Source of the DNA: Allocoleopsis franciscana PCC 7113 | GTDB lineage: Bacteria > Cyanobacteriota > Cyanobacteriia > Cyanobacteriales > Coleofasciculaceae | Reading direction: 5' to 3' | Assembly (NCBI RefSeq): GCF_000317515.1 | Contig: NC_019738.1 | Span: 4,490,001-4,554,000 of the forward strand | Length of the DNA stretch: 64,000 bases | Part shown: piece by piece, positions 1 to 64,000 of the stretch | Numbering within the stretch: the first letter of the stretch is position 1 | Layout of the letters: each line of letters starts with the position of its first letter | The notes under the pieces: generated by a model | Databases searched by the model: none | Told to the model about the DNA's origin: nothing | What the model saw: only the letters and a program-made list of their open reading frames with translations | Position numbers and translations under genes: made by a program

Positions 1-225
1 GTCATTAGTACCAATCATCTGGCGGTCATTCCGTTCAATAGGTTGTGCCTCCATCAAATCCAGGGCAATCCCTTGAGGCATCCCTTCGACAATGTCGAGT
101 AAAACCACATCTGCTAGATTTTTCTCAAAAATCCGTTGAGCCAGAGTACTTCCTACTTTACCGCCGCCAATCACTGATACACGGCGACTTTCACATAAAA
201 TTGAGGAATTAGGAAGAGATGTCAT
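1..225 (-). CDS. mdh: Malate/lactate dehydrogenase, N-terminal part (cut by window edge)
   Basis: The first 75 codons of an NAD-dependent malate dehydrogenase, which interconverts malate and oxaloacetate. Translation from the ATG at 225 gives the Rossmann nucleotide-binding loop VIGGGKVGSTLA (residues about 17-28), then the acidic strand end VVLLDIVEG that binds the NAD ribose, and GIALDLMEA, all typical of the LDH/MDH superfamily. The reading frame is open to base 1, so the rest lies outside the window. Malate rather than lactate dehydrogenase is inferred from the DLMEA-type N-terminus; the substrate-specificity loop is not visible. Confidence 0.88.
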   Translation of the reverse strand, partial: MTSLPNSSILCESRRVSVIGGGKVGSTLAQRIFEKNLADVVLLDIVEGMPQGIALDLMEAQPIERNDRQMIGTND

Positions 226-398
226 AATTGAACCGCGAGTATTTTAAATCGCAACCATTTAACTTTAGGTTCGATCTCACATTTTCTTCTATTCCCAACA
301 GGGTTTTTTAATGATATTGCGCTGTGCGTATGAACCTAATCCTAGTGTTGGTAGATACTGTCCACCAACACTCGTGAAAAGGCTTCAAGATATTGAGT

Positions 399-620
399 TC
401 ACTTCATTGACTCTAACTGATCGACCCGTAACCAAATATTGGGGGTGGGCACCTGACCAAACTTGACCAGTGCATAGTCCCCCTTCATATCAACGACTTC
501 TCCCTTGGTTTCAAACAGATAAGGAGGAAATCTTGTATCGCTGGCTTGAGCTTCTAGACTCCCTTCCAGCTTTTCGCGGATAGCGCGAACTAAGTCTCCT
601 CTTTTGATTGTGTCTGCCAT
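399..620 (-). CDS. ndhO: NAD(P)H-quinone oxidoreductase subunit O
   Basis: A 73-residue subunit of the cyanobacterial NDH-1 complex on the thylakoid membrane, which takes part in respiration and cyclic electron flow. NdhO is found only in NDH-1 of oxygenic phototrophs. Recognised by [22 protein letters not shown], described here by its ends VRAIREKLE and [11 protein letters not shown], followed by GDYALVKFG and a C-terminal [11 protein letters not shown]. It is a soluble, small-barrel type protein with no membrane helix. It stands alone between mdh and mutM on the same strand, with 78 bases to mutM. Start and length match the family. Confidence 0.95.
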
Positions 621-702
621 AATCGATAATTTCTGTTAGGTTACTAAATCGCTTTCTTGATTAGCATTTTAAAGCTTTTAAACCGACTAGTTTTAGCAAT
701 TT

Positions 703-1662
703 TTAACGCTTAGCAGTGGGAAGTTGCTGACAGTTTGGACAAAAATGAGAGGATCGCCCCGCCACCTTGAGGCGGACGATGGAGCGATGACAAACGCGGC
801 AGAGTTCACCCGTGCGACCATACACCCAGGCTACACCACCGTAATTCCCATTCACCCCTTGCACGTTGAGAAAGTTACTAAAGGTCGTGCCACCCACCTG
901 GATGCTCGCTTGTAACACTTGAATTAAACTGGAGCGGATACGCTCGATCTGTTCTGGATTCAAATCTGCACAAAGCGTATCAGGGCGGATGCCGCTTAAA
1001 AATAGGGCTTCATCGGCATAAATATTACCCACGCCTGCAACAAGGGTTTGATCCAACAGTGCGGCTTTAATAGAACGCTGACGATGACGTAGCTTACCAG
1101 CAAGGTATTCCAGGGAAAACTGCTCTGAAAACGGCTCTGGCCCCAGTTGCTTCAATCCTGTGATAATACTTTCTAAAGGCACGGAGGGCGGAACCCACCA
1201 CATCTTGCCAAACGTCCGCTGGTCAACAAAGCGTAACTCCTGGTTATTGGGGAAAAACAATCGCACTCTTGTGTGTTTGTGTAGAGGTTGCTCGCGATTG
1301 AGCCACAGCAGTTGACCGGTCATGCGTAAATGCACTCCCAACCATCCGCCATCAGACGATTGGAGATTTGGACTGTTGGATTTAGGCAGGTTTTCCCTCA
1401 GATGAATTTGAGGCATTGACTCCTGACTCATGACTCCTGTTTGGTATTTGGAGTCTGAGTGAGCCAGTTGTGCCAGTAAATACTTACCGCGACGATGCCA
1501 ACGGGTAATCGCAACATTCTTCAGGTGTGCTAAAAACTCACCCATAGAAAAGGGGTAGGCGATGGTGCGTGTCAGCAACACATCCCCACCCCAAATTTCT
1601 TGATTCAGGGTCATTTGATTAAGACCCTGACAAACAGTTTCAACTTCAGGCAGTTCAGGCAC
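703..1662 (-). CDS. mutM: Formamidopyrimidine-DNA glycosylase (Fpg/MutM)
   Basis: Bifunctional base-excision repair enzyme that removes 8-oxoguanine and FaPy lesions and cuts the abasic site. The start is fixed by MPELPEVET: the catalytic Pro2 must follow the initiator Met. Later motifs are GWLGVHLRMTGQL (about residue 106), GVGNIYADEALF (about 210) and a C-terminal zinc finger CRVCHRS...FCPNCQ. At 319 residues it is longer than the usual 270-290: about 30 hydrophilic residues (approximately 70-103) are inserted after the strand ending KYLLAQLAHS, and the insert is encoded partly by a heptamer tandem repeat. The gene follows psaE by 3 bases and is probably co-transcribed with it. Confidence 0.95.
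   Translation of the reverse strand: MPELPEVETVCQGLNQMTLNQEIWGGDVLLTRTIAYPFSMGEFLAHLKNVAITRWHRRGKYLLAQLAHSDSKYQTGVMSQESMPQIHLRENLPKSNSPNLQSSDGGWLGVHLRMTGQLLWLNREQPLHKHTRVRLFFPNNQELRFVDQRTFGKMWWVPPSVPLESIITGLKQLGPEPFSEQFSLEYLAGKLRHRQRSIKAALLDQTLVAGVGNIYADEALFLSGIRPDTLCADLNPEQIERIRSSLIQVLQASIQVGGTTFSNFLNVQGVNGNYGGVAWVYGRTGELCRVCHRSIVRLKVAGRSSHFCPNCQQLPTAKR
1417..1439. repeat. Heptamer tandem repeat inside mutM
   Basis: Three consecutive TGACTCM heptamers plus two bases. They lie within the extra segment of mutM and are read in frame on the minus strand. Short heptameric tandem repeats are common between cyanobacterial genes; finding one within a conserved repair gene suggests it inserted or expanded there. 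Confidence 0.7.
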
Positions 1663-1665
1663 AAC

Positions 1666-2010
1666 CTAACGAGACTCAGTTCCCTGGTTGGGATCGCCTT
1701 CTACCACGGGACTCCCGCCACCAGCTTCAGCCGTGGGCTGTGGGGCCTTTTGACCTGTTTTGCGAGCTTCAGCCTTCAGGGGCGTTCCTGTTCCCTTATC
1801 ACCCACTTTCTTGCCTTTGGGTGCTTCAACCTCTAGAAGCTCACCCTCGGCAAAGTTATTGGTATTGATGCCGGCATAGTTGACGTTATTAAAGCGGACG
1901 ATGTATGGATAGAGGATTCCACTTTGGTCTACAGTTGCGACTGTACCCACATCCTGAAACCAAAAAGATTCTTTTCTGAGTATTCGGACTTTAGATCCAC
2001 GTTGAACCAT
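1666..2010 (-). CDS. psaE: Photosystem I reaction centre subunit IV (PsaE)
   Basis: Stromal/cytoplasmic-side subunit of photosystem I that helps dock ferredoxin and supports cyclic electron flow. [20 protein letters not shown] followed by GTVATVD and [25 protein letters not shown] is the complete SH3-like PsaE barrel (residues 1-65). The family is normally about 70-75 residues; here a 45-residue tail rich in Gly, Pro, Lys, Ala and Glu (about 68-114) follows and looks disordered. The stop is 3 bases from the mutM start, so the two probably form an operon linking a photosystem gene with oxidative DNA repair. Confidence 0.95.
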
Positions 2011-2225
2011 ATAGAGTTTTTCCCTTGAGTTCTAGTTTTACAGAGTACTACTCGATCAGAGCCGTCTGACTATTCTGGTTTTTAAGTTTTATTACCGCTG
2101 CCCCACTGAATCGACTCTTAAACCTTGCTTAAACCATTGAAAGTACCTGCGGATAGCCTTCAACGGCGAGAATACTCCTGCCTGATCCGTTAGCGGAAAG
2201 CGCTTCAGTTTCAGGACACAGAAGG

Positions 2226-2864
2226 TTACTCTTTCCAGCGGGCTTGGACAAAATAGGCCGAACGTCCCCAAATATCAGATGTTGCCGTAATGTCTTCAAT
2301 CGCCAAGTTAAAGGGTATTGAGGTCGTCAAGTACCGTTGAACGAGGCTACCGACATCCGGTGTAAGCTGAGTCGCCGTAACGGCGGCTAAACTGAGTCCG
2401 AGAAATTGTTCAATCGGGCCTCGCGGCAGGAGAATATGAGCTCCTAACGCCAGTCCGGCGGTTAAAAACATTCCGACTGATAAATTCGTGCCGCAGCGCG
2501 GATGCACAGCCAAGTCCCATTCTCCACTGGTGAGGCGCTGTAAGGCAAGGGGCACAGCTTTTCTGATGTCAGCCAGGTTCAACTGACCGTACAAATAAAA
2601 TCCTTGGTCAGTGGATAAGCCCCCTAAGCTGTCATTATCTAACGGCTGGCTTGCTGTCGAGTATCCCATGTTACCGACACCTCGCTCACCCAGAACCCAG
2701 ACTGTTGCATGTTCTAGCGCATGGACCTGACGCAACAAAAGAATTTCTTTCAACCCTGGGATAAAGTTCAGTTGGCTGAGTAAATCAGTATCCTGTCGAG
2801 GGTGGGGGGCGGTAATATCAACTCCCCAGAAGTTACCGGTTTGGGCAGAAGCGGTATTCGTCAT
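2226..2864 (-). CDS. DUF6391 family protein
   Basis: A 212-residue conserved cyanobacterial protein of unknown function. The recognisable block is LLLRQVHALEHATVWVLGE (about residues 42-60), where a HALEHAT motif is followed by a region with WDLAVHPRCGTNL and then a hydrophobic stretch (about 127-160, SVGMFLTAGLALGAHILL) that could be one or two membrane segments. The conserved His/Glu/Cys residues hint at metal binding, but no activity is known. It sits alone on the minus strand upstream of psaE, with 215 bases between. Confidence 0.75.
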   Translation of the reverse strand: MTNTASAQTGNFWGVDITAPHPRQDTDLLSQLNFIPGLKEILLLRQVHALEHATVWVLGERGVGNMGYSTASQPLDNDSLGGLSTDQGFYLYGQLNLADIRKAVPLALQRLTSGEWDLAVHPRCGTNLSVGMFLTAGLALGAHILLPRGPIEQFLGLSLAAVTATQLTPDVGSLVQRYLTTSIPFNLAIEDITATSDIWGRSAYFVQARWKE

Positions 2865-2990
2865 GGCAACGCGACTCCAAAAGCAGATGATAAACAGGAA
2901 GTATTTTCAACTGTAGCGTTCACATCAGGATATCGGTTTGGATACTCTCTTGCTTCTACTTAATTTTTTGATTAAATTTTAAACATCAAC

Positions 2991-3145
2991 AGCCTGTTCA
3001 CGTAGCACTGCCGCTTTTTCAGCATGGGGCTTTTCGCTGCGTCAGGTAAAACTGGGTGAAAACAGCAACACTAGGCGAATATCCCGTTCAAAGCACCCAC
3101 CTAGGGGGTCACACCAAGCTCATCGGCGAAGCTAATCTGTACTAC
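2991..3145 (+). promoter_or_regulatory. Structured leader, possible riboswitch (uncertain)
   Basis: The 446-base gap 2865-3310 has no gene. Its middle contains blocks resembling, in order, pieces of the cyclic-di-AMP (ydaO/yuaA) riboswitch consensus: TGCCGCTTTTTCAGCATGGGG, shortened here to its start TGCCGCTTTTTC at 3009, then GGGTGAA (3054-3060), AGGCGAATATCCCGTTC (3073-3089) and a GCTCATCGGCGAAGCTAA block near 3118-3135. The match is from memory and several positions differ. It would read toward the AlkB-like gene, about 165 bases downstream. It could be a decayed copy or chance. Confidence 0.25.
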
Positions 3146-3310
3146 ACTCAGAAATTGCCTTTTTTAATAGGCATGGTATTAGAAAAAACAATACAAGCGG
3201 CAAGAGTTGCCGATCCATCCTAATAGTTACGAAATGTTACAATGAGCAAAGCTGACCCGCTTCAATCAGGTTTCAGCGAAATCGCGTAGAGGATTTGAGA
3301 CAAAGTACTG

Positions 3311-3967
3311 ATGCAAAACTTTCTGATGAAAGCTACAGATTGTCAGCTAGATATGACCAAACTAGACTTAGATATTTTCCAAGAATCCGAAACGCTCACG
3401 ATTCCAGGTCTGACTTATATTCCTAATTACGTTGATGTCCAGCAGCAAAATCAATTACTGAAGGAGATAGATGAACAAGAATGGTCAATAGAGTCATTAG
3501 AATCCGCAAGAAGGATTCAACAACATGGTTATAGATATGAATATCAAAATGGTATTCTTGTCGCGTGCAACTACTTAGGAGATTTGCCGGATTGGGCGAT
3601 GCAAATTGCCAAGGGACTCTATGGCGATCGCTTAACGGAAATAATTCTCGATCAAGTCACTGTCAATGAATACGAACCTGGACAAGGCTTGAGAAGTCAT
3701 ATTGACTGTGTTACTTGCTTTGGTGATACCCTGATCACTCTCAGCTTGGGAAGTCCCTATATGATGGAATTTACTCATTCTCAAACCCAAGAAAGGAGGG
3801 AACTTTTGTTATTACCAGGAAGTTTGCTGGTCTTGAAAGGAGAAGCTAGATATGTTTGGCAACATGGGGTAATGCCTCGCGATCGAGATAGCTATCAAGG
3901 TAGAGAATTTATTAGAAGTAGAAGAGTATCTATAACGTTTAGAGAGGCGGCATTTCCTTATAAGTGA
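3311..3967 (+). CDS. AlkB-like 2-oxoglutarate/Fe(II) dioxygenase
   Basis: A 218-residue member of the AlkB family, non-haem iron enzymes that use oxygen and 2-oxoglutarate to demethylate nucleic acids or hydroxylate other substrates. The iron ligands are visible: HID (HxD, about residue 133, in GLRSHIDCV) and the distal His in WQHGVMPR (about 182). The 2-oxoglutarate-binding arginines are in RSRRVSITFRE near the C-terminus. The N-terminal half contains IPGLTYIPNYVD, the usual family entry strand. It resembles the ABH8/ALKBH-like branch more than E. coli AlkB. It is 128 bases upstream of ycaO on the same strand; joint function is possible but unproven. Confidence 0.85.
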   Translation: MQNFLMKATDCQLDMTKLDLDIFQESETLTIPGLTYIPNYVDVQQQNQLLKEIDEQEWSIESLESARRIQQHGYRYEYQNGILVACNYLGDLPDWAMQIAKGLYGDRLTEIILDQVTVNEYEPGQGLRSHIDCVTCFGDTLITLSLGSPYMMEFTHSQTQERRELLLLPGSLLVLKGEARYVWQHGVMPRDRDSYQGREFIRSRRVSITFREAAFPYK

Positions 3968-4095
3968 ATCAAACTATTTCGGCGGCAAATATTTTACGAT
4001 AGTAATCGCAATCTCCTACGTTCAAAATAGAGGTTTATCCAAAATCTAGATGTTGCGTTGTTCAATAGCGATCCACTTTCATACATCAACATCGA

Positions 4096-5427
4096 ATGAC
4101 GGTTATCCACTTCCAAAATCGAGCCTACCAAGCGACAAAACAATACTGGCATGGCACTCATAGAACAGCTTCTCCTAGCGAAACCTTAGAACGGGTTCGA
4201 CCCTACTTCAAACCGATTGGACTAACCCGAATTGCCAATATTACAGGATTAGATAAAATTGGTATTCCAGTTACTATTTCAATCCGCCCAAATAGCTATA
4301 GTGTTTCCACATCTTCCGGCAAAGGAACCACATTAGAAGCCGCTATGGTTTCTGCCGCGATGGAGTCGATTGAACTTTACTGTGCTGAGACGATTAATCT
4401 ACCGGGAATTAATCTTTCCTATACTAAAATTGCCGAGAACTATCAAGTTATTCCCCTAGAAAATTTACCGCTGCGTGAGAATTCGTTTTTTAATGTAAAT
4501 CAACCAAAACAGTGGTGCATAGGTTGGGATATTTTAAATCAAAATGAGGCGGCGGTTCCAGTTCAATCCGTCTCGATGAACTACCACAGATTTTGGGAAA
4601 AAGAGGTTGCCAATCTAGGCTCTTTTGAGATGGGTTCCAATGGTTTAGCCTCTGGAAATCATTTTTTAGAAGCCGTCAGTTCTGCTTTATTTGAACTCAT
4701 TGAGCGAGATGCTATCTCTTGTCATCTTGAAGCCTATCGTAAGGGATACGGGATACCCGGATATCGGATGCCGAGGGTGCGTTTAGAAACAATTGAATCT
4801 CCTATAATCCAAGAATTATTGGCAAAATTTGCAGCGTCACAGGTCGTTCCAATTCTATTTGATTGTACCGTAGATACAGAAATTTCCGTATATCGTGCCC
4901 AAATTTACGACCCCAGTGGTAACGTACCTAGTAGTCACGGTTATGGGACTCATCTCGACCCTGAAGTAGCGATAATAAGAGCATTAACCGAGGCAGCTCA
5001 AACTCGCGCTATTCTAATTTCAGGCGCAAGAGATGACATCTTTCATCAATACTATACGGTGCTGAGATTGCAGAGAAATCGCGATGCTGAAGCTAGTATT
5101 ATTGCTTTAAATCCGCCAACGATAGATGCTAGGGAACGGAAATCCCAGGCGACTTCTACGTTTGAGGATGATATTGAGATTATCCTAGGAAAACTGAAAA
5201 ATTCTGGGTTAAATCAGGTGATTGTATTGGATTTAACTCCGCCTGATTGGGATATTTCTGTAGTTAGAGTAATTGTGCCGGGGTTAGAAGCATCTTTTCA
5301 TACAATTTATAATCCAAAGCAGCGTGCGCTCGCATTTGCAGAACGTCAGCTTTCCACTATGGTTAAACCCAAAGTTGAAGGTGTGCATGTAGCTGAGACT
5401 CATCGACCCGCCGGAGGAGCAGTTTAA
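4096..5427 (+). CDS. ycaO: YcaO-domain ATP-dependent cyclodehydratase/thioamidation protein
   Basis: YcaO proteins use ATP to activate peptide backbone amides, forming azolines or, with TfuA, thioamides. The ATP/Mg motifs are present: SAAMESIELYCAE (SxxxExxE, about residue 97) and RALTEAAQTRA (RAxxExxQ, about 298). The C-terminus ends KPKVEGVHVAETHRPAGG and lacks the PxPxP tail of azoline-forming RiPP cyclodehydratases, which fits the TfuA-partnered class. At 443 residues it is a single YcaO domain without a fused leader-binding domain. The tfuA stop-start gap is 8 bases, so the two are an operon. No precursor peptide is visible nearby, so the substrate may be a protein or be encoded elsewhere. 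Confidence 0.9.
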   Translation: MTVIHFQNRAYQATKQYWHGTHRTASPSETLERVRPYFKPIGLTRIANITGLDKIGIPVTISIRPNSYSVSTSSGKGTTLEAAMVSAAMESIELYCAETINLPGINLSYTKIAENYQVIPLENLPLRENSFFNVNQPKQWCIGWDILNQNEAAVPVQSVSMNYHRFWEKEVANLGSFEMGSNGLASGNHFLEAVSSALFELIERDAISCHLEAYRKGYGIPGYRMPRVRLETIESPIIQELLAKFAASQVVPILFDCTVDTEISVYRAQIYDPSGNVPSSHGYGTHLDPEVAIIRALTEAAQTRAILISGARDDIFHQYYTVLRLQRNRDAEASIIALNPPTIDARERKSQATSTFEDDIEIILGKLKNSGLNQVIVLDLTPPDWDISVVRVIVPGLEASFHTIYNPKQRALAFAERQLSTMVKPKVEGVHVAETHRPAGGAV

Positions 5428-5435
5428 TCTTAATT

Positions 5436-6812
5436 ATGAAAAAAATAGTCATATTTTTAGGGCCATCACTCCCCGTAGCAGAAGCTAAAAAAATTTTGGA
5501 TGCTATCTATCTTCCTCCGGCAAAGCAATCAGACTTACTCAGTGCTGTAACCACATATAAACCCGATATTATTGGTCTAATTGATGGTGTTTTTCTCAGT
5601 TTACCCTCCGTATGGCATAAGGAAATTTTGTACGCCATTGAACAGGCGGTAGCAGTATATGGTGCTAGCAGTATGGGCGCTTTACGTGCTGCTGAAACTG
5701 ATGTATTTGGGATGGTAGGAGTTGGCGAAATTTACCGAATGTACGCCAATGGAGAGTTAATTGATGATGATGAAGTTGTCACGGTTCATGGGCCTGAAGA
5801 TACGGGATATTGCCGTTTATCGGAACCAATGGTAAATGTCCGCGCTACATTCTGCCGTGCTAAGGATGAAGGAATTATTGATAGTACTGTGTGTGAACAA
5901 CTGAGTGCGATCGCAAAATTGATTTACTTCCCAGAACGGACGTTTCCCGCCATCTTCCGCAAAGCAGTAACGGCAGGTATCTCGCCAAAAAAAATAGAGG
6001 AAATGGCAATTTTTGTCAAGGATAATTATGTAGACCTCAAGCGTCAAGATGCTATTTTGCTTCTAGAAACGCTACGAGATTTGTCTGAATCTTCGCCTCA
6101 AGCCAAGCCGAATTTTTCTTTAATTCGTAATCAATTTTTTAGTAATCTTTATCACCGCGATCGGACGGTATTACGGAACGATACAACGGTTCCTTTGGGA
6201 GATATTGCGGGATATGCAGCGTTACATCTTCCTGATTTTGATGAGGTCAATTTACACGCTTCAAATCGAGCCTTAGTGCAGACTTTAGCTGAAATTTTGG
6301 GTATTGAAGTATCTCAAGAGGTGGTGGACAAGGAAATCCGACGTTTTCGGAACCAGCATAATATTTTTGAGGAGACAGGGTTTAGCAACTGGTTAACTGA
6401 AAATGACTTGACGCTAGAAGAATTTAATCAGTTGATGATTGAGATGGCTCGATGCCGTTATTTACAGAATTGGCTGCTGACACGGAAAGGGAATGAGAGG
6501 AATACGAAAATTTTACTGGATGAATTACGATTGCAGAATCGTTATAAAGACTGTGCTGATGCTGTAGCTGAAAGAGAAGTAATTATTCGAGAGTCCTATC
6601 CTAATTTGATTGAAGAACACGCTGATGAAGTGCCAATATCGCAGTTGATGATAGAGCATTTACGCTCTACGGGATGTCAGGTAAAATTGCGCGATGATTG
6701 GGAAAAGGAAGCGGGTTTTCTGGATTTTGAATTACTGAAGTTGGAACTTTTGCGATCGCATTTAGCGAGGAAGGCAACTTCTAATTTTGAGTCGGGTGCT
6801 TTAGAGGGGTAA
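5436..6812 (+). CDS. TfuA-like protein, YcaO partner
   Basis: TfuA (named from trifolitoxin biosynthesis) accompanies YcaO in thioamide formation and is thought to help deliver sulfur. The TfuA core covers residues about 45-140: DIIGLIDGVFLSLPSVWHKE, then YGASSMGALRAAE and GVGEIYRMYANGELIDDDEV, then VHGPEDTGY. The protein has 458 residues, with a long C-terminal extension (about 150-458) of predicted helices containing few recognisable motifs. Translationally coupled to ycaO. It ends 81 bases before the convergent TerD-vWA gene. The function of TfuA-YcaO pairs in cyanobacteria is, to my knowledge, not established. Confidence 0.88.
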   Translation: MKKIVIFLGPSLPVAEAKKILDAIYLPPAKQSDLLSAVTTYKPDIIGLIDGVFLSLPSVWHKEILYAIEQAVAVYGASSMGALRAAETDVFGMVGVGEIYRMYANGELIDDDEVVTVHGPEDTGYCRLSEPMVNVRATFCRAKDEGIIDSTVCEQLSAIAKLIYFPERTFPAIFRKAVTAGISPKKIEEMAIFVKDNYVDLKRQDAILLLETLRDLSESSPQAKPNFSLIRNQFFSNLYHRDRTVLRNDTTVPLGDIAGYAALHLPDFDEVNLHASNRALVQTLAEILGIEVSQEVVDKEIRRFRNQHNIFEETGFSNWLTENDLTLEEFNQLMIEMARCRYLQNWLLTRKGNERNTKILLDELRLQNRYKDCADAVAEREVIIRESYPNLIEEHADEVPISQLMIEHLRSTGCQVKLRDDWEKEAGFLDFELLKLELLRSHLARKATSNFESGALEG

Positions 6813-6893
6813 ACTTTTAAATTTAGAGCGACGAATAGCATTATTCATCGAGTTGATTTGCTCCGGACGATTCATACAATAACCACCTAAGCC

Positions 6894-8264
6894 CTAGTTC
6901 AATATTCCCTTCAATCTTGCCGCCTTAAGCCAACTGGGAAATTCATTTAGAAGTCTTTCATAGAGTTGCTCGTCAGTGATTTTTCCTAGATCATCTACAT
7001 GAAAAAAGTCAGCGTTATCAACGAGCCGACCACTCATTGTATCTAGTTTTTCCAAAATCCCATAGCTAGAACCAGCCAGTCCAACAAATTGCCAAAATAT
7101 AGGATATTTGGCTGCATCAACCATAGCTGTTTTTATTCCTTGCTCGTCAGTAACACCTCCATCACTAAGAAATATAACAAATGTAGGTAGCTTACTCGGC
7201 TTTTCCTGAATGTATTTCTTTATTACATCTAGTATGACAAGAGGTTCATTATTCCCAAAACCTAATTCCTTCATAAGAGAGGAAGTTTTTAAAATAAGGA
7301 AAGTCTTTTTGTTTTCTCCACATTCTTTTTGAATGTAGCCATCTACAGTGGCCTCTGTTACAGATTTAGTTCTTTTAAATCTTGAACCAAAGAACCAAAT
7401 ATCTAGGGTTTTATTATCATCTAGCCTACTAGCAACTGGAACTATTCTTTCAAGAAATGCTTGTACTGCACCAGAACTATATTGATGCATCATAGAGCCA
7501 GAAATATCTAAGACTAAAGCCACCCTTGCTATAACATTAGCGATATCTTTCTTTTTGAGAACAATATCTACTTTTGCTTTTAAGAGGCTAATATTTGCTT
7601 TTTTTGTGATATTAATAGGCTGCTGTTTGGTATCTTGAGTATGAGTTATTAAAGGACTGTCTACTTTAGGTTCTTCTTTCTTTTCTTCCTGGTTAGTCTC
7701 GACATGATACTTATCTACAAAAGTTTGCAATCCAGCATTATATCCTTGTCCGACCGCCTGAAATCTCCATTCTCCTTCCTTTCTATACAACCGACCAAAC
7801 TCCAAAGCCGTCTCTTGAGAAAAAACCTCTTTTAAGTCGTATCGAGTCAACTCGCTTCCCGTCTCCTGATTGAAAAGCCTGATAAAGGCATTTTTAATTT
7901 GGCTGAAGTTTTGATGTTTTTCCTGCCCTTCATGAATAGTGACAACAAAAACTATTTCCTGAATCGCAGAATTGACCTTGGTTAAGTCGATATGAATCGT
8001 TTCATCATCTCCTTCACCTTGTCCAGTTCTGTTATCTCCTGAATGTCTCAGGGAATCATCTAGTGATTTCAAATTGTTGTAGAAGACAAAGTACTTTTCA
8101 TCGGGAACTCTGCCATCTGTACCTAACATAAACACAGAGGCATCAATATCATAAGTCTGTCCTGTATTATTCATCTCCCAACCTAAACCGATGCTAACCT
8201 TCTTTAAATCGGGAGCTTCTTTAGAAAGATTAAATCTGTCGCCTTTGATTAATTGAATTCCCAT
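6894..8264 (-). CDS. TerD domain-von Willebrand A fusion protein
   Basis: A 456-residue stress-response protein. Residues 1-185 are a TerD domain with the calcium-binding DIDASVF and GDNRTGQGEGDDE motifs and an N-terminal INxSKE-like NLSKEAP. A Lys/Glu/Thr-rich linker (190-235) leads to a vWA domain (about 245-445) with a MIDAS motif DISGSM and FLSDGG. TerD/vWA proteins belong to the chemical-stress (tellurite, phage, DNA damage) ter system. Last gene of the ter cluster; a terminator-like hairpin separates it from the TerD gene upstream, so it may have its own promoter. In-frame codons continue for 30 residues past the TAG stop. Confidence 0.9.
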   Translation of the reverse strand: MGIQLIKGDRFNLSKEAPDLKKVSIGLGWEMNNTGQTYDIDASVFMLGTDGRVPDEKYFVFYNNLKSLDDSLRHSGDNRTGQGEGDDETIHIDLTKVNSAIQEIVFVVTIHEGQEKHQNFSQIKNAFIRLFNQETGSELTRYDLKEVFSQETALEFGRLYRKEGEWRFQAVGQGYNAGLQTFVDKYHVETNQEEKKEEPKVDSPLITHTQDTKQQPINITKKANISLLKAKVDIVLKKKDIANVIARVALVLDISGSMMHQYSSGAVQAFLERIVPVASRLDDNKTLDIWFFGSRFKRTKSVTEATVDGYIQKECGENKKTFLILKTSSLMKELGFGNNEPLVILDVIKKYIQEKPSKLPTFVIFLSDGGVTDEQGIKTAMVDAAKYPIFWQFVGLAGSSYGILEKLDTMSGRLVDNADFFHVDDLGKITDEQLYERLLNEFPSWLKAARLKGILN

Positions 8265-8316
8265 CTTGGATATATCCTCTAGGTGTAAAATCTGCTAATT
8301 AGGTTAGCCATCTAAT

Positions 8317-8351
8317 AAAAAAGGGGGTATTCATTGTTGTTCCCCCCTTTT
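8317..8351 (-). terminator. Intrinsic terminator after TerD gene
   Basis: On the minus strand an AAGGGGGG stem arm (top-strand 8342-8350) pairs with CCCCCTT, followed by a run of T (top-strand A at 8317-8322). It lies 45 bases after the stop of the TerD gene at 8396-8968. Confidence 0.7.
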
Positions 8352-8395
8352 CGATTCATTCAAGTTTCTATCTCTTAAGCTTTCTTAAACAGCCA

Positions 8396-8968
8396 CTAAG
8401 AGGCATATTTATCTACAAAACTCTGAAGCCCTGAATTATAGCCTGCCCCAACGGCTTGGAATCTCCATTCACCGTCCTTTTTGTAAAGCTTACCAAATTC
8501 AATTGCAGTTTCTCGTGAGAAATCCTCATCTAACTCATACTTGGCAACTTGCTTTTCTGTAGCATTGTCATAAATTCTGATAAACGAGTTTCTGACTTGA
8601 CCAAAGTTTTGCCTTCTTTGCTCTGCTTCATGAATGGTTACAACAAAAATTATTTCTTGAACAGAAGCATCTACTTTAGTCAAATCAATTTCAACCGTCT
8701 CATCATCTCCTGCGCCCTCTCCAGTTCTGCTATCTCCCTGATATTTTACAGAACCATCAGGCGATGCTGAGTTGTTGTAGAATACGAAGTATTTATCGTT
8801 AGGAATTTTTCCATTAGCTCCTAACATAAATACAGAAGCATCTAAGTCAAACCCCGCGCCTGTATCTGTCTGGTTAATATCCCAGCCCAAACCTATTCCT
8901 GCAAGTTTCATTCCAGGTGCTTCTTTTGAAAGATTGATTCTTTCACCTTTGCTTAGATTAATCGACAT
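8396..8968 (-). CDS. TerD family stress protein
   Basis: A 190-residue single TerD domain. Key features are INLSKEAPG near the N-terminus, FDLDASVFML (about residue 41), the acidic calcium-binding loop GDSRTGEGAGDDE (about 78-90) and the C-terminal VGAGYNSGLQSFVDKY. TerD proteins bind calcium and take part in resistance to tellurite, oxidants and phage in the ter system. Very similar to the TerD part of the fusion gene downstream, so the two are recent paralogues. Ends 45 bases before a terminator. Assignment to TerD versus TerE within the family cannot be made by eye. Confidence 0.92.
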   Translation of the reverse strand: MSINLSKGERINLSKEAPGMKLAGIGLGWDINQTDTGAGFDLDASVFMLGANGKIPNDKYFVFYNNSASPDGSVKYQGDSRTGEGAGDDETVEIDLTKVDASVQEIIFVVTIHEAEQRRQNFGQVRNSFIRIYDNATEKQVAKYELDEDFSRETAIEFGKLYKKDGEWRFQAVGAGYNSGLQSFVDKYAS

Positions 8969-9064
8969 GACTCTTACCTCTTTTTACAAAAAAACTTCGA
9001 TTCTGAATTGATATTCAGTTGATTTTCTCAGAAATTAGGGTTCATCTAGCTATTCAGCGCTGGG

Positions 9065-9667
9065 TTAAGCATAGGAAGTCACAAGTTCTCCCAAACCATT
9101 CACGCTAACACCCTTGCCAATGGCTGCCATTTTCCATTCATCATTGTGCTTGTATATTTCAGCCATGATCATCCCGGTCATGCCTTTGTATTCTTGACCC
9201 GATAAGTTATATCTGGCGAGTTCTTTATTATTGGATATATTGACCAGGCGTACAAAGGCATTTTGAACCTGCCCAAAGTCTTGTTTACGGGCAAGGCATT
9301 CGTAAATGTTAACAGTGAATACCAATTTTGCAATTTCTTTTGGCACCAGAGCTAAATCGACAAGAATCTGCTCGTCATCTCCTCCTCCTGCACCCGTGAG
9401 ATTATCCCCCAAATGGGTAATAGCTCCTGATGGGTGGCTTAAGTTCCTAAAGGAAATCACGTTGGCTCTGTTATTCACTTTGCCGTCGGCATCTAAACAG
9501 ATAACTGATGAATCAAGGTCATAGTTTTGAGAATTGCTGAAAGCGCCAAAAATTCCACCACCTGACCTTTTCGCTACATCCCAACCCAGTCCGCACATGA
9601 GCTTTGTAAGACCAGGTGCTTCTTTAGAAAGCGAGATGCGCTGTCCTTTTTGTAGGTTAATTCCCAT
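9065..9667 (-). CDS. TerD family stress protein (divergent paralogue)
   Basis: A 200-residue TerD-domain protein with ISLSKEAPG, YDLDSSVICLD (about residue 50) and the loop GDNLTGAGGGDDE (about 97-109). A Gly/Phe-rich insert SGGGIFGAFSNSQN precedes the DLD strand, and the C-terminus reads AIGKGVSVNGLGELVTSYA, less like the other two copies. First intact gene of the ter cluster; 96 bases separate it from the next TerD gene. A fragment of a further TerD gene lies directly upstream. Confidence 0.9.
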   Translation of the reverse strand: MGINLQKGQRISLSKEAPGLTKLMCGLGWDVAKRSGGGIFGAFSNSQNYDLDSSVICLDADGKVNNRANVISFRNLSHPSGAITHLGDNLTGAGGGDDEQILVDLALVPKEIAKLVFTVNIYECLARKQDFGQVQNAFVRLVNISNNKELARYNLSGQEYKGMTGMIMAEIYKHNDEWKMAAIGKGVSVNGLGELVTSYA

Positions 9668-9679
9668 GTATTTTACCTC

Positions 9680-9745
9680 TTAGCTGTAGCGATCGAGTAG
9701 TGCTTGTAAGCCGCCCTGATAACCTGCACCAAGTGAAACTGCCAT
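9680..9745 (-). pseudogene. C-terminal remnant of another TerD gene
   Basis: The minus strand encodes MAVSLGAGYQGGLQALLDRYS followed by TAA. GAGYxxGLQxxxDxY is the conserved TerD C-terminus (compare VGAGYNSGLQSFVDKY in the gene at 8396-8968). A TAA codon lies two codons upstream of the Met and no other TerD domain sequence is seen, so this is the tail of a deleted paralogue. Only 12 bases separate it from the start of the intact TerD gene, so the remnant now forms that gene's leader. Confidence 0.75.
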
Positions 9746-9936
9746 TATTTAGCCTGCCTTCTGTTGTTCGTCAACCAGGATTCCACCATATACGTTAGGC
9801 TTCCTCAAAGTTCTTGCCTTCGGTAATACTACTGAACTTTTGCCCATAGGTCTCGCTCGAAGATCAGTAAAATCACGGTTGAAGATCTAAAAATATTGCA
9901 CTGGCTAGCTGAGCAACTATTTTGAGCAGCATTAAT

Positions 9937-9975
9937 CGCGTCTACACAACCGAAGTTCGCCTGCGCGGGTTGAGA
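9937..9975. repeat. Partial copy of a palindromic intergenic repeat
   Basis: Contains CTACACAACCGAAGTTCGCC and a following CTGCGCGGG, clearly related to the repeat at 28612-28719 (CTACACAAACGAAGTCCGCC, CTGCGCGGA). Only one arm is present. It lies between the TerD remnant and the DUF4351 remnant, in a stretch (9746-10231) without an intact gene. Confidence 0.6.
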
Positions 9976-9991
9976 GCGATCGCGCCTTGTC

Positions 9992-10099
9992 TCACTCAGA
10001 GTCAGGAGAATCACCCCTAGATTCCAATCTTGAAACGCAATCCTCTAACCAACCCTGCAAATCCGCCTTAGTCGAAAAATCCAATAACGCCTCTCCCAA
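9992..10099 (-). pseudogene. C-terminal remnant of a DUF4351/Rpn-type nuclease gene
   Basis: Reading the minus strand from 10099 gives LGEALLDFSTKADLQGWLED, then a short hydrophilic tail and a TGA. LGEALLDF followed by ADLxxWL is the hallmark of the DUF4351 domain found at the end of Rpn-family PD-(D/E)XK recombination-promoting nucleases. No upstream nuclease domain is present, since the sequence beyond 10100 does not continue the frame. It is therefore a gene tail left by deletion. Confidence 0.6.
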
Positions 10100-10231
10100 G
10101 TCTTAGATTTGTGCGATGGAAAATGACAGTGGCTTCTAGCCAAAAGAGTTAAGCTTGCAGCACAGCCCACACAATATACCCACTCAGTACAAACATCACT
10201 ACAATACCTAGCAGAAACGTATTCTGAGCCT

Positions 10232-10789
10232 ATGAAGCCAAAACAGCTCGCCTTAGCTCTCTTGACAACTACCGCTTTTCTAGGTGTTCTGCCACTGTCT
10301 CATTCCCTGACAGGCATCAACTCCAGCAGCGCTCAAACGCAGCCAAAATTTGTCACCTATACAGAACGCAATTTTTTCTCAATTCAACATCCCTCTGGCT
10401 GGGCTATTGATAAAAGTGCTAGCAATTACACTACAATCTGGAGTCGCAAACCAACTGGCGCTGGAGGGGGTAAAGCTCCAGCCAACCTCATTAAAACTGA
10501 CATTACTGTCCCTGAGGGTTCCCTAGAAACTGTAGTTAAAAGGGATATAGCTAGCAGTCAATCCTACAATGCCACAGTGAAAAGACAGCGTAACCTAACC
10601 ATTAATGGGCGGAATGCTGTTAGGGTTCACCTAACAGGTGGAGGGTTTGACTTTCCAGACACAATGGTCACTTTCGTTCGCTACAACAATAAGCAAACGG
10701 TTGTCATTTCTAGTTATTACACGGCTAGTAATTCTAGTGCCGCTGGCACAATTGAACGCATTCACGGGTCGTTTCGCCTTCTTCGGTAA
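10232..10789 (+). CDS. Secreted PsbP-like protein
   Basis: A 185-residue exported protein. Residues 1-35 are a signal peptide (Lys start, LALALLTTTAFLGVLPL core, likely cleavage near SSSAQ). The mature part starts FVTYTERNFFSIQHPSGWAI, a pattern found in PsbP/MOG1-like folds, and ends with IERIHGSFR, also typical of PsbP-domain proteins. Its role is unknown; family members sit on the lumenal or periplasmic side. No lipobox Cys is present, so it is probably soluble. Monocistronic; the next gene is convergent. Confidence 0.7.
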   Translation: MKPKQLALALLTTTAFLGVLPLSHSLTGINSSSAQTQPKFVTYTERNFFSIQHPSGWAIDKSASNYTTIWSRKPTGAGGGKAPANLIKTDITVPEGSLETVVKRDIASSQSYNATVKRQRNLTINGRNAVRVHLTGGGFDFPDTMVTFVRYNNKQTVVISSYYTASNSSAAGTIERIHGSFRLLR

Positions 10790-10816
10790 CAGCTAGTACC
10801 GTAGGCGATCGCTCTT

Positions 10817-11764
10817 TTACAAAGCAGCAAACTTATCGGTTGCTTCAATTAAAGCACTCCGAATCCCCGGTTCTGACATGGAATGTCCAGCATCGGGAAC
10901 GACAATTAACTCCGCTTCAGGCCAAGCGCGATGCAACTCCCAAGCCGATATCATCGGACAAACCACATCGTAGCGTCCCTGAATAATCACACCCGGAATA
11001 TGACGAATGCGAGCAACATTTCGTAGGAGCTGATCTTCCGGTTCAAAAAAGCCTTTATTCACGAAATAATGACACTCAATTCTGGCAAAAGCATCCGCAA
11101 AATTACTCTGACCAAACCGTTGCATTAGGCCAGGGTCTTGCAAGAGTTTACTCGTACTCGCCTCCCAAACCGACCACGCACGAGCCGCTTCTAAACGTGT
11201 TTCCAAATCTGGACTCGTCAAGCGTTTATAATAAGCTCCAATAAAATCGTGACGTTCCGCTTCGGGAATCGGTTTAACATATTCCTCCCAAGCATCCGGG
11301 AAGATATAACTCGTTCCTTCCTGATAAAACCAAAGGAGTTCTTTTTGCCTAAGCATGAAAATGCCGCGCAGAATCAAGCCCTTGCAGCGTTCTGGATGAG
11401 TCTCGCTGTACGCTAAAGACAGAGTACTGCCCCAACTCCCCCCAAATACCACCCACTGTTCAATCCCCAGCTTGACTCGCAGCTTTTCGATATCGCTGAC
11501 TAAATCCCAAGTGGTATTTTCTTGCAATTCCGCATGAGGGGTACTTTTCCCACACCCCCGTTGGTCAAATATCACAATTCGCCATTTTTTCGGGTCGAAG
11601 TATTGGCGATATTCAGGTATACTGCCACCCCCTGGCCCCCCATGCAAGACTACAACGGGCTTTCCGTCAGGATTCCCCGACTCTTCAAAATAAATGGTAT
11701 GCAGGCTGGACACTTCAAGGGTTGCCTGATGGTAGGGTTCAATAGGGGGATAGAGTTCTCGCAT
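10817..11764 (-). CDS. pip: Proline iminopeptidase (prolyl aminopeptidase)
   Basis: Cytoplasmic alpha/beta-hydrolase that removes N-terminal proline from peptides. Visible motifs are the oxyanion region VVLHGGPGGGS (about residue 38), DQRGCGKSTPH (about 67) and the nucleophile elbow GGSWGSTLSLAY (about 108, Ser110 region); the catalytic Asp lies in GRYDVVCP and the His in DAGHS near the C-terminus. Length of 315 matches the S33 family. It starts 41 bases from the divergent uracil-DNA glycosylase-like gene. Confidence 0.94.
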   Translation of the reverse strand: MRELYPPIEPYHQATLEVSSLHTIYFEESGNPDGKPVVVLHGGPGGGSIPEYRQYFDPKKWRIVIFDQRGCGKSTPHAELQENTTWDLVSDIEKLRVKLGIEQWVVFGGSWGSTLSLAYSETHPERCKGLILRGIFMLRQKELLWFYQEGTSYIFPDAWEEYVKPIPEAERHDFIGAYYKRLTSPDLETRLEAARAWSVWEASTSKLLQDPGLMQRFGQSNFADAFARIECHYFVNKGFFEPEDQLLRNVARIRHIPGVIIQGRYDVVCPMISAWELHRAWPEAELIVVPDAGHSMSEPGIRSALIEATDKFAAL

Positions 11765-11916
11765 GGTTCCGGTAGCTTGCTAACCCTTCAGTGGTGAGTG
11801 TTTAGATGAGCGCTGTTCTCATTAAATCACCCCCCATCCCCACTCTCCCATCCCAACAGACTCGGTTAACTTTCCCTGCTAACCTTATAACCCATTCCCC
11901 TTGCTCCGTCTCGCTC

Positions 11917-12594
11917 ATGTCAGATATCAACCAATTGATTGCCCAAGTCTACGCCGAAGCCAAACGCGAATCGTTTCCCATCGATGAACCTGTTTATCAA
12001 GCAGCGGGATTAGACCCCAAAATGCCTATTCTCTATGGAGGCAACTTGGAAAGTCCGTTGTGCTTTTTTGCTCGTGATTTAGGAAAAGATGAAGTCCTTG
12101 TCCAACAACCCCTCTATGGTGCGGCAGGTCGGCACGTTCGACAAGGGATCTATCGCACTCTGTTTCAGAAAGAGCCAAATCGTAGCACAGATTTATCGGG
12201 AGTTTTGGAACACGTTCTGCTGACGAACACGGTTCCCTACAAACCACCAGGAAACAAAGCCTATTCGGAAAATGTTAAGAAGCGATTTCGCCCTTTCCTG
12301 GAACAATTACTGATACGGCACTGGCAAGGAAATTGCATTATTACTTTAGGGAACGAAGCCTTTAAATGGTTTTCACCGTATGCCCCCAAAGGCGAGGCGG
12401 CTCAGTTTTTTGCAGGGAGCGATCGCTATACATCCAGTTTTCCCATCACCCTTACAGCCCAAGATGAGCAAGGACAGCGACATGAACGCTCAGTCACGAT
12501 TTTACCATTGCCTCACCCCTCGCCACTGAACCAAAAATACTATGCCCAATTCCCCCAATTGCTTCAGCAGCGTCTAACATCCATTTTCTCTTAA
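11917..12594 (+). CDS. Uracil-DNA glycosylase superfamily protein
   Basis: A putative DNA repair glycosylase of 225 residues. Seen motifs are PILYGGNLESPLCFFARDLG, the superfamily nucleotide-binding strand, TVPYKPPGNKAY in the central loop, LGNEAFKW and the C-terminal catalytic-loop motif LPHPSPLNQKYY. The usual GEAPG of family 4 is replaced, so the exact family is unclear and uracil activity is inferred. An upstream ATG at 11806 would add 37 residues rich in Pro, Ser and Thr that do not look like the domain; I prefer the ATG at 11917, from which MSDINQLIAQVY begins a helix usual at the start of such proteins. Confidence 0.8.
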   Translation: MSDINQLIAQVYAEAKRESFPIDEPVYQAAGLDPKMPILYGGNLESPLCFFARDLGKDEVLVQQPLYGAAGRHVRQGIYRTLFQKEPNRSTDLSGVLEHVLLTNTVPYKPPGNKAYSENVKKRFRPFLEQLLIRHWQGNCIITLGNEAFKWFSPYAPKGEAAQFFAGSDRYTSSFPITLTAQDEQGQRHERSVTILPLPHPSPLNQKYYAQFPQLLQQRLTSIFS

Positions 12595-12768
12595 AATAGA
12601 CTTTAAGAGCCTCTTGCTCAAGGGGGTTCTCGATATAGTTTAGAGTTAAAGATAATACTGTTTTCCCAAGGTCATTAGTAAACGGTCTAATCTTAGTCCT
12701 CCTTGTTAACCAGAGTTCATACGAAGAGGTTGTGGGGAGCTGAATGTATAGTAATCTCAAAAATTTTA

Positions 12769-13236
12769 ATGGACAAACCTTTAGATACGGCCCTATCCTT
12801 AGAAATTGCTACCACCATCAAAAGCAAAGCAAAAGACAGTTTTGATAATGCTTTCAAAGCTACAAAAGTACTCAAAGAATCGATGTATGTCCAAGGTTTT
12901 TTAGTTAAGCCAGGGAAGCCGTACAAACCCATTGAACATGGCTGGCTGGAGCTTGAAGATCGTCTGGTCGATCCTACACTACCCTACTTAGATAAGACAG
13001 AGCAAGAATTCTACTACTTTCCGGTACAACGCCTGAGTGTTAAACAACTTTTAGCTGCCGTTGAAGAAGCCAAAGAAGATTATCCAGACGATCCACCACT
13101 CCCGGTTTATGGCGATGCGCCCTACGAATATTACGGCGATGTAATGTTAGGAGGAAAAGACTATCAAGCCGCCTATGCACAAGCTTTGGCGAAGTGTAAA
13201 GAGTTGAATCGGCCTAAAAGTAATGAGATGAATTAG
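12769..13236 (+). CDS. Conserved hypothetical protein
   Basis: A 155-residue acidic cytoplasmic protein of unknown function. It contains CxxxxKVLKESMYVQGFLVKP-type sequence without the Cys: KVLKESMYVQGFLVK (about 29-43), then IEHGWLELEDRLVDPTLPY and a C-terminal DYQAAYAQALAKC. HGWLELED...VDPT resembles proteins that share a papain-like HGWxE...DPT pattern, but no catalytic Cys is evident. The start at 12769 is chosen because the 22 preceding codons (from an ATG at 12703) look non-coding. A good terminator follows the gene. Confidence 0.75.
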   Translation: MDKPLDTALSLEIATTIKSKAKDSFDNAFKATKVLKESMYVQGFLVKPGKPYKPIEHGWLELEDRLVDPTLPYLDKTEQEFYYFPVQRLSVKQLLAAVEEAKEDYPDDPPLPVYGDAPYEYYGDVMLGGKDYQAAYAQALAKCKELNRPKSNEMN

Positions 13237-13299
13237 TATCTTATACCAATTGGCTTTTTCAATTCCATTTTTTACCCCCCTAGCCCCCTTTTTAAGGAT

Positions 13300-13340
13300 G
13301 AGGAGCATTAATGAAGATTATCCCCAAATGCTCCTCTTTT
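13300..13340 (+). terminator. Rho-independent terminator
   Basis: A perfect 10-base stem GAGGAGCATT / AATGCTCCTC with a 17-base loop, followed directly by TTTT. It lies 64 bases after the hypothetical gene and in the gap before the convergent citrate synthase gene. The minus strand lacks a T run after the stem, so it serves mainly the plus-strand gene. Just upstream, 13246-13292 contains an ATACCAATT and CCCCCCTAGCCCCC repeat fragment like that at 28171-28273. Confidence 0.8.
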
Positions 13341-13421
13341 GACTTTAATTGAACCAGAGATGATAACCAAGAGCAAAATGCTAAACACACGCCTTGGATT
13401 GAATCTCATCGTTACCGAACT

Positions 13422-14558
13422 CTAGCGTTTTTCTATAGGAAGATAATCAACACTGTGGACACCTGTGTAGATTTGAGTGGGTCGAAAAATTCGGTTTTCT
13501 TCCAACTGTTCTTTCCAGTGAGCAAGCCAACCTGCCACCCGTGCGATCGCAAAAATCGGTGTAAACAAGTCGGTAGGAATCCCCAATTTGCGGTAAACTA
13601 ACCCGGAATAGAAATCAACGTTGGCGTAAATTCCTTTCTGACCCAGTTTTTCCTCGACTGCCTTTTCTAATTCAACGGCAATCTCATAGTACTCATCGTG
13701 ACCAAACTTCTCAAAGAGTTGCTCTGCTAAGTTTTGCAGAATTGTAGCTCGTGGGTCTTTCACTTTATAGACCCGATGACCAAAACCCATGATTTTGGAC
13801 TTACGTTGCACGCAATCTTCCAAATACGAGCGGACGTTTTCCACCGAGCCTATTTCTTCCAACATCGTGATCACTTCTTCATTCGCTCCACCATGCAAAG
13901 GACCGGCTAAAGTGCCCACGGCTGAAGCCACCACAGCATAGGGGTCAGTCAATGTCGATGCGGTAACCATTGCCGAGAATGTGGAAGCATTCATCGTGTG
14001 TTCGGCGTGGAGTGTCAAGCAGATGTCGAAAATCCGAGCCGCTAGAGGATCGGGTTTTCGCTCATTGAGCATGTACAAAAAGTTGGCAGAGTAATCCAAG
14101 TCATCATTAGGCTGAACGGAATCATTGCCTTTACGCATCTGCTTGAAAGCTGCCACCATCGTCGGAATTTTCGCCAACAAGCGCACCACCGCCTCCCGAA
14201 TATAATCGGGGTTATCTAGCGCTCGTTTGGAGTAAAAAAGACCGAGTGCAGCCGCCGAGGCTTGCAGCGCGTCCATCGGGTGACCTGTTTCCGGGAAACA
14301 CTTCATCATGTCCCGAATCCGGTATTTGATCCGCCGACGGTGGCGAATTTCATATTCAAAGGCTTCAAGTTCTTCCTTGGTCGGCAGCTCACCCCAGATC
14401 AGCAGATACGATGTTTCCAGAAACGTGCTGTGTGATGCGAGTTCTTCAATGCGAATACCACGATACTCCAGTATTCCCTTTTGTCCATCGACATAGCTAA
14501 TACTGGATTGAGCAACGGGAATACCTTCTAAACCTGGTCTATACTCGCAAACTGTCAT
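13422..14558 (-). CDS. gltA: Citrate synthase
   Basis: Condenses acetyl-CoA and oxaloacetate to citrate, the entry to the cyanobacterial TCA branch that supplies 2-oxoglutarate for nitrogen assimilation. Visible are LEYRGIRIEELA (about residue 30), LHAEHTMNASTFSA (about 183, active-site His), GPLHGGANEEV (about 219, second His) and GFGHRVYKVKDPRA (about 259, catalytic region). Length of 378 is typical of the short, type I-like bacterial enzymes. The start MTVCEYRPGLEG is usual for cyanobacteria. Monocistronic, with sixA 93 bases upstream on the same strand. Confidence 0.96.
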   Translation of the reverse strand: MTVCEYRPGLEGIPVAQSSISYVDGQKGILEYRGIRIEELASHSTFLETSYLLIWGELPTKEELEAFEYEIRHRRRIKYRIRDMMKCFPETGHPMDALQASAAALGLFYSKRALDNPDYIREAVVRLLAKIPTMVAAFKQMRKGNDSVQPNDDLDYSANFLYMLNERKPDPLAARIFDICLTLHAEHTMNASTFSAMVTASTLTDPYAVVASAVGTLAGPLHGGANEEVITMLEEIGSVENVRSYLEDCVQRKSKIMGFGHRVYKVKDPRATILQNLAEQLFEKFGHDEYYEIAVELEKAVEEKLGQKGIYANVDFYSGLVYRKLGIPTDLFTPIFAIARVAGWLAHWKEQLEENRIFRPTQIYTGVHSVDYLPIEKR

Positions 14559-14651
14559 CTTAACTATCGAATGAGTTTTAAATGTTCTCAGGCTAACTTA
14601 CCAGAAACTTCTATATTAGTCGCTTGTATTACAAAATTTGTTAAATCCTGA

Positions 14652-15149
14652 TTAAAGTAACCACTTAGGCGAGGTCAACAAAAACAGTTCACTCTGGGCG
14701 ATGGGAGATTGGGTGTCTGGAACCTTTATCCCGATGACTCCAGCTTTTTTCAGGATTAGCTTTTCTTGGGCATTGCCCCAAACCAAGGTTTCCGCCCAGT
14801 TGCCTAAATCGGGTTGATGACCGACCAACGCCAAAGATTTGTCACTCGTATCCGTCTGCCACCGTTGCTTGAGCCAACTGATCCAAGCCTCAATATCACC
14901 ATCTGGAGCCAGGGGGGTAAATTCTTCAATATTGCAACCTAGACCCGCCTTTTGCAGGATGACAGCCGTCTCTTTGGCTCGGACTAAAGGACTCGACAAA
15001 ATTACGTCAAAACGCAGACCCCGGTCATGAAGTTGTTTCGCGACTTGAGCCGTTTTCTGACGCCCTTTATCGGTCAGTGGACGTTCTTCATCATTGGTGT
15101 AATCCTCTCTCACAGCAGCGATGCCGTGACGAATTAAATACAATTCCAT
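14652..15149 (-). CDS. sixA: Phosphohistidine phosphatase SixA
   Basis: A 165-residue histidine-phosphatase-superfamily protein that dephosphorylates phosphohistidine on signalling or PTS proteins. The catalytic RHG motif is at residues 7-9 (LIRHGIA), with ERPLTDKGRQK, the conserved SSPLVRAKET (about 52) and LVGHQPDLG (about 112, second catalytic His). The short SixA length excludes phosphoglycerate mutase. In this window with several histidine kinases a role in phosphorelay damping is possible, though not shown. 69 bases from the DHH gene upstream, same strand. Confidence 0.9.
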   Translation of the reverse strand: MELYLIRHGIAAVREDYTNDEERPLTDKGRQKTAQVAKQLHDRGLRFDVILSSPLVRAKETAVILQKAGLGCNIEEFTPLAPDGDIEAWISWLKQRWQTDTSDKSLALVGHQPDLGNWAETLVWGNAQEKLILKKAGVIGIKVPDTQSPIAQSELFLLTSPKWLL

Positions 15150-15218
15150 AGATACACCGCTTCTTAAACCTAAGTTATGATTCTCTATTCAAAATCCACA
15201 ATCGGTGAGTTGGTTCGG

Positions 15219-16484
15219 TTAGTCGGTATTGATCAAATTGTCCTTTGGATTCACTAGGCGCAGAAGTTTCTGCTTAATTTGGATATCAAACACTTCCCAC
15301 TTCATCTTGGCGTACTCTGCATTATCATTAAAGCTGCTCAAAAACCCGATCGGGATTTCAAAACCGCCTGCCATCATGCGTCCGCCGCCAAAAAAGCGTC
15401 CATTACTATCTTGACCAAAGGCTTCTTTGATGAATTCATCGGGGTCAAGGGTCAGTTTGTTGGTTCTGAGTGAGCCAATCACGACTTCTACTTCTTCGTC
15501 TTCGTCGTGAACGATTCCATAAACCATCGCCGTGTGAACGTTTTCTTCCGTCACTAAAAAGTCAGCCGCTTGGGGGATAGCATCGCGGTCATCGTAACGC
15601 AGGTAGCCAACCCCCGCAATGGAGAAGTTATTCTGTACTAGGCGATTTTTGAGCGATCGCTCAATCACATCCATGACACGGCGCGATCTCGCGGTTTGGA
15701 GTACCGCATTCAGCAGTTGGGGGTCATAGAACCGACTGAGATACCCAGCCGCCAAAAAATCTTCTTCCTGTGCCTGCATGAGGCGATTGGTATCCGATCG
15801 CAGACCATGCATTAAGGCTGTAGCACACTTAACATGTTCATTCATGCTACTGTCTAGCTTCAGTAGCCCAGCCTGAAGGTACTGGGTTAAAATCGTGGCC
15901 GTCGCTCGTGTCTGAGGACGAATATCGACAAACTCAGCTTCTAAGTCGCCCTGAGTTCTGTGATGGTCAATGACCGCGACGATCGGCAGACCGGATTGTT
16001 TGACCAGAGGCATCAATTGACTCGTTGTTCCCTGGTTATCGATCAGCACACAGCCTTGATAAATCGATAAATCCCGATCCTTCAACGTCTGAATACCCCA
16101 GCGTTTTGCAGGCAAGTTGGTCAGCTTAACCAACGCAATGTTTTCCTGATGCGAAAGAGTACCCGCGTATACAATATCGCATTGGATATTATGCTGTTGC
16201 ACAATGAGCTGATAAGCCCAAGCGCTGGACAAGGCATCCGGGTCAGGAAAATCTTGGATGAGAATGAGCTGACGTTCTCTAGCATGACGCTTCAGCATCT
16301 GTCGAAATTCAGCGAGCTTCTCTTCCGGTGAGGATTCATGCCACTGGCTCTCACGAGAATGACTGAGGTTGCTACTCACCTTTTCGAGCGAGTCTGGAGA
16401 CTGTTGAGGTTCAACAGCGATCGACTCTGAAGGAGTAGTGGATGGGAATGAATCATGAACAGACGTGAGGGAGTTCGATGGCAT
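15219..16484 (-). CDS. DHH family phosphoesterase (NrnA/RecJ-like)
   Basis: A 421-residue manganese-dependent phosphoesterase of the DHH-DHHA1 group, which cleaves short oligonucleotides, pAp or cyclic dinucleotide products. An N-terminal Ser/Pro-rich stretch (1-55) is probably disordered. DFPDPDALSSA (about 79) gives the first metal motif (DxD variant), VLIDNQG the second and IDHHRTQGD (about 172) the DHH motif. The C-terminal DHHA1 substrate domain has FGGGRMMAGGFEIP (about 366). Unlike classical NrnA, FPDPDA replaces HxNPDGD, so the first His is Phe-Pro; activity is inferred from the rest. Confidence 0.87.
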   Translation of the reverse strand: MPSNSLTSVHDSFPSTTPSESIAVEPQQSPDSLEKVSSNLSHSRESQWHESSPEEKLAEFRQMLKRHARERQLILIQDFPDPDALSSAWAYQLIVQQHNIQCDIVYAGTLSHQENIALVKLTNLPAKRWGIQTLKDRDLSIYQGCVLIDNQGTTSQLMPLVKQSGLPIVAVIDHHRTQGDLEAEFVDIRPQTRATATILTQYLQAGLLKLDSSMNEHVKCATALMHGLRSDTNRLMQAQEEDFLAAGYLSRFYDPQLLNAVLQTARSRRVMDVIERSLKNRLVQNNFSIAGVGYLRYDDRDAIPQAADFLVTEENVHTAMVYGIVHDEDEEVEVVIGSLRTNKLTLDPDEFIKEAFGQDSNGRFFGGGRMMAGGFEIPIGFLSSFNDNAEYAKMKWEVFDIQIKQKLLRLVNPKDNLINTD

Positions 16485-16700
16485 GTTGGGTTGTAGTAAG
16501 GTAAGCAGGGTTCTTGCCAGTGCCGCATCAATCGTACTTTTATTGGAGCGGTTAGCTGTTCAACTGGTGCGCCACCCTCTTTATATTTTCGCAAAACAAC
16601 CAGTCAGCCATATCTTATCGAGTGGTCGTGTTTTCCGACCATGAGTCTGTTGGTAGAATTTTAAGTTGTTGATTTTATAACTCTGCTTAAAGGTAGAGTA

Positions 16701-17198
16701 TTAAATGCCGATCACATACTTTCGCCACTCTTGATGCAATCCACCCTTGACATGTTTAGCGACTTCAAAGTGCAAGCTGCTGTAAGGTCTACGAGGCTGA
16801 TTCCGCAGAATCATATTCGCTTCTTTAGGGGTGCGGCTGCCTTTTTTAACATTGCAGCGTACACAGGCGGTGACAATATTTTCCCAAGTATCTCCTCCGT
16901 GGCGAGAGCGAGGAACCACATGATCGAGCGTGAGTTCATCACCCGTATAACCGCAGTATTGACAAGAGTGTCCATCCCGATGGAGGATATTTCGGCGAGT
17001 TAGTGGGATTTCTTTATAGGGAACCCGCACGTAATGCCGCAGTCGGATAACTGTAGGGAGAGGGAATTCTGAGTAGACGTATTTGCCGTTGTGTTCAACC
17101 TGCTCCGCCTTCCCTTTGATCAACAAGACAACCGCCCGTCGCCAGTTGGTGATATTGAGCGGTTCGTAGGAGGCGTTTAACACCAGAACCTTGCCCAT
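16701..17198 (-). CDS. HNH endonuclease
   Basis: A 165-residue HNH protein of the short, chromosomal cyanobacterial type. The zinc ribbon and active site are CQYCGYTGDELTLDHVVPRS (about residues 80-100) and NIVTACVRCNVKKGSRTP (about 110-127): the H of LDH, the N of ENI and two CxxC pairs. The N-terminus VLVLNASYEPLNITNWRRAV is strongly conserved in the family and fixes the start at 17198 (MGKVLVLNAS), 14 codons inside a longer open frame. Such proteins are widespread in bacteria with no defined biological role. Confidence 0.9.
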   Translation of the reverse strand: MGKVLVLNASYEPLNITNWRRAVVLLIKGKAEQVEHNGKYVYSEFPLPTVIRLRHYVRVPYKEIPLTRRNILHRDGHSCQYCGYTGDELTLDHVVPRSRHGGDTWENIVTACVRCNVKKGSRTPKEANMILRNQPRRPYSSLHFEVAKHVKGGLHQEWRKYVIGI

Positions 17199-17383
17199 TG
17201 GTGATCGACAGTAAGAGAATGTTTTCCCAGATAGTAGCACAGGTCTATCTGGCTCGGTTATTTGGAAGATTAGCGAGTTAACAACTGGGATTTCAATGCA
17301 AATTCAAAACCACACTATATATAGAGGTGTGTAATTCAATTATGTTTAAAAAACACTATTTGTATGTTAGTCTCAACACCCAT

Positions 17384-18868
17384 TTATCCAATCGGCTTTC
17401 TGCTAATGAGTAGATAAGTAATCATCTCTCCCTTACCTTTAACCTGAATCGGGCTTCGCTCCTTAAACAGATAGCGATCGCGTAATCGCTCATAAGTCGT
17501 CGCAGAAACCTGAATCGAACCCGGTAGACCTTGAGATTCCATGCGAGAAGCGATGTTAACCGTATCACCCCACAAGTCATAGCTAAATTTTCTAATCCCA
17601 ATCACGCCTGCGACAACAGGACCCGAATGAATCCCAATTCTTAGCTGGAAAGATTTACCCAGCTCAGTGTTGAGTTGGACAATTGCGTCTTGCATATCCA
17701 ACGCCATTTGGGCAATCGCTCCTGCCGTATCTGGACGAGCCGTCGGCAAACCCGCAACAACCATATAGGCATCGCCAATGGTCTTGATTTTCTCAATACG
17801 ATGCTGCTCTGCCAGTCGATCAAACTTGGAGAAAATCACATTCAGGAGTTCCACCAGTTCTGTCGGAGAGGTTTGCGCCGAGAACTTGGTAAAGTTAACC
17901 AGATCGGCAAACAGAACTGTAACATCTTCAAAGCTCTCAGCCAATGTGCGCTGACCCCGTTTCAAACGTTCAGCAATGGGTTGGGGTAGGATATTGAGCA
18001 GTAGAAGTTCCGCTCGTTTCCGGGCGAGGCGTAGGGCAACTTCAGACTGTTTACGCTCTGTAATGTCGGTAACACTGCCCTCGTAGTAAAGCAGCTTACC
18101 ATTGGCATCTCTGACGGGACGAATATTTTCCGAAATCCAGATGACGCTCTCATCTTTCCGATAAACCTGAGACTCAAAGTCAGATAAGGTATCTTCCCGG
18201 TTCATCAAAGCGACTAAGTCGTCACGACGCATCGGTTCAACATAAAGTTGCTTCCCAATATTGGTAATTTCATTCATGAGTACTTCTGGAGAGGAGTAGC
18301 CCAGGATTCGCGCCAATGCAGGATTCGCTGTGATGTAGCGCCCCTCAGGCGTTGCCTGAAAAATCCCTTCCGTGGCATTCTCAACAATACTGCGATATTT
18401 TTCCTCAGCTTTTTGAAGCTGTAAATTTTGCTGTTGTAGCTTATGTTGCAGGTTTCGGAGTGTCAAATGAGTGGTGACTCTGGCTCGAACTTCTTCTTGC
18501 TGCACTGGCTTAATCACATAATCGACAGCGCCAAGATTGAAACCTTTGACCTTATCCACCGTCTCGGAAAGCGCCGTCATAAAAATTACCGGGATGTCTT
18601 GAGTGGCAGGATTAGCTTTCAGACGGCGGCAGGTTTCAAACCCATCAATTCCCGGCATCATTACATCCAATAAGATCAGATCGGGATGAGCATATTCAAC
18701 TTTCTGAATGGCACTTTCACCATCTTGAGCCACTAAGACTTTGAAGCCTGAATCGGTCAAAAAGTCAAATAAGACTCCCAGATTTGTCGGTTTATCATCG
18801 ACAATTACAATAACGCCTTTATTATTATTTTCTGAACTCATTGCGGCTAGATTTTCTTGATAGTTCAT
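17384..18868 (-). CDS. Response regulator-PAS-adenylate cyclase
   Basis: A 494-residue signalling enzyme, last in the 17-23 kb operon. Residues about 18-135 are a REC domain (IVDDKP, phospho-Asp in LLDVMMPG, Lys in VIKPV), then a short coiled coil, a PAS domain with PAC (about 160-280, ending VTDITERKQ) and a class III cyclase domain (about 300-490). The cyclase has both metal Asp (FADLVNF, IGDAYM) and the ATP-specifying Lys and Asp (IEKIKT; SYDLWGDTVNIASR), so it should make cAMP rather than cGMP. Its REC is very like that of the GGDEF protein next door. Phosphorylation by the hybrid kinase encoded upstream is inferred from gene order. Confidence 0.92.
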   Translation of the reverse strand: MNYQENLAAMSSENNNKGVIVIVDDKPTNLGVLFDFLTDSGFKVLVAQDGESAIQKVEYAHPDLILLDVMMPGIDGFETCRRLKANPATQDIPVIFMTALSETVDKVKGFNLGAVDYVIKPVQQEEVRARVTTHLTLRNLQHKLQQQNLQLQKAEEKYRSIVENATEGIFQATPEGRYITANPALARILGYSSPEVLMNEITNIGKQLYVEPMRRDDLVALMNREDTLSDFESQVYRKDESVIWISENIRPVRDANGKLLYYEGSVTDITERKQSEVALRLARKRAELLLLNILPQPIAERLKRGQRTLAESFEDVTVLFADLVNFTKFSAQTSPTELVELLNVIFSKFDRLAEQHRIEKIKTIGDAYMVVAGLPTARPDTAGAIAQMALDMQDAIVQLNTELGKSFQLRIGIHSGPVVAGVIGIRKFSYDLWGDTVNIASRMESQGLPGSIQVSATTYERLRDRYLFKERSPIQVKGKGEMITYLLISRKPIG

Positions 18869-18947
18869 AATTTGTTATTTTTGATAATCTATTATTGATT
18901 ATTTATAATGGCTGAATTACCCATTACCCGTTACCCATTAGCCTTCC

Positions 18948-19985
18948 TCATTGGGGGAAACCATCCCAACTATCCGCGTTTGTCAAAGGGACAAAAATAG
19001 TGCGATCGCGTCCCGATTGTTTCGCTTGATATAGCGCCCGATCTGCCGTAGCAATTAGGGCTTCTGGAGAACCTTTATACCAAGGAATGGTACAAGAGGC
19101 TCCCAAACTAAGAGTGATAAATTCACTAATTGGGGATTGGGGATGAGCAATTTCCAGCGTTCTGATTGAACATTGAATTTCTTCTGCCACTCGCAGTGCC
19201 CCTTCCCCATTCGTATTGGGTAAAATCACAGCAAATTCTTCCCCTCCATAACGAGCCACTAAATCAGCCGGACGCTTCACCGCTCGCTTCATCGCTTGAG
19301 CCACTTGGTGTAAACACTCATCTCCTGCTTGATGACCTTTGCTATCGTTATACAGTTTGAAAAAATCGACATCACAAAGTAATAACGATAGAGGCAATTT
19401 TTCCCTAGCCAAGATGCTCCAAGCTTTGCTCAAGCATTCATCAAATAGACGGCGGTTCGCCAGTTGTGTCAAAGGATCTGAAGTTGCCAAGCGATGGAGT
19501 TGTTGATTTGCCTCTTGGAGTGCCGATTCCATCTGCTGACGCTGCTGAATTTCTTGTTGCAATCGTGCATTTTGCACTAAAAGACTATGTTGCAATTTTT
19601 GAATCGTCAGGTGAGTGGTGACACGGGCAAGAATAATTTCTTTTTGAGTGGGTTTGACAATAAAATCAACAGCTCCCAGTTGAAACCCTTTAACCACTAC
19701 TGCTGTTTGAGATAAAGCGGTCATAAAAATGACGGGAATGTCTTGTGTGGAATCATTCGCTTTCAATCGACGACAGGTTTCAAACCCGTCCATTCCGGGC
19801 ATAATGATATCCAAAAAAATCAGATCTGGATGCTCAGAACCAGCGATTTGGATGGCACTTTCACCATTGTGAGCGATTAAGACTTGGAATCCAGTATCCG
19901 TCAAAAATTCAAACAGTAATTCTAAAGTGGTCGGGCTATCATCAACAAACAGGATAGTCCCTTTGTCAGGGTATTCGATATTCAT
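18948..19985 (-). CDS. Response regulator-diguanylate cyclase (REC-GGDEF)
   Basis: A 345-residue PleD/WspR-like diguanylate cyclase making cyclic di-GMP. REC is at residues about 9-125 (FVDDSP, phospho-Asp in FLDIIMPGMDG, Lys in VKPTQ), a coiled coil at 130-168, and GGDEF at about 172-335 with the active-site YGGEEF; the upstream RPAD, five residues before it, is the product-inhibition I-site. The start ATG overlaps the stop of the hybrid kinase gene by ATGA, so translation is coupled. The downstream cyclase gene follows after 79 bases. Confidence 0.94.
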   Translation of the reverse strand: MNIEYPDKGTILFVDDSPTTLELLFEFLTDTGFQVLIAHNGESAIQIAGSEHPDLIFLDIIMPGMDGFETCRRLKANDSTQDIPVIFMTALSQTAVVVKGFQLGAVDFIVKPTQKEIILARVTTHLTIQKLQHSLLVQNARLQQEIQQRQQMESALQEANQQLHRLATSDPLTQLANRRLFDECLSKAWSILAREKLPLSLLLCDVDFFKLYNDSKGHQAGDECLHQVAQAMKRAVKRPADLVARYGGEEFAVILPNTNGEGALRVAEEIQCSIRTLEIAHPQSPISEFITLSLGASCTIPWYKGSPEALIATADRALYQAKQSGRDRTIFVPLTNADSWDGFPQ

Positions 19986-22900
19986 TCATCTTCTGCCATA
20001 TACTTTCTAACAAATTCCAGAATTTGTTTTTCTTGAAAGCCTTTAGCTAATTGACTCAACTGTTTGGCAAAGGGTGCAAATTGCTCGTTTAACTGTTCAA
20101 GTCTCTTAGCTTGCTGTTGAATACCTCTAATGTCCCCCATCATCGCCAGTTCATAGAGAGCCTGAAGTTCTTCGGGGGGTGGAACCACTGTTAGGGTTTG
20201 CCAAGCATGGGCATAATGAGTTGCGGGGAGTGGACTACCTTGAAGAGGAAGCCCTGTTTGGAGTGCATGATTCCGTTCATCCCTAATCGCTACCTTGGGG
20301 GATGGGGCAATTGGAGCTGTCGCACCATCAGGAACAGTGAGAGTGTCTAAATCCGTTTCTTCATAAACCCATTCCAACCCCAAATGGTGGCGTAGCTGTC
20401 CTAACAACTTTCCGACCTGTACAGGTTTAGAGATAAAACCATCACAACCTGCGGTTAAAGACTTTTCTTGGTCATTATCGAAAGCGCTGGCTGACATCGC
20501 AATCACAACAACCCGCTCCAAGTTCGGTAACTCCCTAAGTTGTTTCACGACCTCAAAGCCGTCCATTCCTGGCATAACCATATCGAGCAAGATGACATCC
20601 GGTTTATGTTGAAGCGCCTGATTCAGACCCTCTTGACCGTTTCTGGCTTCGAGGACTTCAAAGCCTAAAGGAGAGAGGAGGTCAACTAGAACCGAGCGAT
20701 TTTCCCATTTATCGTCTACCACCAGTAACCTGTACTTTTCTTTTAACCGAATCACCCTCCCTTCATGATGTTCGGCAACATCAGCCTCTTCGGATGCTAT
20801 GGGTAAATCTAAATCCAAGCAGAAAACACTACCTTGACCCAAGCGACTTTCTACATGCAGTTTGCCACCCATTAATTGCACTAATTTTTGGCTGATGGCG
20901 AGTCCTAATCCCGTACCTTCCGCCTGACGTGTCGGGTCACCAATTTGATGGAATGGTAAAAAGATTTCTGCAATTTGCTCGGATGGCATACCAATGCCAG
21001 TGTCTTCAATCAAGAAGCGCATTTTAGTAATTGGGGATGGGGAAGCAGGATGAGATAAAGGAGTATCACCAGACAAATGCCCGCTAGAAAATCCTCCTTG
21101 TCCCAACTCCTCAGTCTCCATGACATAGCCGACTTTAAAAGTTACCCCGCCAGCGTCCGTAAATTTAACCGCATTGCCCAGGAGGTTAATCAGGACTTGC
21201 CGCAGACGTTTTTCATCACCCCTGACAAAAGCCGGAATTTGGGAAAGCATCTCATAACGAAAGAAAATATTTTTTTGTTCGGCATGAATGCGAACGATTT
21301 CGATAATACTGTCCAGAAAATGAGGAAACTCAAAATCACTCAGGTACAGTTCCATTTTCCGGGCTTCGATTTTGGAGAGGTCTAAAATGTCATTGAGTAA
21401 CGTTAACAAATGTTCTCCACACTGTTGAATGATGCCGAGTTGCTCCTGTTGTTTGACGTTGAGATTAGGCTCTCGTTTCAAAATTTGGGTATAGCCTAAA
21501 ATTCCATTTAAAGGAGTACGTAATTCATGACTCATATTCGCTAAAAATTCACTTTTAGCGCGGTTGGCAGCTTCAGCGGCAACTTTAGCTTGTTTGAGGA
21601 TTTTCTCAGTTTGTTTGCGATCGCGAATGTCCCGAAAAATTCCCTGAACAATTTTTTTGCCTTGCACATCCACAACGGTCGCACTCACTTCGACAGGCAC
21701 AATCGTCCCGTCTTTATGAAATAATTCCACTTCGCTTTGCAGAACACCACTGACCTCAACATGTTTTTTAAACAGAGTTGTATATTTTTCGCGCCGTTCG
21801 GGGGGTTGAATCTCGCTTTGATGCAGACCAATCAGTTCAAATCGCGTGCGTCCGAGAAGGGTTTCCGCCATCTGATTGGCTTCTAGGATAATCCCGGTTT
21901 CTGCATCTACGGCGATAATTGCATCCCCAGCCGACTCGACTAACAACCGATATTTTTCTTCCGTCTGACGCAATGCGGCTTCGGCTTGCTTACGTTCCGT
22001 GATGTCTCGGTTGTACCAAATTCTGCCATAGTAACCCCCGGTGGGAGAGAGAACAGGGGCCGAGTAAAATTCAAAAATTCGCCCATCGATCAAGGTCACT
22101 TCAGCGTAGCTCGTTTCTGTCGGATGAGCGTAGAGATACTCGGCCTCAGCCAGAAATTGCTGTGGGTTTTGGAGTTGGGAAAGCATCTCATTGAGCAGCC
22201 GTCCTTCATCCCCGGTTTCGGCAAGCTGAGGCGGAATCTGCCACAACTGGCAAAAACGCTGGTTGTAGGACGCAATCTGGCGATTTTCATCGATCACTAG
22301 AATCCCATCAAGCGCAGCTTCTTGTTGGGCTTTGAGCATGGCATTACTGCGAAGCAATTCCTCCTGTGCAAAAGAACGCTCGATCGCAATTCTGGCGAGT
22401 TGAGTGGCTTTAGCCGTGAGTTCTTGCTCGTAGCGGTTTGGGGTATGGGGTTCGCGGTAATAGATGGAAATTGTGCCTAAGACTTTGCCTACGGTAGAAC
22501 AGATGGGACGAGACCAACAGGCTCTTAATCCATAGGAAAGTGCCAAATCCCGGAAATCGGCCCACACAGAATGACTCTCAATATCCTCGACAATCACGGC
22601 TTCTCCCCAATAAGCGGCGGTACCGCAGGATGCCGCATAGGGGCCAATGGTGAGGCCATCGATTGCTTCGTTATAGGCGTCTGGAAGGCTGGGAGCGGCT
22701 CCATGTCGGAGCGTGACCCCGTTTTTGTCTAGCAAGAGAAAGGAACACCAACACTGAGGAATTTGCTGCTCAATCATCTGGGCGATGATGCTGAGAACGT
22801 CTGGGAGGGGTTCCCCCTTGGCAATCATTTCCAAGATATGATTTTGTTCGGCTAACAAAGCTTCTACTTGTTTGCGATCGCTAATGTCACATCCTTCCGC

Positions 22901-23398
22901 AATCAGTAGTACAACTTGACCGGTGTCATCGGTGAACGGCTTGATGGAGAAATCAAGGGTCATCACAGCCTCAAAAGCACCTGTAATATCCACCTCATAA
23001 CGCACAAATTCACCCTGAGCCGCCGCTGCAATCCCAAGTTTGAGTTGCTCTTGGATAGTTGGAAAATGGCTCCACCACGGAGCTTCCCAAAACGGGTGGT
23101 TGACGACATCCGAACGTTTCTGTCCCCTGAAATCTAACGCCCTTTGATTGGCCTCTACGAGAGTGCCATCTGTTTTCAGGAGCCAAGTAAATTGAAAGGT
23201 ATGGTCAAAAATGGCACGAAATCGTCTTTCACTCTCCACCAGAGCTTCTTTGAGCTGTTGATTAAGAGCCATATTTTCGTCTGCTCTGTGATCAATCTTC
23301 ATGGGTTGTTCTAAATGGCTATTGTTTTGAGTTAATTTCTGCGATTGTGTTTCTATTTTCCCTCCAGTGTCCGTGAGACGAAGCCCAAACCGTACCAT
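19982..23398 (-). CDS. Hybrid sensor histidine kinase (PAS-GAF-PAS-PAS-HisKA-HATPase-REC)
   Basis: A soluble multi-sensor kinase of about 1138 residues heading the operon. Order from the N-terminus: coiled coil; PAS (FRAIFDHTFQFTWLLKTDG); GAF (about 190-345); two PAS/PAC units (ending ITERKQ and IRDRKQ); HisKA with [18 protein letters not shown]; HATPase with N box INLLGNAVKFTD and G boxes DTGIGM, GTGLGLAIS; REC (VVDDKWENRSVL, phospho-Asp LLDMVMPGMDG); and a helical C-terminus (about 1070-1138) also found on the giant kinase at 49776. No membrane helices. About 30 Ser/Pro/Gly-rich residues interrupt the ATPase between N and G1 boxes. The open frame starts at a TTG (23425); I chose ATG 23398, and ATG 23302 is also possible. 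Confidence 0.93.
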   Translation of the reverse strand: MVRFGLRLTDTGGKIETQSQKLTQNNSHLEQPMKIDHRADENMALNQQLKEALVESERRFRAIFDHTFQFTWLLKTDGTLVEANQRALDFRGQKRSDVVNHPFWEAPWWSHFPTIQEQLKLGIAAAAQGEFVRYEVDITGAFEAVMTLDFSIKPFTDDTGQVVLLIAEGCDISDRKQVEALLAEQNHILEMIAKGEPLPDVLSIIAQMIEQQIPQCWCSFLLLDKNGVTLRHGAAPSLPDAYNEAIDGLTIGPYAASCGTAAYWGEAVIVEDIESHSVWADFRDLALSYGLRACWSRPICSTVGKVLGTISIYYREPHTPNRYEQELTAKATQLARIAIERSFAQEELLRSNAMLKAQQEAALDGILVIDENRQIASYNQRFCQLWQIPPQLAETGDEGRLLNEMLSQLQNPQQFLAEAEYLYAHPTETSYAEVTLIDGRIFEFYSAPVLSPTGGYYGRIWYNRDITERKQAEAALRQTEEKYRLLVESAGDAIIAVDAETGIILEANQMAETLLGRTRFELIGLHQSEIQPPERREKYTTLFKKHVEVSGVLQSEVELFHKDGTIVPVEVSATVVDVQGKKIVQGIFRDIRDRKQTEKILKQAKVAAEAANRAKSEFLANMSHELRTPLNGILGYTQILKREPNLNVKQQEQLGIIQQCGEHLLTLLNDILDLSKIEARKMELYLSDFEFPHFLDSIIEIVRIHAEQKNIFFRYEMLSQIPAFVRGDEKRLRQVLINLLGNAVKFTDAGGVTFKVGYVMETEELGQGGFSSGHLSGDTPLSHPASPSPITKMRFLIEDTGIGMPSEQIAEIFLPFHQIGDPTRQAEGTGLGLAISQKLVQLMGGKLHVESRLGQGSVFCLDLDLPIASEEADVAEHHEGRVIRLKEKYRLLVVDDKWENRSVLVDLLSPLGFEVLEARNGQEGLNQALQHKPDVILLDMVMPGMDGFEVVKQLRELPNLERVVVIAMSASAFDNDQEKSLTAGCDGFISKPVQVGKLLGQLRHHLGLEWVYEETDLDTLTVPDGATAPIAPSPKVAIRDERNHALQTGLPLQGSPLPATHYAHAWQTLTVVPPPEELQALYELAMMGDIRGIQQQAKRLEQLNEQFAPFAKQLSQLAKGFQEKQILEFVRKYMAEDE

Positions 23399-23530
23399 GA
23401 GTTTGGGGTGATGGCTTCTTGCCAAATCCGGCGTTTGTTCTTTACACTACCGTTTCTTTTTTTGCGATCGCGACTCTGTACTTTGACGCCCTTCTCAACA
23501 TGAAGCGTTTGAGTGCAGCATCTATAGCAG

Positions 23531-23570
23531 AAGGCAGAAGGCAGAAGGCAGTAGGCAGAAGGCAGATGGC
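23531..23570. repeat. Heptamer tandem repeat (AAGGCAG)n
   Basis: Five full heptamers and a partial sixth, based on AAGGCAG with two single-base variants. It lies upstream of the hybrid kinase gene. The same heptamer recurs at 62683-62700. Short tandemly repeated repetitive (STRR) sequences of this kind are typical of filamentous cyanobacteria. Confidence 0.85.
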
Positions 23571-23652
23571 TTTTATGTGTATTACTGGTACGTCGTCGTT
23601 TCAGCCGTTAGGGCTGTCCTAACCTTTATGGCGACCTAGACCTATATATAGT

Positions 23653-23789
23653 AAAAAACCAGTCATTCGCGGTGACTGGTGAAAGCTGCTGTGTTGGAGG
23701 GAGAATACCTAGTACAAAGACACCTCAACCCTACCCAAGGTTAAGTTGATGAGCTAGGAAGCTCATCTTGCCTATGCCTCGGCTAGATG
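23653..23789 (-). ncRNA. Candidate small RNA with own promoter and terminator
   Basis: Between the kinase start (23398) and the M48-like gene (23919) no protein gene fits. On the minus strand, TTGCAA (23819-23824) and TACATT (23796-23801) are spaced by 17 bases like a sigma-70 promoter, predicting a start near 23789. The predicted RNA of about 137 bases has a 5' hairpin with an 8-base stem (GATGAGCT/AGCTCATC, 23748-23767), a pyrimidine-rich single-stranded stretch ATTCTCCCTCCAACA, and a terminator: 8-base stem ACCAGTCA/TGACTGGT (23658-23680) followed by six T. The gene upstream has its own terminator at 23893-23911, so this looks like a separate transcript. CTCCCTCC could pair with ribosome-binding sites. 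Confidence 0.6.
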
Positions 23790-23892
23790 TAAACAAATGT
23801 AACAATAAATGCTAAACTTTGCAATATTTCTTTACTTCTAGCGACAAGGGTGCGTGTCTCCGACAAGATTAATTCATCGGCGTTCTAGAGGA

Positions 23893-23911
23893 AAAACACA
23901 TTTCTTGTGTT
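23893..23911 (-). terminator. Terminator after the M48-like gene
   Basis: Minus strand: 6-base stem AACACA/TGTGTT with a 5-base loop followed by TTT, beginning 8 bases after the stop codon of the 811-residue gene. The stem is short, so it may be leaky. Confidence 0.55.
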
Positions 23912-23918
23912 CTTCACG

Positions 23919-26354
23919 TCAGGCTTGCCAAATTTGGTAAGCTCCCCAGAGTGCCGCGACAAGGGCAAGCAGAGTCAGCCAGAGGGGATAGTTGGCTCGT
24001 GTCACTTTGCCACCTTGACTGCGTAGCGTTTCAATGTCAATCCAGGGTGTTACACCCCGGCGAAACCAGCCAGTCACGGTCACTTGCTGGTCTACTAAAT
24101 GGCTGGGACGAGTTGGCTTCGGTAAGATATTGCCCAAGGGGCCTAACAAGGATGAGAAGTGGAGTCTCACCAAACCCGTGGAGGTTTGCAAGATTAAGTC
24201 TTGTCCCAACCAGTTGAGTAAGCCGTGACGCCCTAAGAGTTTGCCCGTGATTTGAACCAGTTCACTATCGGGCGGGAGTGTTGCTGGATTGGAGAGAGAC
24301 TCTCCTAAGTTGGGTTCGGTTCGTACCGTGGACGGTTTAATGTCGGGAAAGTAGCGATTAATCCACAGGAATACACTGAGACTAAAGGCAACCAGAATGC
24401 AAGCGTCGAGAAACGGTCTAGCGTTGTGCATCCAGATCACTTGCCAAATGTTGAGCCAATCACCAATTTGTCCAATTGACCAAAAAACACCCCTGAGGAT
24501 AATACCGAGCAGCAACCCAAAAAAGACAGCACTTTGCAGTAGAGGAAAGGCTTTAGGAGCATTGACAAGTTTTAATATCCATGGGCCAAAAGTATGAACT
24601 GGGGGAGCGATGGGAGGTAAATTTAATTCAGGGTCAAGCTTCCAGAACTGGGCATTGCGACCCAGCATGGCGGCACGTTCCCCCAGTAGAGGATGGGAAG
24701 CACTGACGAGTAACCAGTCGCGGTAAGGATTGGTGCAGTCCCACTGTAAAACGGTTTCAAAGGGAGTGTGAGGAGAACAACTGCCAAAGAGCAGTGCCTG
24801 TCGATATCCTACGGGTAGCAAGAGGTCGAAGCTTTCCAAAAGTCCGCTTGTTTTGCGGTCGTGCTGGATTTCTTCTGTGATTCCCAAGGCCATTTTAAGT
24901 AAAGCGCGGGTCAATCCATTGGGATTGCCGGTTGTTTCTACAGCCATGCGATCGCTATAAAATACTCTCGCCCTGGAAAACCAGAGAAGCGGCAGGCGGA
25001 ATAACCAGTAAATGCCGTAACTAATAGAAGCGATTGTTCCGGTAATTCCCCGAACGATAGCCGGAAGAAATCGTTGATAAGAGGGCAGCTTACGCCCGAC
25101 AAAGTCGGCAAACTGCTCTCCTCCGTGAGCAACTAGCCAATAAATCGTGTAAGGGATTTGGATGACTAGCACGCCTAAAGACATGAGGATAATGTCCCAG
25201 TTGCGGATATGTCCCAACTGACCTGCGTAAATGGTGGCGATTTCGTTATCCGCCAGTTGCGTCAATAAGCCCTGACTCACGACAATTCGGGCAGTCCGGG
25301 GGAGATTGCCATAGGTGAGTGCCACTGGGGCATTGGTGGGTAAAATGCTCAGTGTAGGGATCGGAATTTTGCGTTGGCGGCAAAATCGTTGCACGACCTG
25401 GGCGGCTTCTGGATTGTTGGAGGCCAGTTGTGTTAGGGGTAAGCTCTCAAGACCATAAACTAATTTCAATAAAGCATCGATCAGCCAGGGAGAGAGAATC
25501 AGCAGGATGACGAAAACAATGGCGATCGCTTGAGCTGGGTCGCGGTAGAAAAGTTGGATGGGATAGAAGAAGGGCACCTGCACCAAGATGGCATTGGTTG
25601 TCTGCATCACGAAGCGCAGGAAGACTTGCACAACCAAAAATAGTGCGACAACGGTAACGGCTTCGACAAACCAAAGGCGTCTCAATTTTACAGGTTTGAG
25701 AGGACTCCAGTTTTCAGCACGTCCGCTGTTGCGCCATCTAGGGCGGGGGGTGAAGATTGAGGGAACGGGAGTTGAGGGGGGAGAGTAGGAAGCGGGAAGT
25801 AAGGATGGGTTTTCTGTTGTGGCGGCTGAATTGGAGCGAGAATTCCCTGATATCCCAGCATTTGCCAGCCTGCGATTGTTTGCGTTTGCTGGTGTCGGAG
25901 TGGTGCTTTTGGGAGTGTCCTGAGTTTTGGCGTTAGAAAACAGACGCTTGGTGGAATTTGCCAATCGCTGTGCAATGGCAGAGGGCGTCTTTTGTGAGGC
26001 AGTTTGTGTTTGAGATGGAGTTGGATTAAAAGGAACAAATCCTGTGGAGTCTGAAGCAGTGGCGCGGTTGGGGGTGGCTGGGACATTGGTGTTTAAGTCT
26101 GCCAGAGTACTCGTTGCCCATGCGCGGACGTTGGGGTCAGGATGCTGAGTGAGGTGTTGGCAAAGGGCGATCGCATTTTCCCAATCGCCGCTTCTTTGGT
26201 AAGCCGTTACAAGCGCTTGTGAAGCTTGAGTGACGAGAGACTCGTCTAACTCCGTCTCGCGCACAGCTTCGAGGTGAGCGATCGCATCTGAGTAATTTGC
26301 CTGTTGCAGGGCGTCAAGACCAGCATCAAGCGAAGGATTTGGAACAGCTCCCAT
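23919..26354 (-). CDS. M48-family membrane protein with a lost HExxH motif
   Basis: An 811-residue protein. Residues 1-110 form TPR-like helices (YSDAIAHLEAVRE; WENAIALCQHL), 110-215 are a Ser/Thr/Pro-rich linker, 225-300 hold two membrane segments, and about 310-520 are an HtpX/M48-type peptidase domain, followed by two more membrane segments (about 590-670) and a beta-rich C-terminal domain (about 690-811) ending in a membrane segment. At the place of the zinc motif AHELGHI the protein reads AGQLGHIRNWD (about residue 375), and FYSDR replaces the third-ligand ExxAD. Two zinc ligands or catalytic residues are therefore missing and proteolysis is unlikely. Probably a membrane scaffold or regulator. 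Confidence 0.82.
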   Translation of the reverse strand: MGAVPNPSLDAGLDALQQANYSDAIAHLEAVRETELDESLVTQASQALVTAYQRSGDWENAIALCQHLTQHPDPNVRAWATSTLADLNTNVPATPNRATASDSTGFVPFNPTPSQTQTASQKTPSAIAQRLANSTKRLFSNAKTQDTPKSTTPTPANANNRRLANAGISGNSRSNSAATTENPSLLPASYSPPSTPVPSIFTPRPRWRNSGRAENWSPLKPVKLRRLWFVEAVTVVALFLVVQVFLRFVMQTTNAILVQVPFFYPIQLFYRDPAQAIAIVFVILLILSPWLIDALLKLVYGLESLPLTQLASNNPEAAQVVQRFCRQRKIPIPTLSILPTNAPVALTYGNLPRTARIVVSQGLLTQLADNEIATIYAGQLGHIRNWDIILMSLGVLVIQIPYTIYWLVAHGGEQFADFVGRKLPSYQRFLPAIVRGITGTIASISYGIYWLFRLPLLWFSRARVFYSDRMAVETTGNPNGLTRALLKMALGITEEIQHDRKTSGLLESFDLLLPVGYRQALLFGSCSPHTPFETVLQWDCTNPYRDWLLVSASHPLLGERAAMLGRNAQFWKLDPELNLPPIAPPVHTFGPWILKLVNAPKAFPLLQSAVFFGLLLGIILRGVFWSIGQIGDWLNIWQVIWMHNARPFLDACILVAFSLSVFLWINRYFPDIKPSTVRTEPNLGESLSNPATLPPDSELVQITGKLLGRHGLLNWLGQDLILQTSTGLVRLHFSSLLGPLGNILPKPTRPSHLVDQQVTVTGWFRRGVTPWIDIETLRSQGGKVTRANYPLWLTLLALVAALWGAYQIWQA

Positions 26355-26556
26355 AGTCTTCTTCCAGTCACTCTGTTCCTATAAGATACCCTTGTGGAGG
26401 GAATATTCTATCACTTATTTGAAAATAAGGGTTGGTGGGCGCCAGTCAAGTGTCAGGAGAGAGAGATTTTTCCCCTGATTTTATGTTTACATCTACTGCA
26501 ACTTGTCGAAGGTTTGGGATTGAAAAGATGCGATCGCCTCCTCCCTTGTAACGACA

Positions 26557-28142
26557 TCACACTCCTTCTAGGCGAAGAAAATGCAGACAACCAAGGGAAT
26601 CACCTGCAACAATAGTTACTCCATCTGCTGCTACAGCACATGCTGAAAATATGTTGTCCCCTTTGAAACTGGAAACGATGTTTCCACTGGTTAAATCCCA
26701 AACTTTTAAAGTGCGGTCGCGAGACACAGAAATAGCTCGCTTGCCATCCGCTGTTACTGCTACTGCAAGAACTGAGTCATTATGCCCTAGTGGTCTGTCA
26801 AGGCAATTTTGACGAACAGTAGAAGTGTGTATGTACTAAGGCTCGGATTAAATTGAAGCGGCTCTATCCGTCAATTAGTTCTTGACAGACCACTAGTAAG
26901 GTTCGTAGTTCTTTGCCACTAGCTAGCTCCCAGACCTTAATAGCGCTGTCTTTAGAAGCAGAAACAGCCCACTTTCCATCTGCTGTCACTGCCACTGCAC
27001 TGACTTGATCTGTATGTCCTACCAAGGTATGCAGTTCACGACCACTCTCTAATTCCCAAACTTTTAATGTGCGGTCATCAGATGCAGAAACTACCCACTG
27101 ATTGTCCGATGTAATTGCCACTGCCCAGACCCACTCATCGTGACCTGCCCAAGTGAACAGTTCGCGACCATTAGCTAAATCCCAAATTTTTAAGGTACTG
27201 TCTTTAGAAGCAGAAACAGCTCGCTTTCCATCTGCTGTCACTGCCACCCCACTGATCAAGTCAGTGTGACCTGTCAAGGTGTGCAATACACGACCACTGG
27301 CTAATTCCCAAACCTTCAAGGTGCGATCGCGGGAACCAGAAATTATCCAATGTCCATCTGCCGTCGCTGCTACTGCAACTGCCCTAACTATATCAGTGTG
27401 TCCCTTTAAAGTTTTTAGGTTCTCACCACTAGCTAAATCCCAAACTTTCAATGTACAGTCATCAGAGGCAGAAACAGCCAGTTTTTCATCTGCTGTAATC
27501 GCTACTGCCCAAACCCATTCAGTATGACCTGTTAATGTTCGTAGTTCACGAATTGAAATGAGCCACGCACCCAGTCCGCCGCACATACTCCGCTAATATG
27601 GCACTTTTACCTATCCCAGGATCGCCTTCAATAATGAGATAGCCGTTAGGTTGGTTTTCCAGAAACTCGGCAATCGCATGAAAGACATATTTACGACCAA
27701 CGAAATCCTTTGTTTTGTTGTCGATTAGGGTTTGAAACTGGTGACGCCAAACTGGTTGTGACGCGCTCGCAGGGGTGGCACTGAGAGAGTCAGATTCGGA
27801 ACATCTTGTAACTGGCAAATATTCCTGATACTTCCGTTTCAGCCAAGCTTGGAAGCAAGGATCTCGTTTTTGACCTATTTCGCCTTGGAAGTCAGGAGGG
27901 TCTTTGCAATTCTTTGGAGAGAAGCACTCGTTATATATAGTTCGCATCTGCACTTCAACATTCTCTGGAGTACAGATTTTGTCGCCTGTGAGGTAATCGG
28001 CAACCGGCTTGTTGGTTCTTATGGTTTCCTCATCAGGAAATTTCGCTAGGAGAATTTCTCCCTCTCTCTTAGATAAGCCCGTGTCAGTTAAGCCTTGTTT
28101 ACGGCATACCTGCATTATAAAAAAGGATTGCCATGAACTCAT
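26557..28142 (-). pseudogene. Broken NTPase-WD40 gene (STAND-like)
   Basis: Remains of a large P-loop NTPase with C-terminal WD40 repeats. From 28142 the frame gives an N-terminal helical domain (MSSWQSFFIMQVCRKQGL...), then FVGRKYVFHAIAEFL and the Walker A IEGDPGIGKSAILAEYV, and stops at CVAHFNS just after it. Six WD40 repeats resume in another frame at 27565 (RELRTLTGHTEW onward), so the Walker B, the rest of the NTPase and earlier repeats are deleted at about 27555-27565 with a frameshift. A MITE at 26787-26896 then breaks the sixth repeat, and past it the last repeats run to GDSLGCLHFLRLEGV and TGA at 26557. Three lesions make it non-functional. The ATG at 28172 lies in a repeat, so 28142 was probably the start. 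Confidence 0.85.
26787..26896. mobile_element. MITE with perfect 16-base terminal inverted repeats
   Basis: A 110-base non-coding element whose ends are CTAGTGGTCTGTCAAG and its exact reverse complement. Removing 26790-26893 and one flanking TA rejoins the host WD40 frame as RTLLGHNDSV, the expected TLxGH...V repeat pattern, which proves insertion. The TA duplication fits an IS630/mariner-type transposase acting in trans; a CTAG duplication would be equally consistent because the site is palindromic. Confidence 0.85.
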
Positions 28143-28170
28143 ACTATAGCTATATTTCCAGAACCCTCTC

Positions 28171-28273
28171 ATACCAATTCACTAAATGCTTGCTACAGAT
28201 AGTTTTCTTGTTCCCCCCTTGATAAGGGGGGCTAGGGGGGTCGATGTGTAACGGATTAAAAGTGAAATGGTAT
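28171..28273. repeat. MITE-like interspersed repeat
   Basis: A 103-base unit whose ends ATACCAATTCACT and (reverse complement of the right end) ATACCATTTCACT match at 12 of 13 positions. The centre holds a G/C-rich near-palindrome CCCCCCTTGATAAGGGGGG and GCTAGGGGGG. Related sequence is at 13246-13292. It lies at the 5' end of the broken NTPase gene. The rest of the 334-base gap 28143-28476 is AT-rich with no gene. Confidence 0.7.
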
Positions 28274-28476
28274 CAGACCTTGGCGCATTAACTATTTAGT
28301 TTAACTGAACTGTAAAAAAAACGGACTTAAGCTAAATGTTTGAATAACCCGAAAATTTTTTCGGTAGCCCATAATTTATCGAAAAATTTTTTCTGGGACT
28401 TTTTTCAACAGAGTTTATAGGATGTTTTCAATTGGTTAGACAACCAAAGAGAAAGCCAGTTAAGGAGAACGAGGCA

Positions 28477-28650
28477 ATGGATTATACTGCAAATGAAAAT
28501 CAGGAATCTTGGATACAGCTTGAAATTCCTGGTCTATTTGAACAGTTAGAAAAATCATCTGACAGCCATTCAGAGAATGAGACTGAGAGAGAATCTACCC
28601 AGCGAATAGAATTCGCGGCTACACAAACGAAGTCCGCCTGCGCGGACTAA
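28477..28650 (+). CDS. Small hypothetical protein with a repeat-derived tail
   Basis: A 57-residue acidic reading frame with a good ribosome-binding site (AAGGAG at 28462-28467, 9 bases before ATG). It begins MDYTANENQESWIQLEIPG and is Glu/Ser-rich. The last 13 residues or so (EFAATQTKSACAD) are encoded by the palindromic repeat starting at 28612, so the native C-terminus was probably replaced when the repeat arrived. No function can be proposed. It may be expressed but truncated. Confidence 0.45.
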   Translation: MDYTANENQESWIQLEIPGLFEQLEKSSDSHSENETERESTQRIEFAATQTKSACAD

Positions 28651-28719
28651 AGACAAACCAGAAATTCTCAAACCTGCGTAGGCAGGTTTTGTCTGTATAG
28701 CCGCGACTTCAGTCGCCAA
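28612..28719. repeat. Palindromic intergenic repeat
   Basis: Outer arms GCGGCTACACA (28616) and TGTATAGCCGC (28693-28703) are inverted, and inner segments form stems such as GTCCGCCTGCGCGGAC and CCTGCGTAGGCAGG. A half copy is at 9937-9975. This repeat type, with GCGGCTACACAAACGAAG, is widespread between cyanobacterial genes. Confidence 0.7.
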
Positions 28720-28753
28720 GGCTTATTAATTTGAAGGAATTGAAGTAAATCCC

Positions 28754-28978
28754 ATGAAGACAAACAGAACATTCATTAACTTCCGTCGGGATAGCTGCGG
28801 TTCACACACTTTCGTTTACTCCGGCAATTTACCAAAACGATCGCTCCCCATCTTAAGAGTTCTGCCTAAACTTCAGCGCTTCCTATTCCCAATGACCGAT
28901 GACAAACCTGTAGAATTTGTTAATTCTTCCAGAATTACATTCAGAATAAGCGTAGTAAACTATTACCCAGTTGGGTGA
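28754..28978 (+). CDS. Doubtful small open reading frame
   Basis: A 74-residue frame preceded by GAAGGAATTG. Basic N-terminus (MKTNRTFINFRRDSCGSHTF) and no recognised domain. It could be a remnant or non-coding; nothing in the context supports a function. Confidence 0.25.
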   Translation: MKTNRTFINFRRDSCGSHTFVYSGNLPKRSLPILRVLPKLQRFLFPMTDDKPVEFVNSSRITFRISVVNYYPVG

Positions 28979-29080
28979 ATCCACTGGGGGAAGTGAGAAA
29001 CAAGCCGCCTGTCATACCTTGAATACAAGCAGCAAGAGTTTGACGCAAAGGCTGGGAAGTAGAGAGTTAGAAGCTGTATT

Positions 29081-29296
29081 ATGAAAAATGCTGATTTGTC
29101 CGAAACACGCCTACTCGAATCTGCGATCGCGAAGTTATTCACTCAAGCGTCTCAAAAAGGCAAATTAACTCTTACAGACTGCTATGGCTTAGTGGCTACC
29201 ATCTTGACATATCCCCTCAGCGATGCTGAGCAAGATTTAATTAATCGCTTGTTATACGCTGTCCGACGCGGAAGAATGGAAGTCGTCATCGATTAA
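29081..29296 (+). CDS. Small conserved hypothetical protein
   Basis: A 71-residue, probably helical cytoplasmic protein of the kind common in cyanobacteria: ESAIAKLFTQASQKGKLTL then DCYGLVATILTYPLSDAEQD and INRLLYAVRRGRMEVVID. Likely real because the helices are amphipathic and codon usage is even. Function unknown. It stands alone, converging on the glutamine synthetase-like gene 67 bases away. Confidence 0.7.
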   Translation: MKNADLSETRLLESAIAKLFTQASQKGKLTLTDCYGLVATILTYPLSDAEQDLINRLLYAVRRGRMEVVID

Positions 29297-29363
29297 CGGA
29301 GAGGTTTAGTCGGTTAGCCGATGGAAGGTTAGAACTTTCCACCTTCAACCTATCCCTATGTAA

Positions 29364-30698
29364 TCAATACCGCTCTAATAACAATTTCACTTCCTCTTCC
29401 AGCGCTAAATCTTTCATCGCTTCCCACTCGGCTTTGCGAACTGCCAAATAAGCTTGAGCAAGTTCTGTACCCAAAGCCTCTAGAAGCACTTGATCACTAC
29501 TCAGTTGAGCGATAGACTGCTCTAAATTGATAGGCAATCGATCAATATTACAGATATTTTGCTCCGCTTCTGTCATATATCCAGGGTCGATTGTCACCGA
29601 TTCTCCCAGTTCAAAACAGTGCCGGATGCCATCCAATCCCGCCGCAATCACAGCCCCCAAAGCCAGATAAGGATTAGCAGAAGCATCCACTGTTTTCAGT
29701 TCAAACTGAGTTGGGCTACATTCTTCCGGGTTACTTACCACTCTCACCGCCGCCTCTCGATTATCGGTTCCCCAACACCGAAATGCACCACTCCAATGAT
29801 GTGGACGAATCCGGCGATAAGAATTGGTGCTAGGTGTGGTGAGTGCCATGAGGGCTGGGAGGTGGTGGAGGATGCCGGCAATGAAGCGACGGGCAATTTC
29901 TGAGAGTTCCCCCTCTACATCAAGATTGGGTATCAGGTTTTGTCCATCCTGCCAGAGACTGAGGTGGAGGTGACAACCGCTACCTGCCTTGTCAGCGAAG
30001 ATTTTCGGTAAGAAGGAGGCGGTAAGATGATGTTGCAGTGCGATCGCACGCACAGTTTCCCGAAACGCAATTTGCTGATCGGCGGCGGCTAAGGCATGAG
30101 TATAAAGGATCGAAATTTCCTGCTGCCCTGGCCCCGATTCTGGATAATACTGTTCAACTAGCATCCCTTGCTCAACCAGTGCTTCTGCAATCTCATCTAT
30201 TACGTGCTGATGCAAATCCATCGCTAGGGTTGAGGCAAAAACCGTCTCATCCGCAGGAACAATCCCATTCGCTGTCTGTTTGAGAAAGTAGAATTCATTC
30301 TCAAAAGCGGCAATCACTTCTAACCCCTCATGCTTCGCTTCCGCAACCATCCTTTTCAGGAAATTTCGGGGACAAAGATTCCAAGGAGTACCCTCTTTGA
30401 GCATGTCCCCCATCACACGAGCATGACCAGGAGCATAGGGTAAAGGTGTTAAAGTGTTCCAGTCGGGGACTAGGCGCACCTCGCCCACCGGACCCAAACC
30501 ACTTCCGGGTGCTGGGGCATCAGCCATTACAGGAATCGCCTGCTGTGCAGCAGAAATGCCAACACCGTGTTGGAGGTACTCAGCTATTGCTCCCCGATGT
30601 ACCGCCTTGCCACGAATAATGTTGGCATTGTCACACCAGAGAATCCGCACAAACCGAGTACCCGTGGCATCGAGTGTTTGTAAAAGTTCTTTCTCCAT
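29364..30698 (-). CDS. Glutamine synthetase family protein (gamma-glutamyl ligase type)
   Basis: A 444-residue enzyme of the glutamine synthetase fold that joins glutamate to ammonia or an amine using ATP. The N-terminal beta-grasp part is residues 1-100 and the catalytic domain follows: metal/substrate motifs FENEFYFL (about 136), GPGQQEISI (about 189), GSGCHLHLSLW (about 246) and RPHHWSGAFRCWGTDNREAAVR (about 316; start RPHHWSG, end NREAAVR). The NREAAVR region replaces NRSASIR of true GlnA, and the adenylylation site is absent, as in GlnT/PuuA-like enzymes acting on amines. A second, non-canonical role next to nitrogen genes is plausible but not shown. Confidence 0.85.
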   Translation of the reverse strand: MEKELLQTLDATGTRFVRILWCDNANIIRGKAVHRGAIAEYLQHGVGISAAQQAIPVMADAPAPGSGLGPVGEVRLVPDWNTLTPLPYAPGHARVMGDMLKEGTPWNLCPRNFLKRMVAEAKHEGLEVIAAFENEFYFLKQTANGIVPADETVFASTLAMDLHQHVIDEIAEALVEQGMLVEQYYPESGPGQQEISILYTHALAAADQQIAFRETVRAIALQHHLTASFLPKIFADKAGSGCHLHLSLWQDGQNLIPNLDVEGELSEIARRFIAGILHHLPALMALTTPSTNSYRRIRPHHWSGAFRCWGTDNREAAVRVVSNPEECSPTQFELKTVDASANPYLALGAVIAAGLDGIRHCFELGESVTIDPGYMTEAEQNICNIDRLPINLEQSIAQLSSDQVLLEALGTELAQAYLAVRKAEWEAMKDLALEEEVKLLLERY

Positions 30699-30740
30699 GT
30701 GTCACACTTCGGGGGGTTGCAATTTGCTAACACATTTTAC

Positions 30741-31136
30741 CTATTTGAGCGGTTGCAGATTCTCAATGGTGAGAAATATCTCTTCATCAGCCATTTGTTT
30801 GTTGTAATCGATGTCGATTTTGGTTGGGTAGCCGAGGGTGGGGTGGTAAGTTACGGATAGGCGGTATGCTTTTTTGGCGATAGCGAAGCGCTGCTGCGAA
30901 GCGCAGATCGCATCTTCTACAATCTCAAATAGCTTTGCGATCAAATCGTACTTTGCGAAGTCCTCCCGATTAACTGGCTGTCCATTACTGGCAGCAACCA
31001 TTGAAGTCACTTTGCCATTACGGACTGCAATCCTCACGGGTTCGGTTGATTTGGGTAAACAAAAGCAACTCCGGCGCAATGTGTAGCGGTACTTGGAGAT
31101 TTTTTGCTTTGCCCATAATTGCTTGTTGCGCTGCAA
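30741..31136 (-). pseudogene. DUF6174 protein, 5'-truncated and carrying a repeat
   Basis: The frame encodes a DUF6174 core: LWAKQKISKYRYTLRRSCFC (start region), PVRIAVRNGKVTSM and VTYHPTLGYPTKIDID. The normal protein begins with an export signal of 30-40 residues; here homology begins at the very start (a TTG preceded immediately by TAA) and abuts a truncated methyltransferase on the other strand. Inside, CASQQRFAIA is read from a 35-base palindromic repeat inserted between VEDAI and KKAYRLS without breaking the frame. Without a start and signal it is probably inactive. Confidence 0.7.
30877..30911. repeat. 35-base palindromic repeat, copy A
   Basis: Begins GCGATAGCGAAGCGC and ends GCGAAGCGCAGATCGC. 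Identical over all 35 bases to 39975-40009 and 28/35 identical (inverted) to 60542-60576. Lies inside the DUF6174 reading frame. Confidence 0.9.
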
Positions 31137-31546
31137 TTATTTTTCTAACATTTGACCCCAGAGTTGGTGAAAAACCCTGGCTTGCTGAGTACTTTCCCTC
31201 CCTTTGGGAAGATGCTTTTCGTGTTTTTCCATCTTTAACCGATGTTGCATCACTCATTCAGGCGAGTACTCACAGGATTGTTGAAATTGTTCCGTTGATG
31301 TTGCCCCATAATTTAACAGATATGTTTTTTGCAGCAGGCTGGCGGCGACCTGAAATCTATTTGAATCCCGATGTTCGTGCAGGTATATCAGCTTTAGCTT
31401 TAGCGAATGCCAGTATTGTCGAAACAGGAGTGAACCGCCTCAAAAAGGATTTAGACAGTGGTCAATGGGATACTAAATTTGGGGAAATACGGAAATTAGA
31501 AGCATTTGATGCTGGCTACCGTTTCTTGTGTGCAAGAGTTATCTAA
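31135..31546 (+). pseudogene. C-terminal half of a class I SAM methyltransferase
   Basis: Encodes FLTFDPRVGEKPWLAEYFPS, then LIQASTHRIVEIVPLMLPHN and FAAGWRRPEIYLNPDVRAGI and ends CARVI. This is the C-terminal half of a cyanobacterial SAM-dependent methyltransferase, where TFDP...WLxEYFPS follows the SAM-binding half. The motif I Gly-rich loop (DxGxGxG) is missing. The homology starts within a few bases of where the DUF6174 gene starts on the other strand, so one deletion removed both 5' ends. The open frame reaches upstream but that part is unrelated. Confidence 0.7.
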
Positions 31547-31612
31547 GTGTGCGATCGCTCCTCATCAGCCCTGATAATTGGGATTGGTGATAATTGTCCG
31601 AAGGATAAGCTA

Positions 31613-32257
31613 ATGAGTCAGAACTTGGAGGCGATCGCTTGCCAACCTTACCCCGTCGAACCTAACAGCTTTAACCTTAATGCCAACCTACAGTATGGAT
31701 GTACCGCAGACCATATTCGGCTGGCAATGAATGATTTTGTTGATTTTATCGGTTTCATCAATCAACAACTACACACAAGGCAATTGGAACGGTTTGAATC
31801 AATGTTGATGCCAGCTAACTTCAGCAGTCTAGTTGGTGAATTTATGATTACAAGTATTCCTAAATACTGTTCCAGTCTTGTCAAAAATCAACATCATAAC
31901 GGACATCCTGACCTAATTCCGGCTGGATACTTCTCTAATAATGCTGTTCAATATGCTAAGGAAGGAATTGAAATTAAAGCCTCTCGCTATCTGAGGGGAT
32001 GGCAAGGTCATAATCCTGAAGAAATTTGGCTTATGGTGTTTGTATTTGATAGCAACCGTCCTACCGATACATTAAAGGGTATTCAGCCAAAACCCTTTAG
32101 GTTTGTTAAAGTTGTCGGGGCAGCGCTGACCAAGGCAGATTGGTCTTTCTCTGGTCGCTCGGAAAATAGCCGTCGCACAATTACTGCAAGTGTGACCAAT
32201 TCAGGTTACCAGAAAATGATGGCAAACTGGATTTATCAAGCCCCGAAGCTACCATAG
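31613..32257 (+). CDS. Putative type II restriction endonuclease (PD-(D/E)XK)
   Basis: A 214-residue protein convergent with, and overlapping by 9 bases, a DNA methyltransferase gene. GHPDLIPAGYF (about residue 109-119) and GIEIKASRYLRG (about 131-142) supply the PD...ExK nuclease core, with IWLMVFVFD after it. No match to a named enzyme could be recalled, so the restriction role rests on the PD-ExK motif and the neighbour. Start chosen at ATG 31613 (Met before SQNLEAIA, with AAGGAT 8 bases upstream). A longer frame from 31547 has no support. Confidence 0.8.
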   Translation: MSQNLEAIACQPYPVEPNSFNLNANLQYGCTADHIRLAMNDFVDFIGFINQQLHTRQLERFESMLMPANFSSLVGEFMITSIPKYCSSLVKNQHHNGHPDLIPAGYFSNNAVQYAKEGIEIKASRYLRGWQGHNPEEIWLMVFVFDSNRPTDTLKGIQPKPFRFVKVVGAALTKADWSFSGRSENSRRTITASVTNSGYQKMMANWIYQAPKLP

Positions 32258-33247
32258 AGATAGCTGATGGTGTTCCATGTTCTCAGAGGGTGTTTTCAGA
32301 GCGTTAGTCTCAGATGATGTTTTCAAATCAGTTTGTATCTTAAGTGCTGCTAGCTTCGGAATCGCTGTACGACTCATCTCATAATATTCTGGATAGCGTT
32401 CAACACCAATACAGCAAATTCCCATTGCTTCTGCTGCTGCTAATGTAGAGCCTGAACCCATAAACGTATCAACGATAATCCCTTCACTGAGAGGAAGACA
32501 AGCATAAACAACTTGGCGTAGAAAAGACTGGGGTTTGATGCTTGGGTGGTTGGCTATGTTGCGTTCTTGCTGAGGTGTTCTTTCGCTGAAAATTACATCA
32601 TTGAAAGGATTGCCATCCGCAGTTCTTCTCAGTCCTCCGGTTTGGAATTTTCGTAGGCAGTCACTTAGTTTCATCCCTGATGGAATGGGTTTGCGGAAAA
32701 TACCCCACGGTTCATAACAGCCCCTGGGCATTGATGAGACATCCGGAAATTCATGCTCAGCATTTTTTGGGCGATCGCCACCACGAAGCGTTCTTACAAG
32801 GCGAATTAATTCTCCACGAAACTCCAATCCACCCTCAACTAATGCTCCAAAAACTAGCTGAGAAAGAAAGGCATTGCTCGCAATAAAGACATGACCACCA
32901 GGGCGCAATACACGCACGACAAACTTAGCCCATTCGGCAAAAAAACACTTTAAGATTACTCGTTCTTTTTGAGTAAGTGCTGTAAAACGTGGCAAAGGTG
33001 ACCGTTGATGCCCATCGAATGAGGGGGGAATTCTCCAAATTCCTCCACTGCCATTTCCTCTTTTTACAATTTGCTCGAAATCATATTCTTTTACACCATA
33101 AGGTGGGTCTGTCACAACAGCATGAATGCTATTTTCTGGTATTCGTGTTAGCCACTCCAAACAGTCTGCTTGCACGATGACAGAGTTGCCTATTTGCTCT
33201 GATGGATAGTCAAACGCTAATTGGGTTATCATTTCTCGTTTTTCCAT
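32249..33247 (-). CDS. Type II DNA methyltransferase (N6-adenine or N4-cytosine)
   Basis: A 332-residue site-specific DNA methyltransferase. Motif IV is VVTDPPYGVKEYD (about residue 45); GGHVFIASNAFL follows, and near the C-terminus come HPSIKPQSFLRQVV (motif X) and VDTFMGSGSTLAAAEAM (motif I). This order, IV before X and I, marks the beta class, and DPPY suggests adenine methylation. The large region between (about 60-200) holds the target recognition sequence. Convergent with the putative endonuclease, an arrangement in which mRNAs overlap. Base-recognition specificity cannot be read from the sequence. Confidence 0.9.
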   Translation of the reverse strand: MEKREMITQLAFDYPSEQIGNSVIVQADCLEWLTRIPENSIHAVVTDPPYGVKEYDFEQIVKRGNGSGGIWRIPPSFDGHQRSPLPRFTALTQKERVILKCFFAEWAKFVVRVLRPGGHVFIASNAFLSQLVFGALVEGGLEFRGELIRLVRTLRGGDRPKNAEHEFPDVSSMPRGCYEPWGIFRKPIPSGMKLSDCLRKFQTGGLRRTADGNPFNDVIFSERTPQQERNIANHPSIKPQSFLRQVVYACLPLSEGIIVDTFMGSGSTLAAAEAMGICCIGVERYPEYYEMSRTAIPKLAALKIQTDLKTSSETNALKTPSENMEHHQLSLW

Positions 33248-33839
33248 TTTACCTTTAAAGCAAAGTGATTTAAAAAATCATTATTATAAACAATAGTTTA
33301 TATAGCCAAATTTAACAAGATAATGGACGAAATGAGAAAAATAAACTAAAGAGTTATAGCGGAGTAATGCAAGTTTTATATTATGACAGAACGTAATATT
33401 TTAATTTTCAGTTATATCCCTCTTTGTGTATAACATGAATAAGATTTAAATTGCATTGCTTGGATGGTATCCTGCCCATTCGACCAGAAAAAGGCTAAAA
33501 TATAACTCGCTTTCTTAAATGCACAACAGCTTAAGAATCGACATAATCAATATCATCTATATGTTTGGAAAGAATAGGTTTTTCGAGATCCTAATGAGAG
33601 TGCAACCTTCCTTGACTGAACCATTCAGCGTAATCGTCACCGCATCTGATAACTATAAACATCGCGCAGCTACATAGAAGAGTGAGTTCTAATGCTGTTG
33701 TCATGTACAACGTCCGAAAACCAAAGGGCTGTTTTCCTCTCACAAGGCGTCTCTCAACGGGTGGATTAACAGGTCAGTTCCATTATTATGCAAAAAAAAC
33801 ATTAAAATTGAGCAGATATTGCATCGAATTCACTATTCT
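33248..33839. other. Intergenic region upstream of nirB
   Basis: A 592-base AT-rich stretch without a convincing open reading frame on either strand. It contains the divergent start region of the methyltransferase gene. The nirB promoter lies at its right end (next entry). No repeat or RNA was seen. Confidence 0.5.
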
Positions 33840-33853
33840 GTAGCCAAATTTAC
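33840..33853 (+). promoter_or_regulatory. NtcA-type binding site upstream of nirB
   Basis: GTAGCCAAATTTAC fits the NtcA consensus GTAN8TAC exactly and lies 67 bases before the nirB ATG. TAATAG, a possible -10 element, follows 19 bases after TAC (33873-33878), close to the usual 20-22 base spacing. NtcA is the cyanobacterial global nitrogen regulator, so nirBD should be induced under ammonium shortage. Confidence 0.65.
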
Positions 33854-33920
33854 TAAAAGATATTCAAAACTTTAATAGTTGTTATTGTGGATAACTGAGG
33901 AATAAGGCTTGTAAAAGTTT

Positions 33921-36458
33921 ATGACAGCCAAAAAGAATCTCATTGTTATTGGCAACGGCATGGTAGGACACAAGTTCCTAGAATTGATGATTGCCAAAGG
34001 ACAAACACAAGAATGGAACTTGATAACCTTCTGTGAAGAACCGCGTGTTGCCTACGATCGCGTAAACCTCAGTGGCTATTTTTCTGGAAAAACAGCAGCA
34101 GATTTATCACTGGTAGAACCGGGACTTTATCAAGAAAACGGTATTCAAATTCATATTGGTGATAAAGCTGTTGCAATCGATCGCGAACAAAAAACCGTCT
34201 CATCAGCAAATGGCTTAACAGTTCCCTACGATAAGATTGTCCTCGCAACGGGTTCCTCTCCTTTCGTACCACCCATTAAGGGGAATGAGATTTCAGGAGC
34301 TTTTGTATACCGCACCATTGAAGACCTGGAAGAAATATCTACCTACGCCAAAAATTGTCAAGTTGGTGTTGTGATTGGTGGAGGTTTATTAGGTTTAGAA
34401 GCCGCTAATGCCCTCAAGACGATGGGCTTGAAAACCCATGTCGTTGAATTTGCATCTCGACTGATGCCTGTACAAGTTGATGATGCAGGTGGCGCGATTC
34501 TCCGCAGTAAGATAGAAGCGCTTGGGGTTTCGGTTCATACCAGCAAATCAACGACTCAAATTGTCAGCGAAGATGGCAAAATTGTTAAGATGCTGTTTGC
34601 AGATGGTTCTGAGTTAGAAACAGACATGATCGTCTTTTCTACCGGAATTCGTCCCCGTGATGAATTGGCTAGAAGCTGCGGGTTAGAAGTCGGAGAACGC
34701 GGTGGTATTGTTATTAACGACTACTGCCAAACATCCGATCCAGAAATTTATGCGATCGGTGAATGTGCCCTCTACAAAAATCGCATCTATGGTTTAGTTG
34801 CTCCTGGTTATACGATGGCAGGAGTTGTAGCAGATTTGTTAAACAACGTCACCACGAGCACCTTTATCGGTGCAGATATGTCTACCAAGCTAAAACTTTT
34901 GGGGGTGGATGTTGCGAGTTTTGGAGATGCGTTTGCCAGAACTCCTGGTGCTAGAGAAATTGCCATTACCGATACCGTTCAAGGCATTTACAAAAAGCTA
35001 GTCCTGAATGAGGATGGTACTCGTTTACTGGGTGGAATTCTCGTTGGGGATGCGTCTGCTTATGGTACTTTGCTGCAATTTGTGCAAAACGCCATTACCC
35101 TGCCACCTCATCCAGAAGATTTGCTGATGCCGCCACGGGAAGGCGCACCTGTAGCCAAGATGGGGGTGGAAAGCTTACCGGATACCGCCCAAATTTGTTC
35201 TTGTAATAATGTCAGCAAAGGTCAAATTTGTACAGCGATTCGAGAGCAGAATTTAACCGATGTTCCCACCATCAAAAAATGTACGAAAGCTGGAACAGGT
35301 TGCGGCGGTTGCGTACCACTGGTGACAGATTTGCTCAAGTCGGAGATGAAGAAAGCAGGGATAGAGGTGAAGAATCATCTCTGCGAACACTTCGCCTATA
35401 GCCGTCAAGAACTCTATCATTTAGTCCGTGTTCACCAAATTAAGACATTTGATGAGTTAATTCAACAACACGGTACAGGTAGGGGTTGTGAAATTTGTAA
35501 GCCAGCGGTAGCTTCCATTCTTGCCTCGACGTGGAATGAGCATATTTTAGAGAAGTCTCTTGTTGGTCTTCAAGATACCAATGATTACTACCTCGCTAAC
35601 ATTCAGCGGGATGGGACTTATTCAGTTGTGCCACGAGTACCGGGTGGGGAAATTACGCCGGATAAGCTGATTGTGCTAGGACAAGTTGCCCAAGAATTTG
35701 GTCTTTATACCAAAATTACAGGTGGACAACGGATTGATTTGTTTGGTGCTCGTGTTGAGCAATTGCCTCATATTTGGCAGCGATTAGTTGATGCCGGATT
35801 TGAATCCGGTCATGCCTATGGTAAGGCACTGCGGACGGTGAAATCTTGCGTGGGTAGTACCTGGTGCCGCTTTGGAGTGCAGGATTCTACGAGTTTGGCG
35901 ATTGAGGTAGAACTGCGGTATCGGGGTTTGCGATCGCCCCACAAGCTAAAATCTGCTGTATCGGGTTGTACTCGTGAATGTGCCGAAGCCCAAAGTAAGG
36001 ACTTTGGCATCATTGCGACTGAAAAAGGTTGGAATTTGTATGTGTGCGGCAATGGTGGAATGAAGCCACAACATGCCATATTGCTAGCCGAGGATATCGA
36101 CAAGGAAACCCTGATTAAATATTTAGATCGGTTCCTTATGTTCTATATCCGTACCGCCGATCGACTGGAACGCACTGCCACTTGGTTCAATAAACTTGAA
36201 GGGGGAATTGATTACCTTAAGCAGGTCATTATTCATGATTCTCTAGGCATTGGTGCTGAGTTAGAGCAAGAGATGCAGTACCTAGTTAATACTTACCAAT
36301 GTGAATGGAAAACGACCATTGAAGATGCCGAAAAACTCAATCGTTTTCGTCATTTTGTGAATTCTGATGAGTCCGATCCAAATATTGTACATGTAGAAGA
36401 ACGGGGTCAAAAACGCCCCGCTAAAGAACACGAAAAAACTCTAGCGATTACTTCATAA
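33921..36458 (+). CDS. nirB: Nitrite reductase (NADH), large subunit
   Basis: An 845-residue flavoprotein that reduces nitrite to ammonium with NAD(P)H. Order: FAD domain (IGNGMVGHKF at residue 12; GVVIGGGLLGLEAA NAD-binding near 155), BFD-like [2Fe-2S] domain (CSCNNVSKGQIC ... CGGC, about 430-475), a second BFD-like region with GRGCEICKPAV (about 520) and the sirohaem/[4Fe-4S] domain with CVGSTWC (Cx5C) and CTRECAE (Cx3C) near 640-700. Complete for the family. Most cyanobacteria use ferredoxin-dependent NirA, so an NADH enzyme is unusual here. Followed by nirD after a 202-base gap. Confidence 0.93.
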   Translation: MTAKKNLIVIGNGMVGHKFLELMIAKGQTQEWNLITFCEEPRVAYDRVNLSGYFSGKTAADLSLVEPGLYQENGIQIHIGDKAVAIDREQKTVSSANGLTVPYDKIVLATGSSPFVPPIKGNEISGAFVYRTIEDLEEISTYAKNCQVGVVIGGGLLGLEAANALKTMGLKTHVVEFASRLMPVQVDDAGGAILRSKIEALGVSVHTSKSTTQIVSEDGKIVKMLFADGSELETDMIVFSTGIRPRDELARSCGLEVGERGGIVINDYCQTSDPEIYAIGECALYKNRIYGLVAPGYTMAGVVADLLNNVTTSTFIGADMSTKLKLLGVDVASFGDAFARTPGAREIAITDTVQGIYKKLVLNEDGTRLLGGILVGDASAYGTLLQFVQNAITLPPHPEDLLMPPREGAPVAKMGVESLPDTAQICSCNNVSKGQICTAIREQNLTDVPTIKKCTKAGTGCGGCVPLVTDLLKSEMKKAGIEVKNHLCEHFAYSRQELYHLVRVHQIKTFDELIQQHGTGRGCEICKPAVASILASTWNEHILEKSLVGLQDTNDYYLANIQRDGTYSVVPRVPGGEITPDKLIVLGQVAQEFGLYTKITGGQRIDLFGARVEQLPHIWQRLVDAGFESGHAYGKALRTVKSCVGSTWCRFGVQDSTSLAIEVELRYRGLRSPHKLKSAVSGCTRECAEAQSKDFGIIATEKGWNLYVCGNGGMKPQHAILLAEDIDKETLIKYLDRFLMFYIRTADRLERTATWFNKLEGGIDYLKQVIIHDSLGIGAELEQEMQYLVNTYQCEWKTTIEDAEKLNRFRHFVNSDESDPNIVHVEERGQKRPAKEHEKTLAITS

Positions 36459-36551
36459 TAGCCTCATCTCCCCCTGAGTAAGGGAGGAGACATGCAGGGG
36501 AAATCACCCAGAATCCCTCCGTTTTTGGGTGGAATTAGAAAGAATCAAGCA

Positions 36552-36572
36552 CCCTCCCCGAAACGGGGAGGG
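36552..36572 (+). promoter_or_regulatory. Hairpin between nirB and nirD
   Basis: Nine-base perfect stem CCCTCCCCG/CGGGGAGGG with an AAA loop. No T run follows, so it is probably not a terminator. It could protect the nirB mRNA end, or be a copy of a common CCCTCCCC repeat; GGATGGGGAGGGG follows it. Confidence 0.5.
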
Positions 36573-36660
36573 ATGGGGAGGGGTTCTATGGGGATGTAGT
36601 GGATTGATGTTCTAACCAGTCCAGAAGAAAACGCAGCACGTAATTATTAGGAAAAAAACA

Positions 36661-37014
36661 ATGGTTCAAGCATTAGTTCGTGAGACGAGTAAAACCTGGG
36701 TTGATATTTGTTCGATTGAAGCGATCTCACCCAATACCGGAGTTTGTGCCTTAGTTGAAGGCCAACAGGTAGCGATTTTCAAAGTCGGGAATCAGGATGA
36801 GGTTTTTGCGATTAGTAATTACGATCCGTTTAGTAAAGCCTTTGTGTTATCGAGGGGAATTATCGGCGATCGCAAAGGGATTCTCAAAGTGGCTTCCCCG
36901 ATTTACAAGCAAAATTTCAACTTACTGACTGGACAGTGTCTTGATGATGAAACAGTCAGCATTCCCACTTATCAAGTGAGGGTAGTTGAAGGTAGAGTGC
37001 AGGTATCTGTCTAA
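36661..37014 (+). CDS. nirD: Nitrite reductase (NADH), small subunit
   Basis: A 117-residue Rieske-fold protein that completes the NirBD enzyme. Evidence: WVDICSIEAISPNTGVCALV at the N-terminus, QVAIFKVGNQDEVFAISNYDP in the core, and SPIYKQNFNLLTGQCLDDE at the end. As in other NirD proteins the Rieske cluster ligands (CxH...CxxH) are absent, so it carries no iron-sulfur centre. Ribosome-binding site TTAGGA about 8 bases before ATG. It is in the nirB direction. Confidence 0.92.
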   Translation: MVQALVRETSKTWVDICSIEAISPNTGVCALVEGQQVAIFKVGNQDEVFAISNYDPFSKAFVLSRGIIGDRKGILKVASPIYKQNFNLLTGQCLDDETVSIPTYQVRVVEGRVQVSV

Positions 37015-37111
37015 GTTGGTGAGATAAATACGAGAAAAAGGGGAGCGATCGCGGAGAAACTGCAAGCATGAGAGTGCTGAAGTAGGGAGCGATCGCTTTA
37101 TTTCATTTAAT

Positions 37112-37954
37112 TCAGCTTTGCTCTTTCAAAAACCTCTCAGGGTCAATTCCTGATTCTCGAAGTCGCTGCATCAAAGACTCTAACTTAGATTCCGCTTGTT
37201 CAGCTCGCTGTCGTTCCTGTTCCGCCTCAGTAAGAATCCAATTACCTTGAGCGTCATACCACCGCAACCACAAACGCTCAATTCCTTGATACTCTCCTTG
37301 CCACAATCCCAAGCCTAACTCTATCTCAGGCATCCATACTCGTGGCTGGTGTAACTCTAACTCTTGGTAACGTGCCCCTTCCTGTTTAAAGGCTCGTAGC
37401 CGATTGGTATAACGACTAAAAACTACATAGTAAGGAATGCGTAGAATCTGCTCGTAAACCTCCCATTTTCGTGGCGGTTTATTCTCATTTTGAGGCTGAA
37501 CGGCTTGCCCATTATCTACAACGTCCTCAGACTCAGTTGGCAGCTTTTCCTCATCCATTTCCCCTAAGTCTTCTTTTTCCGTCCCCGGAGAGAGCAATTC
37601 CACAACCACGAAAGGATTCACGCCCTCTTGCCAAACCACGTAAGAAAGGCGCATATCGACATCATCATAAAGTCGAGGCACGCCCACAACGCCAAACCAA
37701 TCCGGTCGCTTGTACCATTGAGCGTGGCGCACATCATAGTAAAGGTTCATGTCGCTGGCACTGAATACCCGCGAAGCCGGATAGTGTGGAGGACAGAACG
37801 TGAGGGTCAAGAATTGCGCTTGCAAGTCATGGAATTCGTCGGGCAAACCAGGTTCCTCCGGGTCTTCGCTAGGCAAATCGTACATGGAGGGTAGGGTTTC
37901 TCTCGGCGACAAGGGCGGGTCACTTTGGGGAATGGGGTATTTGACCGGAAACAT
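37112..37954 (-). CDS. Uma2 family (DUF820) endonuclease-like protein
   Basis: A 280-residue member of the Uma2/DUF820 family of PD-(D/E)XK nuclease-fold proteins, very abundant in cyanobacteria and of unknown role. RPDWFGVVGVP (about residue 86), NPFVVVELLSPGTEKEDLGE (about 115) and WEVYEQILRIPYYVVFSRY (about 162) mark the fold. A 40-residue acidic insert follows DLGE. The C-terminal 40 residues form a predicted coiled coil (AEQERQRAEQAESKLESLM). Typical complete length. A fragment of a relative lies at 40429-40557. Confidence 0.87.
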   Translation of the reverse strand: MFPVKYPIPQSDPPLSPRETLPSMYDLPSEDPEEPGLPDEFHDLQAQFLTLTFCPPHYPASRVFSASDMNLYYDVRHAQWYKRPDWFGVVGVPRLYDDVDMRLSYVVWQEGVNPFVVVELLSPGTEKEDLGEMDEEKLPTESEDVVDNGQAVQPQNENKPPRKWEVYEQILRIPYYVVFSRYTNRLRAFKQEGARYQELELHQPRVWMPEIELGLGLWQGEYQGIERLWLRWYDAQGNWILTEAEQERQRAEQAESKLESLMQRLRESGIDPERFLKEQS

Positions 37955-38093
37955 AGACTACAAGGGAACGCTGGCTCTATGTTAACAGTACACGCTCCTT
38001 CGTCCCTTCACTCCAAAACTGAATCATTAAGCGATCGCACCATCTTCCTCAAAGTTCACTGCCCAAAGTCGAAGTAGCACGAGAAGCGATCGC

Positions 38094-39392
38094 CTACACG
38101 TTCTCCTTTGCTGGCGAAGTGATACCGCGCTTGGTCAGGTTCTCTTCCAGTTTCCTCATGAATTCAAAGTCCTCCTCAGGTAGAGGCTGACTTGCACTTC
38201 TCAATGTGTCCTCACCTGTAGAGGGTTTCTTCTCAAGGAAAGTGAACGCCTGCCGGAACTGATGCGGCCCTACCTCAATAGGTGCGTCAAAGTGGCAGGG
38301 AATAATTCGTTCAAAATACCACTTCGCCACCTTATCCGCCCAGTCGAGTACGTCCCTAGGCGATTGGTTGAAAATGAACGTCTGTAAAATTGGTGCCACA
38401 AACGGACGACCGCCCCCTCGCAATGCATTGAATGACTGCTTCCAATCGGTCTTCCATCGGAATGGAAACAAACCGAAATACGCCTTCCTCGATCGCTCCG
38501 GCGCTTTGAAGGCATCGCGAAATGCCTCCCCCAGTCCAATCGTCTCCAACTTGCTAGGACGAAAGTACAATGCAAACAGCGAAATGCGCTGCCATCCCTT
38601 GCGGCGATTCGCCTCAGTGTCTTCAACCACGTCGAAGGCATTGTCTCTGGCGTGGAACAGCAAGGGGTAGGGGTCAACTTGGACAATCTCTGGTGGCTTC
38701 TCTGGCACAGAAAGCACCGAGTCTGTTAATAATAGAGTGCGCGATCGCTTGTGCAATAAGGCAACTTCTTCAAAAGAACCCCGTCCGAGATCAATACTCA
38801 GTACCTCGTAGTCAAACTCATCCCCAAACGGGGCGGCACCGCTAGACTCTGGGAGTATCTGAGTCCGTTTAGTGGGGAAACCTAGCCAACCCAGTGGCAG
38901 ATTAAGTGGGTAACTCCACTGGTTGGCAGTCACAAAAACCTTTGACGCAGGAAACTGTCTGGCGAAGGGACCAACGAAGACTTTGTGTTCTAAGCCAGAG
39001 GCAGTTGGCAGGATGATGTACTTAACGTTACCGTGCTTCGCCTCTAACTCCTTAACCAGCCGAATACACTCTTTGGTCGGCGCGACTGGCGCATAGACGA
39101 GGAGACCGCCTTTTTCGAGCTTAACGACGGTCATGCGAATCGGGACGACGGTGTAGAGGATGCCCTGCAACTGGTCGAACGTCCAGATGGTGTCCTTAAC
39201 TATTTCTTTGCGAAGGGTTCGCCGCCTACTGTATGGGTAGAGTGGCACAGCAAGCCAGAACCGCCATGACCAGTCCCTAGAATTGATACTTGGATTATTC
39301 TGTTGCCCCTGATCTAGTAACTGTGTTCTTAGCGTCTGGTGCGCTTTCTTTAGTTGTTCTATCCACTCCACGACCCCCTCCCTTATTCCCAA
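38094..39392 (-). CDS. DUF4336 domain protein
   Basis: A 432-residue cyanobacterial protein related to the metallo-hydrolase fold in part. Characteristic text: WRFWLAVPLYPYSRRRTLRK and IWTFDQLQGILYTVVPIRMT in the N-terminal 100 residues, then LPTASGLEHKVFVGPFARQF and LLLTDSVLSVP. The end has FERIIPCHFDAPIEVGP. LEHK and SLDLGRG-like IDLGRGSFEE positions resemble the beta-lactamase-like fold but metal ligands are incomplete. No function known. The open frame starts at a TTG (39392); a GTG at codon 8 is another option, no ATG is near. Confidence 0.75.
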   Translation of the reverse strand: MGIREGVVEWIEQLKKAHQTLRTQLLDQGQQNNPSINSRDWSWRFWLAVPLYPYSRRRTLRKEIVKDTIWTFDQLQGILYTVVPIRMTVVKLEKGGLLVYAPVAPTKECIRLVKELEAKHGNVKYIILPTASGLEHKVFVGPFARQFPASKVFVTANQWSYPLNLPLGWLGFPTKRTQILPESSGAAPFGDEFDYEVLSIDLGRGSFEEVALLHKRSRTLLLTDSVLSVPEKPPEIVQVDPYPLLFHARDNAFDVVEDTEANRRKGWQRISLFALYFRPSKLETIGLGEAFRDAFKAPERSRKAYFGLFPFRWKTDWKQSFNALRGGGRPFVAPILQTFIFNQSPRDVLDWADKVAKWYFERIIPCHFDAPIEVGPHQFRQAFTFLEKKPSTGEDTLRSASQPLPEEDFEFMRKLEENLTKRGITSPAKENV

Positions 39393-39488
39393 AGCTCAGA
39401 CATGTTTTTATCTAATCGAAAGATGCTGAAGTTTAGCATTAAACTCTAGACGGAATGCTTTTGTCTGAACCTGGGAGCGTATCGCCAA

Positions 39489-40322
39489 GTGGTCAAAGTC
39501 GTCACGATCAACATTCTGTTTGAAATGGAAAAATGGGCGTAGCGACGCGAACTCCTGGTGGAGGGTTTGGCAGCACAACAGGCAGATTTAATCGGACTAC
39601 AGGAGGTCAAGCTTCCAGAAGACAACAGCGCTTGGTTAGCACAGCAGCTTAATATGCCTTACGTGCAGCTAGTGCCTCACAAAGGGCTAGACGATAAAGG
39701 TTTCCCGTATTACGGAGGGGCAATTCTTAGCCGTTATCCCTTCACGCAACAAGAAACACTGGACTTGCAAACTCAGGGACGGGTAGCGCAATATGTTCAG
39801 GTTGAAGTGGACGGTCAGCGATTGGTCTTTTGTAACGGGCATTATTACTGGTATCCTGGCCCCAGCCCCGAACGGGTAAAGCAGGTGCAGTTGCTCCTCG
39901 ACTGGCTGGGTAAGTTACCACCCGATAGGCCAATCGTGGCAGTAGGGGATTTTAATGGTATGCCTGAGACACCTGCGATAGCGAAGCGCTGCTGCGAAGC
40001 GCAGATCGCATTGATGCGCGATCGATTCACCTCAGCTTACGCAGCCTACCACGGTCACGAGCCGGAATATACCTGTCCCACACCCTTAAAAAAACGACGC
40101 AGCTTGCAGCGCAGGGTGGTCAAATACCTAGTTAATGCGTGGATTCACCGCAACTTGCGACCTTGGCGGGGTACGTTGGACTACGTGTTTATCAACCAGC
40201 ACCTGCGTGTGCAAAACTGCCAACTCATTCTCACCGAACCTGCACCCAATGACCGTACTCTGTACCCCTCCGACCATTTTGGTATTGCGGCTGAACTTGA
40301 AATAGTGAGGCGATCGCCTTGA
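39489..40322 (+). pseudogene. Endonuclease/exonuclease/phosphatase gene with a nonsense codon
   Basis: An EEP-superfamily (Mg-dependent nuclease/phosphodiesterase) gene. From GTG 39489 the frame reads VVKVVTINILFEMEKWA, then a TAG (39540), then RRELLVEGLAAQQADLIGLQEV. Relatives typically have a Gln between KWA and RR, so CAG to TAG is likely. The conserved TxN (N for metal) lies before the stop; after it come GLQEV, VAVGDFNGMPE (the catalytic D and N) and SDHFGI. A 35-base repeat (39975-40009) inserts KRCCEAQIA into this core after GMPETPAIA. A start at GTG 39558 could make a protein lacking the first strand; activity is doubtful. Confidence 0.75.
39975..40009. repeat. 35-base palindromic repeat, copy B
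   Basis: Identical to copy A at 30877-30911. It lies in the EEP gene, in the plus-strand frame adding KRCCEAQIA without breaking the frame. Confidence 0.9.
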
Positions 40323-40428
40323 TTGAGACTTTGGACTGATGAGCGATCGCTAAAGCTGCCGTTACAGATTTGATTTCAAGCGTTAACTCTAGAAAGCTAA
40401 AACCGTTAAGATACAGACATCACGTCCC

Positions 40429-40557
40429 TTGGGTAGTCGGGTACTTTACTACACCATCTATAATTCCGACTACTGGAAACGGGACAAGCATGAGCCGTTT
40501 GAGGTTTATCGCCTAGAGAGGGGAGCTTACGTGCGGCAGAGGGGAAATCCTGTGTGT
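40429..40557 (+). pseudogene. Fragment of a Uma2/DUF820 gene
   Basis: Encodes YYTIYNSDYWKRDKHEPFEV, then YRLERGAYVRQRGNPV: a segment of the DUF820 family (YVIYNPDYWKRD...VYRL). It lacks both ends; the similarity stops about 30 bases before the IS701 element. The surrounding gap (40323-40588) has no intact gene. Confidence 0.65.
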
Positions 40558-40588
40558 ATAGCGAACAACTCATTCATGAGCAGGGTGA

Positions 40589-42017
40589 TATCCCTCTTTT
40601 GTCACTCTGGTCAGAGTAAAATTAGAGAAGACCAATAGAACGCCTGCCAGATGGGAGTTTGCCATGAACTTACCCAGAGATGCGATTGCTACCGTTTCCT
40701 TTGTGGATCAGTACTGTGCTGTCTACCAGAATCTGTTTCCAGAAGTGAGGAGCTTTGAATGTTTCAAGTTCCTGCATTTAGGGATGATTTCAGAAATCAA
40801 AAGAAAATCTTTGCCTGCAATTGCGAGAGCCGTAGGACTAGAAAGCTCACAATCGTTACATCATTTTCTCGCCAACTCGCCTTGGGATATAGAAACGGTG
40901 AGACAACAACGAATTGAGTTAATAAAGCTGGCTTTAAAAGAGCGAGAAATTATCCTATGTATTGATGAAACTGGAGACAATAAAAAAGGTAAAAGTACAG
41001 ATTATGTAGCGCGGCAATATATTGGAAACTTGGGAAAAACTGAAAATGGGATAGTATCGGTCAATGCTTATGGAGTTTTAGAGGGTATTACATTTCCCTT
41101 AATTTTTAAGATATTTAAGCCAAAGTCTCGCTTGCAAGAGAAAGATGTTTATAAAACTAAACCTCGGTTAGCTATAGAAATTATTCATGAACTAATAGCA
41201 ATGGGGTTTAAGTTTCGCTTAGTTTTAGCGGATAGTCTTTATGGAGAAAGCGGGGACTTTATTGAAGCTCTCAATCAACATCAACTCCAGTTCGTTGTGG
41301 CTATCCGAAGTAACCACGGGGTCTGGATGCCTCAAGGATGGCGGGTGCGATACACCAGGTGGAAAAAATTTGAGCGCGTTTTTTCTAATGGAGATACACA
41401 AGGGAGATACATTAGGGAAATTGTTTTTGGTAAACGACGCCACCTCAGATATTGGCAGATTACTACTGACCCGGTCGGGCTACCGGAGAATTGTACCTGG
41501 TTTATTATGACTAATTTAGTGGGTGATATTCAAAAGTCAGTCGGTAATAACTATGGGCTAAGGACTTGGATTGAATATGGCTTCAAGCAAGCCAAGGATG
41601 AATTAGGCTGGGCAGATTACAGAGTTACTGATTATCAAACTATCGAGAGGTGGTGGGAGATTGTTTGTAGTGCCTATTTGATGGTTTCTCTCCAGTCTCA
41701 AATTTTTAAGGAGGCGGACTCACGCCAGCAATTTACTAGCACTTTTGACAAGCTAGAGCGTCAGTTTTGCCAGCATCAATGGTGGGATGAAGGTCGGGGC
41801 TGGAAGAATATTCTCAACAATTTACGCTTGATTATTCAGCCAACTATTTTCTTTCATTTAATCACTCCTTGGTTAAAGGTTTTCCAAATTCCGATGCTGA
41901 AACAAGGTTTTTTTCACTTAATAGACATTATGAATAAGTTCAACGCTTATGTTCCGGATGGATAGAATCACAGGAGCAAAAATATTTTACTCTGACCAGA
42001 GTGACAAAAGAGGGATA
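40589..42017 (+). mobile_element. IS701-family insertion sequence, complete
   Basis: A 1429-base element with perfect 34-base inverted repeats at 40589-40622 and 41984-42017 (outer ends TATCCCTCTTTTGTCACT / reverse complement). A single transposase gene fills it. No matching target duplication (usual YTAR tetramer) flanks it: left GTGA, right CTGC. Either the element has been rearranged with its neighbour or the target site was lost. Confidence 0.95.
40664..41965 (+). CDS. IS701-family transposase
   Basis: A 433-residue DDE transposase. The catalytic triad is probably CIDETGDNKKGKSTDY (D about residue 102), VLADSLYGES (D) and WIEYGFKQAKDELGW (E about 310). The CIDETGDxKKGKxTxYVARQY signature is diagnostic of the IS701 family. 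Full length, no frameshift, with ribosome-binding GGGAG at 9 bases before ATG. The element may still be active. Confidence 0.95.
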   Translation: MNLPRDAIATVSFVDQYCAVYQNLFPEVRSFECFKFLHLGMISEIKRKSLPAIARAVGLESSQSLHHFLANSPWDIETVRQQRIELIKLALKEREIILCIDETGDNKKGKSTDYVARQYIGNLGKTENGIVSVNAYGVLEGITFPLIFKIFKPKSRLQEKDVYKTKPRLAIEIIHELIAMGFKFRLVLADSLYGESGDFIEALNQHQLQFVVAIRSNHGVWMPQGWRVRYTRWKKFERVFSNGDTQGRYIREIVFGKRRHLRYWQITTDPVGLPENCTWFIMTNLVGDIQKSVGNNYGLRTWIEYGFKQAKDELGWADYRVTDYQTIERWWEIVCSAYLMVSLQSQIFKEADSRQQFTSTFDKLERQFCQHQWWDEGRGWKNILNNLRLIIQPTIFFHLITPWLKVFQIPMLKQGFFHLIDIMNKFNAYVPDG

Positions 42018-42066
42018 CTGCTGAATAGTGTTTAACTAAACGTTGTAAGGGACGGGTACTCGTTTG

Positions 42067-42354
42067 CTACGTTGCAAGTCCTTCTGCCGCAGATAAGTTT
42101 TGCCTCGGAGCAGGAGCACCTCGTAACATACCTTCTGTACTGAGATCCTCATCTATCTCCTCCCAGTGAATGCCGTAACCCCCACCGCTTACTTTCCACT
42201 GCGATCGCTGTTCAGGTGTAGCGTTAAGCAATCTTGGATACCAAACCAGAGGCACGGTAATCGTTCGACCATCCATCAAATCGACACTAATTGTCTCTTC
42301 GGTAAAGCGAACATCCTTAACTCTCTCATCCGCTCGAATCGCCAAAATACCCAT
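42067..42354 (-). CDS. DUF2442 protein
   Basis: A 95-residue protein of the DUF2442 family: MGILAIRADERVKDVRFTEE, then ISVDLMDGRTITVPLVWYPR and SGGGYGIHWEEIDEDLSTEG. The family is usually paired with a DUF4160 gene upstream in toxin-antitoxin-like modules of unproven function. Here the upstream DUF4160 is a fragment (next entry), so this one may be an orphan antitoxin-like gene. The final 20 residues (APRQNLSAAEGLAT) are an ordinary tail. Confidence 0.85.
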   Translation of the reverse strand: MGILAIRADERVKDVRFTEETISVDLMDGRTITVPLVWYPRLLNATPEQRSQWKVSGGGYGIHWEEIDEDLSTEGMLRGAPAPRQNLSAAEGLAT

Positions 42355-42360
42355 TGCCTT

Positions 42361-42492
42361 GCCTCCAATAGCTTTTCTCGATTCTCCTGTACCATCGACT
42401 GTAATTTCCGAAGCTCTTTGGCACTAAAACCAATGTTATTTGCCAAGCTAACTGATTCTAGCCAAAATTTAGCCGATGAGTCATCGCGATCG
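42361..42492 (-). pseudogene. 5'-truncated DUF4160 gene
   Basis: Encodes RDDSSAKFWLESVSLANNIG, then FSAKELRKLQSMVQENREKLLEA, the last two thirds of DUF4160 (EAKFWLxPVxLxxNxGF...IxxxVxENxxxLLEAW). The N-terminal FSxDRDEPPHVHV part is missing, and after LEA the frame runs on into the DUF2442 gene instead of the usual W. Not functional as read; the acetyltransferase gene ends only 18 bases upstream. Confidence 0.65.
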
Positions 42493-42510
42493 CACCCCCT
42501 ACCAAACTCT

Positions 42511-43689
42511 TTAAAAGAAATCTGGCATCCAAGGCGATACCCCTGCAAACACTTGTGCCGCCGTATCGAGAGCTGTTTCGGTCGCCTCCAGTCGTCCGGT
42601 TAGCTGCAACTGATAAGGGGTAAACAAGCTGGTGTAGAGGGGGGCTAATTCCCGAATGTGGAGCTTGAGTTCTCCCGTTCCCCCCTTAGTCACCTCACCC
42701 TGTCCCTGCGAAACTGACAAGATAAATCTGCTGTTATTCTCAGCAATGAGATCATCTTGCACCTCTAAGTGCAGTTCGGCTTGAAGTCCCGACGGATACC
42801 CTCGCTTTTCCAGTGCCTTAGTGACATCGACCACCCGCAGCAGCCAAGTTTGCATAGACTTGATCGTGGTCGTTTGCTCCGGCAACAGCAGTCTCAAGAC
42901 ATCAATTGCAGCGCCACGCCACCGTACTTGGTCAATCTGGGAGCGATGATTGGCAACAAACGACCAAAAGCTTTGTGCCGCAGCAGAGGTGAGAGCAACC
43001 CAATCCCGGATAAGCAGAAAAGTTTTATCCTCTTTTTCGTGCTGACTGAGGATGGCATACCCTTGAGGGCGATCGCCTGTTCCAATGAGATAGGCGTATA
43101 CTCTTTCATTTTCAGAGGAGTGGATGATTTGCTGCCAGATGAAGGAATGACGGTCTAAATTTCCATTGATGAGTTTTGCTTGCTTCTGATAAAGGTCATA
43201 AAAGACCTCCAGATCGATGGGAACTACAGGTTGCAGTGGGAGTGACTGTTCCCGAATCTGAATACTCGCGGTGGGAATTTCCCAACTGCATCGGTTACCT
43301 GCCTGCTCGTACCCTGCTTTGCGGTATAGGCGTTGAGTCGCTGGATAGAGAGCAGAAATCGGTATACCCTGAGCATAAATTTCATTGAGGGTGTGCTGCA
43401 TCAGAGCGATCGCTGCACCAGTTCCTCGATACTGGGGAGCAATGCCAACAGCAGCAATGCCCATCATCGGTACACGCTGCCCCCCATACCACTGACCCAT
43501 TGGAATCGTCGCCAGTCCACCAACGATTTGCTCAGATTGACGGATGATACGGAGGTTTTCCATACCTACCTTATTGATGTAGGCTGCACTGTTACCCGGT
43601 TGAGCGAGAAAACATTGGTCGAGGATAGACCCAAGTAGCTCAACGTCCTCGCTCTGGGTAAGGGTGCTGTATTGAAATTGAAGGGTCAT
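42511..43689 (-). CDS. GNAT N-acetyltransferase, Eis-like
   Basis: A 392-residue acetyltransferase of the Eis type (three domains: two GNAT folds and a sterol-carrier-like C-terminal domain). Acetyl-CoA motif is IAAVGIAPQYRGTGAAIALM (about 81-100, Q/RxxGxG). ALYPATQRLYRKAGYE closes the first GNAT domain. The terminal Phe (…PWMPDFF) supplies the carboxylate catalytic base typical of Eis. Eis proteins acetylate aminoglycosides and other amines. The open frame starts at GTG 43698; ATG 43689 gives a natural start. Confidence 0.9.
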   Translation of the reverse strand: MTLQFQYSTLTQSEDVELLGSILDQCFLAQPGNSAAYINKVGMENLRIIRQSEQIVGGLATIPMGQWYGGQRVPMMGIAAVGIAPQYRGTGAAIALMQHTLNEIYAQGIPISALYPATQRLYRKAGYEQAGNRCSWEIPTASIQIREQSLPLQPVVPIDLEVFYDLYQKQAKLINGNLDRHSFIWQQIIHSSENERVYAYLIGTGDRPQGYAILSQHEKEDKTFLLIRDWVALTSAAAQSFWSFVANHRSQIDQVRWRGAAIDVLRLLLPEQTTTIKSMQTWLLRVVDVTKALEKRGYPSGLQAELHLEVQDDLIAENNSRFILSVSQGQGEVTKGGTGELKLHIRELAPLYTSLFTPYQLQLTGRLEATETALDTAAQVFAGVSPWMPDFF

Positions 43690-43842
43690 GGAATCCACCG
43701 CTGAGTACGCGATACTACACTATACTACAGCAACAAGAAGGCGATCGCTTCATCCGACCGATTCACCTGATTGGGGGAAGGTGTTGAGGCTCTCAAGAAA
43801 CACAAGCCAGAGGGCAGAAGGAAAGAGAGAAGTGCGATCGCT

Positions 43843-45174
43843 CTACGATATCTTGTGAAACTTTACCTGTAACCCAGAACGGGGGTGCAGTGTTGGTATC
43901 ACGTCAAGGGTTAAATTCTGTCCTGGCAGTAACTCCCAAGTGTAATGACGCAGCAGATGCGCCGCAAAAATCTTCATTTCCATCTGAGCAAACGCAATTC
44001 CCAAACAAATGCGAGGGCCACCGCCAAACCCTACTAAACTAAACTCTTGTTTTTTATGCTCCGCTCGTTCGGGACTAAAACGGTCTGGGTCAAACTGCTC
44101 TGGCTCGGTGTAAACTCGGCTATCTTTATGAGTGCTGTTAATCCGGTAGAGAGCTTGCCATCCTTTGGGAATCGTGTAGCCATTAAATTCAAACTCCTGC
44201 ACCACGCCGCGAAAGCCGCCACCAATAGGAGGATACAGGCGCTCCACTTCCCGCAGCACCTGTTCTAGATAACTCATTTGTTTCAACTGCTCTAAAGTCA
44301 AGCCACCCTCTGCCGCCAGTGCTTGCTGTTCGGCACGAGCACGCGCTAACACATCTGGGTGTTGCGCCAAAGCCATGCACAGTAAGGTGAGCATGGATGT
44401 GGTCGTCTCATGACCTGCAAACAACATCAGGAGTGCTTGAACTTTAATTTCTTCCAAGCTCAAACCATTGCCTTCTTCGTCGCGACTCTGCACCAGCAAT
44501 CCTAAGGCATCCTGTGCGGGTTCTTTCTGCCGTTTAATAATCGCTTGTTCGATGTGAGCCAGGAGTTGGTCTCGCGCTTTAAGTGCCTTACCGTAGGTAG
44601 TCCAATTCCAGCGCAACGGCACAGAAAATAAACCTGCCGTTAGTTCAGTAAACCATTGCGATAAAAGCGCTGTGAGCGGCCCCGGTTCACTACCCATCAG
44701 CAACGTGCTGGCAATATCAAACGTCATCTGTTTGAGTTCACCAAACCAGGTAAAGGTTCCCAGACTCTCCCATTTTTCCAAATAATTTTGGACAATGCCT
44801 TCCATGGAAGTCAGGTAATTGGCTAAGGCTGGGCCATGAAAAGCTGGCATCAACAGCTTGCGGTTCCTGCGATGTTCCTCACCTTCTTGCAGAAATAACG
44901 ACTCGCCTAGCAGTTCTTTGAAGGTGTTAGGCCATCCTTCACGCCAAGAAAACCGATGCATATCGGTGGATAAAATAAAGCGATTCGCTTCTGGCCCGAC
45001 CATAACAACAGTGGGACGCCCCAAAATCTGGGTCTTGAAAATCGGGCCATATTTTTGATGCCGCTTGTCAGCGAATTCTGGGTCGGATAGAAAGCTCAGG
45101 GTTTCGCCAATGAAGGGTAGACCGAAGCTACCTGGAGGCAAAGGACGGGAGGCAAGAGCATCATTAGTAGTCAT
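43843..45174 (-). CDS. Cytochrome P450, CYP120 type
   Basis: A 443-residue haem monooxygenase like Synechocystis CYP120A1, which hydroxylates retinoic acid. The N-terminus has SRPLPPGSFGLPFIGETL; the I-helix is FAGHETTTS (about 245); the K-helix ExxR is LREVERLYPP (about 310); PERF-like region DPDRFSPERAE; haem ligand loop FGGGPRICLGIAFAQME (Cys about 389). Lacks an N-terminal membrane anchor. ATG 45174 is chosen over an upstream TTG. Ferredoxin partner genes are not in the window. Confidence 0.93.
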   Translation of the reverse strand: MTTNDALASRPLPPGSFGLPFIGETLSFLSDPEFADKRHQKYGPIFKTQILGRPTVVMVGPEANRFILSTDMHRFSWREGWPNTFKELLGESLFLQEGEEHRRNRKLLMPAFHGPALANYLTSMEGIVQNYLEKWESLGTFTWFGELKQMTFDIASTLLMGSEPGPLTALLSQWFTELTAGLFSVPLRWNWTTYGKALKARDQLLAHIEQAIIKRQKEPAQDALGLLVQSRDEEGNGLSLEEIKVQALLMLFAGHETTTSMLTLLCMALAQHPDVLARARAEQQALAAEGGLTLEQLKQMSYLEQVLREVERLYPPIGGGFRGVVQEFEFNGYTIPKGWQALYRINSTHKDSRVYTEPEQFDPDRFSPERAEHKKQEFSLVGFGGGPRICLGIAFAQMEMKIFAAHLLRHYTWELLPGQNLTLDVIPTLHPRSGLQVKFHKIS

Positions 45175-45387
45175 GAAACACAAACCAGCAATTACAGAAA
45201 TGAATAACTACTTCTATGATTGTCAGAAACCTGGTTTTTGAGGGAAACCGAATTTTTCGATGTGGAAGTCATTGCTCTGGCAGATGTGTGCAATAACCGT
45301 TACGGGATGCTGATAATGTGGCGATCGCTATGCATCACGCTAACGCCTAAACGTTACACTTGACCCAGAGATTCTCATTGGTTGTGA

Positions 45388-45909
45388 GTGCTAGTGACAG
45401 ACGAAGAACTGCTCGACGTTATTGAAAAAGCAGCGAAGGAGGGCGCAACGTCCCTTAACCTATCAGAAAAGAAACTGACGACGCTGCCAAAAGAAATCGG
45501 TAATCTCACCCATCTAACAGCGCTAGACCTCTACAACAACCAATTGACGACACTGCCAAAAGCAATCGGCAATCTTACCCGTCTGACTCAACTCTACCTT
45601 GGCAGTAATCAACTGACGACGCTGCCAAAAGAAATCGGAAGTCTCACCCATCTGATACAGCTTTTCCTCAGCGACAATCAGCTAACGGCACTGCCCAAAG
45701 AAATCGGAAATTTTACCAATTTAATGCAGCTTCACCTCCGTCATAACCAACTGAAAGTGCTTCCCAAAGAAATCTCTAATCTCACCAACCTGACAGCACT
45801 ATCCCTCAGGGATAATCCACTGACTTCGCCACCTCAGGAGATTGTTCAGCAAGGGGCGCAGGTCATTTTGACTTATCTTTGTGAGCAATGGTCGGATAGT
45901 CAACGATAA
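45388..45909 (+). CDS. Leucine-rich repeat protein
   Basis: A 173-residue protein with five LRR units of 23 residues ([23 protein letters not shown] type, about 30-150), and a C-terminal cap [17 protein letters not shown]. In larger ROCO (LRR-Roc-COR GTPase) proteins this cap is directly followed by the GTPase; here the gene ends. It is therefore either a free-standing LRR protein or the first part of a lost ROCO gene. A GTG start is used. Signal peptide absent, so cytoplasmic. Confidence 0.82.
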
Positions 45910-45934
45910 TGAATCTCGAACATGAAGAACCCAA

Positions 45935-46438
45935 TTAATCTGGTGTCACTTTAATTTTGGGGTCTATATGAAGTTTACTTTTTTTCCGGGCGGCTAGCCT
46001 TTCCCATCCGCTATAACCATAGGTGGCTTCTAATTTTTCTTTAACAATATCTAAAGTAAAAAGGAATTTTTCCGCCTGCTCTTGACAATATTCCGCTTCA
46101 TAGACACGAATTCCATGAATTAACTTATTCCGCATCTTGGCTAAAGTACAAATTTGTTGCCATTCCTGATTGCCAATCACTTCAATTAGTGTTCTCTGAT
46201 GGGGTTCATAAATTAACCATTGTTCTTTCAAAGCCATCAAGCCTCTCGCTAAACTCATTAATTGTTCAGCCGACTTACTAGTAAAACCAGCAGAGACAAT
46301 GATTTGTCGTAGGGTACGCCTCAACATTTTTTCAGCGGTAAATACTGCTGTCACCAAGGCTTCTGAACAATATCCATCTCGGATTAATGATTCTATTCGT
46401 TTCTTGGCTTCGTCATACCCTAGAGTGACTGGATACAT
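45935..46438 (-). CDS. HEPN-domain-like protein
   Basis: A 167-residue all-helical protein with RNKLIHGI (Rx4H, about residue 109), the RNase-type motif of HEPN domains, preceded by QQICTLAKM. The N-terminus (EAKKRIESLIRDGYCSEALVTAVFTAEKML) is a helix pair. HEPN proteins are often toxin RNases or partners of nucleotidyltransferases; no MNT partner is adjacent here, so the role is unknown. Convergent with the LRR gene. Confidence 0.7.
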   Translation of the reverse strand: MYPVTLGYDEAKKRIESLIRDGYCSEALVTAVFTAEKMLRRTLRQIIVSAGFTSKSAEQLMSLARGLMALKEQWLIYEPHQRTLIEVIGNQEWQQICTLAKMRNKLIHGIRVYEAEYCQEQAEKFLFTLDIVKEKLEATYGYSGWERLAARKKSKLHIDPKIKVTPD

Positions 46439-46664
46439 TGGGATAGCTGGATAAATAGGTAGTTATATTGTTACCTGAACTCCAAAAAAAAGACCCCAGA
46501 AGGGTACACTGGGGTTCAGCAAACTTATGCTTTCTCTCTGCCTATGAGCTATCTTGCTCAAGATACCAGCCTCCACACTCAACTCTTATCTGCTCAGAGA
46601 AGGGCATTTGTGTAAAGGCAGATTGTATACAACAACACAACTTGTACCTTGAAACCTCGCCCAG

Positions 46665-49004
46665 TTAAGGATAAACCTGCCAAATTTTGATGGATTGGTC
46701 AAGGCTGCCACTGATGAGGGTCTTTCCATCGGGACTGAAGCTGAGAGAATCAACTACACTCAGGTGAGCCTGTAGAGTCCGAATCAGTTTTCCGGTTTCT
46801 AGATTCCAAACTTTAATGATTCCTGCCTTGGAATCCCAAGTGCTAGTAGCAAACGTTTTCCCATCGGGACTGATAGCTACTTTATCAACCGGATTCGGTG
46901 GATTGAATGTATGTATCAGTTTGCCGGTATGCACATTCCAAGTGGCGATCGCTCCCTGTTCTCCCTTGGTAATACCACTCACTACAGTTTGACCATCAGG
47001 ACTAATACTAATGGAATCTAAAGCACCAACTTGTCCCTCTAAGGTGCGGATCAAGTCTCCAGTACGCCGATTCCATAGGGTGATGCTACCGTCAAACCCA
47101 GTACTGGCAAGCGTCTGTCCATCCTGACTAAAAACCAGAGAATCAACACCCGATGCTTGTGCATCCAGAATGCGGATCAGTTTTCCCGTTTGCAAGTCCC
47201 AAAGCTTGATGCTTTCATTCGCGCTACTGGCAAGGGTTTGCCCATCGGGACTGATTGCCACAAACTTTCCATCCTCTACGGATTTTGGGATGGTGTGGAG
47301 TAGTTTGCCAGTGCCCAAATGCCAAAGCTGAATACTGCCTTTATCTCCAGAGACGCCCGATTGATCGGAACTATGATTAGTCGTGCTCGTGATCAAAATC
47401 TGACTATCGGGACTGAGGGCAACTGACCAAACTGGATACTGAGTATCTAAGGTGTAACGCCGTTTTCCGGTCGGCAGATCCCAAACTGTAATTTTACTTT
47501 GCTGCTGGTCTTTGAGCGAGCGAGATGTGCCCTGTTCAGCAGAGGGAGAAACTTCCCACCAATCACTATCACTCCCACTGACCAGGGTTTGACCATCTGG
47601 GCTGATGGCAAGGGACAGTATTGAGCCTGACTTAGAGATAGTATAGATGGGTTGAGCCATTTCTAAAAAGTCAGACCTGGGTGGCTCAGTGTCTAATAGC
47701 GTCGAGAGTGAATCCCCAGGAGAAAGCTGTGTCTCAGTCCAATGATTAGCTGCCAATCGCACCAAACTACTGGTTGCGAAAATCATCAACGTAGCAAATC
47801 CCACTCTTACAGCTGCCGCTTGCCGCAGGTTTTTCGGTGTCGTCGTAACCCATGAATCATGCGGATGAGCGACAGGCTGAATCGGAGCTTCTGATGCCAC
47901 GTCAAACGGAAAAACGCACTGGGTTTGATCACAATAGTCCTCGAAAATGTCTGCATCCAACCAGCCTGGGGTTTGTAGGGGTGATGCGGTGGAAGCCTGA
48001 ACCGCTGGTTTTGGAGTGGTTTGAGGTGTAGACCGGCTATGGGTTCTAGGGACTGAAAAAGTTTGTGTGGCTCTTGGAGTCGGCACAAGGTTTAAGTCCC
48101 TGACAACTTCCGCGACGGATTGATAGCGTCGCTTGGTCGCACTTTGCAGTAATTTGTCCAAAACCCTGGCTAAAGCATCACTCACTGGATTGAGTAAGAA
48201 ATCTCGCCAAACCCAGGTATCCTCACTGCTATCAAATAAATCAAAGGGTGGAATCTGGGTGAGCAGATGAATGCAGGTGACGCCTAAGCTGTAAAGATCG
48301 CTAGCAAAAACGGCTTTACCTCTAATTTGTTCAGGAGCGGTATATTCAGCACTACCAATGGAAGTTCCTGTCTTCAATAAGGCGGTTCCTGTTGCGAATT
48401 TGGCGGCACCAAAATCGACTAAAACCAGTTGACTTTTTCGGGAATGTGTGAGTGTTGCCCCCCGTTGGGTTCCGAGAGTGGGGGAAATGCGGCGAATGAT
48501 ATTGGCGGGTTTAATGTCCCGGTGGATGACCTGATGGTCATGGACAAATTTGAGGATGGGTAGCAAACTGGTGAGCAATTCCCGAATCTGGCTTTCGTTG
48601 AAAGCGCCTTCCTCTGTGAGTTCTTGAGCGAGATTTTGCCCCTCGATACATTCTTGGACTAAGTATTGCTGTCCTTTTTGTTCAAAATAAGCCAATAGTG
48701 TGGGGATTTGGGGATGTTTGCCGAGTTCCTTTAATCGCTTAGCTTCCTGGCGAAATAATTCTGCGGCTTTCTGGGCATGATCCGTACCGGGTTGTTGGGG
48801 GAAAAACTGCTTAATCACACAGCGTGGTTGAGAGGGTTTACCTCCATCCACCGCCAGAAAGGTTCTGCCAAAGCCACCTTGACCAATTAGCTTTAGGGCT
48901 TGATAACGCTTGTGTAATAACAAGGCTGACCCGCAGCTTCGGCACAACTGGATGTCCTTGGGGTTTTGGGGCTTCGAGCAGCTTGGATTCAGGCAATAGC
49001 TCAT
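46665..49004 (-). CDS. Ser/Thr protein kinase with zinc ribbon and WD40 repeats
   Basis: A 779-residue Hanks-type kinase. An N-terminal zinc ribbon CxxxxC...CxxC (CLNPSCSKP...CRSCGSAL) precedes the kinase (about 30-300): glycine loop IGQGGFGRTFL, Lys in VIKQFF, HRDIKPANII, DFGAAKF. A Thr/Pro-rich linker follows (about 310-390), then a membrane helix (AAAVRVGFATLMIFATSSLV, about 395-415) and seven WD40-like repeats (about 450-779) outside or in the lumen side. Kinase-TM-WD40 architecture is common in filamentous cyanobacteria. No ligand is known. Confidence 0.92.
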   Translation of the reverse strand: MSYCLNPSCSKPQNPKDIQLCRSCGSALLLHKRYQALKLIGQGGFGRTFLAVDGGKPSQPRCVIKQFFPQQPGTDHAQKAAELFRQEAKRLKELGKHPQIPTLLAYFEQKGQQYLVQECIEGQNLAQELTEEGAFNESQIRELLTSLLPILKFVHDHQVIHRDIKPANIIRRISPTLGTQRGATLTHSRKSQLVLVDFGAAKFATGTALLKTGTSIGSAEYTAPEQIRGKAVFASDLYSLGVTCIHLLTQIPPFDLFDSSEDTWVWRDFLLNPVSDALARVLDKLLQSATKRRYQSVAEVVRDLNLVPTPRATQTFSVPRTHSRSTPQTTPKPAVQASTASPLQTPGWLDADIFEDYCDQTQCVFPFDVASEAPIQPVAHPHDSWVTTTPKNLRQAAAVRVGFATLMIFATSSLVRLAANHWTETQLSPGDSLSTLLDTEPPRSDFLEMAQPIYTISKSGSILSLAISPDGQTLVSGSDSDWWEVSPSAEQGTSRSLKDQQQSKITVWDLPTGKRRYTLDTQYPVWSVALSPDSQILITSTTNHSSDQSGVSGDKGSIQLWHLGTGKLLHTIPKSVEDGKFVAISPDGQTLASSANESIKLWDLQTGKLIRILDAQASGVDSLVFSQDGQTLASTGFDGSITLWNRRTGDLIRTLEGQVGALDSISISPDGQTVVSGITKGEQGAIATWNVHTGKLIHTFNPPNPVDKVAISPDGKTFATSTWDSKAGIIKVWNLETGKLIRTLQAHLSVVDSLSFSPDGKTLISGSLDQSIKIWQVYP

Positions 49005-49775
49005 AACTGGGAAGCGATTAGCAGAATGAATCTATGGTAAGTCTTCCCCATAATTCCTAGGTTATGGGGCAGGATCAGCCTTGCGACATAATTTATTAAT
49101 TGCTTTTGTGCGATGAAAATACTTAACTCATATTCTCAGAGTTATAGCTTAAATCCAATGACTCCCTGGGTAGGAGCATAGATCGGCGGGCTGGTTTTCT
49201 GCTGGGCAAGGAATAATTTGGTAGGGGAAAGGCGATCGCACGTTTGACGGCTTCCCACAGATGAGGAGGTGCGATCGCGGCTTCCGTGTCTTTGCCATTA
49301 GCGCATTGCCTATAGGGAGCATCCCATTTTTGCAAATAACTTTTTCGGTCTCAGTACTATCCCCTTTTCCTCCTTGTCTCTTCTCAAAACTGTTGATGCA
49401 ACTCTTATTAGCCATTGCTTGTTAGTGAAACATGCTAACGTTAGGATCATCTGAATTAGGATTGCGGTGCATCGTTACTCTCTGAGCATAAACCTCGTCA
49501 TCTACCGCGATCATTCATCGTGTTGATCAAATCTTTTCAAACAATCATTGTAAGTATTGGTACGAGTGTAGACTTTAGCTTTTGCATCAAAACTCTTGGG
49601 TTATAATGCTATTTTCTATCTGTACGAAAGCTAAAATCCCGATTAGTTTTATCTTTATCTCCTCTGAGTGATTTTAAAGAGTTCATTCCCAGCGGATAAA
49701 GCTGTTACTTTGTAATTTTTTATACCTCAAACCTCTGTTTATCTACAAATTCCTCATTGTAAATCCAACCTAACT
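49005..49775. other. Intergenic region, no gene seen
   Basis: A 771-base stretch between divergent kinase genes. It contains several HIP1 sites (GCGATCGC, near 49231 and 49274), stop codons in all frames beyond short frames at 49123-49415 that look accidental, and the promoters of both large kinase genes. No repeat or RNA was identified. Confidence 0.5.
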
Positions 49776-52700
49776 ATGATTACTATTCCTGGCTATCAGA
49801 TTATTAACCAAATTTATGAAAGTGCCAATTCTATTGTCTATCGAGGTATACGAGAGCAGGATAGCAATACAGTAATTCTCAAAGTTCTGAAACAAGACTA
49901 CCCCACGCCTCAGGAACTCACTCGATATAAGCAGGAATATGAAATCACTCGTAATCTGAACATCGATGGTGTGGTTAAAGCTTATGCCTTAGAACCGTAT
50001 CAAAGAACTCTGGTCATTATCTTAGAGGATTTTGGCGCATCATCCTTAAAGCAATTATTCAATGGCTCTGTAGATGCAGGGCATGTCTTATCTCTAGCGA
50101 AATTCCTCAAGTTAGCCATCAAAATAGCAGAGATATTGGGCGCGATTCACAGTGGCAATATTATTCATAAAGATATTAATCTTGCCAACATCGTCTTTAA
50201 CCCAGAAACAGAAATTATCAAAATCATCGACTTTGGTATCTCCACTCAATTAACCCGCGAAAATCCTACGCTGAAAAATCCCAATGTTTTAGAAGGCACA
50301 TTAGCCTATATGTCACCGGAGCAAACGGGACGAATGAATCGTTCTTTAGATTACCGCACTGACTTTTACTCTCTCGGCGTTACCTTCTACGAATTACTGA
50401 CGGGACACTTACCTTTTGCAAGTAGCGAGGCATTGGAACTGGTGCATTGTCATATCGCAAAACAGCCAATACCCCCTCATCTTTTAGGAGGAGAGGAGGA
50501 GACCGGAGCTTTAGTGAGGAGCAGAGGGGGAGAACCTTGTCCTAAAGCCGTTTCGGATATTGTCATGAAGCTGATGGCGAAAACGGCAGAGGAACGATAT
50601 CAAAGTGCCTGGGGACTCAAAGCTGATTTAGAAGAATGTCTGTTTCAGTTACAAGCTAATGGGACTATAGCAGATTTCCCTCTCGGTTCTAAGGATATTT
50701 CCGACAAGTTTCAAATTCCCCAAAAGCTTTACGGACGAGAGTCAGAAGTTAAAACCTTACTAACAGCGTTTGATAGAGTGAGCCAAGGCACAACTGAAAT
50801 GATGCTAGTGGCGGGTTATTCCGGCATCGGTAAATCAGTATTGGTGGCAGAAGTTCATAAACCCATCACTCAAAAGCGTGGCTATTTCATCTCCGGAAAA
50901 TTTGACCAGTTTCAGCGCAATATTCCATACTCAGCTGTCGTCAGTGCTTTCGCCGGATTGGTGCGCCAACTGTTAACGGAAAGCGAAGCACAACTAAACC
51001 TTTGGCGAGAAAAACTCCTTGCTGCTTTTGGTTCCAATGGACAAGTGATTATTGAAGTGATTCCGGAAGTGGAACTGATTATAGGCAAGCAACCACCCGT
51101 GCCAGAATTAAGCTCTACTGAGTCCCAGAATCGCTTTAATCTGGTTTTCCAAAACTTGATTCGGGCATTTTGTGCAAAAGAGCATCCCTTAGTGATCTTT
51201 CTAGACGATTTGCAGTGGGCAGACTCGGCAACGCTCAAGTTAATCGAACTGATGATGACGGATACAGATACACAATACCTATTTCTAATAGGGGCGTATC
51301 GGAATAACGAAGTCAACCCCACTCATCCGTTGATGATAACTCTTGAGGGGGTACGGAATCTTGGGGCAACTATCAACTTTATTACCTTAGCTCCCTTAGA
51401 TAGTAAACATATTAGCCAGTTAATTGCCGATACTTTGCACAGTGACGCCTCTTCAGTAAAACCCTTGGCGGAGTTGGTAGTGCATAAAACAGGAGGCAAT
51501 CCTTTCTTTGTCTATGAGTTTCTCAAAACCCTACATGCCGAAAACCTGATAACTTTTGATCTTGAATATCACGGCTGGCAGTGGAATGTTTCAAACATTG
51601 AAGCTAAGGGCATTACTGACAATGTGGTGGAGTTGATGATTGGCAAGTTGAAGAAACTGCCACCAGTTACACAGCAAGTTTTACGTTTAGCAGCTTGTGT
51701 AGGTGCGGATTTCGACTTAAACACCCTTTCTATCATCAGTGAAAAATCCACATCGGAAGTTTGTAAAGACCTAACAGTAGCAGTTCAGTCCGGGTTAATC
51801 TTGCCCACATCCGAGTTAGATGAAGAACTGTTAATTCAAGATTATAAATTCTTGCATGACCGGGTGCAGCAAGCAGCTTACTCTCTGATTGACGAAAAAC
51901 ATAAACAAGAAATCCACTTAAAAATTGGTCGCCTTCTGTTGAATAAGTTTGAAAAATATGAGTTAGAAGAACGAATTTTTGATATAGTCAATCACCTGAA
52001 CACAGGACAATCATTGCTCGGTGATAAATGGGAAAAAGAACAATTAGCTAGATTAAATCTAATCGCTGGAAGAAAAGCTAAATTATCTTCAGCCTATCAA
52101 CCTGCATTAATATATATAACGAACGGGATAAAACTTTTACCCCCTAATAGCTGGGAGGAAGACTATCATCAGACATTTTCATATCACCTTGAAAAAGGTG
52201 AAATAGAATATTTAACGGCTAGTTGGGACGAAGCTTTATCAACTTTTGATGAAGCCCTTGAGCATATCGATAGTTTGTTAGATCGGTGTAAAGTCAATGA
52301 ATATAAAGTGACGTTATATCGAATGAAAAATGATTTGGAATCCTCCTTATATCTGGGAGTACAGACCCTTGAACTATTGGGAATCAATTTGAAAGCTTTT
52401 CCTGAAGAAGATGAACTTATCGCCGAAGTGAATCAGGCTAATGAGACAATCGCTGCCCGGAAAATTGAAAATTTTATAGACCTTCCTGAAATGCAAGACC
52501 CTGAAAAACTTGCTGCTATGGTACTCCTTAGAGAATGTGTACCTCCATCTTACTTTTTAGGGTCTAGATTGCTGTTCATACTAGGCATAAAAATGATTGA
52601 GCTATCGCTCACCTATGGAAATAGTCCTCATTCTTCAGTTGGGTATATATATTATTCATTAACACTTGCCTTTGTAGCGCAAGATTTTGAAACCGCCTAT

Positions 52701-55700
52701 AAGTTTGGAAATTTAGCCTTGAGATTGAACGATGACAAGTATCAAATGAAGCGTTATGAAGCATTAATTTTAAATATGTGGGGAGGATTTGTTTCCCATT
52801 ACACTGAACCTCTTGATCGCTCTAAAGAGCATTTAATGAGAGGTTATTATAGCGGCGTAGCAAACGGTGCATATCAATGGGCCGGATATTGTGCAATCAA
52901 CTTTTTGTTCATGTGTTTTTGGGGCACTGATTCGTTAAAAGAATTATCAGAAGAAATTGACAAAATTATCCCCGGCTTGAAAAAAGTTGATCCAAATATG
53001 GTGCAATATTATTATGCGATTAAAGCGACTATTTATAATTTGATTGAACCTGTTGAGGATTGGAGTGTTCTTAATGAATCCTTATGGCCGAATGCCAAGG
53101 AGATCATTAAGTCTTGCCTTGAAAAAAATGATTTATTCACGGTATTTATAGAAATAGCCTGTAAATTGTCTTTAGCCAACTGGTATTCAGATTCTGAGAA
53201 AGCAATAGAGTATGCTAACTCTGCCGAAAAATATTTGCTAGGCGCGACGGGGATTTTTATTAATCCGGCTTTCCATTTTCATCAATGTCTAGCTTTATCA
53301 GTTGGGTATGACTATGCTGATGGTGAAAAACAGGCACAGTACGTGGAGAAGATTCAATCGAATCTTGAGAAATTCAAACTCTGGAGTAAACATTGTCCGA
53401 GTACCTACCTTCATCAACGTCTGCTAATCGAAGCTGAGTTGGCGCGAATTACAGGCAATGCTCTGGAAGCGCAGGATTTGTATGACCAAGCGATCTCCTC
53501 AGCCCGAGAAAATAAATTTTTGCAGAATGAAGCGCTAGCGTCGGAACTAGCAGCTAAGTTTTGGTTAGGGAAAGGGAAGGAGAAGATTGCTAGAGTCTAC
53601 ATGAGTGAAGCCCACTATGGCTACCAGCGCTGGGGCGCTAAGCGCAAGATGGAAGATTTGGAGGAAAAATATCCGCAATTAGTGGCTAAATCATCTGGCG
53701 TGAGGAGCATTACAGAGACACCCACAGCAACAACCAGAAGTACTAGTACTGGAACAGGCGTAGCTTTAGATATAGCTACTGTGATGAAAGCGTCTCAAGC
53801 GATTTCCGGCGAAATTGTACTGGATAAATTACTCACTGCTTTGATGAGAATTCTCATTGAGAATGCCGGAGCGCAATGTGGCTATTTGATTTTAGAAACT
53901 GAGGAAAAACTACGGATTGAAGCGTCAGGTTCCGTAAATTCAGATAACATCACAGTGTTGCAGTCAATCCCCATTGAAAGCGATCGGAGAGTTTCGCAGA
54001 CTATCATCAATTATGTCGCTCGCACTTGTGAAAGTGTAGTCTTGAATGATGCCACTCATGAGGGCAACTTTACTAACGACCCCTATATCAAAGAGCATCA
54101 GCCCAAATCTATCTTGTGCGTTCCTCTGATTAATCAAGGCAAACTTACCAGTATTGTTTACCTAGAAAATAATCTGACAACTGGAGCCTTTACCCCCGAT
54201 CGATTAGAAGTCTTAAAAGTCCTCTCCTCCTCTGCCGCCATCTCTATTGAAAATGCACGGCTTTATGCCGATTTAGCCGAGTCTAACCGCACCCTAGAAA
54301 CGAAAGTAGAGGAACGCACAGCCGAATTAGGGGTAGCGAAAGAAAAGGCTGAAGTTGCAAATAAAGCTAAAAGCACCTTCCTCGCCAACATGAGCCATGA
54401 ATTGCGTACCCCCCTCAATGCTATTCTTGGCTTTTCTCAACTGATGACTCGCTCTAAAACCCTACCCCCCGAACATATCGAAAATGTTGGTATCATCAGC
54501 CGTAGCGGCGAACACCTGCTCACCCTGATTAACAACGTCCTAGATTTATCTAAAATTGAGGCGGGACGCACCACCCTTAACGAAACGAACTTCGACCTCT
54601 ATCGTCTGCTTGACGACTTAGAAGATATGTTCCGCTTCAAGGCTAATGATAAGGGATTGCAGTTGATTTGCGAACGCGCATCGGATGTTCCTCAATATAT
54701 GCGAACTGATGAAACCAAGTTGCGTCAAATCTTGATTAACCTACTTAGTAACGCCCTCAAATTTACCAAACAAGGAGGGGTATCGGTGCGAGTGGGAATG
54801 AACAATAGTCAATCACTAAAAGCTACTGGCAAAGAGTCAGGAATAAGCCCTAAAAAATTAGCAATTACCTTTGAAATCGAAGACACAGGTGCAGGCATGG
54901 CGGCGGAAGAGTTAGATACCCTCTTTGAAGCCTTCGTGCAAACCAAAACAGGCAAAGAATCCCAAGAAGGGACAGGCTTAGGCTTGCCCATAACGCGCTC
55001 TTTTGTGCAACTAATGGGTGGCAAAATAACCGTAAGATCTTCTGTTGGCAAGGGCACCCTCTTCAAGTTTGACATTTTAGTTAGCCCGGTTGATGCCGCT
55101 TCCATCACAACCAAACAACCCACTCGCCAAGTCATTGCCTTAGAACCCAACCAACCCCGCTACCGTATCCTGATTGCCGATGACAAATGGAGCAATCGCC
55201 AGCTACTGATTAAACTGTTGAATCCCCTTGGTTTTGAACTCAGAGAAGCCAGCAATGGTAAAGAGGCTGTTGAAATCTGGGACGAGTGGGAACCGCACTT
55301 AATCTGGATGGATATGCAGATGCCAGTTATGGATGGCTACGAAGCAACCAAACAAATTAAAGCCACCATCAAAGGGCAAGCCACTGCCGTCATTGCCTTG
55401 ACAGCCACTAGTTTAGAAGAAGAACGAGCCGTTGTGTTATCTGCTGGTTGCGATGATTTTATCCGTAAACCATTCCGAGAGGCAGACATTTTTGACACGA
55501 TGAACAAACATATTGGTGTACGTTATATCTACGAAGATGTTAGGGACGTTCAATCCCTCACAACAATAAACACAAACACTTCTGTTGATATTCAAGAAAT
55601 TCTAACTCCGACTGCGCTTGCCGCTCTCCCCTTCGATTTACTCACTAATTTAGAAGAGGCGACAATCCGTTCCAAGATGAACCAAATTGACAGCCTAATT

Positions 55701-55820
55701 AATGAAATCCGTACTCTTGATGCCCCTTTAGCCGATGCCTTGGCGATTTTAGCTGAGGGTTTTGAGTATCCCAAGATAGCTTCCTTAATTGGGCAAGCCA
55801 AAGAAACTCTTCGTTCGTAG
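49776..55820 (+). CDS. Ser/Thr kinase-AAA-GAF-histidine kinase-REC hybrid
   Basis: A 2014-residue signalling protein. Ser/Thr kinase at 1-290 (Lys in [23 protein letters not shown]), AAA/STAND ATPase at about 310-620 (Walker A GYSGIGKS at about 350; Walker [12 protein letters not shown]), a helical repeat region about 690-1310, GAF about 1335-1510, HisKA with [18 protein letters not shown] (about 1538), HATPase ([15 protein letters not shown]), REC ([12 protein letters not shown]; phospho-Asp WMDMQMP about 1845), and a helical C-terminal domain like that of the hybrid kinase at 19982. Like Anabaena HstK-type dual kinases it unites Ser/Thr and His kinase activities. A purine-rich insert (about 50480-50540) adds [17 protein letters not shown] in the kinase. 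Confidence 0.94.
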
Positions 55821-55878
55821 TTTCGCTTTAGCCGTAAAGGGCAACTATAAACCTAATCATTTATCAAAAAAAACAATA

Positions 55879-57315
55879 ATGAACAAGTCAAAAGGAACTA
55901 TTTTAGTCGTTGATGATACCCCAGCCAATGTACGCTTTTTAGTGGGGACGTTGACGGAAAACGGCTACACCGTTAGACCTGCTATTGATAGCCAATCAGC
56001 ACTGGTCGGGGCATTAGCAGAACCGCCCGATCTGATTTTGTTGGACATTCAAATGCCGAATATGAATGGCTATGAAGTCTGCTCTAAGCTCAAAGCTTCT
56101 CCAACAACTCGCCACATCCCGGTTATCTTTATCAGTGCCTTGAGTGAAGTGCTAGATAAAGTAAAAGCTTTTGGAGTTGGCGGGGTGGACTACATCACTA
56201 AGCCTTTTCAATTGGAAGAGGTTTTGGCTCGCGTGGAAACCCATTTGGCGATTCAATATCTGCAAAAAAGCCTCCTCCAGAAAAATGAGGAATTAGCCCA
56301 AACCAATCACGAATTGATAAACACCCTGCAACAACTAAAAACTACCCAAGAAGAACTAATTCAAAAAGAAAAAATGGCTGCATTGGGACAACTCGTTGCA
56401 GGCATTGCCCATGAAATTAATACACCCTTGGGAGCCATTCGCTCTTCAGTCGGGAATATTTCTGAATCTTTGAATCAAACTCTAGAACAGTTACCGACAC
56501 TGTTTCAATCTCTCTCTCTAGAGCAAGCACAGGATTTTTTAGCTTTACTGCAACGGTCACTCCAATCCCAACTAACATTATCTACCAAAGAAGAACGCCG
56601 ATTAAAGAGAGCTTTAAAGAACCAACTGGAATCGGAAGAAATTAAAAATGCTGACATCCTTGCTGATGCCTTAGTTGATATGGGAATTTATAATGAAGTT
56701 GATGCCTTTTTACCACTATTAAAACGACCCGATAGCTCACACATCTTAGAAATAGCCTATAACCTTTCAGGTATCCAAAAAGGAGCTACCACAATTAACA
56801 CAGCTACAGAACGTGCTTCTAAAGTGGTGTTTGCTTTGAAAACTTATGCCCGTTACGACCAGTCGGGTGAAATGATTCCAGCCAACCTGAGTGAAGGAAT
56901 TAACACCGTGTTAACTCTATATCAAAACCAACTCAAAAAAGGAATAGAGGTGAAGAGAAACTATACAGAATTACCACCAGTACTATGTTATCCTGACGAA
57001 CTCAATCAAGTTTGGACAAATCTCATCCATAATGCCTTACAAGCGATGGATTATCGAGGCACTTTAACGATTGAGGTGATGCAGCAAGAGCAGTATGCTT
57101 CTATCAGTATTACTGATACTGGCGCAGGGATACCCGAAGAAATTAAACCGAAAATATTTGAACCATTTTTTACTACTAAGCCCCCAGGTGAAGGTAGTGG
57201 GTTAGGGTTAGATATCGTTAAAAAAATTATTAAAAAACACCAGGGGAAAATTGAAGTTGAATCGATTCCTGGTCAAACTAAATTTATCGTTTCACTGCCA
57301 ATAGCAAATAGCTAA
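55879..57315 (+). CDS. Response regulator-histidine kinase
   Basis: A 478-residue protein with a REC domain first (VVDDTPANVRFL; LLDIQMPNMNG; ITKPF; residues 1-130), a coiled coil (about 130-185), then a HisKA-like region (GQLVAGIAHEINTPLGAIRS, about 170-190) and an ATPase (N box VWTNLIHNALQAMD; G1 DTGAGIPEE; G2 GSGLGLDIVKKI). The H-E-x-N phospho-acceptor box differs from that of the upstream HisKA. The intermediate ~150-residue helical region is not recognised. Start at 55879 (MNKSKGTILVV) chosen; an earlier frame overlaps the upstream stop. 58 bases after the giant kinase, same operon. Confidence 0.92.
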   Translation: MNKSKGTILVVDDTPANVRFLVGTLTENGYTVRPAIDSQSALVGALAEPPDLILLDIQMPNMNGYEVCSKLKASPTTRHIPVIFISALSEVLDKVKAFGVGGVDYITKPFQLEEVLARVETHLAIQYLQKSLLQKNEELAQTNHELINTLQQLKTTQEELIQKEKMAALGQLVAGIAHEINTPLGAIRSSVGNISESLNQTLEQLPTLFQSLSLEQAQDFLALLQRSLQSQLTLSTKEERRLKRALKNQLESEEIKNADILADALVDMGIYNEVDAFLPLLKRPDSSHILEIAYNLSGIQKGATTINTATERASKVVFALKTYARYDQSGEMIPANLSEGINTVLTLYQNQLKKGIEVKRNYTELPPVLCYPDELNQVWTNLIHNALQAMDYRGTLTIEVMQQEQYASISITDTGAGIPEEIKPKIFEPFFTTKPPGEGSGLGLDIVKKIIKKHQGKIEVESIPGQTKFIVSLPIANS

Positions 57316-57363
57316 TAGTAGAAAGCCGATGAATAATGAACCGTTAGCAATAAACAATGAGCA

Positions 57364-57759
57364 ATGAGCAAACCTATTATTTTGTGTGTTGATGATGAGA
57401 AGATCGTATTGGAGAGTCTTAAAAGACAACTTAGAACAGCATTTAGGGATGTCTACTCTTATGAAGTAGCCCAAGATGCCGATGAAGCTCTAGAGTTAAT
57501 TAAGGAACTCAATGAGTCGGAAATGCTCATCGTAATCGTTGTCTCGGATTGGTTAATGCCTGGTATGAGAGGGGATGAATTTCTCATAACAGTCCATCAG
57601 CAATTTCCTAATATTATTAAAATCATGCTAACAGGCCAAGCTGATGAAGCAGCAATTGAACGAGCTCACAATGAAGCCAACCTCTATCGCTGCTTACATA
57701 AACCTTGGTCTAAAGAAGAATTAGTGGAAACTATTCAATCAGTTTTGGCAAAACTATAA
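57364..57759 (+). CDS. Single-domain response regulator
   Basis: A 131-residue REC-only protein of the type found with RpfG/cyclase partners: ILCVDDEKIVLESLKRQL, phospho-Asp in VVSDWLMPGMRG (about residue 60), T in LTGQADE and Lys in LHKPWSKEEL. The DEKIVLESLKRQL start and the LTGxA motif match the next gene's REC. It has no output domain and probably passes phosphate between the REC-kinase and the cyclase. Between them in the operon. Confidence 0.93.
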   Translation: MSKPIILCVDDEKIVLESLKRQLRTAFRDVYSYEVAQDADEALELIKELNESEMLIVIVVSDWLMPGMRGDEFLITVHQQFPNIIKIMLTGQADEAAIERAHNEANLYRCLHKPWSKEELVETIQSVLAKL

Positions 57760-57940
57760 CTGACCTAATGCGGGTCAGGGGATATTGGTTATTTGGAAGA
57801 ATCTGTTCCCCCTGCTCTGAATTTATGTATGCTTCAAAAGAGCAGTTACCTGCCACATAGATAGCAACGGATGCGTTATAGGTCAACCCCCTAGATTTAT
57901 GTAAAAGTTTATACAAATAACCAATAATTAAAAACTGATT

Positions 57941-59671
57941 ATGACTAAACAAGTAATTATCTGTGTTGATGATGAGACAACTGTACTCAGAAGTCTGAAA
58001 GCTGAACTAAAAAAGGCAGTTGGGAATGCTTACTTGATCGAAATTGCTGAAGGGGCAGAGGAGGCTTTAGAGTTAGTTGAAGAATTGCTAGAGAAAGGAG
58101 ATGAAGTACCGTTAGTTATTTCTGACTATATTATGCCCGATATGAAGGGAGATGAGTTGTTAAAGCGTGTTCATCAGCTTTCTGCCAAAACGCTGAAAAT
58201 CATGCTAACGGGGCAAGCTGACCTGGAAGCCGTAACGAATGCAATCAACTATGCAAAATTATATCGTTATATCGCCAAGCCTTGGCAATCTGAAGACTTA
58301 AGATTGACGGTTACGGAAGCTATAAATAGCTACATTCAGGATAAAAATCTAGATTTAAAAAACGCTAAGCTCCAGCAGTTAAATCTTGAACAAGCAGCAC
58401 TAATTGCTAAACTCGATGCGAGCGATCGCAAGTTTCGAGCAATTTTTAATCAAACCTTTCAATTTACAGGAATGCTCAACACACAGGGTATTCTTTTAGA
58501 AGCTAACCAAACGGCACTTGATTTTGGCGGATTGCAGCTATCTGATGTGGTGGGAAAACCTGTTTGGGAGTGCTACTGGTGGACAATCTCGCCTATCACT
58601 CAAGCTCAGTTGCAAGCTGCCGTTACTCAAGCGGTTCAAGGTCAATTTATTCGCTATGAAGTTGATGTGTTAGGGGAAAACAATCGCACGGCTACCCTTG
58701 ATTTTTCAATTAAGCCTATTTGGGATGCTAGCAGTAAAGTTGAGTATCTCATTGTAGAGGGTCGAGATATTAGCGATCGCAAACAAGCTGAAGCCGAACG
58801 AGAACAATTTACGAATGAACTGTATCAACTCAACGAAGCTTTCTCACGATTTGTCCCTAGTCAATTTCTCCAGTTATTAGACAAAAAAAGCATAGCTGAT
58901 GTTCGATTGGGCGACCAAGTGCAGAAAGAAATGTCGGTGCTATTTTCCGATATTCGCGACTTCACCACCTTATCGGAAAGTATGACACCCCAAGACAGCT
59001 TTAACTTTATCAATGACTATCTCTCTTGCATGGAATTAGCGCTGATCGAAAATCAAGGGTTCATTGATAAATACATCGGCGATGGGATTATGGCTTTGTT
59101 TAGTGGGGGTGCGGATGATGCTCTTTTAGCGGGAATTTCAATGTTGCAACGGTTGGCTGAATATAATCGAAATCGCGCTAAATTTGGATATGTGTCCATC
59201 AAAATTGGCATTGGCATCAATACAGGTTCTTTAATGCTGGGAACTGTCGGTGGAAAAAACCGAATGGATGGTACTGTCATTAGTGATGCGGTCAATTTAG
59301 CCGCCCGTTTGGAAAGCCTAACGAAAGAGTATAGGGTACCCTTGTTAATCACTCACTACACTTTGGCTCGTTTGCAAAACCCAATGGAGTATAGTATTCG
59401 CTTTATCGACAAGGTTAAAGTTAAAGGAAAATCAAAAGCTGTGGCGGTTTTTGAAGTGTTTGATGGGGATGAGCCTCAAGTCCAAGAGAGGAAGTTAGCC
59501 ACGAAAACGATCTTTGAAGAAGGATTGTTCCTCTACCATCAGCAGGCAACGAAACAAGCAGCACAACGCTTTAAAGAAGTCTTGAGGCTTAACCCAAAGG
59601 ATACAGTAGCTCAAATCTATCAGTCGCGCTGTCAGTTTTCAACCTGTTGCAAGAGTCAACTGGCGTTTTGA
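57941..59671 (+). CDS. Response regulator-PAS-adenylate cyclase (second copy)
   Basis: A 576-residue protein: REC (1-125; CVDDETTVLRSL; VISDYIMPDMKG; AKPWQS), coiled coil, PAS/PAC (about 160-285, KFRAIFNQTFQFTGMLNTQG), class III cyclase (about 310-510; FSDIRDF and IGDGIMALF metal Asp; IDKYIGD Lys; DGTVISDAVNLAAR with Thr at the second specifying position, compatible with ATP) and a short TPR-like C-terminus (about 530-570). Its PAS is the sister of the first PAS in the hybrid kinase at 19982. Same operon as the preceding three genes, after 181 bases. Confidence 0.92.
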   Translation: MTKQVIICVDDETTVLRSLKAELKKAVGNAYLIEIAEGAEEALELVEELLEKGDEVPLVISDYIMPDMKGDELLKRVHQLSAKTLKIMLTGQADLEAVTNAINYAKLYRYIAKPWQSEDLRLTVTEAINSYIQDKNLDLKNAKLQQLNLEQAALIAKLDASDRKFRAIFNQTFQFTGMLNTQGILLEANQTALDFGGLQLSDVVGKPVWECYWWTISPITQAQLQAAVTQAVQGQFIRYEVDVLGENNRTATLDFSIKPIWDASSKVEYLIVEGRDISDRKQAEAEREQFTNELYQLNEAFSRFVPSQFLQLLDKKSIADVRLGDQVQKEMSVLFSDIRDFTTLSESMTPQDSFNFINDYLSCMELALIENQGFIDKYIGDGIMALFSGGADDALLAGISMLQRLAEYNRNRAKFGYVSIKIGIGINTGSLMLGTVGGKNRMDGTVISDAVNLAARLESLTKEYRVPLLITHYTLARLQNPMEYSIRFIDKVKVKGKSKAVAVFEVFDGDEPQVQERKLATKTIFEEGLFLYHQQATKQAAQRFKEVLRLNPKDTVAQIYQSRCQFSTCCKSQLAF

Positions 59672-59876
59672 GTGGTTATGGCTTTATGGCGAGAGTCCAT
59701 CCGGAATCAGGAGAGACAGAAGAGAAGAAATAGCCTCTCAGTGCCACTAATACGGACAAGCGATCAGGGAATTACAATAGAAAACTACTGGTTTAGTTCT
59801 CGCAAGCGATTGCAGTATTTATCCATATCATATAAGCAATTTCGTTTAAGTCCCGCTCAAGTAAATTTGGAATAAC

Positions 59877-60467
59877 TCATTCTAATCCTCCCGACAAAAT
59901 TTGCATTACTTCTTCCAAATCATTGGGAACTCGGTATAAATTCAAGTCTTGTGTCAAGACACTGTTCTCTCTATCCAGTACGGCAAACTGCCAAACGGTT
60001 CCAATTGACACCGCACCGCGCAGAAGTTGTTTGTCTTCGGCTGTAGCAACGGCAATTAGTTCCACAGCAAGTTGCACAAACCCTTTCTGCAAGTTATCAT
60101 CTTTAGCTTCAATAACAATAAACTGTTTATTGCGAGTTAACAAATAATCCAAAGAACCTCGCAGTTGCTCCGACACTTTCACGGGATATTCCGGTCGGAT
60201 TTGGACTTGAGTACTTAATGCCAGCTCTATTAAAACAGGAGCAATTAAGAACTCTCTTTTTCCTATCTCACTAGTTAGGGAGACATAGGGCAGATAAGCT
60301 TTAATGCGCTCAGAAAGAGCTGTTGTCCCTGGAGGTATCTCACCTTTCTCATGTGCGATCGCTCTCTTCTCTAGTTTGTAGCCAAAGTATTCTAAGATAT
60401 CTTCTGGATAGTAGGGTAGCTTTGTATACTCCGAAAAACTTATGGATTGGGGAATTTCAATTTTCAC
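59877..60467 (-). CDS. PD-(D/E)XK nuclease-like conserved protein
   Basis: A 196-residue protein related to type I restriction R-subunit-like domains of cyanobacteria. QLRGSLDYLLTRNKQ and FIVIEAKDDNLQKGF give D and ExK of a PD-(D/E)XK fold (about 104-125); IELALSTQVQIRPEYPV precedes it. Function unknown; no partner genes. The start is GTG (60467). HEKGEIPPGTTALSERIK is family-typical. Confidence 0.75.
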   Translation of the reverse strand: MKIEIPQSISFSEYTKLPYYPEDILEYFGYKLEKRAIAHEKGEIPPGTTALSERIKAYLPYVSLTSEIGKREFLIAPVLIELALSTQVQIRPEYPVKVSEQLRGSLDYLLTRNKQFIVIEAKDDNLQKGFVQLAVELIAVATAEDKQLLRGAVSIGTVWQFAVLDRENSVLTQDLNLYRVPNDLEEVMQILSGGLE

Positions 60468-60541
60468 GCCAAGTACTCCAATTTACATCCATTCGGCAAT
60501 TGACTCTAGACTGTAAAACCAAAATTACCCTGATGAATAAT

Positions 60542-60576
60542 GCGATCTGCACAAAGCAGCAGCGCAACGCGATCGC
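60542..60576. repeat. Diverged copy of the 35-base palindrome
   Basis: Inverted relative to 30877-30911, same length, 28 of 35 positions identical; starts GCGATCTGCACAAAGC and ends ACGCGATCGC. Lies between genes, just upstream of the PD-(D/E)XK gene's start. Confidence 0.65.
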
Positions 60577-60677
60577 ACTATAGTTGTAGGATGCGATCTT
60601 CGATAGCGTAACGCATCAAATTATTACAGGTTGGTGCCCTGCGGCTGACGCTACTAACACACCCTACGTGCATCTGC

Positions 60678-61739
60678 TTACCCCCGCTCCACCTGACTCC
60701 TAATCAACCGTTGCACACTCACCAACGCCCGATTCAACTCATAACTTTTCCGTTCAGAATTATTCAAATACGCCTGTTGTTCCTCCTCAATCATCAACAC
60801 ATCCTGACGTACCAATCCATCCAGTAACTTTTGCGCCGAACCAAACAAACTATCTTTCACAAACCGACGAAACCGCACAGGTAACTTGTGCAACCGCCAA
60901 AATGCATTCAGCGAAGTGAAATGAATCAAATAAGCACGAGTTTGTGTCTCACTCACTGGGCAAAATAGACAGTAAATCTTGAAATCCTTGCCTAACGTAG
61001 AAACCCAATGGGGATAAACATAACTCACATCCAATGGTTCTGGATGGAGGCGACGCAAGGCTGGAAAAAATAACTGAGAAATCGACCAAATTTTGTCAAT
61101 CTTGTAATAACTTTGTGCCTGGTAATGGACATCCACCCGATTATCTTTTTCTTCGATATCTTCTAATACAGCATCCGTCCAAGCTTGCCAATCCTGATGC
61201 AAATGCCCGTGATACATATCCATCAGGTTCTCAATGAGATACGAATAGTGGGCTTTACATTCAATCACCGAAACAGTGGCAATGTAGTTGAGATGTTCCC
61301 ATTCTGGTACACCCATTGGTTGTATTTGGGCTGAATGCAATGTCTCTACATCGCCCGGAAACAGCCAGATAAAACCATCTTGTTCATGAACGGGATAGGT
61401 GCGAATTTTACAGTTTGGTAATTTCTGATTGGCGGCTAAATAAGGAACGGCAGCACACTCACCACTTGACTGAAATTGCCATCCGTGGTAATGACATTCT
61501 AAGCGATCGCCGATAACGCAACCATGACTGAGTTTAACCTGCCGATGGGGACAGCGGTCTTCTAAGGCATGGACTCCACCACTATTATCTCGATAAAGGA
61601 CAATCGGCTGATGCCAGAGAGTGACACCTAAAGGTTGGGTTTGCACCTCAGTGCTACGTGCCACTACATACCAATGATTAGGATTAATGCCCAACTCACG
61701 AATATTAAGGTTCTGGACAGTAAGAGAGGGAGATTGCAT
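60678..61739 (-). CDS. Rieske-type non-haem iron oxygenase
   Basis: A 353-residue oxygenase alpha-subunit-like protein. The Rieske [2Fe-2S] ligands are CPHRQ (CxH, about residue 63) and CHYHGWQ (CxxH, about 82). The mononuclear iron site is ENLMDMYHGHLHQD (about 170-183) with a distal acid further on. Family members hydroxylate aromatic rings, chlorophyll derivatives or carotenoids. Next downstream-side gene (62775 onward) is a CrtU/CruE-like desaturase on the same strand, which hints at a shared carotenoid substrate such as an aromatic carotenoid, but this is inference. Confidence 0.88.
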   Translation of the reverse strand: MQSPSLTVQNLNIRELGINPNHWYVVARSTEVQTQPLGVTLWHQPIVLYRDNSGGVHALEDRCPHRQVKLSHGCVIGDRLECHYHGWQFQSSGECAAVPYLAANQKLPNCKIRTYPVHEQDGFIWLFPGDVETLHSAQIQPMGVPEWEHLNYIATVSVIECKAHYSYLIENLMDMYHGHLHQDWQAWTDAVLEDIEEKDNRVDVHYQAQSYYKIDKIWSISQLFFPALRRLHPEPLDVSYVYPHWVSTLGKDFKIYCLFCPVSETQTRAYLIHFTSLNAFWRLHKLPVRFRRFVKDSLFGSAQKLLDGLVRQDVLMIEEEQQAYLNNSERKSYELNRALVSVQRLIRSQVERG

Positions 61740-61850
61740 GATGTTAGCTTGCAGGCGAAATTAGCTGTCGATTTTCGCTGGGAAGAGACTGGAGTCTCTA
61801 ACCCATCTTTCATCTTTCAATTACAAGTTAATAATCCGTCATTATAAAGA

Positions 61851-61870
61851 CTGAGGGGTCAAACCCTCAG
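61851..61870. terminator. Weak hairpin, 5' of the Rieske gene
   Basis: Seven-base stem CTGAGGG/CCCTCAG with a 6-base loop, no T run on either strand. Role unclear. It is in the 287-base gap 61740-62026. Confidence 0.3.
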
Positions 61871-61940
61871 TAAGCAACCGTTGGAGAGGTTTGAGATCGT
61901 TTGATGTTTAACGCATCTAGTAATTATGTATACAATTATG

Positions 61941-61954
61941 AAAAGTATACTTTT
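61941..61954 (+). promoter_or_regulatory. Palindromic operator-like site
   Basis: AAAAGTATACTTTT is a perfect 14-base palindrome 72 bases before the serine-heptad gene; GTATAC also occurs at 61928-61933. Such spacing fits a repressor or activator site in the promoter region. The protein bound is unknown. Confidence 0.4.
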
Positions 61955-62026
61955 TAGCAGATGTACTAAGCTAGAAGCAGGAAGTAGTCCAGCTAACGAA
62001 TAATCTAAATCTTAGTCCAAGAGCTT

Positions 62027-62584
62027 ATGAATACCGAAAGCTCAAGTTCTAATCAAGATAACCCTTGTAATCTCCCTCCAATGAAAGAGTTGAGCAAGAG
62101 AAAAAGATGGGATATGGAGGAAGACATGGAACTCTTGCAAGAACAAGTAAAAAGCTTGAAGCAAGAGTTGGCTCATGGATATGAGTATACAAAGAAATGC
62201 CTTCAGGAATTGGAGTATGCAAAGCAAGAACTGGAATGGATGAATCAGGAAATCTCTAATCTGATTAACTCAAAGAAGCTCCCAATGGATGAGGCTAACC
62301 CTTTGGCAAGTCGTATGCTCAAACCCAAGGAAGTTGTCGGAAGCACAATTGATGAGTGTAAGGCTAAGTCTCATAAGCTTAGGGTTCAGTCTGCTCAGAT
62401 GATCGCTTATTCTATTCAGCTTACGACTGAGTCTAAGCAGATTACAGTTCACTCTTATAAAATTCAAGCTCGATCTCGTGAGATTAAGGAGCATTCTTGT
62501 GGAGTTAGGGAGCGGTTGGGTAAAAAGAAAGCGAGTTTCCCGGAAACGGTTAAAATGCCAAATCGGTTCGCGATTGCCCTTTAG
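62027..62584 (+). CDS. Serine-heptad coiled-coil protein
   Basis: A 185-residue hydrophilic, all-helical protein. Residues about 25-80 are a charged coiled coil (ELLQEQVKSLKQELAHGYEY; QELEWMNQEISNLINSKK). From about residue 120 seven consecutive heptads start with Ser and have a hydrophobic residue at the fourth position: SHKLRVQ, SAQMIAY, SIQLTTE, SKQITVH, SYKIQAR, SREIKEH, SCGVRER. Not a known family to me. The gene ends in a 13-base hairpin. Could be a structural or phosphorylated filament protein. Start at the ATG; no signal peptide. Confidence 0.7.
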   Translation: MNTESSSSNQDNPCNLPPMKELSKRKRWDMEEDMELLQEQVKSLKQELAHGYEYTKKCLQELEYAKQELEWMNQEISNLINSKKLPMDEANPLASRMLKPKEVVGSTIDECKAKSHKLRVQSAQMIAYSIQLTTESKQITVHSYKIQARSREIKEHSCGVRERLGKKKASFPETVKMPNRFAIAL

Positions 62585-62596
62585 GGCAATCGCGAA
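62567..62596 (+). repeat. 13-base hairpin spanning the stop codon
   Basis: TTCGCGATTGCCC and its exact reverse complement with a TTTA loop. The stop TAG of the serine-heptad gene sits in the loop/right arm. It encodes the final FAIAL of the protein. No T run follows, so it is a hairpin repeat rather than a standard terminator, though it may block read-through or protect the mRNA. Confidence 0.75.
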
Positions 62597-62672
62597 CAAA
62601 AGATGTAGTAGTTAGCTCCATTGGCTAATCGATACTGGGGATAATTTCCATCCCTTCGCAATTAGCAACAAA

Positions 62673-62771
62673 CTAGTGCAAGAAGGCAGAAGGCAGAAGG
62701 TTGAAAGGCTTATACTTTCTACTTTTGGCTCTTTCATTAACGGGTCACTTATTTCCGCCATGCTGCACTAG
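62673..62771. repeat. MITE-like element containing heptamer repeats
   Basis: A 99-base unit with 8-base inverted ends CTAGTGCA/TGCACTAG. Near its left end is (AAGGCAG)2-3 at 62683-62700. Right part has CGGGTCACTTATTTCCGCCA. The ends resemble the CTAG-bounded MITE at 26787 but are not the same family. It lies just after the desaturase stop. Confidence 0.5.
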
Positions 62772-62774
62772 AAG

Positions 62775-64000
62775 CTAGATTTTCAAGATACCTTCCGGAT
62801 TCACTGAAAACAGCGATCGCCTCTTTAACCCCTCTCGCTGCAAAATCTGATTCGCCGCCAGTAACCCACTACTAATCGCCCGTTCCATCAAGCCACAAGG
62901 AAAAGGCATCTTCACCCAATCTCCGGCAAAAATCAGATTGGAAATATCAGTGGAAGTTTCCGGGCGTTGGGCATAACTTCCGGGTGGATAGCCCGAAAAA
63001 TTCTTCTGATTCACCAGTTCCCGATGGAGCATTGTCGCCTGTTTCAGAGAGGGGACAATTTCATAAAGTTCCTGTTCAAATGTTGTGAGTAAAGCTTGTT
63101 GATTGGGGAATTGTTTCTCTTTGTAGCAGTAAGCATGTAACTCCACTACACTGCCGCCTGTTTTCTCATGCCAAGCGATAAATTGCTCTTGAATTCGGTG
63201 ATACAGGGTGATGCTATCGGTGAGTTGATAACCCGATAACGAAGTAAAATTACTGTGTTCCCAATCAAAGTCGCGGTCAAACCAGAAACGAGCAACGGCA
63301 AAGGGGTCTGCTACGCTTAATTTCTCCACCTGAGTTTGTACCTGTGGATTCACCTCACCCTCACACCGCTTAAATAACTGCTGCACTCCAGGTACATCGG
63401 TGGCAAACACATAATAATCGGCCTGAATTGTCTCTCCCGATGGCTGTAAAGGTGCAATCCCTGGCACCCCTACCAACTGAACTTGCTGATCTTGACGTTG
63501 AGTAATTTGGAAGCGAGGTAAATTTCGTTGAGCCGGCCCTGCCAAGACTCGCCCTTCAGCATCATAGAGTGCGCCGTGGCAAGGACAAAGGAACTTCCCA
63601 TCCGCTTGGTGCTGCACGGTACAGCCTTGGTGAGTGCAGGTGAGAGAAATGGCTTCATCGCTTCCCGGTACGGCGGCAAAAACGGCATCCCCCGCCCCGT
63701 AATAGTCCAGCATTCCTTGAGTTGCGGCTACCTCAGACTCGGAGTTGCCCACGCTACGCTGAACCCAAAAGGGAACATCATTTTGCACACTTCCCTGCTG
63801 ATAGCTGAGAGATGCAATCTGATCATGCTGGCAGTGAATGCGGCTGACGGTTGCTTCTGTGACAATCTTGCCGCCCCGTTGCCCAATGGCTTGACGGATG
63901 GGTTGCACTAAACTGGTACCCATATCTTGCCGGGTGCCATTAAACGCCAATCCCTCTGGATTGCCAAAAAAGTAGAAGTGGAAAAACTGCATTAGTTCTC
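62775..64000 (-). CDS. FAD-dependent desaturase with internal Rieske domain, C-terminal part (CrtU/CruE-like)
   Basis: At least 408 residues; the 5' end is beyond the window because the frame stays open to 64000. This is an amine-oxidase/phytoene-desaturase fold protein: GTSLVQPIRQAIGQRGGKI is the FAD/substrate part and NLIFAGDWVKMPFPCGLMERA the C-terminal FAD motif. In the middle lies a Rieske [2Fe-2S] domain: CTHQGC (CxH) and CPCHGALYD (CxxH). Carotenoid desaturase/methyltransferases of the CrtU/CruE type (beta-carotene to isorenieratene) have such a desaturase fold. Function inferred; the substrate could differ. The Rieske oxygenase at 60678 lies downstream on the same strand. Confidence 0.85.
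   Translation of the reverse strand, partial: ELMQFFHFYFFGNPEGLAFNGTRQDMGTSLVQPIRQAIGQRGGKIVTEATVSRIHCQHDQIASLSYQQGSVQNDVPFWVQRSVGNSESEVAATQGMLDYYGAGDAVFAAVPGSDEAISLTCTHQGCTVQHQADGKFLCPCHGALYDAEGRVLAGPAQRNLPRFQITQRQDQQVQLVGVPGIAPLQPSGETIQADYYVFATDVPGVQQLFKRCEGEVNPQVQTQVEKLSVADPFAVARFWFDRDFDWEHSNFTSLSGYQLTDSITLYHRIQEQFIAWHEKTGGSVVELHAYCYKEKQFPNQQALLTTFEQELYEIVPSLKQATMLHRELVNQKNFSGYPPGSYAQRPETSTDISNLIFAGDWVKMPFPCGLMERAISSGLLAANQILQREGLKRRSLFSVNPEGILKI

Follow-up and report, generated by a model that had tools for sequence, protein, structure and literature searches.

A conserved cyanobacterial small RNA gene with an HLR1 promoter site, probably a sister lineage of PsrR1

Introduction

On the minus strand of a 64,000-nucleotide stretch of the Allocoleopsis franciscana PCC 7113 genome (NC_019738.1, positions 4,490,001 to 4,554,000; hereafter the window), some 137 bases carry a promoter-like sequence, two potential hairpins and a T-run, and an initial annotation made from the letters alone read them as an independent, trans-acting small RNA (sRNA). 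The locus raises the question of whether these elements form a genuine gene and, if so, what its RNA would regulate and how it relates to the sRNAs already described in cyanobacteria.

RpaB is a light-stress regulator. Its binding site is the HLR1 motif, and at promoters where HLR1 overlaps the transcription start (-38 to +23) RpaB acts as a repressor whose effect is lifted by high light (PMC13421787). The RpaB regulon of Synechocystis includes the sRNA PsrR1 (PMC13421787), which targets psaL, psaJ, chlN and cpcA (PMC6202907), with cpcB, apcE and apcF as further demonstrated or predicted targets (PMC6091082).

Results

Anatomy of the element

From promoter to T-run the element occupies positions 23824-23653 of the window, on the minus strand, and it comprises, together with its upstream neighbour, the following features.

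23919..26354 (-): upstream neighbour, gene for an M48-peptidase protein (PF01435) of 811 aa
23819..23824 (-): -35 element TTGCAA, recognized by sequence
23796..23801 (-): -10 element TACATT, separated from the -35 element by a 17-nt spacer
23786..23803 (-): HLR1 box GTTACATTTGTTTACATC, predicted RpaB site, overlapping the -10 element and the predicted start
23653..23789 (-): predicted sRNA transcript of about 137 nt, its start placed from the -10 element
23748..23767 (-): 5' hairpin GATGAGCT-TCCT-AGCTCATC, genus-specific
23688..23722 (-): conserved core TGTCTTTGTACTAGGTATTCTCCCTCCAACACAGC, predicted target-binding segment on the basis of conservation and apcF complementarity
23696..23703 (-): CU-rich anti-Shine-Dalgarno stretch CTCCCTCC, recognized by sequence
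23653..23680 (-): intrinsic terminator ACCAGTCA-7 nt-TGACTGGT followed by T6, with a covarying 8-pair stem

The TTGCAA-17-TACATT promoter (23824-23796), the 8-base 5' hairpin (eight perfect pairs at 23767-23748) and the 8-base terminator hairpin with its six T (23680-23653) are all present as the initial annotation had described them. Two of its other observations hold in part: the CU-rich stretch exists but is only partly single-stranded in the predicted fold of the window RNA (mean P(unpaired) 0.58), and the terminator ascribed to the upstream gene corresponds to an AACACA/TGTGTT stem (23911-23892) of only six pairs, weak and not called by the terminator scan. In the predicted fold only some 58% of the core as a whole is unpaired, which counts against its reading as a target-binding segment. 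None of 200 dinucleotide shuffles folds as well as the predicted 137-nt RNA (z -3.3), and the element is single-copy in the window genome. Short tandem heptamer-like repeats (TGCCTTC units) lie just downstream of the sRNA, at about 23565-23528.

Single promoter-like or terminator-like elements are expected by chance, so that it is conservation that decides on the reality of the gene. The terminator scan called two sites in the window where 0.8 were expected, and a terminator alone therefore proves nothing; likewise, the promoter hexamers fall below the threshold of that scan and are convincing because they are conserved across homologues.

Conservation across cyanobacteria

The search for homologues that the initial annotation had proposed was productive at the DNA level, yielding an element 91% identical in a same-genus relative and showing that the 3' part of about 70 nt (..TTCTCCTCCCAACACAGC.. 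and the terminator) is also present in other families. A covariance model built from this conserved 3' core (R1) was run against 386 cyanobacterial genomes: 77 have a match with E no higher than 0.01, and about 50 of the 386 hold an apparently genuine homologue (E 3.3e-4 or better). Matches in coding sequence and the weak matches of family f47 were discarded; those in G132 and G282, coding-like and devoid of HLR1 or terminator, were rejected, as was the match at G092:4756675. The family consensus reads gtctt....TtctcCTccCAACACAGCAag....aCCAGcC....GGCTGGTTTTT, and the seed in the window has drifted, with CTCCCTCCAACAC in place of CTCCTCCCAACAC, a point against its reading as a regulator of antenna mRNAs.

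Compensatory changes, which had been proposed as a check on both stems, were found in one of them. In the terminator, four of the eight pairs change on both sides, in 20 cells; slid controls give 0-1, and shuffles average 6.7. The 5' hairpin is lineage-specific: outside the window genome, the same-genus relative alone retains it, with seven pairs. The distance from HLR1 to the T-run is 118-141 nt in close homologues, as compared with the 137 nt predicted here, all starts being placed by prediction. With a single copy, a conserved promoter and terminator of its own and a deeply conserved core, the element is, with high probability, a genuine regulatory RNA gene that stands alone, as first proposed.

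The surroundings of the gene are conserved as well. An M48-peptidase gene is the upstream neighbour at 25 of the 42 homologous loci examined; 24 are followed on the same strand, some 450-950 nt away, by an RRM-protein gene, and 20 have both neighbours, spread over several families that include the Nostocales. The shared M48/RRM setting marks one old locus. Neither the window genome nor the same-genus relative has an RRM gene downstream, and in the window the next gene after the sRNA encodes a hybrid histidine kinase. The RRM RNA-binding protein found downstream of the core elsewhere measures about 165-190 aa (e.g., at L018, L035, L036, L057, L061, L381 and L386), and a functional link between it and the sRNA is conceivable.

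Promoter and HLR1 control site

The sequence GTTACATTTGTTTACAT at 23803-23787 is an exact match to the HLR1 consensus KTTACAWW-N2-KTTACAW over its 17 positions, at a background of 0.30 sites expected per window even with one mismatch allowed. In the same stretch, 46 of 56 homologous loci carry HLR1 at 14/16 or better (0.4 expected), and TTGCAA at 5/6 or better precedes the TACATT -10 element by 16-18 nt in 29 of 35 homologues (0.7 expected). With HLR1 lying over the predicted start, the published positional rule (PMC13421787) makes this a repressed, high-light-induced arrangement. Judging from the site and its placement, RpaB would bind the promoter and high light would induce the window RNA.

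HLR1-like sequences were also seen elsewhere. A second site, with one mismatch (GTTACGAAATGTTACAA), lies at 3226-3242 of the window on the plus strand, and a strong site is found at L031 (G000:C1:6371030-6371053), L013 and L022, conserved in other genomes, where the product of the gene behind it starts with MQDKQKVTLYLPP (MQEKQKVTLYLPP in one case).

Predicted targets

The apcF gene encodes a phycobilisome core subunit. When each genome's own core was compared with the leaders of that genome's own genes, apcF leaders (e.g., TTGTTGTTGGGAGAATAATTTAATGCGGGATGC) were found to complement the core from the Shine-Dalgarno sequence into the first codons. In seven genomes the native core-apcF duplexes reach -25 to -38 kcal/mol, energies attained by 0-2.7% of shuffled leaders, to be read with the provisos that they disregard target accessibility and that CU-rich sequences pair with many Shine-Dalgarno sites. 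Among local genes, apcF ranks 2/30, 1/25, 1/28, 8/31, 6/36 and 3/26 in six genomes (rank-product p 1.5e-4), the antisense strand of the sRNA itself taking first place in the 2/30 case. For the window genome the rank of apcF is 6/327 when a 46-nt segment is used but only 14/329 with the 25-nt core alone, which counts against apcF targeting there. Even so, a trans-acting RNA whose CU-rich segment would cover Shine-Dalgarno sites, as originally suggested, is the best-supported reading, given the complementarity of homologue cores to the Shine-Dalgarno and start region of apcF.

Other genes of the photosynthetic apparatus appear among the candidates in particular genomes: cpcA, cpcB, psaL and apcF are all within the top six in G031, and apcE ranks second in G023. 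The pairing of psaL is better in some relatives, such as G031, but weak in the window genome, and psaL was rejected as the main target there on its ranks of 220/327 and, with the 25-nt core, 288/329. Many relatives carry, beside a normal psaL, a second PsaL-family match (PF02605; L209, L225, L229 and others) within an open reading frame some 500 aa long. Searching the window genome for degenerate complements of the seed yielded no target set. The core also pairs fairly well with the purH leader (CAGGGGAGAATTC-ATG) in three genomes (L269, L211 and L221), and it is possible that purH is an additional target or that its leader simply has a strong Shine-Dalgarno sequence.

Relation to PsrR1 and other known sRNAs

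The Rfam check proposed at the outset (PsrR1, Yfr, NsiR) returned no match in the window. The PsrR1 model (RF02701) does not match there at its gathering threshold (42 bits) or at E up to 10, nor in homologous loci at E up to 0.5, nor in G000 at E up to 1; a permissive scan of the window with the whole of Rfam gave only a chance HIV_GSL3 match (E 4), and a model built from RF02701 matches finds no member of the window family. The Rfam models for Yfr1, Yfr2, Yfr10 and NsiR1 likewise match neither the window nor the family members scanned. Yfr1 and Yfr10 resemble the window RNA in having a CUCC-rich stretch near the terminator, and Yfr10 scores on the Picosynechococcus-like homologue alone, at 28.7 bits against a cut-off of 43 (E 0.54). 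ApcZ is similarly an sRNA linked to phycobilisome control; it derives from the 3' end of the apcABC mRNA and affects the expression of ocp (PMC8136909), whereas the window RNA has its own promoter.

RF02701 matches are absent from the window genome and strong in the Nostocales, often in several copies, and in a family that probably includes Synechocystis and Microcystis. At least nine Nostocales genomes (G092, G113, G165, G313, G369, G373, G387, G416 and G419) hold both types at separate loci, and RF02701 loci often have HLR1 but lack the M48/RRM neighbourhood. Among the f33 genomes, RF02701 is multi-copy in many Nostocales, with up to eight matches at E 1 or better within a single genome.

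The two families meet in G047 and G126, presumably Picosynechococcus relatives, where one locus each matches R1 (30.8 bits, E 2.6e-6) and RF02701 (31.4 bits, E 0.009 over all Rfam) in register, and where the core, GTCTTGACATTGAGTTTCTCCTCTCATACAGCAAG, combines features of both. This double match suggests a deep relationship between the families. A Nostocales RF02701 copy, L371, also gives a weak in-register match to R1 (17.1 bits, E 0.015).

The PsrR1 of S. elongatus is reported as 131 nt long, at 557,130-557,000 of PCC 7942. In G425, which we take to be an S. elongatus PCC 6301-like genome, HLR1 and terminator together located an RNA that begins with HLR1, carries TTCTCCTCC and agrees with the published length at about 131 nt (C1:1,063,750-1,063,880), likely the counterpart of that PsrR1, though its coordinates could not be matched to the published ones; the pattern CAACRCAGCA occurs in S. 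elongatus-like genomes only at other sites, apparently in coding sequence. This RNA, of about 131 nt against the 137 nt predicted for the window RNA, shares with the latter the HLR1 site, the TTCTCCTCC stretch and a terminator, and differs from it in having CTCGACTCAGC for CCCAACACAGC, a terminator of the RF02701 type and weak complementarity to apcF (p 0.2).

Compared with PsrR1 (SyR1) of Synechocystis sp. PCC 6803, the window RNA, with a predicted length of about 137 nt against 131 nt, is likewise free-standing, with an HLR1 control site at its promoter through which RpaB is predicted to act, a CU-rich core adjoining the terminator and predicted pairing with photosystem and phycobilisome mRNAs around the ribosome-binding site and start codon. 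It is set apart by its core (TTCTCCTCCCAACACAGC versus CATTGACATTGAGTTCTCCTA in PsrR1), its terminator (ACCAGCC versus CCTCGG), its own conserved neighbourhood, its coexistence with PsrR1 in the Nostocales, the lack of an RF02701 match and the weak psaL pairing in the window genome.

Discussion

The anatomy of the gene, its deep conservation, the conservation of HLR1 and promoter, the covariation of the terminator and the complementarity to apcF are established here. They lead us to consider it probable that the window encodes a stand-alone, RpaB-controlled and high-light-induced trans-acting sRNA that blocks the translation of antenna mRNAs in the manner of PsrR1, and that it probably represents a deep sister lineage of that RNA. 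In moderate light, RpaB bound to the HLR1 box over the -10 element and start would keep the gene off; in high light, dephosphorylation and release of RpaB would allow the sRNA to be made. The conserved CU-rich core would then pair with the Shine-Dalgarno sequence and start codon of antenna mRNAs, mainly that of apcF and, in some genomes, also those of apcE, cpcA, cpcB or psaL. Covering the ribosome-binding site would block translation, and antenna synthesis would fall in strong light. Pairing with antenna mRNAs and their repression in vivo are what the complementarity leads us to infer.

The origin of the RNA admits other accounts. It might be PsrR1 itself, an orthologous gene diverged in sequence, as its HLR1 promoter layout and predicted length (131 nt published for PsrR1) would allow; the Picosynechococcus-like homologue that satisfies both models, with a shared TTGACATTGAGTT(T)CTCCT, the HLR1-headed RNA of G425 with its TTCTCCTCC and the rarity with which both models match the same lineage outside the Nostocales all point in this direction. 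Identity with PsrR1 outright was nevertheless dropped, since RF02701 fails on the window RNA and yet matches elsewhere in the same Nostocales genomes, and orthology appears rather unlikely to us when neither RF02701 nor its derived model recovers the family, the two types occupy different loci in those genomes and RF02701 loci lack the conserved neighbourhood of the window type. The same coexistence, together with the different terminator stems and conserved seeds and the absence of any direct sequence match to PsrR1 except through the Picosynechococcus-like homologue, could be taken instead as the mark of a convergent HLR1-controlled family with no homology to PsrR1. The double match of that homologue at a single place and the in-register match of L371 make us doubt such convergence, and a deep sister lineage of PsrR1 remains the most likely assignment on the sequences compared.

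Two further accounts deny that there is a free sRNA of this kind at all. The RRM gene, on the same strand and some 450-950 nt downstream in 24 of 42 loci, invites the view that the element is its attenuated 5' leader, but the RNA persists without that gene in the window genome, the same-genus relative and several homologous loci, its terminator is complete and well conserved, and its core is complementary to apcF in trans, so that we give this account very little credence. That promoter-like and terminator-like sequences came together by chance, as the commonness of such single elements might suggest, is refuted by the conservation of the element in about 50 genomes, together with its promoter, its HLR1 site and a covarying stem, and the probability of this account is practically nil.

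The sister-lineage reading can be taken one step further, to a proposal that we advance tentatively: the window type would be a second ancient HLR1/RpaB sRNA, separate from PsrR1, fixed at the M48-RRM locus and aimed mainly at apcF, standing beside several PsrR1 copies in the Nostocales and serving as the sole such RNA in many filamentous lineages. Few RNA regulators of photosynthesis have been characterised, PsrR1 among them, and the curated RF02701 model of PsrR1 misses the whole window-type lineage. If confirmed, the present reading would mean that RpaB-sRNA feed-forward control of light harvesting reaches most filamentous orders by way of a differently shaped RNA, and the conserved apcF-complementary seed would provide a directly testable target, and the Nostocales, where one cell holds both of these related sRNAs, would allow the two to be compared in a natural setting.
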